Translations under genes and position numbers: made by a program
Part shown: piece after piece, positions 1 through 40,683 of the stretch
Layout: each line of letters begins with the position of its first letter
Numbering within the stretch: position 1 is the stretch's first letter
Notes under the pieces: model-generated
Told to the model about the DNA's origin: nothing
The model's database searches: none
The model's input: the letters and a program-made list of their open reading frames with translations, nothing else
Source: a virus
DNA length: 40,683 bases
Direction: 5' to 3' (one strand)
Virus record (IMG/VR): IMGVR_UViG_3300033145_000577
Coordinates: 1-40,683 of that record

Positions 1-135
1 AATCTTTTTTTTGTTATATTTTTTGAAAGCATTAGCTCTTTCTTTTTCTACAATTCCTCCACAATAAGAACATTTAACTTCTCCTAAATCATTATAAACA
101 GCACTTTCAATATCACATTTACATTTTTTTTTCAT
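1..135 (-). CDS. Zinc-ribbon-like small protein, C-terminus beyond window
   Basis: An ATG at 135 opens a frame that stays open to the left edge (45 codons), so the gene is cut by the window. The peptide starts MKKKCKCDIESAV and carries CKC (residues 5-7) and CSYC (22-25), which suggests one small zinc site. Function is unknown. Its codons often end in T (GTT, GCT, GAT), unlike the A-ending GTA, GCA and CTA codons of the structural genes, which hints at separate ancestry. It lies 63 bases after the end of the next gene upstream in the transcript. Confidence 0.5.
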   Translation of the reverse strand, partial: MKKKCKCDIESAVYNDLGEVKCSYCGGIVEKERANAFKKYNKKKI

Positions 136-198
136 ATATTTTTAATTAATAATTTACCATTAAGATAATACTTCTTATTTCTAAATTCTTCATGGTTT

Positions 199-546
199 TT
201 ATAATTGGTTTTTACTTATATAAAAAGGTCTTACGGGTTTCTCCCCTATCCCTACCTCTACGCAACGCCATTGTGCTAAAATCCACTCCCTATAATCCTC
301 TGCCTCTCTTATTAATTCCCTTATTTTATCTATATCTGAATTACTATATTTTTCCGGTAAAATTAAATTAGGTCTATTGTCTATTTCCGGCATTCCCTCC
401 CCGCAACAACTGCCTAGGGTTTCTATCCCGTTATCCCATAAAAATTTTATAGTATCTACTATGCTCTCGTCTATGCTTACGGTGTTTTTATTATTCCGGT
501 ATTGCTTAATGCTATCCGGTACTTTTAAAGTTATTGTTTTGTGCAT
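199..546 (-). CDS. Hypothetical phage protein with Gly-Ser-Cys-Cys-Gly motif
   Basis: This is a 115-residue protein without signal peptide or membrane segment. Its core, WDNGIETLGSCCGEG at about residues 37-51 followed by PNLIL, resembles a recurring small phage or bacterial family in which a Cys-Cys-Gly turn follows a helix; no biochemical role is known to me. The C-terminal half is helical and charged (KIRELIREAEDYREW). It begins 4 bases after the upstream AP2-HNH gene ends and is probably co-transcribed. Function cannot be assigned. Confidence 0.7.
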   Translation of the reverse strand: MHKTITLKVPDSIKQYRNNKNTVSIDESIVDTIKFLWDNGIETLGSCCGEGMPEIDNRPNLILPEKYSNSDIDKIRELIREAEDYREWILAQWRCVEVGIGEKPVRPFYISKNQL

Positions 547-550
547 AATT

Positions 551-1132
551 TTAATATTTTAAATCTTTATTAGTAAATTTTAATCCTAGTTTATTTTTTA
601 CTTTTATTTTGTAGGCGTCTTTATCTCTATGCTCTCCTCCGCAACCACAATTACAAATTTTATTTTGATAGGCGTTATCCCCGTATAATTCTTTAGCCTT
701 TTTATTATAAGCTAGTCCCGCCTCATCTTCTGTATTAAAGCTACCAATAAAATAAATCTTTTTATCTTTAACTATTGTCGCTTTCCATTTTTTTTTACGA
801 TATTTATTATCGCTACTTTTATGTACTCCTTTATATTTTGAAGTACATTTATTTTTTCTTTTTTTCCCTTTATGTGTTTTTGAGCCTATCGGTAAAAAAA
901 TTAAATTTTCTTTTCTAAAATCTAAATCATTTTTATTTTTATGGCAAATATGATAAGAATTTTTTTGCCCTACTATAAAATTGCCTACTGGTATTGAAGA
1001 ATATCTATTCTGAGTATTTCTTAATGTAACAAATACCCCGTTGCTATATATCAATCTAAATCTACATAAATAATTATAATCTTCGTCGTCTACTATTGCG
1101 TATTTATCTTTTGTTAATTTTATCTTCTTCAT
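551..1132 (-). CDS. HNH homing endonuclease with AP2 DNA-binding domain
   Basis: This 193-residue protein has the usual layout of phage HNH/AP2 homing endonucleases. An HNH-like segment at about residues 60-80 (YHICHKNKNDLDFRKENL) is followed by an AP2 domain at about 98-157 (SKYKGVHKS, WKATI, FNTEDEAGLAYNKKAKELYG). Such proteins nick or cut a target site and spread by homing. An unusual Cys-rich tail (ICNCGCGGEH, about 159-168) follows AP2. The ATG at 1132 lies inside the 3' end of the upstream gene, at an (AAT)n run, so the frames overlap by 29 bases. Codon use is more T-ending than in the structural genes, which fits a mobile origin. Confidence 0.85.
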   Translation of the reverse strand: MKKIKLTKDKYAIVDDEDYNYLCRFRLIYSNGVFVTLRNTQNRYSSIPVGNFIVGQKNSYHICHKNKNDLDFRKENLIFLPIGSKTHKGKKRKNKCTSKYKGVHKSSDNKYRKKKWKATIVKDKKIYFIGSFNTEDEAGLAYNKKAKELYGDNAYQNKICNCGCGGEHRDKDAYKIKVKNKLGLKFTNKDLKY

Positions 1133-1466
1133 TATTATTATTATTAAATTTTATATCTACGCCCCCGTCTTCTCGTGGCTCTATTTTTACTCTACTGGCG
1201 TTTACTTTTTTTACTCCGTCCTCTACGCTCTGCTTTCCCTCTAGGTGGTCTATTATTAATCTGCTATTTACTTTTAGCGTTTCTACCATGTCCTCCTTTG
1301 GGTATCCGCCGGCTAAAAAAACGGCGTGGGGCTCTTCGTTATCGTTAAATACTCCGTTTACCATAAAACTCTCTCCTGTCTGTAACGCCTTTATAAATCT
1401 ATTTAAAAATTCTTGTGCGGTTTTTATTTGGTTTTTTTTGTGCTCTTCGTTTGTTGGCGTACTCAT
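1104..1466 (-). CDS. Hypothetical acidic protein with poly-Asn tail
   Basis: This 120-residue soluble protein was not recognised. The N-terminal half is helical (NQIKTAQEFLNRFIKALQTGE); the middle holds a short region GVFNDNEEPHAVFLAGG; the tail is FNNNNNEEDKINKR, encoded by tandem AAT triplets. The tail overlaps the start of the AP2-HNH gene by 29 bases, so the HNH gene may have inserted here and extended or trimmed this frame. A highly structured non-coding stretch lies directly upstream (1497-1687) and could control this gene. Confidence 0.7.
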   Translation of the reverse strand: MSTPTNEEHKKNQIKTAQEFLNRFIKALQTGESFMVNGVFNDNEEPHAVFLAGGYPKEDMVETLKVNSRLIIDHLEGKQSVEDGVKKVNASRVKIEPREDGGVDIKFNNNNNEEDKINKR

Positions 1467-1496
1467 ATATATTTAATATAAATTATAAATTAGAAA

Positions 1497-1687
1497 GGGG
1501 TGGGCTCGGTCGTGTAGCCTATGGTCGAAAATAGGCTAACTTACATATATAACGGGTATATAACTTAGCGTATATACCACCCGAGTTATAAAAACATTAG
1601 TACCCCGTCGCTACGTAAAATACTCATTACTTCTTGTCGTCCACGCTATATAGCGTTTTTGTAATTCGTCAATACGGTAGTAACGAG
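1497..1687 (-). ncRNA. Structured intergenic RNA candidate with multibranch fold
   Basis: This 233-base gap (1467-1699) holds no convincing gene but many nested inverted repeats. A 9-bp stem pairs 1679-1687 with 1623-1631; one pair is G.U in the minus-strand RNA and would be A-C in plus-strand RNA. It encloses the 14-base palindrome ACGCTATATAGCGT (1643-1656). Further on, arms 1602-1606 with 1497-1501 and 1581-1585 with 1505-1509 enclose two hairpins: GGTATATA/TATATACC (1555-1562, 1571-1578) and TAGCCTA/TAGGCTA (1515-1521, 1532-1538). This resembles a multi-branched RNA or an origin-like region. Its role is unknown. It could be a leader of the downstream gene. Confidence 0.5.
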
Positions 1688-1699
1688 GTGCTAATATTT

Positions 1700-1915
1700 T
1701 TATATTTTAAGGTACTCTATATTATTCATATCTAAAATATGGTCGGCTTGTTTCTCTAGCGGGTCTTTTAAATCTGCGTCTTTAATTCCTTTTGCAAAAT
1801 TACAACCGGTATGCCGGTACATATCGCATGCTAAGAAATCACTAAATTTACCTGTCTTAATTATTATTTTTCCTACTTTGCAAAATGGGCATGATCCGCC
1901 TACCTTAAACTTCAT
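1700..1915 (-). CDS. Topoisomerase-type zinc-ribbon protein
   Basis: This 71-residue protein is mostly one zinc ribbon. C9-x2-C12 and C30-x7-C38 sit in CPFCKVGKIIIKTGKFSDFL and FLACDMYRHTGCNFAKG. That spacing and the F-L-A-C ... C-N-F pattern match the C-terminal zinc fingers of bacterial topoisomerase I (zf-C4_Topoisom), here as a stand-alone unit. It probably binds single-stranded DNA or an RNA/protein partner; this is inferred from the family. It lies 53 bases downstream of the KH-domain gene, in the same transcript. Confidence 0.7.
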   Translation of the reverse strand: MKFKVGGSCPFCKVGKIIIKTGKFSDFLACDMYRHTGCNFAKGIKDADLKDPLEKQADHILDMNNIEYLKI

Positions 1916-1968
1916 ATTTTATTTTTGTTTTCTAGCTAGGGCTAAAAAATATTAGCCCTAGATTTATT

Positions 1969-2283
1969 TTATTTCTTTTCAAAATTGTAATGATTATTAG
2001 GCATGCGTGGGGCGTCTACTCTAATAAATAAAGCATTTTCATACTCTAACTTTTTACCCGCTAACATTACTATCCGCCTCATAGCGTCCGCCGTACTTCC
2101 GCCCGCTCCTATACATAACGGTATATCCTCGGGAGCTACCTTAATATTAATTACGGTAGTTGATCCTCTCTGCTCGTCTTCTTTTTCGGACGTATGTATT
2201 TCTACTTTTTCAGGTTTTTTAGCTATCGCCTCTACCATTGTTTTTAATAGGTTTTCTAGCTTTCCTAATTTTTCATTTTCCAT
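1969..2283 (-). CDS. KH-domain RNA-binding protein (KhpA-like)
   Basis: This 104-residue protein has an N-terminal helix (about 5-21), a charged linker, then a KH domain at about 42-95. The segment TTVINIKVAPEDIPLCIGAG leads into a GxxG loop at 59-62 and the helix STADAMRRIVMLAG. The order and the APED-x-(9)-GxxG spacing resemble bacterial KhpA-type KH proteins, which bind structured RNA. The GxxG loop lacks the usual basic residues (it reads GAGG). A phage copy is uncommon and is interesting beside the structured RNA gaps. A promoter-like pair lies upstream at 2343-2315. Confidence 0.75.
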   Translation of the reverse strand: MENEKLGKLENLLKTMVEAIAKKPEKVEIHTSEKEDEQRGSTTVINIKVAPEDIPLCIGAGGSTADAMRRIVMLAGKKLEYENALFIRVDAPRMPNNHYNFEKK

Positions 2284-2314
2284 ATTTTTGTTTTTTTTTA
2301 ATACTTATGACTGT

Positions 2315-2343
2315 ATTATACTATTTTTTTACAATCTCCACAA
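2315..2343 (-). promoter_or_regulatory. Sigma70-like promoter candidate upstream of KH gene
   Basis: On the minus strand TTGTGG (2343-2338) is followed after 17 bases by a perfect TATAAT (2320-2315), 31 bases before the KH start codon at 2283. The -35 box matches only three of six consensus bases, so strength is uncertain. It overlaps a possible gene remnant. The same box type (TTGTGC, 17 bases, TATAAT) occurs upstream of the scaffold gene. Confidence 0.45.
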
Positions 2344-2405
2344 GTATATTTACTACTCTATTGCCTCCTCGCTTGGCTTTATCTACGCCTATAGAGTTAG
2401 TTTCC
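2316..2405 (-). pseudogene. Possible remnant of a small zinc-ribbon gene
   Basis: Between the basic protein and the KH gene, one frame reads GVDKAKRGGNRVV and another reads KYTCGDCKKIV before a stop at 2318-2316. Joined by a single-frame shift they would form a plausible zinc-ribbon C-terminus, but neither part has a start codon. It may be a decayed gene or chance. The region also contains the promoter candidate for the KH gene. Confidence 0.22.
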
Positions 2406-2933
2406 CTAGTATTTTTTATCTAAATCTACTACGTTATCTTTTGCCTCCTCTCCTTTCTTTTTTAATATCTTCATTTTCTTCTCGCTATCAAAATAAATTT
2501 CCGTCTGTTTAATTTTCTTTTCTGCTAGGGCTACTAGTGGCTTAAATTCTATTTGCTTAGCCTCGTCCATTTTCTTATATTTCTTTAAAAAATCATTGCA
2601 TAATTTCTTTATGTCATTCGGTTTAAATTGGTCGGTCTTCTCTATCTCTCTATCCTTAACTATTTTAAACATTACCGCCATGCCTAATAATTCGTTTTTA
2701 CGGTTTTCGTTTACCTCGGCTATTTTGCTTATCATTTTTTTAGCCTTTCGTCTTTTGCTCGCTCTAAAATCTTTACCCATTCGCCTAATCATACTAGCTT
2801 TTTTCTTTCGCTTTAGCCTGTTTTTATCCGTTTTAATTTTCCGTCCTTTTTTCTGCTTTTTAGCTCTCTTGCTTTTTGTTTTTTGTTTGCCGGCGTTTAC
2901 TTTCGCCCGCTTAGCTCCTTTTTTAAATTTCAT
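2406..2933 (-). CDS. Strongly basic Lys/Arg-rich protein
   Basis: This 175-residue protein has an extremely basic first third (MKFKKGAKRAKVNAGKQKTK and on to about residue 62), almost free of acidic residues. A helical, more balanced C-terminal part follows (FKPNDIKKLCNDFLKKYKKM). This suggests an unstructured nucleic-acid-binding tail attached to a helical domain, such as a nucleoid- or RNA-associated protein. No known family was recognised. An AAAGGAA sequence just upstream of the ATG looks like a weak Shine-Dalgarno site. It is transcribed after the hypothetical gene at 3218-2949. Confidence 0.7.
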   Translation of the reverse strand: MKFKKGAKRAKVNAGKQKTKSKRAKKQKKGRKIKTDKNRLKRKKKASMIRRMGKDFRASKRRKAKKMISKIAEVNENRKNELLGMAVMFKIVKDREIEKTDQFKPNDIKKLCNDFLKKYKKMDEAKQIEFKPLVALAEKKIKQTEIYFDSEKKMKILKKKGEEAKDNVVDLDKKY

Positions 2934-2948
2934 AATATTTCCTTTAAT

Positions 2949-3218
2949 TTATAATAATTTTTTTTGCCTAAAATTAAACTCTTGCTCTCTATTTTTTTTC
3001 TTTTGCTCCTCTATCGCTACTACTAATTTTTTCTTAATATCATTTTTTAATAATGTCCTATTAATATTATAGCGTGTGCCGTCTACTATTACCGCCCAGT
3101 CGTTCGCTAGCACTATTAGAAAACTTTGTATTCTATATCTGCGGTCGGTGGTACGTTCTATCTTATATTTAGTTTGTATTTCTAGCTCGTCCACAGCTCT
3201 GTCTATCTCATTTTTCAT
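2949..3218 (-). CDS. Hypothetical protein, 89 residues
   Basis: This protein has a helical N-terminus (EIDRAVDELEIQTKYKIERT), a short hydrophobic strand core (YRIQSFLIVLANDWAVIVDG) and a Lys/Glu-rich helical end. The central part could form a small alpha/beta or ribbon-helix fold, but no family was recognised. It starts 8 bases after the methyltransferase gene ends, so it is almost certainly co-transcribed and possibly translationally coupled to it. Confidence 0.65.
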   Translation of the reverse strand: MKNEIDRAVDELEIQTKYKIERTTDRRYRIQSFLIVLANDWAVIVDGTRYNINRTLLKNDIKKKLVVAIEEQKKKNREQEFNFRQKKLL

Positions 3219-3225
3219 GTTATTC

Positions 3226-4518
3226 TTATTTTATTTTAACAGCTTTTTGGTCTGTAAAGTCTTCCCACCTTTTTATAATTACGTCTATGTACTTGCCGTC
3301 TATTTCCATTATTCTACATTTTCTATCAATTTTTTCGCAGGCTATAAGCGTTGATCCGCTCCCGCCAAAAATATCTAAAACTACGTCTTCTTTTTTACTG
3401 CTATTCCTGATCGCCTCTAAACATAGTGCCACTGGTTTCATTGTTGGGTGCTCTCTATTTATTGTTGGTTTATCGTACCTCCATATATCAGTCCTTTGTT
3501 TTTTCCTTTTTATTATTCCTTTTACTTCGCCCTCTAGCCTAACCTCAAATCCTTGAAATTTTATACTTGTATATCTTCCGTCGAAAACTGTTTTAACATT
3601 TCTTAAATCTTCCCAAACATTTGCGATGTCTTTTCTTCCTACAAAATAATGTTTTTTTATACCCTTAGCCCATCCGTACAAAATAGGCTCATACGTATTT
3701 TTATAATCCGCGTTTGATAGTGTGAAATGGCTTTTAACCCAAATAATAAAACTTTGCCAGTGTCCTCCGTTTTTCTCCCACGCTTGTTTTAAATTATCAA
3801 GTTCTTTCGGGCTCATGCAAATATAAACGCCACCGATAACGTATTCAATAATTATTTTTGAAATTTCTGACAAAAAAATGTAAAAATTTTCGTCACTCAT
3901 TTTATCATTTTTTATGCTCTCTCTTTTTTTATCTCTTCCGTGCGTGTTCATTGCTCCTTGATAATCTATATTATACGGCGGGTCTGTAAAACACATTTGT
4001 GCGACTTGCCCATCCATAAGTTTTCCCATGTCTTCCCGCGAGGTACTATCTCCGCACATTATTACGTGCTCGCCTAATTTATAAATATCTCCTTTCTTCG
4101 CTACTGCCTTTGTTGGTGTTTCCGGCACGTGATCATCGTCCTTGGTCGAGTCGGCTATAAAATCATAATCAAATCCAGTGAGGTTAAAAAGTTTATCTTC
4201 TAATTTTTTTAATTCTTCTATTAATAAATCTTCGTCCCAGTCGCTCTCATTAAGTTTGTTATCAGCTATTCTATATGATCTAGCTTGCTCTTTATTAAGT
4301 TTTGAAATTTCTATTTTTGGCGTTGGTAATAAAATTTCTTTATTAAATTTCTGATAAGCAAAATATCTACCGTGCCCTACTATTATTATTCCTTTCTTAT
4401 CGACGACTATCGGTTGTTGCCATCCAAATTCTTTAATACTATTTGCTATTTGTAATAATTGTTTGTTCGGGTGCTTTTTTGTGTTTTTTGGATATGGTTT
4501 TATTTCTGTTATTTTCAT
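3226..4518 (-). CDS. ParB-like domain fused to DNA methyltransferase
   Basis: This 430-residue protein has an N-terminal ParB/Srx-like domain (about 1-90; HPNKQLLQIANSIKEFGWQQ, VVGHGR-type motif IIIVGHGR) and a C-terminal N6-adenine or N4-cytosine methyltransferase. Catalytic DPPY is at 179-182, HPTMKP at about 357-362 and the S-adenosylmethionine motif FGGSGST at 384-390. The motif order (catalytic before SAM) is the beta class. Such fusions are common phage orphan methylases that protect DNA from restriction. A stretch of about 40 residues (about 302-343) between the DIAN-VW and DIWRYDKP segments looks like an insertion compared with typical relatives. No restriction partner is visible. Confidence 0.9.
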   Translation of the reverse strand: MKITEIKPYPKNTKKHPNKQLLQIANSIKEFGWQQPIVVDKKGIIIVGHGRYFAYQKFNKEILLPTPKIEISKLNKEQARSYRIADNKLNESDWDEDLLIEELKKLEDKLFNLTGFDYDFIADSTKDDDHVPETPTKAVAKKGDIYKLGEHVIMCGDSTSREDMGKLMDGQVAQMCFTDPPYNIDYQGAMNTHGRDKKRESIKNDKMSDENFYIFLSEISKIIIEYVIGGVYICMSPKELDNLKQAWEKNGGHWQSFIIWVKSHFTLSNADYKNTYEPILYGWAKGIKKHYFVGRKDIANVWEDLRNVKTVFDGRYTSIKFQGFEVRLEGEVKGIIKRKKQRTDIWRYDKPTINREHPTMKPVALCLEAIRNSSKKEDVVLDIFGGSGSTLIACEKIDRKCRIMEIDGKYIDVIIKRWEDFTDQKAVKIK

Positions 4519-4547
4519 TTTTTTGTAATTAGCTTTTTATATCTCTT

Positions 4548-4558
4548 ATTATATCATA
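4548..4558 (-). promoter_or_regulatory. Possible -10 box (TATGATATAAT) before the methylase gene
   Basis: The minus strand reads TATGATATAAT, 30 bases before the methyltransferase start. The same TATGATAT core is present in the stronger promoter candidates at 12220 and 15671. No convincing -35 box is present at 16-18 bases, so this is only a weak candidate. Confidence 0.25.
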
Positions 4559-4562
4559 CTTC

Positions 4563-4961
4563 TTAAATCTTGGGTAGTAGTATGCTTAAAAACTTAAATT
4601 TATTTTTCTTATTTCTTATTAATGTTAAATATAAACCTATCGCCTTATCCGTTAGCTCGCTAGGGCTCTCTACGAAACGCCCTATAATACCCAGTCCTGT
4701 TAAAGCTAATAAATTTATCTCTACTAAATTCTTTTCTCCATACAAATACGCTATTAAATATTCGGCAAAATCTCCCCCCTGAATATAAACCGCTTGTTCT
4801 CGTTCGTTCCTGTAGTTTTTATAAATCTCCTTAGTTATTGCCCTACCGTTTTTTAGTCTATCGGTAATTAAAAATTTTATAGCGTAATCAAATATTTTTT
4901 TATTTTCTTTTTGCTCTCTTAATCGCTCCGCTTGTTTTTGCTCTTCGTTTAAAATAGCCAT
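4563..4961 (-). CDS. Hypothetical helical protein, 132 residues
   Basis: The N-terminus is a charged coiled-coil-like helix (MAILNEEQKQAERLREQKEN), followed by a segment with alternating hydrophobic helices (AEYLIAYLYGEKNLVEINLL and LTDKAIGLYLTLIR). There is no obvious signal peptide. No family was recognised. It lies 60 bases downstream of the 128-residue protein and in the same orientation as all neighbours. Confidence 0.65.
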   Translation of the reverse strand: MAILNEEQKQAERLREQKENKKIFDYAIKFLITDRLKNGRAITKEIYKNYRNEREQAVYIQGGDFAEYLIAYLYGEKNLVEINLLALTGLGIIGRFVESPSELTDKAIGLYLTLIRNKKNKFKFLSILLPKI

Positions 4962-5021
4962 AAAATTATTTTTTTAATTTTTTAATTATATGCTTTATAA
5001 CGTCAATATTAAAAGCATTCC

Positions 5022-5408
5022 CTAGTTGTTTTTTTCTTTGGGTTCATCTAATTTGATATTTTTTTGTTTATAAAAATACTCCTCTTCGCTCATTACAGTA
5101 TCGTTTGCTACTTCAGGGTAGTGTCTAGGGTCTAGTCTAGCGTCGGGGTTATTTAAACTTACCCACATACCGAATTTTTTAATTACTTTAGTACCGTCCC
5201 CCAGTCGTCCGCTAGTTATTCTTAGTCTTTTATTATTCAGATAATTTAAAAATTTTTCTTCCGGTATAACTCTATAAATAAAACTAGTGTGTAGGCTCTC
5301 ACCTAAACTTGGTATAAAAACTAATCCGTTAGCTTTTAATAAGTTTTTAAATTCTCCCTCTGTTATTTCTAGGGTGTCGTCCTTAGTTGTTATTATAAAA
5401 TATTTCAT
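5022..5408 (-). CDS. Hypothetical protein, 128 residues
   Basis: This is a small alpha/beta-looking protein (MKYFIITTKDDTLEITEGEF) with a Gly-rich central loop (ITSGRLGDGTKVIKKFGMW) and an acidic, Lys-rich tail. No family was recognised. AAGGA six bases before the ATG gives it one of the better ribosome-binding sites here. It follows the replication-initiator-like gene after 25 bases, so a role around replication is a context guess only. Confidence 0.65.
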   Translation of the reverse strand: MKYFIITTKDDTLEITEGEFKNLLKANGLVFIPSLGESLHTSFIYRVIPEEKFLNYLNNKRLRITSGRLGDGTKVIKKFGMWVSLNNPDARLDPRHYPEVANDTVMSEEEYFYKQKNIKLDEPKEKNN

Positions 5409-5433
5409 AAAAGTTCCTTTAGCTATTAATTAT

Positions 5434-6294
5434 TTAAAGTGAATTTATTTCTCTGTCTTCCTTTTTTTTATGTACTATTATTGCCCCTAGCTTTTCTTTT
5501 AATTGGTACGGCGTTGTTACTACTGGGAAAAATTTTTCTCCCTGTTTTTTAATTACGTAATTAGTTAACTTTTCTATAGCCTCGTATCCGTATTTATTAA
5601 GTAGAAATATACACGCCTTACGGGTCGTAGTATTTCTGTAATTTAAAGTAGGGTTTACGTTGTCATAAAAAATATCTAATATGCTATTTACTTCGCCTTT
5701 TAATTTATTCTCGGCTAATTGCTCTTTAGTCAAAACCTCTGCGGGCTCTGCTCGCAAGTTAATAGTATCATTTTTATCATTCTTACCATTCTTTAGTATA
5801 GTGTCGCTTTTGTTTCGCTTTTGTTTCGCCGTCCGTGTCGCTTTTGGTTTCGCTTTAGCCTTTACTTTTTTCTTCTTTTTTGGCTTACTTTCGGGCTTTT
5901 CTGTGTCGCCGTCTGTGTCGCTTTTCCTGTCGCCTATTTCTGTATCGCTCTTAACATCATAATAATAATTATCTAGCGTCTGAAATCTGTCGTATTTAAT
6001 TATTTCTACTATCATGCCCCTAGTAGTTTTTTTTGTCCTTAACATTTTTTCTTTTTTAGCCCACCGCATGAAATGGTCTATTTGGCTCTTGGTCGCTTTA
6101 GTCGCCTCGCATATCCATTCGTACTTTAAAAATAGCTCTCCCCTTTTAAATCTTTTATCTGTTTTAAAATTTACTCTGTTTATTAAATAAAACCATATCT
6201 TAAACCACTTATCGGGTTTATCGCAAAAAATTTTACTCTCTATAGCCTGTCTAGCCCATAAAGTAGCCCCATGTGGTATTTCGCATATTTGCAT
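5434..6294 (-). CDS. Replication initiator-like protein with winged helix
   Basis: This 286-residue protein starts with a winged-helix-like region (about 10-115; WFKIWFYLINRVNF, RFKRGELFLKYEWICEATKA, SQIDHFMRWAKKEKMLRTKK) typical of phage replisome organisers. Then come a Lys-rich linker (about 135-165) and a C-terminal helical region (YRNTTTRKACIFLLNKYGYE, YVIKKQGEKFFPVVTTPYQL) that resembles the helicase-loading half of DnaD-like proteins. It probably binds the phage origin and recruits host helicase. No polymerase or helicase gene lies nearby, so host replisome use is inferred. The upstream gap has a hairpin and one DnaA-box-like sequence. Confidence 0.65.
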   Translation of the reverse strand: MQICEIPHGATLWARQAIESKIFCDKPDKWFKIWFYLINRVNFKTDKRFKRGELFLKYEWICEATKATKSQIDHFMRWAKKEKMLRTKKTTRGMIVEIIKYDRFQTLDNYYYDVKSDTEIGDRKSDTDGDTEKPESKPKKKKKVKAKAKPKATRTAKQKRNKSDTILKNGKNDKNDTINLRAEPAEVLTKEQLAENKLKGEVNSILDIFYDNVNPTLNYRNTTTRKACIFLLNKYGYEAIEKLTNYVIKKQGEKFFPVVTTPYQLKEKLGAIIVHKKKEDREINSL

Positions 6295-6329
6295 ATTTTT
6301 ATTATTTATATAATAAAATTTACAGCTAT

Positions 6330-6401
6330 AGTAGGCTCGTTACTGATATAACAAGTCTACTTACATTTTACTCTATTTTTTGGTTTATGTGTAGTGGATA
6401 A
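6330..6401 (-). promoter_or_regulatory. Leader hairpin and DnaA-box-like site before Rep gene
   Basis: In the gap before the replication gene, minus-strand RNA can fold a hairpin between 6361 and 6330: AGTAG and CTTGTTA on one side pair with TAACGAG and CTACT on the other, with one A-C mismatch and one U.G wobble. Upstream, TTATCCACT (6401-6393) is one base from the DnaA box TTATNCACA. Together with the adjacent initiator gene this could be part of an origin or a translation-control leader. A single box is weak evidence for an origin. Confidence 0.35.
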
Positions 6402-6406
6402 CCTGT

Positions 6407-6937
6407 TTAAAATTTCGGGAGTGTTTCCGGTAGATCATCGTAATCTACCTCGTCGGGGCTAGGTATTCTTAAATTATGCTCTTTTAAAAAATACCTACGT
6501 ACGTTTTCTATAAAATCAGTCATTTCTTTAGTGTTTAAATCGTTACAACTTACTAGCTCCACTAATTTATATTTATCTCCTAATAATAAATTATTATCAA
6601 ATAATTTAAAATCTTTATTTTGTTCCGTTTCTTTATATCCTAGAAATTTAATTTTTAGCGGTATGTGTAGCTCTGCCTTGTACTCGTATATATCTAGTCC
6701 GGCATAGTCGCCTATTACTGGATAAATTACGCCCCATAAATAGCGTTTTTGTTTTGTGCTAGCGTCGTTTCTGTATCTCTCTAGGGTAACTTTTATTTTA
6801 GTGTCCGCTTTTTTCCATTGTAAAGCTCCTAACCAACTCTTTACTTTTTCCTCTTCGCCTATATCCCATATCATGCTACTAACGCCTTTAATTTTTTTTA
6901 TGGTCGCCTTAAAATATGGCTTAAATTTTTTACTCAT
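6407..6937 (-). CDS. Phage recombination-associated hypothetical protein
   Basis: This is a 176-residue protein. The pattern RNDASTKQKRYLWGVIYPVI, then a helical ELHIPLKIKFLG segment, then LNTKEMTDFIENVRRYFLKE and IPSPDEVD is one I know from widespread phage proteins that sit in replication/recombination blocks, sometimes labelled NinB-like. The N-terminal beta region may bind single-stranded DNA. Its neighbours, a RusA-like resolvase and a replication initiator, support a role in recombination or replication. The exact activity is unknown. Confidence 0.55.
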   Translation of the reverse strand: MSKKFKPYFKATIKKIKGVSSMIWDIGEEEKVKSWLGALQWKKADTKIKVTLERYRNDASTKQKRYLWGVIYPVIGDYAGLDIYEYKAELHIPLKIKFLGYKETEQNKDFKLFDNNLLLGDKYKLVELVSCNDLNTKEMTDFIENVRRYFLKEHNLRIPSPDEVDYDDLPETLPKF

Positions 6938-7002
6938 CTGTTTTTATAGCCTTGCTTATTATTGGCTCTGCATTTTAAAATACTAGAAAAATGTTTTAAT
7001 TA

Positions 7003-7443
7003 TTATTCTAAATAAGTTATTATAGCCTCTACTCTAGGGTTTTCCGTGTCTATCGCTGTAGGCTCAAATATTTGCCTCTTTACTATTTCGTCGTTATCGT
7101 CCTCTATACATTCGTATCTAGTTAGGGCGTCGCATAAAAATTTATCTTGTACGGCTAATACATTCATTTTATCCGATTTTCTCCTTGTCCCTTTGAATAA
7201 TTTATATTTTATACTTATTTCTCCGCCTAGTTTTAGTCCTGTTAATTGCGGGTATAACGCTATTTGATAATTCTTTTTTATTTCATTATAGGTCATATAA
7301 TGCCAATTAGGATAATTATTTAAGTTAATAATCGCTTTCTTATCCGCCTTAGTTTTTCTTGGTAACATTATAAATAACGGTAAAATTATTGTTATCTCTT
7401 TCTCGTTGTTTTTATTTTTTGGTTTAAATTTTTTGATAGGCAT
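7003..7443 (-). CDS. RusA-like Holliday junction resolvase
   Basis: This 146-residue protein matches the RusA family in length and motif order. Beta strands with GGEISIKYKLFKG lead into RRKSDKMNVLAVQDKFLCDA with D91, N94, D100 and D105, then IEDDNDEIV with D115 and D116. RusA uses a cluster of Asp residues to bind magnesium and cut four-way junctions, resolving replication or recombination intermediates before packaging. It works logically with the RecT and nuclease-translocase genes farther upstream in the transcript. The segment around residues 30-60 is more diverged. Confidence 0.75.
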   Translation of the reverse strand: MPIKKFKPKNKNNEKEITIILPLFIMLPRKTKADKKAIINLNNYPNWHYMTYNEIKKNYQIALYPQLTGLKLGGEISIKYKLFKGTRRKSDKMNVLAVQDKFLCDALTRYECIEDDNDEIVKRQIFEPTAIDTENPRVEAIITYLE

Positions 7444-7482
7444 GGGTTTATTTTTTTAATTTTTTATTATTTATAATCTAAC

Positions 7483-7785
7483 TTACTTAATTATTCGCTC
7501 CTTAACTAAATGCCGTCTTAGTTTCTGCGGTAAAAATCTATAAATATTATAAACGTCCTCGGCTCTAAATCTAATTTCTCTAAATTTTCCGTTTATTCTC
7601 TTATCGAAAGCAAACGGGTATTTTTTTAATAATTCGCTCATTCTTGGCGACGCCTCGTATCCTATAAAAAATCCGTATTGCTCTTTTTGGAAATCGCTAG
7701 CTCTCCAAAATTTAGCAGAGTTATTATTTGCCTTATAATCCCTAAACATTATTATTAATATTTTCTCGTATTGACTTAGTTGCAT
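7483..7785 (-). CDS. Small winged-helix-like hypothetical protein
   Basis: This 100-residue protein is basic and has a pattern consistent with a winged helix: an N-terminal helix (LSQYEKILIIMFRDYKANN), a second block (FWRASDFQKEQ), a putative recognition helix (SPRMSELLKKYPFAFDKRIN) and a wing (GKFREIRFRAEDV). It may bind DNA as a small regulator or help replication. It sits between an HNH gene and the resolvase. No precise family was recognised. Confidence 0.6.
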   Translation of the reverse strand: MQLSQYEKILIIMFRDYKANNNSAKFWRASDFQKEQYGFFIGYEASPRMSELLKKYPFAFDKRINGKFREIRFRAEDVYNIYRFLPQKLRRHLVKERIIK

Positions 7786-7802
7786 ATTTTTTATGTAAAT
7801 AT

Positions 7803-8450
7803 TTAGCTTGTTAAATTCCTATTAAATAATTTTTCAAGTTCCCTTTCTTTTACTATAGATTTTCTTATTTCTCGTTTTTTGCCATGAAATTTATTGTGAC
7901 ATTTTATACATAATAAAATTAAATTTTTATCATTATGTAGTTCTTCGTGTCTTGGTGCTTCACTAGCGAATACTATGTGATGTACTTCAAATTTTTTAGC
8001 TTTATTTATATTAGCATTACACTTTTCACAAAATAAATATCCATTTTTATCTAAAAACTTTTTTCTATATTTTTGACAAGCTCTAAAATGTTTAGCGGTA
8101 TAAATATTTCTTTTTCCTCCGTATTTTGCTAAGGCTGATTTCCCGTCTTTATAGTTTGGGTTATTTTTCCCTTTTCTGTTTTCTATTAAATATTTATATT
8201 GACAATCGCTACTACAATAAATTTTAGTATGCAAAGATTTATATTTAAATGTTTTTTTACAATTTTTACAAATATTAATTCTTGTTTTATTCTTTAGTTT
8301 TTCTTGATTATTTTTTGTTATTTGTTTCGCTAATTCGTAACTACAATTATTACTGCAAGTTTTTTTATTATAGTTATAAAAATATTCTATTAAAAATTCT
8401 TTATTACAAATAACACAATTTCTTTTTTTAATTTTTTTTAATTTTTCCAT
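7803..8450 (-). CDS. HNH endonuclease with zinc-finger modules
   Basis: From the ATG at 8450 this is a 215-residue protein. Two small Cys pairs-of-pairs come first (CVICNKEF ... CSNNC; CKNCKKTF ... CSSDC), each a treble-clef-like zinc module. They are followed by a linker (KGKNNPNYKDG) and a C-terminal HNH nuclease: CEKCN, then FEVHHIVFASEAPRHEELHN, LILLCIKCHNKFHGKK. It is probably a free-standing homing endonuclease. An in-frame ATG at 8477 would add nine residues, but those codons form the 3' arm of a strong inverted repeat in the leader, so I prefer 8450. Codons are markedly AT-rich and T-ending. Confidence 0.85.
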   Translation of the reverse strand: MEKLKKIKKRNCVICNKEFLIEYFYNYNKKTCSNNCSYELAKQITKNNQEKLKNKTRINICKNCKKTFKYKSLHTKIYCSSDCQYKYLIENRKGKNNPNYKDGKSALAKYGGKRNIYTAKHFRACQKYRKKFLDKNGYLFCEKCNANINKAKKFEVHHIVFASEAPRHEELHNDKNLILLCIKCHNKFHGKKREIRKSIVKERELEKLFNRNLTS

Positions 8451-8461
8451 GTTTTCATTAG

Positions 8462-8538
8462 CTAAAAACCCATTCATTAATTTGCCTTACCCGCTAAGAT
8501 TTGGCTATTTAATAAATGGGTTTTTAGTCTTAGCGGGT
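8462..8538 (-). promoter_or_regulatory. Interlocked inverted repeats in HNH leader
   Basis: Two perfect inverted repeats are interleaved. A 13-bp pair joins 8515-8527 with 8462-8474 (CTAAAAACCCATT and its complement) and an 11-bp pair joins 8528-8538 with 8489-8499 (ACCCGCTAAGA and its complement). In the transcript the order is B', A', B, A, with B' directly next to A', so the stems are pseudoknotted or mutually exclusive. The A arm includes the codons after the optional start at 8477. It could switch transcription or translation of the HNH gene, or be a homing/recombination site. Confidence 0.5.
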
Positions 8539-8573
8539 TAGTTATGCTTTTAGTATATCACAAATATAATACT

Positions 8574-8963
8574 TTAGCTATTAAATTTTTTATTAAAATT
8601 ATCCTGCGTATAGCTCGCTAAACTAATAGCCTCTATTAATCCCAAGAAAGCGGGTACATAAGTCCAACAAAACAATAAATATAAAATGCCTAGCCCTGTT
8701 TGTTTTAAATAAAATTTATGTACTCCAAATCCTCCTAAAAATAGAGCCAAAAAGAACGCTACCCATTTATTTTTTTTATCGCTTGTTAAAATGTTTTCTT
8801 CTTTTTTAGGCTTATCAAAATAATTTGGCTCTTTGCTTTCTGTTATTGCTACGGCTAAAATTAAACCGTTAGCCAGTCCTCGCATGTATTCGCTTTGGTC
8901 AAAATTTCCCTTTGAACATTGAATATCACGCATATTTTTTAGTTCTTTTAGTTTGTCTTTCAT
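8574..8963 (-). CDS. TM2-domain membrane protein
   Basis: This is a 129-residue protein. Residues 1-55 form a soluble region with a YMRGLANGLILAVAI helix. Residues about 65-113 form a clear TM2 domain: KNKWVAFFLALFLGGFGVHK with the typical GGFGVHKFYL turn, then a second membrane helix (GILYLLFCWTYVPAFLGLIE). TM2 proteins are small two-helix inner-membrane proteins of mostly unknown function. A phage copy next to the recombination genes may serve host takeover or superinfection exclusion; that is inference. The lysis genes are far away. Confidence 0.8.
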   Translation of the reverse strand: MKDKLKELKNMRDIQCSKGNFDQSEYMRGLANGLILAVAITESKEPNYFDKPKKEENILTSDKKNKWVAFFLALFLGGFGVHKFYLKQTGLGILYLLFCWTYVPAFLGLIEAISLASYTQDNFNKKFNS

Positions 8964-9019
8964 AATTTTTTTTATTAATTAATTTAAAAATATTAGTATA
9001 CCTTTACCTATTTACCTAA

Positions 9020-11149
9020 TTATCCGTTAAACCCTTGTAAACGCACAAGCCCCTCATCACTTGAAAATAGCATATCACCTCTGCCGAGTAGTTTTTCTGC
9101 TCCCGCCTCGTCTAGTAATACTCGGCTATCGGTTTCTTTAGCCGTTCTAAATGCTACCTTAGTGCTAAAATTTGCTTTTATCGAGCCAGTTATAATATCT
9201 ACACTAGGGCGTTGCGTCGCTATAATTAAATGTATCCCGCATGCTCTAGCTTTTTGTGCAAGTATTAATACATGCCTACTAATTTCTTTGCTAAAATCTA
9301 TCTTTTCAATTTTTGTTTTATATTCTCCCTTTCGCTCCCCGCTCTTATATTTTTCCTTTGTCTTTACTTCCTCCTCCTGTACTTGCCCGCCTAAAACTAA
9401 GTCGCCGAACTCGTCTATAACTATAACTTTATATCTCATTTCTCCGTCGTACTCTTCTATGTTCCTAGCCCCCGCCTCTGAAAGTTTAGTATAGCGGTTA
9501 TTCATTTCTTCCACTAAGCCGTCTAGTGCTAAATAAATGTCTTCCGTTTCTGTGTAGTATTGTTTTGCTATGCCTCTAAACTGGGCTAGCTCTACTAATT
9601 TCGGGTCAAATAAATGTAAATCTACATCTTTATTTTCTGATAACTGGCTAATTAAAGAATTTAAAAATACTGATTTACCGCTACCGGTCGCTCCGGCTAT
9701 TAGCATGTGCGGGGCTTTTCTTATGTCAAAACGGTGCTCCTCTCCTAGTAGGTTTATCCCCATAGCTAAATTAAAACCGTCGGTTACTGGTTTACGTTCT
9801 ACAAAAATCCTTTTTTCTTTTGGTACTTCAAAACCTATTAAAGTGGTGTTAGGTATCGGTGCTAAAACTCTTACGCCGGTAACTCCTACTACTTGCTCTA
9901 TGTCCGCCGTGTAGCCTTTTAGCTTACTCATTTTTAAGGCTATGGTCGGGTCGTATTGGTATAGGTCTACGGTATGCCCTGAAATCTTACTAACGAAATC
10001 AATAATCATTCCGTGTTCCATTAATTTAGCTTTTATTTTGTCTTGTATTTGCATATCTTTATAATTAATACGTTTAGCCGTCGTAAAATTTCGCTCGGCT
10101 GTTTTTAATAATTTACGCATGTTGCCCGCATGCTGAATTTTCTTTTTAAGTAGGTCGGTAATATTATCTACTTTTAACTTTTTCATTTGCTTAGCTCTCT
10201 CCTCGGGCTCATCTAGTCTATGTATGTAGGCTAGTATAGCTATCTCGTTGTCGTAAAAATCATTAATATTTGGTATAAAAACCGACTCTCCGTTTATAGC
10301 TCTGATAACGTCGCCATAAAATCTAAAATAAAAGTCAAAAAATTCCTCGTTCTCTTCAAATACTATTTCGTACTCTTTTAATTGGGGCTGTCCTAAATTC
10401 TTCCCGCTATTTTTTGTACTTTTTACCTCTTCGTAGATCATACTATATGGTGGCTCGCCATACTCTGCGTAGGCTAAAAAATAATATTGTACCGCTTGTA
10501 TGATTTTAGCCCCGTCTATTTTATCGGGGTTACTAAATGATTTACACGTTTTATAATCTACTACCGAAATCCTACCCTTTCCTTTCCCCTTTTTATTTCT
10601 AATTATTTTATCGATAAAGCCTCGTAGCGGTATAGGCAAAACTAGCCTTTGCCCGTTGTGCTCTATATCTATAGCGGTGTGTATTTCTTTTTCGGTTTCT
10701 ATTATTTCCTCCTTGCTATGGTCTTTCGCTTGTAGGTAACTACTAAAAGAAAAGCTATAAATTTCTTGCATTTTCTGTTTATTTGGCACGGCTTTGCTAA
10801 AGTCTATAAATTTGTCGTCGTACCCTACTAAATATTTCATTCCCTCCTCTAGTCCTATCTTAACGGGGTCTTTTTTCTTTTCCTTTATAGCGTTGTAATA
10901 AAACTGCATAGCTCTATGAAATGTTTTACCGTTTACTAACGGCGTCCCGTTAGCACTCTCTATGTTGTCGTGGTTTATATATCGTATTTTAAACATCATG
11001 GGGTTAGTAGAAAATCTACATAGACTACTAGCTGAAAAATAATCTAACGGGAAATCATTTACATTTTTAAGCTTTACTATTCTGCTCGTTATTCTCGGTA
11101 GGCTTTTCATTTTTTGTTTCCTCGTTTTTTTCTTTATTATTTTCCTCAT
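9020..11149 (-). CDS. RecB-type nuclease fused to FtsK-type DNA translocase
   Basis: This is a single 709-residue chain. The N-terminal part (about 30-280) is a RecB/Cas4-type PD-(D/E)XK nuclease: YFSASSL, H78 in GKTFHRAMQ, D180 in LRGFID, D198 and K200 in VVDYKT, and Q219 in QAVQYY. The C-terminal part (about 380-709) is an FtsK/SpoIIIE motor: APIPNTTLIGFEVPK (alpha/beta strand), Walker A GATGSGKS 486-493, Walker B VIVIDEFGD 575-583, ATQRPS 644-649 and GRGDMLF. The chain stops where the motor ends, so no DNA-sequence-reading gamma domain follows. It probably resects double-stranded ends while translocating, feeding single strands to RecT. The start overlaps RecT by 83 bases (ATG 11149) or 44 bases (ATG 11110). 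Confidence 0.9.
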   Translation of the reverse strand: MRKIIKKKTRKQKMKSLPRITSRIVKLKNVNDFPLDYFSASSLCRFSTNPMMFKIRYINHDNIESANGTPLVNGKTFHRAMQFYYNAIKEKKKDPVKIGLEEGMKYLVGYDDKFIDFSKAVPNKQKMQEIYSFSFSSYLQAKDHSKEEIIETEKEIHTAIDIEHNGQRLVLPIPLRGFIDKIIRNKKGKGKGRISVVDYKTCKSFSNPDKIDGAKIIQAVQYYFLAYAEYGEPPYSMIYEEVKSTKNSGKNLGQPQLKEYEIVFEENEEFFDFYFRFYGDVIRAINGESVFIPNINDFYDNEIAILAYIHRLDEPEERAKQMKKLKVDNITDLLKKKIQHAGNMRKLLKTAERNFTTAKRINYKDMQIQDKIKAKLMEHGMIIDFVSKISGHTVDLYQYDPTIALKMSKLKGYTADIEQVVGVTGVRVLAPIPNTTLIGFEVPKEKRIFVERKPVTDGFNLAMGINLLGEEHRFDIRKAPHMLIAGATGSGKSVFLNSLISQLSENKDVDLHLFDPKLVELAQFRGIAKQYYTETEDIYLALDGLVEEMNNRYTKLSEAGARNIEEYDGEMRYKVIVIDEFGDLVLGGQVQEEEVKTKEKYKSGERKGEYKTKIEKIDFSKEISRHVLILAQKARACGIHLIIATQRPSVDIITGSIKANFSTKVAFRTAKETDSRVLLDEAGAEKLLGRGDMLFSSDEGLVRLQGFNG

Positions 11150-11909
11150 TTTTTTTATTATTATCTTTTAATAAATTACCCATTCTTAACTTGTCGCCGG
11201 TCTTTAATGCTTTCTTAGTTCTATCCGCTATTACGCTGTCCTTATTGTCTTCCGCTACCGCTTTGTAAATAGTTTCATTTTTAGGTACTAACTTAGCTAC
11301 CTGTTTTAAAACTGTTTTCTTCCACATCCATAGCTCGGGGTCGTTCTTCTCTTTCCACGGTGTAAAATCCGTGCTAAAACTTTTGCTAAAATGTTTTCCT
11401 ATGTGCATTATATCTTTTTTCTTCATTACTTTCATTACTTTTCCTCCCGCCTGTAATTCTACTATAACGTACGCCCCTATAGCCTCGCCTCTGTCGTCTG
11501 CAAATATATCGGGGTTATGTTTCAGCACTCCGTTTGTATAATCAAATTTATCTTTGCTATATACTATTTCCGAAATAATAGCCCTTGCTCCGGCTCTATA
11601 GAATAATGTTACTAGCCCTTGGTATCCTAGTTGAAATTGTGCTACTTTTCCGTAGGGTAAAACGTACGCCTCTCCGCTAACGTCTGACGGCATTAATTCT
11701 AACTGTGCCATAGTCATAAAACTATTGATTAAACTAGAGGGCTCACAATTTAATAATTTCGGCGTCTTTTGGACGGCAGAAATTACACCGCTTAAAAATT
11801 TTAACGCTTTTTTAGGGTCGCCAAAATAATTATTGATTTGATTTTGATATTGTTTCGCTAATATCATTTTTAAATCGTTCGGTGTTTTTAATTCAATTTG
11901 TGTTGTCAT
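11067..11909 (-). CDS. recT: RecT-like single-strand annealing protein
   Basis: This 280-residue protein matches the RecT family. It contains LINSFMTMAQLELMPSDVSG, GEAYVLPYGKVAQFQLGYQG, VTLFYRAGARAI and the later basic region DPELWMWKKTVLKQVAKLVP. RecT coats single-stranded DNA and anneals it to a complement, allowing phage recombination without host RecA. The tail is Lys/Glu/Asn-rich (NNKKNEENNKEKN), and this low-complexity tail is the part that overlaps the start of the nuclease-translocase gene. A normal RecT partner is RecE or a stand-alone exonuclease; here the partner is the fused nuclease-FtsK protein. Confidence 0.92.
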   Translation of the reverse strand: MTTQIELKTPNDLKMILAKQYQNQINNYFGDPKKALKFLSGVISAVQKTPKLLNCEPSSLINSFMTMAQLELMPSDVSGEAYVLPYGKVAQFQLGYQGLVTLFYRAGARAIISEIVYSKDKFDYTNGVLKHNPDIFADDRGEAIGAYVIVELQAGGKVMKVMKKKDIMHIGKHFSKSFSTDFTPWKEKNDPELWMWKKTVLKQVAKLVPKNETIYKAVAEDNKDSVIADRTKKALKTGDKLRMGNLLKDNNKKNEENNKEKNEETKNEKPTENNEQNSKA

Positions 11910-11937
11910 AAAATTACTTTTAAACTCGTTAATTAAA

Positions 11938-12180
11938 TTACTTATTTATTTTTATGTATTCTATTAAGTTCTTGCCCTTAATAAAATAATTTGTACTCTT
12001 CCCGCTACCCGTCTTAGTAGCTTTTAAAACTCGCTCCTTTACGGGTTTCCATAGCTCGTCTATTATAATGTTCTTGCAAACAAAATAAGATTTGTTAGTT
12101 CCCATTAAACCGCCCTCCGTTATTTCGGTTAAGTTATAATCTATACTCGGGTCTATTTTTTCCATAATTTTTTTTGTCAT
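11938..12180 (-). CDS. Hypothetical protein ahead of recT
   Basis: This 80-residue protein has a strand-rich N-terminal half (EITEGGLMGTNKSYFVCKNI) and a basic C-terminal half (KERVLKATKTGSGKSTNYFI). The GSGKST stretch looks like a P-loop, but the rest of an ATPase is absent, so nucleotide binding is doubtful; a basic nucleic-acid-binding role is more likely. It is the first gene after the promoter candidate at 12243-12215 and precedes recT by 28 bases, so it may be a recombination accessory. Confidence 0.6.
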   Translation of the reverse strand: MTKKIMEKIDPSIDYNLTEITEGGLMGTNKSYFVCKNIIIDELWKPVKERVLKATKTGSGKSTNYFIKGKNLIEYIKINK

Positions 12181-12214
12181 AATTTCTTTTTATTTTAAAT
12201 TTTATTATGTCTAT

Positions 12215-12243
12215 ATCATATCACATGACTTATTATTTGTCTA
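12215..12243 (-). promoter_or_regulatory. Sigma70-like promoter for the recombination genes
   Basis: TAGACA (12243-12238; five of six bases match TTGACA) is followed after exactly 17 bases by TATGAT (12220-12215; five of six match TATAAT) on the minus strand. It overlaps the 3' end of the upstream gene and lies 34 bases before the first recombination-operon start at 12180. The architecture is nearly identical to the promoter candidate at 15694-15666. Confidence 0.6.
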
Positions 12244-12763
12244 ATACCTCAAAATGATAAGGTGTTCCTGACTGATTAGGATATAAAGTAAAGTCCGACA
12301 AATCTTTTTCCCAAATTCTCAAGCAATGTTTTCTATTTTTATTATTTAAGCTAACAGTAAATTTCTGCCCCTTTTCTGCCGAACCCCAAATATCCTCAAT
12401 ATCAGTACACTCTAATTTCATTGTCTTTGGTGTAATTTTTATATCCCAAAAACTTATTTGTTTCGTTCCTCCTCCGCTTGTGCAAGTACATTTATATTTT
12501 TTCATATTTTTTTTAGTTAGTTTTTTTATTTTTCCACTATGCCCGCATTTAGTACATTTCATATCTAAGTCTTTTATTGCCTCCTCAAATCTCCAACTTA
12601 TTTTCTCTCCTCGTATCTTCTCGGCTATATAAAATAATATACATGCCGGTATTGTAAATAAATACGCTAAATCTCTTTTAAAAGACTTTTTAACTTCTAT
12701 TTTAAATTTATTTACCTCTACGCCTAACTCCGCTATTTCTTGTTTTAAAGTTTTATTTTTCAT
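12233..12763 (-). CDS. Membrane protein with zinc-ribbon and C-terminal domain
   Basis: This is a 176-residue protein. An amphipathic helix (about 5-30) leads into one membrane segment (about 31-50, DLAYLFTIPACILFYIAEKI). Then a zinc site with CTKC (70-73) and CTC (92-94) precedes a beta-rich C-terminal region (KFTVSLNNKNRKHCLRIWEK). The topology suggests membrane anchoring with a cytoplasmic zinc/beta domain. No family was recognised. The recombination promoter starts within its last codons. Confidence 0.65.
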   Translation of the reverse strand: MKNKTLKQEIAELGVEVNKFKIEVKKSFKRDLAYLFTIPACILFYIAEKIRGEKISWRFEEAIKDLDMKCTKCGHSGKIKKLTKKNMKKYKCTCTSGGGTKQISFWDIKITPKTMKLECTDIEDIWGSAEKGQKFTVSLNNKNRKHCLRIWEKDLSDFTLYPNQSGTPYHFEVLDK

Positions 12764-12765
12764 AT

Positions 12766-13008
12766 TTATAATAATGTAGCTTGATTACCTTTTGTTAGGT
12801 CGGTAATATAGCCTACTTGGTCTTTTAATTTATTAAATAATTCTACGCTTACGCCGGCGGAGATAAATTTTGTTTTTTTATATTTTTCCCCTAACGCCTT
12901 GCTACCGTATCCGCTCCTAGCTAAATATAAATATCTATTGTCGCATTCTACTAACCATACTATCCGCCCGCCTCCTTTTTTATTGTCGTTTAGGTCTACA
13001 TGGGGCAT
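12766..13008 (-). CDS. Hypothetical protein, 80 residues
   Basis: This small protein has a beta-like core (GGRIVWLVECDNRYLYLARS) and a helix (SVELFNKLKDQVGYITDLTK). No known family was recognised. Its start codon overlaps the end of the preceding gene by 13 bases and it ends 2 bases before the next start, so it sits inside a tightly packed early operon and is very likely translated with its neighbours. Confidence 0.6.
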   Translation of the reverse strand: MPHVDLNDNKKGGGRIVWLVECDNRYLYLARSGYGSKALGEKYKKTKFISAGVSVELFNKLKDQVGYITDLTKGNQATLL

Positions 13009-13256
13009 AATAATTTATTATTTATTTTTCTATCTATCTCCTCCATTGCTAACTTTTTTACTAACTCTTTGCTAGCTCTATACGCTGTTTTTATTTCTCC
13101 GTAATCTTTATTATCCTCTCGTCTTGTTATGCCAATTATATTAGCGGGTCTAAACCCCTCTAGCTTAGGGTTTCTATATTTTCCTATTATTCTTAGGTCG
13201 TAAATATTCCCTAAATAAATAATAGTATATATAATTTTAGCTTGTCTATATTCCAT
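12996..13256 (-). CDS. Hypothetical protein, 86 residues
   Basis: This is a small basic protein with an N-terminal beta-strand pair (YRQAKIIYTIIYLGNIYDLR) and a C-terminal charged helix (ASKELVKKLAMEEIDRKINN). No membrane segment or zinc site is present and no family was recognised. It overlaps the next gene by 13 bases, typical of coupled phage early genes. Confidence 0.6.
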   Translation of the reverse strand: MEYRQAKIIYTIIYLGNIYDLRIIGKYRNPKLEGFRPANIIGITRREDNKDYGEIKTAYRASKELVKKLAMEEIDRKINNKLLCPM

Positions 13257-13273
13257 AAAATTATTAAATTATT

Positions 13274-13738
13274 TTATTTATTTTTCCAACGTTGCTCGCC
13301 GTACATTCCGTTATAGGCTATATCTATACTTTTCTTAGAGCTTACCGGCATTACTGTAATAACTTCAAAAGTTTCTTCTAGGTCTTTTACGTAAACTTGA
13401 TGAGGTAATAAATTACTATACGGTACTAAACCCCCGCCCTTATTTCCGCATAAAATAATTGAATTGCAATCTTTCGGTAATTTAAAACTTAGGCAACCTC
13501 CCGTAGTATCAAAAACGCTTTTTTCTATCTTTACGTAGCTAGGAAATCTTATTTTATCCCTACCTCCGTTTAAATTGTCTTTCATTTCTTGTATTTTGTT
13601 TTTTATTTCTCTTCTTTTATCGCTCCTTTTTTCTTCGTTTGCATAAAATATACTTCTCTCTCTCTCTGCTTTTTTGTCTTCTCTTTTTAGTTCTCCCTCT
13701 AATTTTTTAATGTCTGCTTTTGTAATTTTTTTACTCAT
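13274..13738 (-). CDS. Coiled-coil hypothetical protein, 154 residues
   Basis: The first 60 residues are a highly charged coiled coil (ADIKKLEGELKREDKKAERE, KRSDKRREIKNKIQEM). The rest is a compact Gly-rich beta domain (FDTTGGCLSFKLPKDCNSII, CGNKGGGLVPYSNLL). No family was recognised. It overlaps the end of the lysozyme-like gene by 8 bases, so the two are probably translated together and might form a membrane-proximal complex. Confidence 0.6.
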   Translation of the reverse strand: MSKKITKADIKKLEGELKREDKKAERERSIFYANEEKRSDKRREIKNKIQEMKDNLNGGRDKIRFPSYVKIEKSVFDTTGGCLSFKLPKDCNSIILCGNKGGGLVPYSNLLPHQVYVKDLEETFEVITVMPVSSKKSIDIAYNGMYGEQRWKNK

Positions 13739-14390
13739 AATATTTGTTTACATTACTTAGCCAGTGATCATGGTACTGCGTCCATTTACTGCCTACGTAT
13801 TTGTTTACTATTTTTTCGGGGGTGTCTAGCCCCTCGTTTAAATAAAGTCTTTTTAATAAATTAGCCTCGGTACGTGCTCCGGCTTTTTCGTCATTAAAAC
13901 ATCTTAAAAAACTACCGTCCGCTCGTATTTTTTTAATTCCCCAAAAATTAAAACAATTATTTTTATCATAACTAGTAACAAAATGCTTGCCTAGTGTGCT
14001 CTCTGCATTCGCGATGCCTATGCTTAGCCCTATTAGTTTTACTTGCTCGTCTATTCCGTCGCCAAATTCTATGCCGGCGTTTTTAATTTCTTGTCCCATT
14101 ACGCCCATAGTTTCCAGTATATCGTCGTACTTGTTTAGCTTATCGTTTTCGGCTCTGTGTGCCTCTGTGCGTGTTCTTAATAAGTTTATGGCTTGATTAT
14201 CCGCTATACTGCCTATAAGCTCATTTTGAGCGTGTTCTAGCGATAATCTATTACTATTAATTATCATACTAGGCATTAATCCTAGTAAAACCGTAACTAG
14301 TACATATTTTCTAATAGTCCTACTTCGTTTTAGCACTTTTTTACGCCTTAAATAATAACTTTCAAATTGTTTTTTGTTTTTGTTTTTCAT
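13731..14390 (-). CDS. Membrane-anchored lysozyme-like protein
   Basis: This is a 219-residue protein. A basic N-terminus is followed by one membrane segment at about 29-45 (YVLVTVLLGLMPSMIIN) with no clear signal-peptidase site, so it is probably anchored with its main domain outside. The domain has GIANAESTLGKHF with a candidate catalytic Glu, NNCFNFWGIKK, and a C-terminal WTQYHDHWLSNVNKYY helix, the pattern of glucosaminidase or lysozyme-like muralytic enzymes. It sits in the early small-gene block, not in the lysis cassette, so it may remodel the wall early or block superinfection. The enzyme class is inferred from motifs only. Confidence 0.6.
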   Translation of the reverse strand: MKNKNKKQFESYYLRRKKVLKRSRTIRKYVLVTVLLGLMPSMIINSNRLSLEHAQNELIGSIADNQAINLLRTRTEAHRAENDKLNKYDDILETMGVMGQEIKNAGIEFGDGIDEQVKLIGLSIGIANAESTLGKHFVTSYDKNNCFNFWGIKKIRADGSFLRCFNDEKAGARTEANLLKRLYLNEGLDTPEKIVNKYVGSKWTQYHDHWLSNVNKYYE

Positions 14391-14405
14391 TTTGGTTAAT
14401 TATAG

Positions 14406-14720
14406 TTAATTATATATTTCTAAATGTTTAAAACATTTCTCGCAACCTATTCCCTCTTTTCCGTTATCTTTTTTAACTCCATATACGTATTGGTAGCCGT
14501 GCCTAGGGCAACATAATTGTACCTTGCTTATTAAATCCTTTGATCTACTAATTACTTTTCCTTTAGATTTTCTCCCTCTTGGTTTCGGGTCGTGATTTTT
14601 TAATTTAGCGTTGCTTAAAAAATCGTCCCGCACGTTGTCGTCTGTCGCTAAAATATGTATAGCTTGCTCCTCGCTATAAGCCTCTATTTGCGTGGTAGCT
14701 ATAAATTTATACATTGTCAT
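14406..14720 (-). CDS. Small protein with AT-hook-like and zinc-like motifs
   Basis: This 104-residue protein has an N-terminal alpha/beta region (MYKFIATTQIEAYSEEQAIH), a basic PRGRKSKGK segment (about 47-55) similar to an AT-hook, and a C-terminal Cys set: CC at 70-71 and CEKC at 93-96 (CCPRHGY ... GIGCEKCF). It may bind DNA. Its ATG overlaps the stop of the small zinc-ribbon gene upstream (ATGA-type overlap), indicating coupled translation. Confidence 0.6.
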   Translation of the reverse strand: MTMYKFIATTQIEAYSEEQAIHILATDDNVRDDFLSNAKLKNHDPKPRGRKSKGKVISRSKDLISKVQLCCPRHGYQYVYGVKKDNGKEGIGCEKCFKHLEIYN

Positions 14721-14860
14721 AATTCCCCGCCCTCCTCTTCTAGCTCTTCGTAATATTTACATTCGTCGCAACCGTTCACTATTCCGTCGGTACGCTCTAC
14801 CGGTTCTAGTGTGCCTCTACCGCAACTAGGGCAAATTATAGGCTCTTTTTTATTGCTCAT
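14717..14860 (-). CDS. Small zinc-ribbon protein, 47 residues
   Basis: A short frame starts at ATG 14860 (MSNKKEPIICPSCGRGTLEP) and ends at TGA 14717, overlapping the next start codon at 14720. CPSC and CDEC form a classic two-knuckle zinc ribbon, followed by an acidic tail (YYEELEEEGGEL). Phage zinc-ribbon miniproteins often bind host RNA polymerase or nucleic acid, but no target can be named here. The tight overlap with the neighbour and the clean Cys pairs make it a credible gene despite its size. Confidence 0.7.
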   Translation of the reverse strand: MSNKKEPIICPSCGRGTLEPVERTDGIVNGCDECKYYEELEEEGGEL

Positions 14861-14861
14861 T

Positions 14862-15062
14862 TTAATTATGTATTAATTTATAATTTTCCTCAAAATCGTC
14901 TGCTACCGCTTTAAATCTGTCAAACAATATTGTTGTATAGCTATTTTCTATCTGCGTTAGTGCCTCTATTTTACTACTTCCCCTTGCTCTTGAAATTTCG
15001 TAATGTTTTAACATTCTCCCTAGCTCTTTATTTTCCCATTTAAATTTTTCTTCTTGTGTCAT
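14862..15062 (-). CDS. Small helical hypothetical protein, 66 residues
   Basis: This is a short, entirely helical-looking protein (EEKFKWENKELGRMLKHYEI, SSKIEALTQIENSYTTILFD). No family was recognised. It ends 1 base before the zinc-ribbon gene and starts 11 bases after a GC-rich hairpin (15074-15104), so that hairpin could modulate its translation. Confidence 0.55.
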   Translation of the reverse strand: MTQEEKFKWENKELGRMLKHYEISRARGSSKIEALTQIENSYTTILFDRFKAVADDFEENYKLIHN

Positions 15063-15073
15063 ATCTCTTTTTT

Positions 15074-15110
15074 ACTAGGGGCGGGGTTTCCGGTCGCCCC
15101 TAGTTTTTTT
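15074..15110. terminator. GC-rich hairpin; terminator-like on the plus strand
   Basis: A perfect 10-bp stem pairs ACTAGGGGCG (15074-15083) with CGCCCCTAGT (15095-15104) around an 11-base loop. On the plus strand it is followed by seven T residues (15104-15110), a textbook intrinsic terminator against antisense transcription. On the gene strand it is followed by A residues, so it would instead act as an RNA hairpin between two genes. A related hairpin lies at 25564-25589. Confidence 0.55.
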
Positions 15111-15375
15111 AAAGTGTATCTTGCAAGTCCTTGGCTATGTTAGCCCCGTAGTCTATGTAAGCGTTATTTATCATTTCAATAGTTCTGTTCTCTTGGTATC
15201 TTTTTAAAGTTATCGGCATGTATCCCTCTAATTCGTGTAATTTATTTATTGCTTTAAAAATTTTCTCGTATCTTGTATATTCTAATATGTTCGCCATTCT
15301 CTCTCTTGCCTCTCCGTATTGATTTAGTTCTGTTAGTTTTTTTAATTCGTTTAGTTGCTCTTCGTTAATTTTCAT
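15109..15375 (-). CDS. Hypothetical helical protein, 88 residues
   Basis: This is an all-helical small protein (NEEQLNELKKLTELNQYGEA, EKIFKAINKLHELEGYMPIT). No signal peptide, zinc site or recognised family. Its stop codon lies at the base of the GC-rich hairpin at 15074-15104. It is the second gene of the early block after the promoter candidate at 15694. Confidence 0.55.
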   Translation of the reverse strand: MKINEEQLNELKKLTELNQYGEARERMANILEYTRYEKIFKAINKLHELEGYMPITLKRYQENRTIEMINNAYIDYGANIAKDLQDTL

Positions 15376-15413
15376 AATTCTTGTTATTAGCTAGGTTTGC
15401 TAGCTAGTATTAT

Positions 15414-15634
15414 TTAATATAGTGTAAACTCTTCGGCTTTCCCTGTTTTAATTAGTAGCTCCGCCTCTGCTAATCGCATGGGAAATAATCTAACTTGTTT
15501 TTTATTAAATTCGTATGCTCTTTTGCTTTCTCTTTCTGGTGGTAAAGTTCTGTCCTAATGTTTAGTATTTCTGCAGGTCTAACTCCTCTACTCATTAGTG
15601 CTTGGTTTAATTCGAGCCATGTAAACTTTTTCAT
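15414..15634 (-). pseudogene. Small gene broken by a single-base frameshift
   Basis: From ATG 15634 the frame reads MKKFTWLELNQALMSRGVRP and on to AEILNIR, then drifts into an unlikely tail and stops. The -1 frame from about 15551 continues convincingly as DRTLPPERESKRAYEFNKKQ, then RLFPMRLAEAELLIKTGKAE and EFTLY to TAA at 15414. Joined, they give about 73 residues with a helix-turn-helix-like start. No canonical slippery heptamer is present at the joint (ATTAGGACAG), so a one-base deletion or a sequencing error is more likely than programmed frameshifting. It is the first gene after a good promoter. Confidence 0.55.
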
Positions 15635-15665
15635 ATTTTTTGTTTGTTTAATTACTTATACACAT

Positions 15666-15694
15666 ATCATATCAGATGTTATAAGGTTTGTCCA
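15666..15694 (-). promoter_or_regulatory. Sigma70-like promoter of the early small-gene block
   Basis: TGGACA (15694-15689; five of six match TTGACA) is separated by 17 bases from TATGAT (15671-15666) on the minus strand, 32 bases before the start at 15634. It overlaps the last codons of the HNH gene. The spacing and the -10 hexamer are the same as in the promoter at 12243-12215, which supports both. Confidence 0.6.
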
Positions 15695-16067
15695 GTCTTT
15701 TTTTTACTTTTTTATCTTTTTTTGTAACATTAGCCATTAAACCAGTGTTAAAAGCGTGTTTCATATTTTGCTTTGCTGTACAAAATTCTAAATTTTTTAC
15801 ATTATTATTAAATTTATCTCCGTCTTTATGGTTTACCTGTGGATAACTATTTTTGTTTTTTAAAAATGTTTTCGCTACTAATCTATGTATTGACACACGC
15901 TTACCTTTTCCGTTTTTAAACAAGCTTACTTTTAAATAATTATCTTTTATCGGTTTTAAAATACGCTCTTTGTACGTTATATGTCTTCGCTTTTTTTCTA
16001 GTGATTTTACTTCTCCTATCTCGTTTACTTTATAAAGCCCCTCATAATTTTTTATATCTTTAAACAT
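15672..16067 (-). CDS. HNH homing endonuclease with NUMOD4 domain
   Basis: This 131-residue protein begins with a NUMOD4 motif (FKDIKNYEGLYKVNEIGEVK SL-type, about 2-25) and has the HNH core at about 86-110 (YPQVNHKDGDKFNNNVKNLE, then FCTAKQN). This is the typical compact phage HNH endonuclease that recognises DNA through NUMOD repeats and cuts intron-less or phage alleles. It sits alone between the late terminator and the early promoter. That is a good place for a selfish gene, because insertion there hurts neither operon. Its 3' end overlaps the early promoter. Confidence 0.88.
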   Translation of the reverse strand: MFKDIKNYEGLYKVNEIGEVKSLEKKRRHITYKERILKPIKDNYLKVSLFKNGKGKRVSIHRLVAKTFLKNKNSYPQVNHKDGDKFNNNVKNLEFCTAKQNMKHAFNTGLMANVTKKDKKVKKRLDKPYNI

Positions 16068-16120
16068 TTTTTTATTTTAATTATTAATAAGACATATTAT
16101 ATCGTAAATATAAAATAATA

Positions 16121-16150
16121 GCCAAAAATAAAAGCCGTATTCCTACGGCT
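16121..16150 (-). terminator. Intrinsic terminator of the late operon
   Basis: On the minus strand AGCCGTA (16150-16144), loop GGAA and TACGGCT (16139-16133) form a 7-bp hairpin with a stable tetraloop, followed by TTTATTTTT. It is placed 65 bases after the endolysin stop codon, so it should end the long late transcript before the HNH gene. Confidence 0.75.
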
Positions 16151-16214
16151 CTTACTAATTTTATTTTTATTTTTATTTTTTATATAAAAATTACCCAACT
16201 GGGGATAACTTTTA

Positions 16215-17213
16215 TTAAGCGATCGGCTCGCCTTTTCCGTTTACTCGGTCTACGCTATTCCATTCCTCTAGGGTTACGGTCTTAGGTATTTGGTACTTTC
16301 CACTCCTAGACGCTGAATTTAAAACGGTGTCTATCTTCTCGTCGTATATCCATAGCTTGCCGTCTAATCCCATGGCTAGCTTTTGCTCCTTGCCCTCTAC
16401 TAGTATGTATAATTTATTGTTTTCTACTTGCATAGTTTTGATATTATTTTTTATTGTTAATTTAAAACCTAATCGGCTCGTTATGTAATCTTTATTATAT
16501 TTTTTAAATCGTTGGTTATAATTGTCGTCTATTTTAGAACACCCCGCCTCAGTTATTGCGTACTCCATTACGGCATGGTTAAACTTCCCCGCCGGTGCTA
16601 GGCAACCCTCGCCGTTCGCATATCTTACTATACTCATAGCGGGGCTAGCTTTTAGTTGCTCCTTAATATCTTTTTTCTCGTTAAACCAAAACCAATTCCA
16701 TACAAATCTTTTTTCAAATTCTGTCTGTAGCTTTATAGCCTCCTCGGTTATTCTACTCTTGTCTAAATACTCGGTTAAATTTTTAGGTACGTCTTTTAAA
16801 ATTCCCTCCGGTAACGACCATTTTCTTAAAGCGTTCGCCGACTTATGTTGGTACGTTCCTACGCCGTGCTCTATCTCTGCGTGCATAGCAGGAACTCTAT
16901 CGTCAAAATTAATATATCCATTTTTAAAATATCTGTTTGCGGTTAGCCATAAAATATCTTTTTTTGGTACTAGGTTGTTTTTTATTGCGTTTTGAAAAAT
17001 TGGCTCTCTTGCGTCGTTGCCTGAAAAAACCGTGCATGCGTACGTTTCAAAATTATATACTGTTTGTAATTCGTGTTCTAGTTTATACTCTAGCCCTATT
17101 ATTTCCGTTTCCCAGTCCTCTACTAAAATATCTAGCTCTATATCTTTACCGCCTATATAGTCCGTAGGTTTTTTACCTAGTTTAACGCCATTATATTCTT
17201 CTTCATTGATCAT
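16215..17213 (-). CDS. Endolysin, cysteine-peptidase-like fold (probable)
   Basis: From ATG 17213 (MINEEEYNGVKLGKKPTDYI) the protein has 332 residues; an upstream in-frame ATG at 17273 lies inside the preceding gene and is less likely. A candidate nucleophile Cys lies in NFETYACTVFSGNDA, and a candidate His in GKFNHAVMEYAITEAG, about 155 residues later, the order found in papain-like/CHAP-type enzymes. The C-terminal part (TMQVENNKLYILVEGKEQKL, GKYQIPKTVTLEEWNSVDRV) looks like a beta-rich cell-wall-binding region. It follows a small two-helix membrane protein after 4 bases, as endolysins follow holins. The enzyme class is tentative. Confidence 0.6.
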   Translation of the reverse strand: MINEEEYNGVKLGKKPTDYIGGKDIELDILVEDWETEIIGLEYKLEHELQTVYNFETYACTVFSGNDAREPIFQNAIKNNLVPKKDILWLTANRYFKNGYINFDDRVPAMHAEIEHGVGTYQHKSANALRKWSLPEGILKDVPKNLTEYLDKSRITEEAIKLQTEFEKRFVWNWFWFNEKKDIKEQLKASPAMSIVRYANGEGCLAPAGKFNHAVMEYAITEAGCSKIDDNYNQRFKKYNKDYITSRLGFKLTIKNNIKTMQVENNKLYILVEGKEQKLAMGLDGKLWIYDEKIDTVLNSASRSGKYQIPKTVTLEEWNSVDRVNGKGEPIA

Positions 17214-17217
17214 AAAA

Positions 17218-17394
17218 TTATTTTCCGGCGTACGGTTTGTTAGCCTCTCCTTTATTAGCAAAATAAAAAGCAAATGCCATACTAGATAATGTAAAAAAGT
17301 CTTTCCCGTCTATTCTTCCCATTATCACTAATATGAATGTAGCTAATGCCATAAATAGAAAAACTATTTTTGACGCTGACTGTAAAATTTTCAT
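17218..17394 (-). CDS. Holin-like two-helix membrane protein
   Basis: From ATG 17394 this is a 58-residue protein (MKILQSASKIVFLFMALATF) with two membrane segments: about 8-26 and about 32-48 (FFTLSSMAFAFYFAN), a short charged loop (RIDGKD) and a charged C-terminus. Its size, topology and position directly before the endolysin fit a holin. A longer frame from 17454 exists, but the GGAGG near it is formed by two AGG codons of the upstream small gene, and the 17394 start overlaps that gene's TGA in an ATGA junction. Confidence 0.65.
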   Translation of the reverse strand: MKILQSASKIVFLFMALATFILVIMGRIDGKDFFTLSSMAFAFYFANKGEANKPYAGK

Positions 17395-17528
17395 AAAGTT
17401 ATAGTATAAATAATTAATGTCATAAATAAAATTATCGCTAAGTAGTTTAGCCATATCCTCCTACTTATTGAATTTTTTACCTCTTCCGGTAAATTGTTAA
17501 ATATTTTTATTGCCTCCTTAAATCTCAT
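17391..17528 (-). CDS. Small single-pass membrane protein, 45 residues
   Basis: ATG 17528 opens MRFKEAIKIFNNLPEEVKNS, then SRRIWLNYLAIILFMTLIIY and TITL before TGA at 17391. The last 20 residues form one membrane helix after a basic turn (SRR). It overlaps the holin-like start by four bases (ATGA), which indicates coupled translation. It is probably part of the lysis cassette, for example an antiholin or spanin-like helper; the role is inferred from place and topology only. Confidence 0.6.
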   Translation of the reverse strand: MRFKEAIKIFNNLPEEVKNSISRRIWLNYLAIILFMTLIIYTITL

Positions 17529-17529
17529 T

Positions 17530-17703
17530 TTATTTTTTTGCGTCTGCTAGCCCTTTTTCATACCCCTTAGCTAGCATTAATGCGTTAGTCCGACTTTTTG
17601 ATGTAAAAATTTCTTTCCCTTTACTCTTAACTGAAAAATCTGATTTAACTAATTCTATTGCTACATCATTTTTTTTGCTTTTGTAAATTTCTTTATTTGC
17701 CAT
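17530..17703 (-). CDS. Small basic protein in lysis cassette, 57 residues
   Basis: ATG 17703 starts MANKEIYKSKKNDVAIELVK and the frame ends at 17530 with GYEKGLADAKK. It is soluble, basic and helical, with a SRTNALMLAKGYEKG helix. No family was recognised. It ends one base before the next start codon, which supports it being a real gene in this packed cassette. Confidence 0.55.
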   Translation of the reverse strand: MANKEIYKSKKNDVAIELVKSDFSVKSKGKEIFTSKSRTNALMLAKGYEKGLADAKK

Positions 17704-17765
17704 AAATTTATATCTAATTATTATTTATAAAATTGGGGTCGCTGTTTGCTCCCCCTGTTTAAGGT

Positions 17766-17924
17766 TTAGGCTTTTTGTTTTTTCCTTTTCTCCGGTCTTG
17801 GCTTGTCCGGTATGTTTACTATTTTTGTATTGCACCCCTGTGTGCTACACCTTAACATTACGCCGTCGCTTGATATATCTATATACATTAATCCTCTGCA
17901 ACATGGGCATTGTTTCACTGCCAT
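17766..17924 (-). CDS. Small zinc-binding protein, 52 residues
   Basis: ATG 17924 starts MAVKQCPCCRGLMYIDISSD; the frame continues with LRCSTQGC and a basic tail (RPEKRKKQKA) to TAA at 17766. CPCC and C-x4-C form a likely zinc site. It has the best Shine-Dalgarno site in the window (GGAGGG eight bases upstream of ATG). It lies between the coiled-coil membrane protein and small lysis-cassette genes. The about 60-base gap after it has a weak GGGG/CCCC hairpin. Confidence 0.65.
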   Translation of the reverse strand: MAVKQCPCCRGLMYIDISSDGVMLRCSTQGCNTKIVNIPDKPRPEKRKKQKA

Positions 17925-17938
17925 TTTAAACCCTCCTT

Positions 17939-18295
17939 TTATAATGAGCTTTGTAATTCTACTATAGTTATTACTCTTTCTAGATTTTTTAGAATTTCCG
18001 TGTGCTCTAGGCTATTAGCTTTCATATCTATTAAATATTGCTCCTGTCTTTTGTCGCTCTCTTCTTTTAGGTTTAGTATTTCCTCGGCATAGCCTTGTAG
18101 ATGTGTTAAGTGATTTTCTTCTATTTTTTTAATATTTTGTTGTATTAGGGCTATGTCTGTGGCTGTACGTTGCTGTGGCACCACGAAAAACATTATAAAA
18201 CTGAATACTACCGCTATAATTCCTATTAGCGACGTTATTTCACTTTTCAAAATTTTTCTTATAGCTCCGCCTTGTGGTTGCTCCTTGTTTTTCAT
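17939..18295 (-). CDS. Membrane-anchored coiled-coil protein (XhlA-like position)
   Basis: This is a 118-residue protein. A short basic N-terminus is followed by one membrane helix (about 19-40, ITSLIGIIAVVFSFIMFFVV) and a long coiled coil (ALIQQNIKKIEENHLTHLQG, EILNLKEESDKRQEQYLIDM). Its architecture and place between tail fibre and endolysin recall haemolysin XhlA-like lysis helpers or a phage-encoded membrane spacer. The helix order here is TM first, coil second, opposite to XhlA, so the assignment is loose. Confidence 0.55.
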   Translation of the reverse strand: MKNKEQPQGGAIRKILKSEITSLIGIIAVVFSFIMFFVVPQQRTATDIALIQQNIKKIEENHLTHLQGYAEEILNLKEESDKRQEQYLIDMKANSLEHTEILKNLERVITIVELQSSL

Positions 18296-18350
18296 TTTTT
18301 TACTTTTTATTTTATTCTACTTCCCATTGGAAATATCTAGTTCCTCTATG

Positions 18351-19622
18351 TTAGTTATAATAATAAACATTGCCCGATAATGATGATCCGTTTCCTGCTG
18401 TAACTGTAAAGGTTATTGTGTTAACGCTTAATGATATTGAAATTTTATTCGTTACATTACTAGTATCCATACCGTCCCATAATAATACTGATGTTGCTCC
18501 CCGTCTTTTTATTGTTGCTTGGGCTTTAGAACGTCCAAAATTACTATTAGAAGTCCAACTATCATATTCAATAACAATAATTGCTGTTCTTGCGTTAACA
18601 GGCATTGTCGCAGTATCAGAGCAATCTCCTGCACTAGAAGCTGAGACAGCTTCTGTGCCTATGTATTCATCAGATCCCTTAATAATTAATAATTCTGTCG
18701 CCGATATTGCAACTCCTACAAAAACTTCGTATGTTCCTACGCTCGTCCCAATAGTTCCGTCGTCTTGAATATAATATTTTTTTCCTGCATCTAATCCAGT
18801 AAAACCATTTACTATCCCGCTTACTTGAACTTTCATTGTTTCGTCTAATACCTTTGCCTCTAAACTAAAACCGTCAAAAACTAATCTTGCCGTATCGTTT
18901 GCGTCGCAATATTTCCACTTGTTAGCGGTATCGTCAATAAAAACAGGTCTTCTATCTGCTATTGTTTCGCCTGCGGTTACGTTTTCTTGTACTCCTACAT
19001 TTTTTAACTTACCACTATCAAAATCTAAACCGCTATCGGGGGCTAACTCTACGCTTATAATTCCACTAGTAATGTCTATACCGTCGCCTCCGGTAAAAAC
19101 ACTAGCCTCTACATTAATAGTTGCTGAGCCGTCGTAATACCTCATTACGTTATCAGTACTGTTGTACCATAGATCGCCCTCTACTTTAGTAGTTGGGTCG
19201 GCTGTTAATACTTTAAAGCTTAAAACTGTCGGGCTATATTGTACTGCGTCCGTAGTTTTTACTCTTACCCTAGTGTCGGCTATGTCTGCGTTTTGTATTA
19301 TAGTTTCTGCGGGCTCTACGGTTACGTCGGCTAATCTTATCCAATCGTAATCGCTACCTAGTGCGGTATCTATTGCCCCGTCGCTTAGGGCTGTCGCTCC
19401 GCTACCCTCTACTACTACTAACTCCGCTACATTATTCATTAATGCGTTAGGCTCTGTAGTACGGCTTAATTTTAATACTATAGCGTCCACTCTATTAGTT
19501 CCTCCGGCGTTATTACCTATAGCTAGATTTTCTACTGCCGTATTAAATATAAATACTTTAAAAGTTACTCCGCTCCGTACAGTTTCTATTACTGCGTTAC
19601 CTATAGCTACGTTTACGCTCAT
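18351..19622 (-). CDS. Tail fibre or baseplate receptor-binding protein
   Basis: This 423-residue protein from ATG 19622 is Ala/Thr/Val-rich and beta-structured. The start MSVNVAIGNAVIETVRSGVT is the middle of a typical baseplate-appendage domain; GDLWYNSTDNVMRYYDGSAT is a fibre motif; the C-terminus (VLLWDGMDTSNVTNKISISL, GNGSSLSGNVYYYN) looks like a receptor-binding head. It lies between tail-tip genes and lysis genes, where adsorption fibres are usual. The true N-terminus appears to extend upstream to about 19776, but that part is separated from a proper start (see next feature), so the gene as read here is likely truncated. Confidence 0.7.
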   Translation of the reverse strand: MSVNVAIGNAVIETVRSGVTFKVFIFNTAVENLAIGNNAGGTNRVDAIVLKLSRTTEPNALMNNVAELVVVEGSGATALSDGAIDTALGSDYDWIRLADVTVEPAETIIQNADIADTRVRVKTTDAVQYSPTVLSFKVLTADPTTKVEGDLWYNSTDNVMRYYDGSATINVEASVFTGGDGIDITSGIISVELAPDSGLDFDSGKLKNVGVQENVTAGETIADRRPVFIDDTANKWKYCDANDTARLVFDGFSLEAKVLDETMKVQVSGIVNGFTGLDAGKKYYIQDDGTIGTSVGTYEVFVGVAISATELLIIKGSDEYIGTEAVSASSAGDCSDTATMPVNARTAIIVIEYDSWTSNSNFGRSKAQATIKRRGATSVLLWDGMDTSNVTNKISISLSVNTITFTVTAGNGSSLSGNVYYYN

Positions 19623-19799
19623 GTCCGGCGTGCCGTTTTCTGCTACTTGTAAATCTTCAAAACTCGCCCAATCTGCTCCTTGGGTATGTAATACTCCCTC
19701 GTCTAGTAAAAATTTTTGTAAATAGTTAAATTCCTCTTCTCCGTAATCGGCTAGCGTTGAATTTAAGAAAAAACATTTTGTGATATGTTTGTTTAACTT
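19623..19799 (-). pseudogene. Displaced N-terminal codons of the tail-fibre gene
   Basis: In frame with the fibre gene, from just after the HNH stop (TAG 19802-19800) to 19623, there is uninterrupted coding sequence including NSTLADYGEEEFNYLQKF, LLDEGVLHTQGADWASFEDL and QVAENGTPD. No in-frame ATG exists. An ATG at 19776 is one base out of frame across a run of six T (19773-19768); with five T it would read MFFLNSTLADYG and fuse perfectly. The HNH gene therefore seems to have displaced the original start. Alternatives are a one-base error, +1 frameshifting, or a non-ATG start. Confidence 0.5.
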
Positions 19800-20381
19800 C
19801 TATGTAATCTTGTTAGACTTCTTACAGTTACAAGAGTGGCATAAAGGTTGTATATTGTTTATAAAGTCCGTGCCTCCTTTTGATAATGGTATTATGTGGT
19901 CTTCTGTTAAGTTTTTAAATCTATTGTGATTAAATGGTTCTGTTTTTCCACATCTTTGACACGTATATTTAAATTTCTTTTTTAAATTTTCCCATTCTTT
20001 AAAAGTATGATTTCCCTCTGCTACACGTTTTAATCTATTTCTTTTGTTTCTACTCCAACTTACCTTTTGCTGATATTTCCTGTAATGCCTAATACCTTTA
20101 GCTTTTACTTTTTCTATATTATTCTTATTCCATATTTTTGAATATTTTTTATGATAATCTGGGTCTGCTGGAGACTTTTGTTTAAAATTTTTACCACATT
20201 TCAAGCATTTTTTAATTTTGCGTGCTTTACTTTGTATCTCTTTATAATTATCTGTATTTATATTTTGTATTTTTCTTTTTTTAGCTTTTACTTTCAATTT
20301 TTCTATATGCTCTTTTGATAATTTTTTCCCTTTATTCCACGGCTTATATTCTTTTATAAATGTCATACCTATATTATACAT
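19800..20381 (-). CDS. HNH homing endonuclease with NUMOD3 motif
   Basis: This 193-residue protein has a NUMOD3-like start (EYKPWNKGKKLSKEHIEKLK), a zinc knuckle (CLKCGKNFKQ) and a C-terminal HNH domain (CQRCGKTEPFNHNRF, then LTEDHIIPLSKGGTDFINNI, LCHSCNCKKSN). It is probably a homing endonuclease. The start at 20381 overlaps the stop of the upstream tail gene (TAATG); a second ATG at 20366 (MTFIKEYKPWNKG) is also possible. It is inserted in frame at the very beginning of the fibre gene: its TAG is followed directly by the fibre reading frame. Codons are AT-rich and T-ending. Confidence 0.87.
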   Translation of the reverse strand: MYNIGMTFIKEYKPWNKGKKLSKEHIEKLKVKAKKRKIQNINTDNYKEIQSKARKIKKCLKCGKNFKQKSPADPDYHKKYSKIWNKNNIEKVKAKGIRHYRKYQQKVSWSRNKRNRLKRVAEGNHTFKEWENLKKKFKYTCQRCGKTEPFNHNRFKNLTEDHIIPLSKGGTDFINNIQPLCHSCNCKKSNKIT

Positions 20382-21433
20382 TAAACGGAGGTATTTAACA
20401 AATCTACGTTTGTTTTTAAATTTCTAAAATCGTCCGTAAATGTTCCTACCTCGTCGTTAATTTTAATTACTATCATTTTTTGATTATTTATTATACTTAC
20501 GCTTTTTTCCATTATTTGAAAATTTCCGTCTAGCTCTATAAAATCATTATCTAATTTAATTACTACTATATCGCCCGCCTCAAAATTATCTGTTACTTTC
20601 GGGCTTAGTCTTATTGACGGGCTTAACTGGCTATCCTTATTATTATTTTCGCTTGAATTATCTAGCGTCGCTTGATCATTAATTTCTCTGAAATTTTCAT
20701 ATTCTTCTAATAGTCCATATAATCCTTTTATAACTGCGTTTTCTTTGGTACTAGTTAGTGCCCCGCTCTCTCCGTATGTTTTGCTAATTATATCTCTGCC
20801 TCCGTCCGCTACATTAAAATTTAAAATATTAGCTAGTTCGGGGTTTTCTATTTCAAATCTAAAAATAACGCTAGCCGTTAAATCGTTACCTACTACGCTT
20901 TTAAAATCTAACGTACGGTCGTTATTTATTATTATTTGACCGTCTACGCCGTCTACTATACTTTTTATACTTTGCCACGCCTTACCCCTGTTAAACGTTA
21001 AATTTATAGCCGTGGTTAGGTCTAGCGTGCCGGCTGTTATTCCTGTAGCCTCTGCGGAGTTTAAATTTGATAATATAGCCTCTATTTCCGTGTTGGCTTG
21101 CCCGTTGTGTACCTCGCTCGCTCCGGTTACTCTCTTATTCATTATGTAGGCTATGCTATAACATTTTACTTCTATCGTATTTAGTTTTACGTTTTTATCC
21201 ACGATTAAACCAGTCCACCTTACCGTTCCGTCGTCGTCTGTTATTTCTACCCTGTTATAATGTGCTAGCGTAGTCGTAGTTATTTTAGCGTTGTCTACTC
21301 TTACTAAAAAACTAGCGTCGCCTATGTCGCTAACTTTATTTTTATATTTTAAATTATTAAAGTCGCTAGCACTACTACTATTTATTAATGTAGTTAATAA
21401 ATTATAATCTTTGTCGTAAATTTTTATACGCAT
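20381..21433 (-). CDS. Tal-like tail-tip hub protein (Gp37-like)
   Basis: This 350-residue protein begins MRIKIYDKDYNLLTTLINSS, followed by beta motifs with GDASFLVRVDNAKI and VRWTGLIVDKNVKLN and then EVKCYSIAYIMNKRVTG, the pattern of siphovirus tail-tip hub proteins related to ReqiPepy6 Gp37 and the N-terminal half of Tal. It should form the trimeric plug at the tail end, between Dit and fibres. It is 6 bases downstream of the Dit-like gene. The C-terminus ends with a short helical stretch after a beta domain, so no lytic or long coiled-coil extension is present. Confidence 0.75.
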   Translation of the reverse strand: MRIKIYDKDYNLLTTLINSSSASDFNNLKYKNKVSDIGDASFLVRVDNAKITTTTLAHYNRVEITDDDGTVRWTGLIVDKNVKLNTIEVKCYSIAYIMNKRVTGASEVHNGQANTEIEAILSNLNSAEATGITAGTLDLTTAINLTFNRGKAWQSIKSIVDGVDGQIIINNDRTLDFKSVVGNDLTASVIFRFEIENPELANILNFNVADGGRDIISKTYGESGALTSTKENAVIKGLYGLLEEYENFREINDQATLDNSSENNNKDSQLSPSIRLSPKVTDNFEAGDIVVIKLDNDFIELDGNFQIMEKSVSIINNQKMIVIKINDEVGTFTDDFRNLKTNVDLLNTSV

Positions 21434-21439
21434 AATTTT

Positions 21440-22357
21440 TTATAAATATGTATCTCTATGGGTTACTTCTAAAATTTCCGTCGGTGCTATCCTTGTAGCT
21501 ATCGGGTTAGTCGCTCCGTCGTTTTCGTCGCTAGTTAATAAAAGTTTATTAATACCACTTTTTAATTTTATAAATTCGCTACCCGCGACTAAATCTCCGG
21601 AAATGTCCGCCCCTAATTCGTCTACTATTGTCCCGTTAGCTACGTCTATTATTATTTGCTCCCCCGCCCCTAGCGTGTGGGTAAATTCCATATACTTTCC
21701 TGTCGTTTTGTTTTCTATTTTCGGGTTTGTTAGTGCTCCGTTAATTGTAATAACTGGGTTTGCGTATGTATTGCCTAAGTTTGTTATATCTAGCGTCTGC
21801 CGTTCTACTATATCAATTTTACTGGCTAATTTTGTAGGTAATTGTAAACTGCCCGCTACATAGCCCCTAGTCCCTGCCGACGCCGTTTCTGTTTGGCTCT
21901 CTATATCTGGGTTAGCACTTTTTAATACTAATTGAAAATTTAATTTAAAATCCTCTTTCATGCTCCGATTAAATTTAAGAGAGCTAAATACTTTTCCGGT
22001 TGTCTGTAGTGCTCGCCCTCTTGGGTCTGTGTATTTTATTGTTATTACTCCGTCGTTCATACTAGTAGGCTCTAGCGGTAGCCCTACTACTAATTTTAAC
22101 AGGTCTTGTATCTCCGTTACTTTTTCCTCGTCCTCGCCTACTATTACGCCACTAAAAACTATTAGCCTTTTTCCGTAAAAACTATTAAAGTCCCAAATAC
22201 CGTGCTGTCCCTCTTTTTGTATTTCTTGGTTTTTTATTTCTAATTCAAAAGTCGGGTATTCTTGCAGAGCTATAATATTATAGGGGTCGGTTGTATGGTC
22301 GTTAATTACTATTACGTCGCCGTCTGCATTTATTAGTGTAAATTTTGTACCTATCAT
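21440..22357 (-). CDS. Distal tail protein (Dit-like)
   Basis: This 305-residue protein follows the tape measure gene by one base, the classical place of Dit. It begins MIGTKFTLINADGDVIVIND, includes GQHGIWDFNSFYGKRLIVFS, GVIVGEDEEKVTEIQDLLKL with GLPLEPT, and later IVERQTLDITNLGNTYANPV ITING, matching Dit-type beta barrels with a C-terminal galectin-like carbohydrate-binding-like part. It forms the hexameric hub joining tail tube and tail tip. Confidence 0.78.
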   Translation of the reverse strand: MIGTKFTLINADGDVIVINDHTTDPYNIIALQEYPTFELEIKNQEIQKEGQHGIWDFNSFYGKRLIVFSGVIVGEDEEKVTEIQDLLKLVVGLPLEPTSMNDGVITIKYTDPRGRALQTTGKVFSSLKFNRSMKEDFKLNFQLVLKSANPDIESQTETASAGTRGYVAGSLQLPTKLASKIDIVERQTLDITNLGNTYANPVITINGALTNPKIENKTTGKYMEFTHTLGAGEQIIIDVANGTIVDELGADISGDLVAGSEFIKLKSGINKLLLTSDENDGATNPIATRIAPTEILEVTHRDTYL

Positions 22358-22358
22358 A

Positions 22359-24905
22359 TTATTTGTTTAATTCAAAGCTAATAGATTTTAAAACTGCATC
22401 CATGTCTATCTGCTCGTTAATACTATTATTTAAAGTAACGTTATTAGTCGTACCGCCTCCGCCTCCTCTTACTCCCTCTAGTGCTTTAATTAATCCGCCG
22501 TAGGCGTTAACCATATTAGCGGGTATTACGTACTCGCCGGCGTGTACCTCTCCGCCTGTAGCTACATATCCGCCATTATGAAATTGCGGTAATTCTGTAG
22601 TACGGCTAGCACTTTTACTTTTAGCCATTGCGTCGGCTAATTTATTATACCACGCTATTTGTTTAGTTACTTCGTCCTCTGTAATCTTTACTCGGTTATC
22701 TGCTAAATCTTGAAAGCGTTGGTTTCCTAATTCTATAATTTGATTAATTTGGTCTTGTTTGTCCTGCAATAAATTTATGGTTTTTTGTTTGTTTTCTTCC
22801 TCTAGGGCTAACTCATTTTCTAGTTGTAATTTTTTCTCGTCAAATTCTAGTTGTATTTGTGCTTTTTTAGTTAGGTAATCCTCTACGCTACGCTCTAAAT
22901 CTGTTAAATCCGCCCTGCGTCGTGCCTCCTGTATTTGTTCGGCTAATTGTGTTTCTAGCTCGGCGTTCGCCTTTAATGCGTCCTCTCTTGTTTTAATTTC
23001 TGCGGTTAAGGCTGTTATAGTTTTCACTCTTGGCTCTTCTTTTTTTCTTTCCTCTTCTAATTCCTGTTTTAAATCTGCTATTTTACGCTCCTCCGCTACT
23101 ATTTTTTCGGCTATGCCTATGTCTTGCTGTGCTAGGTCTTCGGCTAAGCTAGTTTGTAAATCTTCTATTTTTGATTTTATTGTTTCTATTTTATCCTCAA
23201 TTTTTTCTAGGTCTTTTATGTTGCTCTCTGATAAATCGGTTATCGCCCGCTTTCCGTTATAGGCTAAATCCTCCACCCTTAAACCTAACTTTTTATAATT
23301 CTCTGCTAATTTTTCCGCCTCTTCTCGTGCCTCTTCGCTTGCCTCTTCGCTGTCCCCTAAACTATTTACTAAATTATCATATTCTCCGGTTGCCTCTTTA
23401 GTATTTTTATTTAATAGCGTTTGCGTTCCGGTTAGGTTTTTTAAATTTTTGTCTAACTGTTTTGTCGCTCCGCCGGCTTTCCAAAATGCGTCGCTTGTTT
23501 CTTGCCCCGCCTTTGACATTTGGTCGCTTAGGTGCTTAGTGCTAGCTCTTAAATTGTCGCTTAATAAAGATATTTTTTTTATGTTTTTATCTACCCCCAA
23601 TTTTGCAAAAAAACTATTTGCTAATCCTATCGCTCCGTTAATAAATTTTTCTACTGTTTGTAGACTACCTATTAATGCTAGGGCTATGCCGTCGCCCATT
23701 ATTATGAAAGCATTTTTTATTGCTGTTGTTGCAAATCTTACTGTATCCGCCATTTGTATAAAAAACTTTATCGCCGTATTTACTACAGGTAAAACTACAA
23801 TGCCTAGCGTCCTACCTAAATCGCCTAGATTATTTTTTAATAATTGTATTTGACTAGCGGTAGTTTTAAATCTTTTTTCTGCCTCTGTATAAAGTGCTGT
23901 ATTTTCTATAGTTGCTTTTTCTGATATATCTAATTGCTTATTTAATTTTTCATATCCACCTGATAATCTTAAAACCGTATCTCGTAATCTTGTTTCCTTT
24001 ATACCCAAACTATCTATAACCGCTAATAAATCGCCCCCGCCCTCTTTAACATTACTAAGTCCTTTAAAAAATACTTTCATAGCCTCGTTAGCGTCTTCTT
24101 TAAATGCCTTTGAAAAATCGTCGGCGGTCATACCTGCCACCTTTGCGAATTTTTTTAATTTCGCACTTCCCGTACTAACCATTGAACTAATATCAATCAA
24201 AAGCTTACTAAAAGCTGTACCGCCCATTTGTGCCTGTATGCCTACTGAACTTAACGCACTACTCCAACCTAACACCTGTGCCTCTGTTAGTTTTAAAGTA
24301 GCCCCCGCACCTGATATTCTTAACGCCATATCTAATATTTCTTGTTCGGTAGTTGCCGAGTCATTACCTAGGGCTACTATTGAAGAACCTAGCCTATCAA
24401 CATTTTCTAAAGGCATACCCATAATATTTGCAAATCTTGCAATATCTGTGCTAGCTTGCTCGGTAGTTAAATTTGTGGTTACGCCTATTAGCCCTATGGT
24501 TTTCGTAAACTTTTCTATCTGCTCTATCGGTACGCCTAATTGTCCCGCTAATTCTCCTATTCTAGCAAACTCCTCGGCTGTTATAGGTATTTCCTTGCTT
24601 AGTTCTCTAAATCGTTTACTTAGGGCTTGTAATTGCTCCTCTGTACCGTCTACGGTTTTACGTACTCCTGCGAATGCGTCCTCGTATCTAACCGCACTTC
24701 CTATCGTTGCGTCTATCCCTTTTGTTAATGCTTGCCAACCTAAAAAAGCTCCGGCTAAATTACGTATCATATTATCACTTACTCCGCTTACCGTCTTGCC
24801 TAATTTTCGTGCTTGTACGTCCGATTTATTTATCACTTTACTATATTGTGTATCGTCGCCTCTTATCTCATATACTAATTCGCCGACTACTTTTTTATTT
24901 GCCAT
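22359..24905 (-). CDS. Tail tape measure protein (TP901 type)
   Basis: This 848-residue protein has the TP901 tape-measure core at about 50-330 (GAFLGWQALTKGIDATIGSA, AGQLGVPIEQIEKFTKTIGL, TEQEILDMALRISGAGATLK, VGIQAQMGGTAFSKLLIDI), hydrophobic helices at about 370-440, long charged coiled coils at about 560-740 and a Gly-rich end (FHNGGYVATGGEVHAGEYVI). It sets tail length and helps DNA ejection. At about 0.15 nm per residue it predicts a tail of roughly 125 nm. The start ATG overlaps the stop of the frameshifted chaperone product. Confidence 0.92.
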   Translation of the reverse strand: MANKKVVGELVYEIRGDDTQYSKVINKSDVQARKLGKTVSGVSDNMIRNLAGAFLGWQALTKGIDATIGSAVRYEDAFAGVRKTVDGTEEQLQALSKRFRELSKEIPITAEEFARIGELAGQLGVPIEQIEKFTKTIGLIGVTTNLTTEQASTDIARFANIMGMPLENVDRLGSSIVALGNDSATTEQEILDMALRISGAGATLKLTEAQVLGWSSALSSVGIQAQMGGTAFSKLLIDISSMVSTGSAKLKKFAKVAGMTADDFSKAFKEDANEAMKVFFKGLSNVKEGGGDLLAVIDSLGIKETRLRDTVLRLSGGYEKLNKQLDISEKATIENTALYTEAEKRFKTTASQIQLLKNNLGDLGRTLGIVVLPVVNTAIKFFIQMADTVRFATTAIKNAFIIMGDGIALALIGSLQTVEKFINGAIGLANSFFAKLGVDKNIKKISLLSDNLRASTKHLSDQMSKAGQETSDAFWKAGGATKQLDKNLKNLTGTQTLLNKNTKEATGEYDNLVNSLGDSEEASEEAREEAEKLAENYKKLGLRVEDLAYNGKRAITDLSESNIKDLEKIEDKIETIKSKIEDLQTSLAEDLAQQDIGIAEKIVAEERKIADLKQELEEERKKEEPRVKTITALTAEIKTREDALKANAELETQLAEQIQEARRRADLTDLERSVEDYLTKKAQIQLEFDEKKLQLENELALEEENKQKTINLLQDKQDQINQIIELGNQRFQDLADNRVKITEDEVTKQIAWYNKLADAMAKSKSASRTTELPQFHNGGYVATGGEVHAGEYVIPANMVNAYGGLIKALEGVRGGGGGTTNNVTLNNSINEQIDMDAVLKSISFELNK

Positions 24906-25535
24906 TTTTGTTTATGTTAAATAATTGTGATTTTAAATTGGTTACCGTTCCCTCACCCTTATTTTTAATTTTTTTGTATGTGCCTTTTTCTATTTCTCCC
25001 CTCTTCTCTTTTATGTATATTAAGCTATTTGTATATTGTGCAAATTCGTCTAAATATAATTTTCTTACTTCTCTTAAACTAAAACCTCCTGTTACTAAAA
25101 ACGTTATGCTATGCCTTAGCTCCTGTAATTGCTCTATCGGCTTTTTTGGCTTTTTTTTTTCTTGGGCTCGTTGTCGTCTGCCCCTATTAAATGTAAAAAT
25201 CTTTTTTTCTTAAAAAATTCTAATACCCTAATCGCCTCAGGTTGCGTCATCATTTTTTTTAATTCTTCTAAATCAATATCGGGTTGGTATCTATTAAATA
25301 ATGTTAATATATATTGATATAAATTATTAAAATATCTTTTCATTTTTTCGTCCTGATCAGTTTTATTTTCTATTTCTTGTTTTGAAAGTTCGGCTATTTG
25401 TATCTCCGCCTCTAATAATCGCTCGCTCTCTTCTATGGTTAGCTCGTTCGGTATTTTAAAAGTTTTTTTCTTTCCTCCTAGGTTTAAAATTACCTCGTAG
25501 GGTTGGCGGTCTTTGTATAGGTTTAAAGTTTCCAT
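24895..25535 (-). CDS. Tail assembly chaperone, -1 frameshift product (G-T type)
   Basis: The zero-frame chaperone reads PKKKKSQKSR and stops at 25134. A -1 shift on the run of ten A (25160-25151) changes to KKPKKPIEQLQELRHSITFL, then VTGGFSLREVRKLYLDEFAQ and on to TAA at 24897-24895, after the tape-measure ATG. The joined protein is about 213 residues. This is the hallmark of siphovirus G/GT chaperones between tail tube and tape measure. The extension is rich in charged helices, as usual for the T part, which binds the tape measure. Confidence 0.8.
25134..25535 (-). CDS. Tail assembly chaperone, short product
   Basis: This 133-residue protein starts METLNLYKDRQPYEVILNLG with a beta start like other G-type chaperones, followed by helices (ELTIEESERLLEAEIQIAEL, YLYQYI-type helices, DIDLEELKKMMTQPEAIRVL). 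It lies between the tail tube and tape measure genes and is expected to coat the tape measure during tail assembly and be lost from the mature tail. It shares its first about 127 residues with the frameshift product. The stop codon is TAG. Confidence 0.82.
   Translation of the reverse strand: METLNLYKDRQPYEVILNLGGKKKTFKIPNELTIEESERLLEAEIQIAELSKQEIENKTDQDEKMKRYFNNLYQYILTLFNRYQPDIDLEELKKMMTQPEAIRVLEFFKKKRFLHLIGADDNEPKKKKSQKSR
25151..25160 (-). promoter_or_regulatory. Slippery A10 run for -1 ribosomal frameshift
   Basis: On the minus strand CCCAAG is followed by ten A residues and then GCC. In zero frame the codons are AAA AAA AAA AGC; one base back they are AAA AAG, so tRNA-Lys can re-pair fully. 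The zero-frame stop follows 15 bases later. A GCCGATAGAGC-type weak hairpin could follow; the homopolymer alone can be sufficient. Transcript slippage is an alternative mechanism. Confidence 0.75.
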
Positions 25536-25563
25536 ATATTGCTTATTATTCTTTTTTCTTAAT

Positions 25564-25589
25564 AGGGGCGGGGTTTTAAGTCCGCCCCT
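25564..25589 (-). repeat. GC-rich intergenic hairpin, second copy of a shared motif
   Basis: An 8-bp stem AGGGGCGG (25564-25571) with CCGCCCCT (25582-25589) lies between the tail tube and chaperone genes. It shares AGGGGCGGGGTTT with the hairpin at 15076-15089. No T-run follows on the gene strand, so it is not a clear terminator; it may tune relative expression after the highly expressed tube gene or be an RNA-processing site. Confidence 0.45.
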
Positions 25590-25624
25590 TATCGTTATAA
25601 ATGTATAGGTTTATCTAGTTATGC

Positions 25625-26395
25625 TTACGTTGTTTGTTGTTGATCAACTATTTCCACTACGTCGCCCTCAAAAGTAATCGGTAATACTGCTACGTCTTCC
25701 TCGTCGTCGCCGGCAAAATCAATGCTAATCGGTGCAAAATTTGTAGCGTTCTCAATATCTATTCTAAACTCTTTTCCGTTTTCGTCTGTATTGGTAATTC
25801 TCATTACTTTTAACGTCTTAGCTCCGCTATCATTAAAAGTAATATTCTTGCTTGCGTTCGGTGTATAGCTATAATCTGCGTCTAATACTCCCGCTTGTAC
25901 TGTAACCGGTACAATATAAGTATAACCTAGTGTGCCGTTTGTTCCGTCACCTACGTATACGTTATAATCGGTATTTAACAATAACGGTGAACCGCCGGCG
26001 TCAATTACTATACTACTAACTTCCGTATTATCTCCGTTTTTATTGGCTAGTTTAATTGGCTGTCCTACTGTCCAACCTGTCCCTAGTGCCTCGCTTGTAA
26101 TCGGAGTAGCACTTCCTGCTACGGTTGTTATCGCAATTAAACCGGCGTCTAATACGGCTAGGTTAGTCATGTTAATTTCGCATAGGTCAAAAGTCATTTC
26201 AATCATTTTACCGTTTACAAATTTCTTTAAATCTTCTACGTTATCAAACTTAATAGCTTGATTTTCTGCTTTTGAATTAATTTGTGGATTTCTTAATGCT
26301 CCTATATCCACTAGGCTAGCAAAATTGTCGCCTATTTCTACTTTCACCGCCCCTTTACGAACGGCTGTGCTCTTTTGGATTGATGTTTGTGACAT
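25625..26395 (-). CDS. Major tail tube protein
   Basis: From ATG 26395 (MSQTSIQKSTAVRKGAVKVE) this is a 256-residue protein; an in-frame ATG at 26410 adds five residues. It shows beta-rich tube features: IGDNFASLVDIGALRNPQIN, FVNGKMIEMTFDLCEINMTN and late strands AGVLDADYSYTPNASKNITF, RIDIENATNFAPISIDFAGD. Size, position before the chaperone pair, and absence of a sheath gene fit the tube protein of a siphovirus. It should stack as hexameric rings around the tape measure. A hairpin follows the gene. Confidence 0.75.
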   Translation of the reverse strand: MSQTSIQKSTAVRKGAVKVEIGDNFASLVDIGALRNPQINSKAENQAIKFDNVEDLKKFVNGKMIEMTFDLCEINMTNLAVLDAGLIAITTVAGSATPITSEALGTGWTVGQPIKLANKNGDNTEVSSIVIDAGGSPLLLNTDYNVYVGDGTNGTLGYTYIVPVTVQAGVLDADYSYTPNASKNITFNDSGAKTLKVMRITNTDENGKEFRIDIENATNFAPISIDFAGDDEEDVAVLPITFEGDVVEIVDQQQTT

Positions 26396-26456
26396 ATTCG
26401 TTTTTTTCATTTGTACGTACGCCGTAGCTATAACGTAAAAATGAATTAATTAAATT

Positions 26457-26654
26457 TTATTTAAAACTTTTATTCTTTTCTTTTTTTACTCTCTCCGCAT
26501 ATTCCGCCGTAACTTCTACTTGCTCGCCCTTTTTTACAAATTTACCGTTTGCTAAATTCGTATTGCGAGTAGCTGTTAAGGTTACTTTTTTCTTTTTATT
26601 AGTTTCCTTTTTAGTTTCCTTTTTCTCTTCTGTTTTTTTTTCTTTTTTTAACAT
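26457..26654 (-). CDS. Small Lys/Glu-rich protein, 65 residues
   Basis: The N-terminal half is almost only Lys, Glu and Thr (MLKKEKKTEEKKETKKETNK). The C-terminal half, VTLTATRNTNLANGKFVKKG then EQVEVTAEYAERVKKEKNKS, looks like a small beta-hairpin module similar to short phage proteins with an NG-KF-V-KKG motif found beside tail genes. It lies 11 bases after the terminator-protein-like gene. Function is unknown; it could be a small virion or tail-accessory component. Confidence 0.55.
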   Translation of the reverse strand: MLKKEKKTEEKKETKKETNKKKKVTLTATRNTNLANGKFVKKGEQVEVTAEYAERVKKEKNKSFK

Positions 26655-26665
26655 ATTTTTTTAAA

Positions 26666-27055
26666 TTAATATTTTATATAAATTTCTATTACGCAAATAA
26701 ATTTCTGCATATCGGGGTCTTTTAACGCTGTTCTCCCGAAAAATGTAGTCCTCTTTACTGCAAATACTCCGCCTAGTAAATACTCATTTTTATCAAAAAA
26801 TATTCTGTCTATATCCTCGGCTAGGTCTACGGCGTTGTCGAACGTGTCGGCTATACAATTAATTTGTATTATACTAGTTCTAGCGTTCGGGAAATTTAGG
26901 CTTTGGGTTATCTCGGTATATGTTACCGCCTTAGTGAATGTAATATTATCCGGTACTACTAGCGGGTATATATGGTAGTCGTCCCCGTTAGCTAATTTAG
27001 TCGCTATAGTAACGTCGTTTTTTATTTCGTTGTATATTCCTTGCTCTAATGACAT
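26666..27055 (-). CDS. Tail terminator / tail completion protein (probable)
   Basis: This is a 129-residue alpha/beta protein with a helix LEQGIYNEIKNDVTIATKLA, strand IYPLVVPDNITFTKAVTYTE, SIIQINCIADTFDNAVDLAE and a helix EDIDRIFFDK, then a C-terminal strand pair. This matches the fold order of lambda gpU-like or SPP1 gp17-like tail terminators. Gene order (connector, closure, gp10-like, this, tube) strongly supports it. It should form a hexamer ring that stops tail-tube growth and docks the head. Confidence 0.68.
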   Translation of the reverse strand: MSLEQGIYNEIKNDVTIATKLANGDDYHIYPLVVPDNITFTKAVTYTEITQSLNFPNARTSIIQINCIADTFDNAVDLAEDIDRIFFDKNEYLLGGVFAVKRTTFFGRTALKDPDMQKFICVIEIYIKY

Positions 27056-27090
27056 ATTATAATTATAACACCTTTTAAATTATTTGAAAA

Positions 27091-27399
27091 CTATTTTTTT
27101 CTAAAATATCTTACTCCCTTTTTCTCTACGTCGCTCGCTCCTATTCTAAACATAGCCCTAGGGCTAAATCTTGACGTACCGTATTCTACATACTCGGCGT
27201 ATTCTACGTTAGTCGCTACCTCTCCCCGTGCCCAACCTGTACGTCTGCCGTCTATGTGTGCCTTTAGGTTTCCCGTTCTTACCGGTGTCCGGTTTCTTAC
27301 TGCGGTTTCTAACTGTGCTATCGCTAAACCTATATTATCGTCCATTTCTTGTAATATCTCTTGTCGCACGGCTAAATTTTTTATAAATTTAACTATCAT
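27091..27399 (-). CDS. HK97 gp10-like tail completion protein
   Basis: This 102-residue protein has the family pattern: helix IGLAIAQLETAVRNRTPVRT GNLK, a short VDGRRTG-type turn, VATNVEYAEYVEYGTSRFSP and a C-terminal PRAMFR helix (RAMFRIGASDVEKKGVRYFR). HK97 gp10-like proteins sit between head closure and tail terminator genes and work in head-tail joining. It is 6 bases downstream of the head-closure gene. Confidence 0.85.
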   Translation of the reverse strand: MIVKFIKNLAVRQEILQEMDDNIGLAIAQLETAVRNRTPVRTGNLKAHIDGRRTGWARGEVATNVEYAEYVEYGTSRFSPRAMFRIGASDVEKKGVRYFRKK

Positions 27400-27405
27400 A
27401 TTTTT

Positions 27406-27732
27406 TTATTGTTTTGTTATCTTTGCGTATACTTTTACGTGGTGCTCATGGCTATCTTTATCTACGCTTAATACTTCGTACTCTCTAGCGTCTTCTAATA
27501 AAATCCTATCGGCTACGGTTATGCTAACGCCATCTAAAAAGTAAAATTTATATTCGTCTACGTATGTTTTAGCGTCTTCGTCAAATATCTTCGGTTGTAG
27601 GTTTCTAACTTTTCTAGCTTTTACTCCTGTGGCTTTATCCGCCCACGTAAAATTTACCGCCCCGCTACCGCTTTGCGTATTTGTTTTGCTACGTATAATA
27701 ACAAGTAAATTTAATAAGCTTTCGTAACTCAT
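27406..27732 (-). CDS. Head closure protein (SPP1 gp16-like)
   Basis: This 108-residue protein is mostly beta: SYESLLNLLVIIRSKTNTQS, then VNFTWADKATGVKARKVRNL, EYKFYFLDGVSITVADRILL and YEVLSVDKDSHEHHVKVYAK. The size and the pattern (short helix, barrel strands) fit head-tail joining proteins of the SPP1 gp16/HK97 gp7 type, which plug or gate the portal channel. It is 4 bases after the connector gene. Confidence 0.72.
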   Translation of the reverse strand: MSYESLLNLLVIIRSKTNTQSGSGAVNFTWADKATGVKARKVRNLQPKIFDEDAKTYVDEYKFYFLDGVSITVADRILLEDAREYEVLSVDKDSHEHHVKVYAKITKQ

Positions 27733-27736
27733 AATT

Positions 27737-28405
27737 TTATATTTGTACTACTCCCGTTTTTAAGCTTTTATCTTTTCTTTTATATTGGTCTAGTATATCG
27801 TAAATTCCTAGGCTCTTAGCCATTTTAGCTATTTCGGTATAGTCTATTTTATAATCGTCAAATGTTTCCGCTTTAGTTTCTCTTAGTTCCTCGTCGCCTA
27901 CTCTTTCCTTTAATATTTCGCTAGCTAATTTAGTCGCTATTAATTGTATGTCTGCCGGTACGTCGTCGCTATATCTAAATTTACCTACTACTATAATATT
28001 TTTTTGGTCTTTTTCGTATTCGTAAATAGCACTACCTCGGCTACTACTTCGTCCGCTCGGCTGTACTAATTCTATCTCGGAGTACGGTTTCCCTTCTGCC
28101 TCTGCGTTATATGGTTTTAAATAAAAGTCTGTATTTTCTGTCTGTAATACGTCGTCTACGGTTAGGCTAGTTAATTCTTTTAAATCTCCTACCTGTAATT
28201 TTATTGCTCCGTTTCCGTCGTAATATTTAGTTACGTCGGTGTCTTCCTCAGGTGCTTCAAAAACTCTTATTCCAAAACGTTCGTCCCCGCAATATTGCTC
28301 TATAAAATTAGTTACCCCTTTTATTGTTAGGGTTATAAATGTAGCTAATCCGGCGTCTAGCGTTACGCCTAAATAACTATCTATTGTTGCTTTGTCTGTA
28401 TACAT
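27737..28405 (-). CDS. Head-tail connector (HK97 gp6/SPP1 gp15-like)
   Basis: This is a 222-residue protein. The first helix ATIDSYLGVTLDAGLATFIT leads to TIKGVTNFIEQYCGDERFG, the usual start of adaptor proteins that bind below the portal ring. A beta insertion follows (YYDGNGAIKLQVGDLKELTS LTVDDV) and then the helix pair PADIQLIATKLASEILKERV and YTEIAKMAKSLGIYDILDQY. The beta insertion makes it longer than the 100-residue minimal adaptors, but similar long forms are common in phages with a DUF-like beta domain. Confidence 0.75.
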   Translation of the reverse strand: MYTDKATIDSYLGVTLDAGLATFITLTIKGVTNFIEQYCGDERFGIRVFEAPEEDTDVTKYYDGNGAIKLQVGDLKELTSLTVDDVLQTENTDFYLKPYNAEAEGKPYSEIELVQPSGRSSSRGSAIYEYEKDQKNIIVVGKFRYSDDVPADIQLIATKLASEILKERVGDEELRETKAETFDDYKIDYTEIAKMAKSLGIYDILDQYKRKDKSLKTGVVQI

Positions 28406-28417
28406 ATTTTTAATCTA

Positions 28418-29269
28418 TTAAGTATTATCTTGTACTATGTGCCCCTCTGCTATTATATTTAAACTTGTTAAAGCCCTTAAATCATCTTGTATTAAAACTT
28501 CTAAATTTCCGTCCGCCTCCACCCTCAACGCTACGCCCATTTTATTCTGTCCTGCGAATGTTAATCTACTCACAAATCCGTCTAATCCTTGGGAGGGGTT
28601 AGTTGCTACGTATGGTGTCCAATCATACATTAATGACGCTATGTCTGCGTTTGTTTTTACATTGAAAGAATTATTTATATCTCCGTTTCTTCTTCTAAAA
28701 GTTAATCCATTTGTTAATGCTGTTAGGTTTCCAAATTTTATTAAATCTATTGCCGAGGTAGCTGTGCAAATAAAAATTAATCTAGTTATATCTACTACCG
28801 ACGGTATGCTTGGTGTCCCTGTCCTTAATTTAAAAATTATCGGTGTCGTACTACCGTCTACATTCATATTTTTATTAGAAATTGTAGCCTCTGCCCCGCT
28901 CACATACGCAAAATCAAATTGCGTGTCTAGTGTAATATTTAGCCCCGAAATTCCTAAAATTGTAGCATAGTAATATCTATCATTTGCTACGTCTATTATT
29001 CTAAAATGTTGCCCTACTACAAAACCGCTAGCGGACGCTACCGCTATAGTATACTCTCCTATAACTGCGTCGGCTGTTATTGCTGTAGTGCCTAATAATT
29101 GTATCAACGGTAAAATAATTGTTGGAGTAGTTTGATCTTGTAAATTTACAGGCACGCCTCCGTTTTCTTCTATCGGTGTTTTTATTTCTATCGGTAAAGG
29201 ATTATCTACGCCTACGCTTACGGCGTTTCTTGCTGAATTTAAATATTGTATTACTCGCTTGAACGCCAT
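28418..29269 (-). CDS. Virion structural protein, probable head or tail accessory
   Basis: This is a 283-residue beta-rich protein with few charges at its N-terminus (AFKRVIQYLNSARNAVSVGV, PIEIKTPIEENGGVPVNLQD). A central part ITADAVIGEYTIAVASASGF with HFRIIDVANDRYYYATILGI resembles small virion-domain proteins placed between capsid and connector genes. Function is unknown; it may be an outer-head decoration or fibre. It is transcribed from a strong promoter candidate at 29312-29285 directly after a terminator, which suggests separate dosage control from the capsid block. Confidence 0.55.
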   Translation of the reverse strand: MAFKRVIQYLNSARNAVSVGVDNPLPIEIKTPIEENGGVPVNLQDQTTPTIILPLIQLLGTTAITADAVIGEYTIAVASASGFVVGQHFRIIDVANDRYYYATILGISGLNITLDTQFDFAYVSGAEATISNKNMNVDGSTTPIIFKLRTGTPSIPSVVDITRLIFICTATSAIDLIKFGNLTALTNGLTFRRRNGDINNSFNVKTNADIASLMYDWTPYVATNPSQGLDGFVSRLTFAGQNKMGVALRVEADGNLEVLIQDDLRALTSLNIIAEGHIVQDNT

Positions 29270-29284
29270 ATTTTTAAAATTATT

Positions 29285-29312
29285 ATTATATTTATATTAT
29301 ACTACTATTCAA
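29285..29312 (-). promoter_or_regulatory. Sigma70-like promoter after the capsid-block terminator
   Basis: TTGAAT (29312-29307) is followed after 16 bases by TATAAT (29290-29285), 16 bases before the start codon at 29269. A second TATAAT lies at 29301-29296 but without a matching -35 box. It lies just downstream of an intrinsic terminator, so it would restart transcription for connector and tail genes. Confidence 0.5.
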
Positions 29313-29350
29313 CAAAAAAGGAAATACCGTTAAATCTCGGCATTTCCTTT
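29313..29350 (-). terminator. Intrinsic terminator after head-fibre gene
   Basis: On the minus strand AAAGGAAATGCCG (29350-29338) pairs with CGGTATTTCCTTT (29329-29317) around an 8-base loop, followed by further T residues (run 29319-29314). One pair is G.U in the minus-strand RNA and would be A-C on the plus strand, so it is built for minus-strand transcription. It separates the capsid block from the connector/tail block. Confidence 0.75.
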
Positions 29351-29368
29351 TATTGTTATTTTACTTTT

Positions 29369-30133
29369 CTATTTTACTGGTATTACTCTGTAGTAAACTC
29401 TAATATCTAGTAATGCGTCGTCGCTAGCATTACCCGCTATTTCTGCCGTACCATTATTATCTAGGTCTAGTGCTACGTTTTCCTCAGGTGTCATTAATGC
29501 CTCCGCCATAGCTTGGTATCGGTTTTGGTCTGTAGCTTGATCTATAAATCCGGTTACTTCTATCTCCATTAATTCGGTACTAGCATTGTAACGTAGGGCT
29601 AGATTATCGTCGCTTTCGGTTAGAACTTCGCTCCCTGCGGTTAATCTTAAATTTACTGCTATCGGTAAAATAGCGTAGCCTACTCCCGCCTCTGTAGCAG
29701 GTACTAGCTCTATATTAGTCCCCGCTAGGGCTTTAATCTGTACGGCTGTTAATTGTACGTCTACGTATTTAATTATAGAACTATCTAATTTATCGCTAGT
29801 TACTGCGTCGTCTGCTAATTTGGCGGTAGTTACTGCTAGGTCTGCAATTTCTGCGGTAGTAATGTCGCCGATTAAATTAAAGTCGCTTAATAGCTTTGTG
29901 CCTTGATTTTCATATAAACCTTTAGTTCCGTCTACTGCGTCGGTTTTAATGAATAGGCAACCCTTAGCATAGCCGTCCTCGTCTGCTGTCGGTACGGTTG
30001 CACCTCTAGCCATTAGAACGTCCTTAGCGTCGTCCTGCAATAAAATTTCTACTTCGGTAGTATCGGGCGTACCCTCTTTACCGTCTACTTGAATTTTATT
30101 ACGCACTCTATTTGCGTGTGTTTCGTTTCCCAT
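29369..30133 (-). CDS. Head decoration or head-fibre protein (probable)
   Basis: This 254-residue protein begins GNETHANRVRNKIQVDGKEG and has a fibre-like repeat DITTAEIADLAVTTAKLADD AVTSDKLDSS typical of phage fibre shafts, then a beta domain (YAILPIAVNLRLTAGSEVLT, FIDQATDQNRYQAMAEALMT) and an acidic end. Being two genes after the major capsid protein and before the connector, it is probably a capsid decoration or head fibre; a tail location cannot be excluded. It is followed by a terminator. Confidence 0.6.
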   Translation of the reverse strand: MGNETHANRVRNKIQVDGKEGTPDTTEVEILLQDDAKDVLMARGATVPTADEDGYAKGCLFIKTDAVDGTKGLYENQGTKLLSDFNLIGDITTAEIADLAVTTAKLADDAVTSDKLDSSIIKYVDVQLTAVQIKALAGTNIELVPATEAGVGYAILPIAVNLRLTAGSEVLTESDDNLALRYNASTELMEIEVTGFIDQATDQNRYQAMAEALMTPEENVALDLDNNGTAEIAGNASDDALLDIRVYYRVIPVK

Positions 30134-30193
30134 ATTTTTAAGTGTTTATAATTTTTTAATCTTCACTACGTTTTTATCTAGTAGCAAATTCTC

Positions 30194-30640
30194 TTAAAGT
30201 TCCTTTACTAATTCGTTAATAATTTCTTTATCCTCTCTAACGGTTTCCCCGTCTTCTTCGTATAGGCTAACTCTAAATCTCTTAGCTATTTCATGCAATT
30301 TAGGTGCTGGGATTTTCCCGTCAAAACGCTCTACTACGTCTTTAGGCATTCTTCCAAATCGCTTTACTTCTTTTTTAGTTCTGTATAAACCAATTTCTAC
30401 TATGTCCTCGCCGTTCTTATAAGCCTTAACTTTAACGTCGTAATAGATTACTCCTTTTTTCTTTGCGTCTGCTAACTTTTTATCGTCCTCAATCTTTTTA
30501 TTTTCCACTTTTTTAGCGTCCTCTAATTCCGCTTTTTTAATTTTAATCACTTCCGCTAAGTCCTTAGCACTTTCATCGCCTGTTACTTCAATACCTAATT
30601 TCTTAGCGTCTTTGATTAAATCTTTTATTGCTTTTGCCAT
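30194..30640 (-). CDS. Hypothetical head-module protein, helix-extension-helix-like
   Basis: This 148-residue protein begins with two helices AKAIKDLIKDAKKLGIEVTG and SAKDLAEVIKIKKAELEDAK, a pattern like HeH/LEM or SAP-type modules that are often attached to small head proteins and bind DNA or protein. The C-terminal half is a beta/helix domain (YYDVKVKAYKNGEDIVEIGL, RFGRMPKDVVERFDGK). It sits directly after the major capsid gene. Function is unknown; a capsid accessory is a guess from position. Confidence 0.6.
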   Translation of the reverse strand: MAKAIKDLIKDAKKLGIEVTGDESAKDLAEVIKIKKAELEDAKKVENKKIEDDKKLADAKKKGVIYYDVKVKAYKNGEDIVEIGLYRTKKEVKRFGRMPKDVVERFDGKIPAPKLHEIAKRFRVSLYEEDGETVREDKEIINELVKEL

Positions 30641-30697
30641 ATAGTTTTCTTTAAATTTTTTTATAAATTATAAATATTAAATTGTCTAATCGGTTAA

Positions 30698-30720
30698 GGG
30701 GTAGCCGTTATAGCTACCCC
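30698..30720 (-). promoter_or_regulatory. Stable hairpin after major capsid gene
   Basis: GGGGTAGC (30720-30713 on the minus strand) pairs with GCTACCCC (30705-30698) around TATAACG. Only two T follow, so it is at best a weak terminator. Placed 15 bases after the capsid stop codon, it may partly terminate or protect the 3' end of the capsid mRNA to raise capsid expression. Confidence 0.5.
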
Positions 30721-30734
30721 GTCGCCTATCTAAT

Positions 30735-31895
30735 CTAGCTTAAAGTCTGTAATAGTCCGTGACTTTGTCCTACGTTCTCTACTGCTAGCCCGAATTTACC
30801 TTGTAGGGTTTCTTTGTTCTCTCGGCTGTTAGTGTTTGTTTCCTTGACAAATTTTAAACTGTCATTTTCTTTCCAACCTTTAATCATTTTTCTGCTATCT
30901 CCTACCGCTACCTCGCTGTCGCTCATATCTAGGTCTACTACTACAGGTACTAATCCAAATCCGTCTGCCATATAAGCGTCTAGCACTCTACCTGTGTATC
31001 TTGCGGAGTTATCCACTGTAATACTGTCGGCTGAACTAAAGTTATTAAATAGCGTTTTTTTAGCGGGGCTCATTACAATATAATTGACGGTACCACCTGC
31101 TAATCTAACGTCCTGAATAATAGCCCTTAATACTGTTTCGGTAAATGCTCCTCCTACGGCTGTTTTAATTCCGGCTGATAGAGATAACCATTGGATAAAT
31201 CCTCTAGTCATACTAGCAAATCCGCTAGCAGGTGCTCTACTAACTCCGTAAATAGCCGTTCTAGCTAAATCTCTCATTACTCTTTCTACTGCCTCGTTTC
31301 TTAATACGTCTGCGGTACGTCCTACTTTTCTAGCTTGGTCGGTATTAGCTTTTGACAGGTCAATAATTTCCTCTACTAATTGGGTGTAATTAGTAAATTT
31401 GCTTGTTTCCTCTGCCATAGCCTCGCCGTCTACTTTCCCCTCTTCATGGGCGTTACCAATTACTTTGGCTATAATAGCGTCTGTACCGTGTGCTACTGCT
31501 GTACTTTCACCCGCTCCACGTTCGTAAACGTCAATAGTGTTTCCACTTCGGTCTACTGCTTTAACTACTACAATCTCGCTCTCTACTTTTAATACGTCGC
31601 CGATTGTAATTCTGTCAATATAACTAGCACTTACAGGTAAAGCTGTAGTATCGGAATTAGTATCCCAATCCGCACTACCTCCGCTAGCGGTTACTTCTAC
31701 CTCTGGGGTAGTATAATCTCTAACTAATACCTCGAACTCGTCTGTAATAAACGGGGTTTCTCTATTTTTAAATAAGTCCCAAACTTTCCCAAATTCATTA
31801 GCCATTAGAGGCGTAATGTTTTCCGCAATAGCTAGTACTTCGGGGTCTAGCTTACTATTTGCGTCTTCTAGGGTTGTGTGCATTCCTAAATCCAT
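30735..31895 (-). CDS. Major capsid protein (SU10/HK97-fold)
   Basis: This is a 386-residue protein. Features include TPFITDEFEVLVRDYTTPEV, VLKVESEIVVVKAVDRSGNT (beta), TNYTQLVEEIIDLSKANTDQ ARKVGR, ERVMRDLARTAIYGVSRAP, LRAIIQDVRLAGGTVNYIVM SPAKK and VVVDLDMSDSEVAVGDSRKM. These match the SU10-like/DUF5309 major head proteins with the HK97 fold. No delta-domain protease is encoded nearby; a separate scaffold gene lies directly upstream. It should be the most abundant virion protein. The stop is TAG followed by a second TAG two codons later. Confidence 0.85.
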   Translation of the reverse strand: MDLGMHTTLEDANSKLDPEVLAIAENITPLMANEFGKVWDLFKNRETPFITDEFEVLVRDYTTPEVEVTASGGSADWDTNSDTTALPVSASYIDRITIGDVLKVESEIVVVKAVDRSGNTIDVYERGAGESTAVAHGTDAIIAKVIGNAHEEGKVDGEAMAEETSKFTNYTQLVEEIIDLSKANTDQARKVGRTADVLRNEAVERVMRDLARTAIYGVSRAPASGFASMTRGFIQWLSLSAGIKTAVGGAFTETVLRAIIQDVRLAGGTVNYIVMSPAKKTLFNNFSSADSITVDNSARYTGRVLDAYMADGFGLVPVVVDLDMSDSEVAVGDSRKMIKGWKENDSLKFVKETNTNSRENKETLQGKFGLAVENVGQSHGLLQTLS

Positions 31896-31961
31896 ATTTT
31901 TTTGTTTTAACTTTAAATAAAATTATTTTGTCTTACTTAAAGTATGTAAATTTTTAAATAA

Positions 31962-32714
31962 TTAATCTGTTTCCTTGTTGCTATTTTCGTTAGCCTCTCT
32001 AATCTCTTTAATTTTCCTACCCGTTTCCACATACTCTTTATTCTGAATAGGGGTACGCTCTGCTCCTAACTCTTTTAACTCGTCAAATCTCTTTTGAGTT
32101 TTGCTCTCTTCGTCTAAATTTATGTCATCATCACTATTAGGTATTTTCCCGCCTTTACCTCCGGCTTTAATGCCTAGGATTTTAGCGTTTTCGGTAATGT
32201 ACTCTAGCTTTTTTCTAGCACTATAATCTTGTGGGATTAATGCGTGCTTGTCTTCTGGAATAATTTTTAAATTATCCTCTACGATTTTATTAATCGTGCT
32301 TTTGTACTTTCCTAAAATCGCCTCGCTCTTAGTTGCGTCATTTTGTAGCTCTTTACGTTTAGCCTCTGCGTCTTCGTAAAGTTCTTGAAATTTACCCTCT
32401 TTTTCTTTTTTCTTTTTTCCCTTTTCTTCTTTTTCTTTTTCAATATCTGTTAGCTTTTTTTCTATGTCGCCTACGCTTGACATTAATTTAGCTACTGCGG
32501 GATTTACTTTTTTTAATTCGTCTAGGCTAACTTTTGATAAGTCTATTTTCTTATCGTCTTTTTTTTCTTTTTCCTTTTCCTCTCGCTTTTTCTTTTCGTC
32601 TTCGGTTTCCTCGACGTATTTAATTTTTTCTCCCTTATCATTTTTAAGGGCTTTTGTTCTGTCTTTGGGGTCAATTTTATATTTTACCCCGTTAATGATG
32701 ATGTACTTTTTCAT
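31962..32714 (-). CDS. Capsid scaffolding protein
   Basis: From ATG 32714 (MKKYIIINGVKYKIDPKDRT) this is a 250-residue protein. The upstream TTG frame at 32759 runs through a hairpin and is less likely. It has a small N-terminal beta module, a long highly charged coiled coil (EDEKKKREEKEKEKKDDKKI and further KEK repeats to about 150) and a helical C-terminus with SATARKK-like YSARKKLEYITENAKILGIK. Charge, helicity and position just before the capsid gene identify a scaffold that shapes the prohead and leaves before packaging. A promoter and a structured leader precede it. Confidence 0.78.
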   Translation of the reverse strand: MKKYIIINGVKYKIDPKDRTKALKNDKGEKIKYVEETEDEKKKREEKEKEKKDDKKIDLSKVSLDELKKVNPAVAKLMSSVGDIEKKLTDIEKEKEEKGKKKKEKEGKFQELYEDAEAKRKELQNDATKSEAILGKYKSTINKIVEDNLKIIPEDKHALIPQDYSARKKLEYITENAKILGIKAGGKGGKIPNSDDDINLDEESKTQKRFDELKELGAERTPIQNKEYVETGRKIKEIREANENSNKETD

Positions 32715-32747
32715 AAATTTACTTTTAATTTTAATTTTTAATTGGTC

Positions 32748-32812
32748 GGGGGCTCGCAACCCCGTGTATTACTATTTTGTTGTACCCTGTTGGGTCTAGG
32801 ATAGTTACCTAG
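32748..32812 (-). promoter_or_regulatory. Leader of scaffold gene with three hairpins
   Basis: Between the promoter candidate and the scaffold start the minus-strand leader can form three small hairpins: CTAGG/CCTAG with a 7-base loop (32812-32796), ACCC/GGGT with a 4-base loop (32795-32784) and CGGGG/CCCCG with an 8-base loop (32764-32747 on the gene strand). The set recalls a tRNA by size, but the loops lack tRNA signatures. It may stabilise or regulate the scaffold-capsid mRNA. Confidence 0.4.
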
Positions 32813-32823
32813 TTATATTAATT

Positions 32824-32852
32824 ATTATACTACTTTTGATAAAATAGCACAA
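32824..32852 (-). promoter_or_regulatory. Sigma70-like promoter candidate for scaffold and capsid
   Basis: TTGTGC (32852-32847) and a perfect TATAAT (32829-32824) are separated by 17 bases, just after the minor head protein stop codon (32856). The layout is like the KH-gene promoter. It would allow extra expression of scaffold and capsid genes compared with portal and terminase. Confidence 0.5.
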
Positions 32853-32855
32853 CGT

Positions 32856-34958
32856 TTATTTTAAATCTGGACGCATTAGCCAAACATGCCGGCAATTCCC
32901 TACCCATATGCACTTACCGTTTCTTCTTGTATAAAGTGTGTTATTTTTTTCCAGTTCTACACAATAAACAAAATCATTATATTCTTTTTTTTCTATTTTC
33001 ATGTTTGATAATGAAATATGTTTATGATTATTTTGTCTTATAACCCACTGATTGTTATTTATTGTATATGTTCCGTTTTTGAATTTAACATTTTTCCCTT
33101 TGCTTTTCATTAAATAATACGAGGGTCTTTTTCCTACTTTTAATATCAATTCCCCTATATCGTCAGCCATTTTTTTTGAAGATGTAATATAAGTTATTTC
33201 ATCTTTTAAATTACCACCCTTGTACTGTTTTGATTTCCTTTTTGATCCGTCCCCTAAATTAAAAGTATATAAAAACTCTTCTATTATCCCCCTGCTTGAG
33301 TTTTTTATTTTATTTGGTATAAATTTGTTTGCTGATTTTCCGAATTGCTTTAAATATTCTCCTAATTTTTTATCTCTAAATCTTATACTCTCGTCATTTA
33401 AATATAATTTATTTTTAGTAAAAGCCTTTATAGCTTTTAGCATATAACTATATTTCTTTGGATTTTTTGTTTTTGATTGAGATATGCTTATCAAATAACT
33501 AGTATCTACTTTGCTGGACGAACCTTCTGACAACCATATCCCCATAAATCTTGCAAATTCAACCGAACATTCATCTTTATTTTCCCATTTTGAGCTCGCA
33601 TAAAATCTACCACTTTTTTTATCTAATAATTTATCGGCATGTATCATTTTAAATTCATACTTTCCTAACTTCCTGTTACTGTCACTCTGATAAAACATAT
33701 TATGATTGCCTGTGACTGCTATGTTTGCTATTTTATTTTTAAAATAAATTAATTCTTTTTCTTTGTGTTTAAAGGTTTTTATTATTTTTGTTTTTTCTAA
33801 ATTAAAAGTTTTCTGATTAAGTGATATTACTTCATCATCTATTTTAACATCTTTAATCAACTTCCACCCTTCTGCTGTTAGCATTTCTGTGTCTTTATCA
33901 AAACAATTCGGGTGTATAGGGATTGATATAGGCGACGTCGGGTAGTTCTTACTATCCCCGCTTATACTGTATAGTTTTCCCTCGTACGGCGTGCATATCG
34001 GGCATGCTCCGGCGTGTATACTTACTTGTACTATGTCTACGCCGAACTGTCCGGCTCTATTTATTAATGCCTCGTTACTGGCTTTTATTACGTGCGTCCT
34101 TGCTAGCATTTCGCTATAGCGTCTTAAACTCCAACTACGCCCGCCTCTGTCTACTAATACGTTAAATCCTTTATCGCCTAATAATTCTACTATTTCTTTT
34201 TTTACTTTTTGTATACTCTTACCTGTAATTTCCTTAGCTATAATCTTCCCTCGTATCTGTCGCCGTAAAGCCTCGTTTAGTTTCTGCTCCGCTCCTCGCA
34301 TTAATCCATTCATGCTATTTGCAAAATCTAGGTAGCTCTCGCCTAGTAGTGCCTCTACCGTTCCTGAGTGTATACTTAAATCTCTAACTATCTTAATCTC
34401 TGCCGGTGTAAATTTTATTTTATATTTTTCAAATTCTCTCCCTACCATTCCTTTCATTATCTTGGGCTCTGAAGTAAATATTTTCCAGCGTGTTTGTAAA
34501 TGGTTTCTAATATCTCCCATTACTACTTTATTGTATTTTACCGCTCTACCCATTTTAGTATATAGGTCGCCGTAACTATAAATATTTTTAGCGTCTACTC
34601 TTTTTAATAGTCCCGCCATTTTCGGGTTAGTATAACTTACCTGTAATATCGTATCCTTTAAAATAGCTTTAGCTAATTTACTATTTAGCCTTATGCTACT
34701 AAATTGGTAATCTGCAAAACTTAAACCGCTCGCATAACTTTTTGGTATTGCCTTGGCTAGCCATTTTTTAATCTCGGGGTCTGCGGACTGTATTATTTTC
34801 CGTATGTTCCTTAATGCCTTAGCTTTCCCCGTTTGGGTTAGGCGTGTATTTATAGCTCTTAAAACTTCGTTCCTAGCCTCTAGGTCTAGGCGTTCCATAA
34901 CATTTAAAAGCTGTGTTATATTTGCGTCTTTATAAATTATGTCGCCTAGCTTTTTCAT
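32856..34958 (-). CDS. Mu F-like minor head protein interrupted by an intein
   Basis: The open frame encodes 700 residues. The N-extein (1-351) is a Mu gpF/SPP1 gp7-like head morphogenesis protein: long helices, then LARTHVIKASNEALINRAGQ, IHAGACPICTPYEGKLYSIS, and IPIHPN. The intein follows (352-688), and the C-extein is the 12 residues CRHVWLMRPDLK. Joined, the extein reads HPNCRH, the conserved Cys/His motif of the family, giving a 363-residue protein. The protein sits at the portal vertex and helps DNA entry or head assembly. Splicing must occur for the conserved motif to be complete. Confidence 0.88.
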   Translation of the reverse strand: MKKLGDIIYKDANITQLLNVMERLDLEARNEVLRAINTRLTQTGKAKALRNIRKIIQSADPEIKKWLAKAIPKSYASGLSFADYQFSSIRLNSKLAKAILKDTILQVSYTNPKMAGLLKRVDAKNIYSYGDLYTKMGRAVKYNKVVMGDIRNHLQTRWKIFTSEPKIMKGMVGREFEKYKIKFTPAEIKIVRDLSIHSGTVEALLGESYLDFANSMNGLMRGAEQKLNEALRRQIRGKIIAKEITGKSIQKVKKEIVELLGDKGFNVLVDRGGRSWSLRRYSEMLARTHVIKASNEALINRAGQFGVDIVQVSIHAGACPICTPYEGKLYSISGDSKNYPTSPISIPIHPNCFDKDTEMLTAEGWKLIKDVKIDDEVISLNQKTFNLEKTKIIKTFKHKEKELIYFKNKIANIAVTGNHNMFYQSDSNRKLGKYEFKMIHADKLLDKKSGRFYASSKWENKDECSVEFARFMGIWLSEGSSSKVDTSYLISISQSKTKNPKKYSYMLKAIKAFTKNKLYLNDESIRFRDKKLGEYLKQFGKSANKFIPNKIKNSSRGIIEEFLYTFNLGDGSKRKSKQYKGGNLKDEITYITSSKKMADDIGELILKVGKRPSYYLMKSKGKNVKFKNGTYTINNNQWVIRQNNHKHISLSNMKIEKKEYNDFVYCVELEKNNTLYTRRNGKCIWVGNCRHVWLMRPDLK
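32895..33905 (-). mobile_element. Intein with LAGLIDADG homing endonuclease, 337 residues
   Basis: Intein residue 1 is Cys (codon 33905-33903) in CFDKDTEMLTAEGWKLIKDV (block A). Block B is IAVTGNHNMFY with T65 and H68. LAGLIDADG helices are FMGIWLSEGSS (about 120-130) and FLYTFNLGDGS (about 211-221). The C-terminal blocks are YCVELEKNNTLYTRRNGKC and WVGN, with Asn 337 before extein Cys (32894-32892). The penultimate residue is Gly rather than the usual His, a known minority type. Codon use is more AT/T-ending than the exteins, showing recent arrival. It is placed in the most conserved motif of the host protein, which is typical of inteins. Confidence 0.9.
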
Positions 34959-34961
34959 ATT

Positions 34962-35099
34962 TTAAAAAAATTTATTGAATAAATATAGGCAAAAAAGCTG
35001 TAATAAAATTAATGTTACTATGCCGTCCTTAAATCCTGTAAAATACATTAATTTAAATTGCCGTCTAAAATTTTGCATTAAGGTAAATTTCCCTCGCAT
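34962..35099 (-). CDS. Small membrane protein, 45 residues
   Basis: ATG 35099 starts MRGKFTLMQNFRRQFKLMYF; the rest, TGFKDGIVTLILLQLFCLYL FNKFF, is one hydrophobic helix, ending at TAA 34962 just 4 bases before the next start. A basic N-terminus before the helix suggests an N-in orientation. Function is unknown. It pairs with the 65-residue membrane protein upstream; both sit between portal and minor head genes, where small membrane proteins are unusual. Confidence 0.55.
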   Translation of the reverse strand: MRGKFTLMQNFRRQFKLMYFTGFKDGIVTLILLQLFCLYLFNKFF

Positions 35100-35129
35100 A
35101 AAATTTTTATTAATCGTCAGAACTCATAA

Positions 35130-35327
35130 TTAAAATATTGATTTAGCTAGGCGTGCTACAACTATTATAGAAAATAGTGTTATTAGAAAAATACCTAACC
35201 CCGCAAAATAAACTTTTATAAATAATCTATAGTTTAATTTTGCTAAGTGGTCTTCTAATAGTTTCGCACTACTCTCTACTTTTTCCGGTAGTCCCCTACT
35301 TAATTTATTGCCTCTTGGAAAATTCAT
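35130..35327 (-). CDS. Small single-pass membrane protein, 65 residues
   Basis: MNFPRGNKLSRGLPEKVESS starts a soluble helical part followed by a C-terminal membrane helix (about 40-58, VYFAGLGIFLITLFSIIVVA) and a short basic end (RLAKSIF). This tail-anchored layout could place the soluble helix in the cytoplasm. No family was recognised. It follows a strongly structured RNA gap at 35427-35339. Confidence 0.6.
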   Translation of the reverse strand: MNFPRGNKLSRGLPEKVESSAKLLEDHLAKLNYRLFIKVYFAGLGIFLITLFSIIVVARLAKSIF

Positions 35328-35338
35328 ATATTTTTTAT

Positions 35339-35427
35339 TATTGCCGTCCCCCTATTACGTGTAATAAGGGGTAATCATATGCAAATCTCTTTCGGGCAAT
35401 CAATAACCTAAAAGAGGGACGGCAATA
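35339..35427 (-). ncRNA. Three-way-junction RNA candidate after the portal gene
   Basis: A 12-bp stem pairs TATTGCCGTCCC (35339-35350, plus strand) with GGGACGGCAATA (35416-35427). Inside, CCCCTTATTAC/GTAATAGGGG (35371-35361 with 35358-35349) gives about 10 bp with tetraloop CACG and one U.G wobble on the minus strand, sharing a few G residues with the outer stem. A third stem CTCTTT/AAAGAG closes a loop with 18 bases. This fills the 107-base gap between portal and a small membrane protein. It may be an RNase III-type processing site or a regulatory RNA. Confidence 0.55.
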
Positions 35428-35434
35428 TTATTAT

Positions 35435-36817
35435 TTAAAATTCGGGTTTATTGTTTATATCTAATACTCCACTCTCTATATTTTCTTTTTTAATTAGTTC
35501 CATTTCTGCGTCTACGTCTTCGTCGCTAAAATTGTCTAATCTCTTCATAGCTGATCGTCGGCTACTTAATCCTCCGCTTACTTTTTCATTTTCTTTATTT
35601 ACTTCCTCTATTTCGTCTATTGGTAGAACTTCGCTATATTTAATTTCTATCTTTCCATCTAGGTCTTTACTATTCATTAATTTATAGCCTATCCTAATCA
35701 TTTTTCTGACGCCCTTAGTAATCTTGCTACGCTTTCGTGTGGTTTTTCTTATCGCTCCGAATAATTGAATACGTAAAGCCTCTACCCGTTCAGGCATTGC
35801 TGATTTTAATAATTCAAACATTGGTATTGATGTAATCCAACTAATGAATTGTAAATTTTTTTCTACGTGTTTCTCGGTATCTTCTATAAGCGGGTTAGTA
35901 TTTAAAATATATTTAGCGTCGCCTTGCTCCTTATCGGTCATTATATAATCAAACGCTTTTAATTTACCGTCGTCGGTTTTTAATTCGTCTATAACCGGTA
36001 ATTGTATTTTAGCGTCTAGGTTTTTTAGTAATTGAGTGCTTATATGCGTTCGTCTTTCATTTACTTCTTGTAGCTGTGGCATAATAGGGGCATAGTCGCT
36101 AGCTCCAAATCCCCAACTATTTTTACGTCCGTTATCTATTTGGGCTATAGGTAGCTCGCCTAGTCCCTCCATAGTTTCCTTGGGTTCTGCCGTTATTTCC
36201 GCATAATCTAGGGCTAGCTCGCTCTCCGCTCTTCCGTCGCCGTCTATTTGCCATAACTGCCTAGTAATTTTTACGTCTTTGCCCTCTAGCTCATAATATT
36301 GCGTATATAAAATTTTCTTACGGTCTTTTAATATGCTATTATCGTCCTTTGGGTCAAATAAGAATGTTGCAAAAATAACGCTACCGTCGTTCTGTGGAAA
36401 ATATTGGTCTTTAGGTACTTTTTGTATTCTATAAACGCTATCCTCGTCTTGGTAACCTAGTAAAACCTCAAAACCATATTCGCTTTGATTATATGCGTAG
36501 TCGTGTATTTCTTCCGCTATTTCGTTATCTTCTACTATTCTATCTACTGCTTTCCCCTCTGCCTCGCTACCGCCTATTAAATTTATTGACATTCTTTCGC
36601 TATCGCCTTGGGCAAAATCTGCGTAAAATTCGCTTACCCTAAAAGGTATAGCGTGGGATAAATAAACTATATCCGTAGTCTTAGAATATTGCTTTTTAAT
36701 TATCTCGTGTAATAGTAGCACTCCCTCTTGGTCGTTATCGTGTAATTTTTCGTATTTCCTTAGTGTTGCTATCCTCTTTAGTTCTACGTTACTAGGGAAG
36801 TTTTTTTTTATTTTCAT
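35435..36817 (-). CDS. Portal protein
   Basis: This 460-residue protein fits portal size and pattern: QEGVLLLHEIIKKQYSKTTD, RVSEFYADFAQGDSE, YNQSEYGFEVLLGYQDED, VPKDQYFPQNDGSVIFATFL, IDNGRKNSWGFGASDYAPIM PQLQEVN and the long C-terminal helix VEALRIQLFGAIRKTTRKRS, KITKGVRKMIRIGY. It forms a dodecameric ring at the head vertex and docks terminase. Order TerS, TerL, portal, minor head protein, scaffold, capsid is classical (SPP1/HK97 style). Confidence 0.85.
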   Translation of the reverse strand: MKIKKNFPSNVELKRIATLRKYEKLHDNDQEGVLLLHEIIKKQYSKTTDIVYLSHAIPFRVSEFYADFAQGDSERMSINLIGGSEAEGKAVDRIVEDNEIAEEIHDYAYNQSEYGFEVLLGYQDEDSVYRIQKVPKDQYFPQNDGSVIFATFLFDPKDDNSILKDRKKILYTQYYELEGKDVKITRQLWQIDGDGRAESELALDYAEITAEPKETMEGLGELPIAQIDNGRKNSWGFGASDYAPIMPQLQEVNERRTHISTQLLKNLDAKIQLPVIDELKTDDGKLKAFDYIMTDKEQGDAKYILNTNPLIEDTEKHVEKNLQFISWITSIPMFELLKSAMPERVEALRIQLFGAIRKTTRKRSKITKGVRKMIRIGYKLMNSKDLDGKIEIKYSEVLPIDEIEEVNKENEKVSGGLSSRRSAMKRLDNFSDEDVDAEMELIKKENIESGVLDINNKPEF

Positions 36818-36841
36818 ATTGTTAAAAATATTTAAAAGTTT

Positions 36842-37201
36842 TTATTTTTGTTTTTTGTTTTTCGGTTTCATTTTATATTTTTTCCCGGCTCGGTCTTGGC
36901 TCGCTATCGCTACGTCTATATTATCCTTTAGCGTATTAGCTTTACTAATTTCTTCTTGCTTTACCTTGTCTTTTTTATATTTTTTTTCGTCCTTTTTTAT
37001 TTCCCCGCTAAACTTACTTAGCTTTGTAGCTCTGCATACTGGGCATATTAATTTGCCGTCTTTACGTTTAAAAGTTCCGTCGGTTTCGTTTTCTTTAAAA
37101 ATAATCCTAGGGCAATATCCGCACTTAGCTTTTATAGTTTTTTTAAGTGGTGTAATAATTTTACTAGGTTTTATAATTCTTGCCTCGCTGATCTTTACCA
37201 T
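36842..37201 (-). CDS. Zinc-ribbon protein next to terminase
   Basis: This is a 119-residue basic protein. Cys pairs CGYC (27-30) and CPVC (53-56) form a clear zinc ribbon, preceded by a basic lead (IIKPSKIITPLKKTIKAK) and followed by a Lys-rich helical tail (FSGEIKKDEKKYKKDKVKQE). Zinc-finger DNA- or protein-binding is likely. Its place between TerL and portal suggests a packaging or head accessory, but small zinc proteins occur all over this genome. The structured RNA at 37417-37308 lies upstream. Confidence 0.65.
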   Translation of the reverse strand: MVKISEARIIKPSKIITPLKKTIKAKCGYCPRIIFKENETDGTFKRKDGKLICPVCRATKLSKFSGEIKKDEKKYKKDKVKQEEISKANTLKDNIDVAIASQDRAGKKYKMKPKNKKQK

Positions 37202-37307
37202 AAAATTTCATTTAAATTATTAAAATCGCCCCGTTATTTTCCTAAATAAAAGACGCATACTAATTTTAATTATATTATAAATCGTTTTAAACATATTTCT
37301 GTCATTG

Positions 37308-37417
37308 CCATTACTACGAACGTCTTAATTGGTCTAGCCTATTCCCCAACCCTTGGCTAGTAGAGTATACGGGGCACGTGTTGTTCCCTTTTAAGCTGTA
37401 GTCGTCCGCAGTAATGG
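37308..37417 (-). ncRNA. Small structured RNA candidate between TerL and zinc-ribbon gene
   Basis: CCATTACTGCGGACG (37417-37403, minus strand) pairs with CGTTCGTAGTAATGG (37322-37308) over 15 bp. Two pairs are G.U on the minus strand; on the plus strand they would be A-C mismatches, so minus-strand RNA is indicated. Inside, CTAGCC (37360-37355) pairs with GGCTAG (37339-37334), and loop GGGG (37347-37344) could pair with CCCC at 37374-37371 to form a pseudoknot. A promoter-like pair lies just upstream. Role unknown; regulatory or packaging RNA is possible. Confidence 0.6.
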
Positions 37418-37436
37418 ACTTTTATTTTGTAATTAT

Positions 37437-37465
37437 ATTATACCTTAATTCTAATTTTTTGGAAA
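37437..37465 (-). promoter_or_regulatory. Promoter candidate for structured RNA
   Basis: TTTCCA (37465-37460) and TATAAT (37442-37437) are 17 bases apart on the minus strand, right at the end of TerL. The predicted start site is about 13-14 bases before the 15-bp RNA stem at 37417. This supports separate transcription of the structured RNA and the downstream portal block. Confidence 0.5.
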
Positions 37466-37468
37466 GTA

Positions 37469-39016
37469 TTATATTGCGTCGCCTTTACCCGCTCCTGCTG
37501 TCGCTTTTTTCTTCCCAAATAATCCTAATAATAAATATACTAGGGCGTCTACTAGGTCGTCGTGCTCTTCAACTCCAAACCCTACTAACTGCTCTATTAA
37601 ATCCTCGCACCCTGTCTTAGGAAATCGTACTAGCCCTTGCTTAATATACATAGCTACGGTTTCTAGCCTTGCCCGCTTGTCTGCTATTGGTCGCATTTCT
37701 TTAACAGGTAATCCCTTTTTACGCATTTCTTTAATGCATGCTAATTGATAGGCTACGCTCTCTACGTATAGTCTAGCTCCCGCAGGTAGTGCCTTGTGTA
37801 CGGTGTGGGCGTTGTCTATCGTCCGCTCTAGGTCTAGTCGTCTATTAACTGGGTTAGGTTTTATGTAAACTACCTTAACGCCGTTTACTTTTTCGCCCTC
37901 TAAACTTATAGCCTCGTACTCCCTCGCTACTATTCCCGCCACCATAGCCGTAAAGTCTGCGGTCTGTTTTTCACTAATCGCTAAATCAATACCCGTGCCG
38001 GCGTCTACCGGTTTAATTCCTAAGCTACCTTTTAACGTTAGCCGTTCGTTATCATAATATGAAATATCGCCCTCGGTAATTACTTGCTCCTCTTCGGCTA
38101 AAATCTTTAGTAAATATTCCCTTTGCCAGACTATATTATTCGCTACTTTAGCCTTTTGTTTTTCTATAGCCTCGGCATTAGGATATTTACCCGTCCACGT
38201 ACATTTTCCGTCCTTGTCCGTTAAACTAAACTCGAACATTTTAAAATTATTACGCTTTTTTATTCTGCTCATTAGAGCGTCTTTGTGTAATAAGTTACCT
38301 ATAACTATCAATTTACATTTTGCCTCTTCCTGTGCCGGTACTACTTCGGTATTTAGCCACCTCTCGGTCTTATTACGGTTTTCTTTTTTTCTAGTCCATT
38401 CCAAATCTTCGGGGTCGTCAATAATAATTAGCTCCGGTCGGTACTGTCTAAATCTAAGTCCCCTAATTTTCTGTCCCCTACTTCTACCAATTAAAAAAAC
38501 GTCCTTACCTATCATTAGCTCGGTTTCCGTCCACTTGTTTTTATTCGCTATGTACGCCTCGGGAAAATCTGACTGGATCAGTTCGTTCTCTTCTAGCTCC
38601 GCTTTAATATTCGCTATGTTTAATTTTACTTGAGGGCTCGTGTCATTTATTAATACTAAGAAATTAAATTTTTTAAATATCGCTACCCATAGAGGATAAG
38701 CTAAACTACAAAACGTACTTTTCGCACTACCTCTAAATCCTATCACTCCTACCGCCTCGGCGGTTTCGTCTTCTAGTATGTCTACTAATTGCTTATGGAA
38801 ATCTGCAGGCTCTAAATTAAAATAGTGGCTTAGGTATATTAGACAGAAAAATATAAAACTTTTCTCCGCTAAAAAAATACGCTCTTCCGGCACGTCTATA
38901 TCTACCTCTACCTCTTTGTAAATATATAACCGTAGCGTCTGCTCGTACTCCATGCTTACCTTAACGCCTAACTCTTCCACGTCGGGGCGTAATTGTTCTA
39001 GTGTTTTAAGTTTCAT
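37469..39016 (-). CDS. Terminase large subunit
   Basis: This 515-residue protein has an ATPase with Walker A GFRGSAKST (93-101), Walker B LIIIDDPED (196-204) and coupling motif area VIGNLLHKDAL. The nuclease half has Asp motifs GTGIDLAISEKQTADFTAMV, LYVESVAYQ and a C-terminal HDDLVDALVYLLLGLFG. It cuts concatemers and pumps DNA into proheads through the portal. The start overlaps the TerS end by 11 bases. A canonical order of Walker A/B and nuclease acid residues suggests full activity. Confidence 0.93.
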   Translation of the reverse strand: MKLKTLEQLRPDVEELGVKVSMEYEQTLRLYIYKEVEVDIDVPEERIFLAEKSFIFFCLIYLSHYFNLEPADFHKQLVDILEDETAEAVGVIGFRGSAKSTFCSLAYPLWVAIFKKFNFLVLINDTSPQVKLNIANIKAELEENELIQSDFPEAYIANKNKWTETELMIGKDVFLIGRSRGQKIRGLRFRQYRPELIIIDDPEDLEWTRKKENRNKTERWLNTEVVPAQEEAKCKLIVIGNLLHKDALMSRIKKRNNFKMFEFSLTDKDGKCTWTGKYPNAEAIEKQKAKVANNIVWQREYLLKILAEEEQVITEGDISYYDNERLTLKGSLGIKPVDAGTGIDLAISEKQTADFTAMVAGIVAREYEAISLEGEKVNGVKVVYIKPNPVNRRLDLERTIDNAHTVHKALPAGARLYVESVAYQLACIKEMRKKGLPVKEMRPIADKRARLETVAMYIKQGLVRFPKTGCEDLIEQLVGFGVEEHDDLVDALVYLLLGLFGKKKATAGAGKGDAI

Positions 39017-39611
39017 CTTTTTTTATTTTTGATTTACCCCAGTTTTGTAAATTTTTTAAAATAGCCTCTTTGCGTTCTATGCTTAAAGCCTTAATAGTAT
39101 TTTTATTTGTTACTTCGCTCTTCTCTACAAATTCGTCGGCTAGTTGGTGTAATAGTTTTACTTCGGGTGCTCCGCCCTCTTTTAAAATCTTCCTATACAT
39201 AGCAGAAATTGACGCCGTTAGCATTTCCTCCCTAATATAATTTTTTCTTTTCTCCCTTACGTCCTCCCAAAATCCCTCTCTCTTTTTCCAGTCTGAAAGC
39301 GTCCCCGTGTCAACGCCAATTTGTTTTGCTAATTCTGCTTGCGTATCGTACTCTCTTAGGTGTGGCGGTGTTCCTAAAAAGTCAATTAATTCAAGGTATC
39401 CGGCTGGGTTTCTTAATCCCACCATATTGCTATTTAACTTTTCTAGTATATTCTTATCTTTGGCGTTCTTTGGCGTTTGTTTTTTCACGACTTTAACCGC
39501 CTTTTTTGGGGCGGTCTTTTTCTTTGTGGTTTTTATTTTTGTTTTTCCGGTTATAGCCTTTCGTCTTTTTAGTATATCGGCTACGCTCTCCGGTTTTTTT
39601 GCTTTTGTCAT
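39006..39611 (-). CDS. Terminase small subunit
   Basis: This is a 201-residue protein. A very basic N-terminal tail (about 1-55, KTKIKTTKKKTAPKKAVK) precedes a helix-turn-helix at about 90-110 (TQAELAKQIGVDTGTLSDWK), which should recognise the packaging site, and a C-terminal helical oligomerisation region (APEVKLLHQLADEFVEKSEV). It overlaps TerL by 11 bases. The 107-base gap upstream is AT-rich and has a TATGATAAGATAT stretch at about 39695-39683 that might be the late promoter -10 region; no clear -35 box was seen. Confidence 0.85.
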   Translation of the reverse strand: MTKAKKPESVADILKRRKAITGKTKIKTTKKKTAPKKAVKVVKKQTPKNAKDKNILEKLNSNMVGLRNPAGYLELIDFLGTPPHLREYDTQAELAKQIGVDTGTLSDWKKREGFWEDVREKRKNYIREEMLTASISAMYRKILKEGGAPEVKLLHQLADEFVEKSEVTNKNTIKALSIERKEAILKNLQNWGKSKIKKDET

Positions 39612-39718
39612 GCGACTTTGCTTTTTTGCCCTTGGCTTTCGCCTGTGGCTGTTTATAAAATTGAGTTCCTTTATTATTTATATCTTATCATAAATATACC
39701 TATATTGAAAAGTCTTTT

Positions 39719-39910
39719 TTAATTTTTTATATTTATCTCACTCCTCCACTTCCATAGCCCCGTAATATGTTCGTCTACGTTTGGTATAATTACTTTTTCC
39801 TCCTCGGCTAACTTATAATGCAACCTATCGTTTATATAAGTGTCGCCTTTTTCTTCTTTGCTTTTAGCTCCGCATATTAATATATTATTTTTTCGCCACC
39901 TTAAACTCAT
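39719..39910 (-). CDS. Hypothetical protein, 63 residues
   Basis: This is a short basic protein, MSLRWRKNNILICGAKSKEE, with a possible beta-strand/helix mix (EEKVIIPNVDEHITGLWKWR). No family was recognised. It overlaps the end of the zincin-like gene by 26 bases and precedes the TerS leader, so it is likely the last gene before terminase. Confidence 0.5.
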   Translation of the reverse strand: MSLRWRKNNILICGAKSKEEKGDTYINDRLHYKLAEEEKVIIPNVDEHITGLWKWRSEINIKN

Positions 39911-40277
39911 TTTTTAGTTTTTTTAATTTTTTACTGTGCCTCAAAACGCTAGCTATGCCGTGGGCGTGAAATTCCCCGCTCGTGTCGTACATTCCTATAA
40001 AATTAGATATATAATCCATAGCGTGGCTTGCCTCGTGCCCTATGGTCGCTATACCGTCCTCTATAGGGTAATCGGTATTAATTAATAGTATCGGTGGCTT
40101 GCCTAATTTCTTAATCGTGTTTACCGCTATCCCTCTCCGGCGTTCTATTCGTTCGGTTGCTTTTTTCTCGCTCTCGCCTAAATATAAAGCTCCGTGTTTA
40201 ATTAATTCCTTTTCTGTGCCTAGGTAAACTATTATTTTATATTCCTCGGTTAGTATTGGTACTTCTATTTTTAGCAT
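39885..40277 (-). CDS. Minimal zincin-like metallopeptidase
   Basis: From ATG 40277 (MLKIEVPILTEEYKIIVYLG) this is a 130-residue protein; an upstream ATG at 40313 overlaps the preceding gene and seems less likely. The helix TIGHEASHAMDYI contains HEASH (81-85), the HExxH zinc-peptidase motif. A third ligand could be Glu 102 or His 104 in SGEFHAHG. The strand PPILLINTDY and the helix order fit minimal zincins. Targets are unknown; protease or peptidase action on virion or host proteins is possible. It lies ahead of the terminase genes. Confidence 0.6.
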   Translation of the reverse strand: MLKIEVPILTEEYKIIVYLGTEKELIKHGALYLGESEKKATERIERRRGIAVNTIKKLGKPPILLINTDYPIEDGIATIGHEASHAMDYISNFIGMYDTSGEFHAHGIASVLRHSKKLKKLKNEFKVAKK

Positions 40278-40290
40278 AATTAGTTTTATA

Positions 40291-40572
40291 TTAGTTTGTT
40301 TTTGGTTTTTCAATCCATTCCTTTTCTAGTAAATATTTATATAAATTATTTACAGCATTTAATTCTGTTACTCCCCAATAATGATCATAAGTATTTCCAT
40401 TTCCACGACTATGTATACAAACAAATCCGACTTTCTCTTTTTTTATTTTATTTATATTATTATGCTTAATGTTATCTGGAAAAATTAAGAGTGTATCTCC
40501 ATTTTTAAATTTAAAATCAATATACTGCTTCATTGTTTTTATTAAAATTTTTCGCCTATAATGTCTAGCCAT
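40291..40572 (-). CDS. Hypothetical protein, 93 residues
   Basis: This is a basic small protein (MARHYRRKILIKTMKQYIDF, KNGDTLLIFPDNIKHNNINK) with a middle HSRGNGNTYDHYWGVTE segment and a C-terminal helix (LNAVNNLYKYLLEKEW). No family was recognised. Its codons favour T endings and differ from the terminase genes, so it may be a late-acquired cargo gene. The likely terminator hairpins at 40604-40651 lie before its start. Confidence 0.55.
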   Translation of the reverse strand: MARHYRRKILIKTMKQYIDFKFKNGDTLLIFPDNIKHNNINKIKKEKVGFVCIHSRGNGNTYDHYWGVTELNAVNNLYKYLLEKEWIEKPKTN

Positions 40573-40603
40573 ATTCTTTTTAATTACTAATCTTTAAAAG
40601 TCA

Positions 40604-40663
40604 GGGAGTGAAGTGTTTATCACTCCCCTTTTATTTGTCCTTATTAGGACAGTTTTTATTTTT
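40604..40663. terminator. Two hairpins, strong terminator look on plus strand
   Basis: Hairpin one: GGGAGTGA (40604-40611) with TCACTCCC (40620-40627), followed on the plus strand by CTTTTATTT and on the minus strand by TGACTTTT. Hairpin two: TGTCCT (40636-40641) with AGGACA (40646-40651), followed on the plus strand by GTTTTTATTTTTG. Since all genes are on the minus strand, the plus-strand terminators would stop antisense transcription, or the first hairpin ends an upstream minus-strand gene. Confidence 0.55.
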
Positions 40664-40683
40664 GCCTTTGTTACAGCGTTTGC
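40631..40683 (-). CDS. Possible C-terminal fragment of a Cys/Asn/Lys-rich protein
   Basis: Reading in from the right edge on the minus strand, one frame gives KRCNKGKNKNCPNKDK and stops with TAA at 40633-40631, directly before the terminator-like hairpin at 40627-40604. The composition resembles the small Cys-containing proteins elsewhere in the window. Only 16 codons are visible and the other frames are also partly open, so this is a weak call. Confidence 0.25.
   Translation of the reverse strand, partial: KRCNKGKNKNCPNKDK

Follow-up and report, generated by a model that had tools for sequence, protein, structure and literature searches.

A pseudoknotted RNA element in the probable 5′ leader of a phage head-gene operon

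Bacterial and phage operons can begin with structured 5′ leaders, pseudoknotted riboswitches included, that hold a folded, insulated domain between the promoter and the first start codon; their compact pseudoknotted cores keep the loop letters while the stems vary freely. The element described here, designated E1, shares these traits, but it matches no Rfam family and was found in two phages only. The packaging RNA (pRNA) of phi29, with a length of ~110–120 nt, is about as long as E1; both are phage-encoded, have paired ends and come from a packaging-gene neighbourhood, and E1 differs in that its pseudoknot lies inside a single molecule. MITE-like palindromic DNA elements resemble E1 in their terminal inverted repeats and in their presence or absence among relatives.

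The window, i.e., the whole stretch of viral DNA that was analysed, comprises 40,683 bases with 34% GC, and almost all of its genes are on the minus strand. E1 lies in a gap of 267 bases (37202–37468) with TerL on one side and a zinc-ribbon-like gene on the other (Table 1). The coding potential of this gap had been described as poor in a sequence-only reading, which is partly right; the gap does hold a 24-codon ORF (37294–37220), relatives of which (24–36 aa) are present in the related phages L003, L004, and L042. A Shine-Dalgarno-like motif was found in just 5 of the 58 genes of the window phage.

Table 1 Features of the E1 locus and of the related gap element E2. Positions refer to the window unless a phage handle is given.
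Feature	Position	Strand	Basis or remark
TerL	37469..39016	-	Upstream neighbour of E1; phrog_38, E 3e-70
Promoter TTTCCA-17-TATAAT at TerL 3′ end	37437..37465	-	Position recurs in L003, L004, L042, more loosely in distant relatives
E1, whole structured element, 110 nt	37308..37417	-	Stem far above shuffles; z −3.5; homologue L042:3387-3524
P1 closing stem, 5′ arm CCAUUACUGCGGACG	37403..37417	-	Different sequence in L042, also pairing
P2, 5′ side CUUAA-AA-GG	37387..37395	-	Fold; partner 37324-37332; GGCGG/CCGCC takes its place in L042
Pseudoknot, 5′ side CCCC	37371..37374	-	L042: CGCG, two double compensatory changes
P3 hairpin CUAGCC...GGCUAG, 15-nt loop	37334..37360	-	Stretch of highest conservation in E1
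Pseudoknot, 3′ side GGGG, within P3 loop	37344..37347	-	L042: CGCG
P2, 3′ side CC-AA-UUAAG	37324..37332	-	Fold; GGCGG/CCGCC in L042
P1 closing stem, 3′ arm CGUUCGUAGUAAUGG	37308..37322	-	Pairs with 37417-37403
Small ORF, 24 codons, MFKTIYNIIKISMRLLFRKITGRF	37220..37294	-	First gene after the leader
Zinc-ribbon-like protein (CxxC...CxxC)	36842..37201	-	Second operon gene; motif; relatives 47–59% identical
Portal gene	35435..36817	-	Next after the zinc-ribbon-like gene
E2	35339..35427; L003:4047-4133; L042:5396-5490	-	Behind the portal gene; folding z −4.3 to −5.7; strand given for the window

The anatomy proposed in the sequence-only reading is present. The 15-bp stem P1 (37417–37403 with 37322–37308) encloses 110 nt, and two of its pairs are G–U, pairing only in minus-strand RNA. 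Within 160 nt, stems as strong as P1 are expected 0.017 times per genome, as estimated from 60 dinucleotide-shuffled genomes, and the window contains three (37417/37308, 35427/35339, and 8527/8462). Folding against shuffled controls, a check proposed with that reading, gave z −3.5 for the 110 nt of E1 read as minus-strand RNA and −1.5 for the plus strand; the larger span quoted there reached just −2.1. P3 is missing from the minimum free energy fold of the window E1, which was computed without the pseudoknot.

By TerL identity over the alignment, the nearest relatives are L004 (79%), L003 (77%), and L042 (about 70–71%); L021 is nearly the same virus as L004, and L002 and L040 are the window's own or an identical sequence. 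L042 was not picked up by the first TerL scan and was reached via its portal protein. It carries an E1 homologue at the same place, flanked as in the window by the promoter and the small ORF. The outer stems P1 and P2 have entirely different sequences in the two phages, and the pairing is re-formed: P1 is AAAAG..ACGGG/CCCGU..CUUUU in L042, and P2 is GGCGG/CCGCC. GGGAAC follows P2 in both, and L042 has two extra hairpins, one between P1 and P2 and another following GGGAA. The core then runs in the same order in both phages, with the pseudoknot 5′ side (CCCC or CGCG), a 10–11-nt joint ending in CUA, P3 (CUAGCC/GGCUAG or CUAGCU/GGCUAG), and ACC; the 15-nt P3 loop has the consensus AAGG-NNN-(GGGG or CGCG)-AAYA. 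This common anatomy was read manually. Apart from the pseudoknot, the core TCTACTAGCYAAGG....GAAYAGGCTAGACC hardly differs between the two phages and is better conserved than coding DNA, the TerL DNA being 72% identical; its local alignment score is 33 against a shuffle mean of 14.6 and maximum of 26.

The change from CCCC:GGGG in the window to CGCG:CGCG in L042 amounts to two double compensatory changes. Across P3 and the pseudoknot, 20 of 20 cells pair (100%) with two pairs changed on both sides, and only 5–45% pair when the partners are slid by 1–3 columns. A shuffle control of the covariation gave 116/500; with two sequences it has no power, so the covariation argument rests on where the changes fall and on the controls with slid partners. 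The covariation thus comes, on present sequences, from few pairs in two distinct members. All three known G–U pairs (two in the window P1 and one in the L042 P3) can pair only in minus-strand RNA, and the L042 homologue folds modestly better than its shuffles (z −1.7). E1 is, on this comparative evidence, a genuine folded and pseudoknotted RNA element of the minus strand, its structure being conserved in the two sequences via compensatory changes as in structured 5′ leader RNAs. The hairpin CUAGCC/GGCUAG and the then tentative CCCC/GGGG pseudoknot are both backed by the second phage, and compensatory changes, the lack of which in homologous gaps had been named as grounds for abandoning the idea, are what L042 displays.

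Upstream of E1, the predicted promoter pair pointed out in the sequence-only reading consists of TTTCCA (37465–37460), a 17-nt spacer, and TATAAT (37442–37437); 19 nt separate it from P1, and it scores 10/12. Single matches of this kind are weak in AT-rich DNA, where 1–31% of random windows score equally, and promoter-like matches of this class occur in the AT-rich window at chance level (33 found, 31.7 expected). What is persuasive is the recurrence of the predicted promoter at the same place in relatives. L003 and L004 have the promoter and the small ORF without E1, and the distance from the −10 box to the ATG after TerL is 6–11 nt in most relatives and 19 nt in L003, compared with 142 nt in the window and 173 nt in L042. 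Among individual loci, a −10-like box ends 6–8 nt ahead of the following start codon at L004:6551, L005:2231, L006:6296, L008:6477, L009:5638, and L028:6526. Transcription starts ~6–7 nt past a −10 box, and the short distances therefore suggest nearly leaderless mRNAs in most of the TerL relatives, as judged from their sequences.

These comparisons alter the proposal that E1 is a small RNA with its own promoter. The promoter appears to serve the downstream operon, since it is kept directly before the next gene in relatives without E1. No minus-strand terminator-like site was found in the window after E1 (near 37308), and the conserved small ORF begins 13 nt on; in L042 the distance from the end of the P1 3′ arm to the first AUG is 6 nt. 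E1 thus has neither a promoter nor an intrinsic terminator of its own, the marks of a stand-alone small RNA. With the transcription start placed by the predicted promoter, E1 lies between the promoter and the first start codon of the operon. We read it as a leader because the promoter is shared with the operon, a terminator is lacking, and a conserved 24–36-codon ORF stands just behind; also counting for a leader is the transcribed-strand structure that is widespread in the gaps of the window phage.

We therefore consider E1 to be, with reasonable probability, a pseudoknotted RNA domain belonging to the 5′ leader of the mRNA for the head-gene operon, most likely acting in cis. This mRNA would begin at the promoter at the TerL end and extend into the genes for the small peptide, the zinc-ribbon protein, and the portal. 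The domain would be insulated by P1, with a compact core built of P2, hairpin P3, and the pseudoknot in the P3 loop. Folded E1 would then lie immediately before an initiation site that is open and has no Shine-Dalgarno sequence; the initiation region at the first AUG is unpaired in the folds. From there it may set the translation and/or stability of the operon mRNA in cis, possibly via a bound protein or ligand. The control of late genes suggested in the sequence-only reading is possible in this cis form. E1 is evidently dispensable, because L003 and L004 lack it.

The alternative that survives best, though we regard it as unlikely, is a trans-acting small RNA freed from the leader by processing, e.g., at the long P1, or by premature termination. 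A long insulating P1, a compact pseudoknotted core, and a start close to the promoter would suit such an RNA, as would the U-rich stretch GUUUAACUUUU behind the core in L042; no minus-strand terminator was nevertheless found behind E1 in the window, the promoter is common to the downstream operon, and a start codon follows the element within 6–13 nt. Less probable still is a special cis form of the leader, namely, a ligand- or protein-responsive switch at the operon head, riboswitch-like or acting by RNA polymerase-modifying antitermination. Its location at the transcript start, its pseudoknot, and a core sequence far better conserved than the outer stems would fit a switch, but no Rfam riboswitch matched the window or L042 up to E 10, and the downstream genes (small peptide, zinc ribbon, and portal) are non-metabolic. 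We give a similarly low probability to the idea that E1 stands for a novel class of leader RNA in phages, one that draws in the ribosome or detects a signal so that the head genes are translated. Such a class would belong to phages with few Shine-Dalgarno sites, whose relatives begin the same operon with hardly any leader (−10 box 6 nt before the ATG).

A MITE-like mobile palindromic DNA element inserted between promoter and gene is very unlikely. It would account for the terminal inverted repeats and for the absence of E1 from the same site in L003 and L004, but the inverted-repeat pattern, searched with near-exact arms, has no further copies in the window, in IMG/VR, or in 84,980 species genomes, and there is no target duplication, the flanks AAAAGT and CAATGA having nothing in common. 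The ends of E1 differ between the window and L042 while the interior is conserved, and the pseudoknot covaries. A functionless chance inverted repeat, for which the count of only two distinct members speaks, is more improbable again, given that stem and core score above shuffles and that a positional homologue with compensatory changes exists. Least credible of all is a packaging RNA acting with the terminase in the manner of phi29 pRNA, the link raised in the sequence-only reading: its sole point is the position beside TerL, the window phage has a classical TerS/TerL motor (TerL with a Terminase_6C nuclease domain, TerS adjacent), E1 has no Rfam match, and a packaging role is disfavoured because L003 and L004, with TerL 77–79% identical, lack the element.

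Returning to E1 as a leader element, searches for further members extended over several collections. DNA similarity of the gap or the element gave nothing above chance in 50,697 phage records and plasmids. Rfam, at the gathering score and up to E 10, gave no credible match for the window or L042, known riboswitch classes and pRNA included, and a tRNA/tmRNA search found none. The inverted-repeat pattern retrieved only the window's own near-identical record from IMG/VR and the species genomes, and two core patterns retrieved only the window and L042 from IMG/VR; 31 other loose-pattern matches were rejected, as the P3 pairing was missing and their number equalled the chance estimate. A covariance scan of relatives, also proposed with the sequence-only reading, was run with a core model, R1, over 52 loci; it recovered the window and L042 and no further credible member. 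A 24-bit R1 hit in L023 was rejected as chance, being antisense inside the minor-head gene with P3 broken. R1 found none in 380 genomes (one Patescibacteria-centred phylum draw) and four chosen genomes, and R1 and BLAST did not find E1 elsewhere in the L003 and L004 records, which are fragments. A scan of all relatives for long stems was uninformative in GC-rich contigs, a broader TerL profile yielded no additional close relatives, and a search for the topic in the literature collection used had no match. E1 is thus genuine and probably new as a structured RNA element, with two members known.

E1 is one of a set of strongly structured gaps in the window genome, a hint that phages of this group in general carry structured RNA between their genes. 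The mean folding z of 15 intergenic gaps of 60–160 nt is −3.1 on the transcribed strand, against −0.25 for 120 coding windows, none of which falls below −3. Some of them amount to simple terminators or lone hairpins, and others are complex (35427–35339, 8538–8462, and 1704–1494). The first of these, E2, is like E1 stem-closed, covarying, intergenic, and in the same operon; the sequence of its 12–16-bp closing stem varies among three phages with the pairing kept, and it is absent in L004. E2 differs from E1 in the two side-by-side hairpins inside its P1 in the window fold, and no sequence relation was recognised.

TerL relatives at 44–51% identity occur in bins labelled Kaiserbacteria, Nomurabacteria, Taylorbacteria, Peribacteria, and other Patescibacteria, suggesting, from bin labels, Patescibacteria hosts at the level of the wider TerL group. 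E1 defines a candidate RNA family that has no Rfam entry, from phages distantly related to Patescibacteria-binned prophages or phages, whose RNA biology is nearly untouched, and related phages that carry or lack the element share one promoter.

Several other features of these genomes were observed. In L042, a small HNH-type ORF lies behind E2. The 65-aa gene behind E2 in the window (35130–35327, minus strand) is 72% identical to that of L042 and 52–57% identical to those of L003 and L004, and the portal gene shows the reverse (60% to L042, 69–70% to L003 and L004); this opposite pattern suggests recombination. Two interleaved inverted repeats (11–12 bp and 19 bp; z about −5) at 8462–8538 on the minus strand, immediately before an HNH-type ORF (ATG ~8450), could form a pseudoknot or else a switch with two states. 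The gap at 1494–1704 (minus strand) contains two complex folds, 1587–1704 (z −6.0) and then a multi-hairpin region. L004:2537-2645 holds an inverted repeat of 22 bp, and one of its arms reads as the DNA methylase motif DPACGGGN. The minor head protein of the window (32856–34958, minus strand) is split by an intein-like insert with a LAGLIDADG domain (Pfam PF14890 under its cutoff, PF14528 over), and its relatives are alignable only up to residue ~352. One ORF at 9020–11149 (minus strand) fuses a PD-(D/E)XK nuclease domain with an FtsK/SpoIIIE-like ATPase domain.
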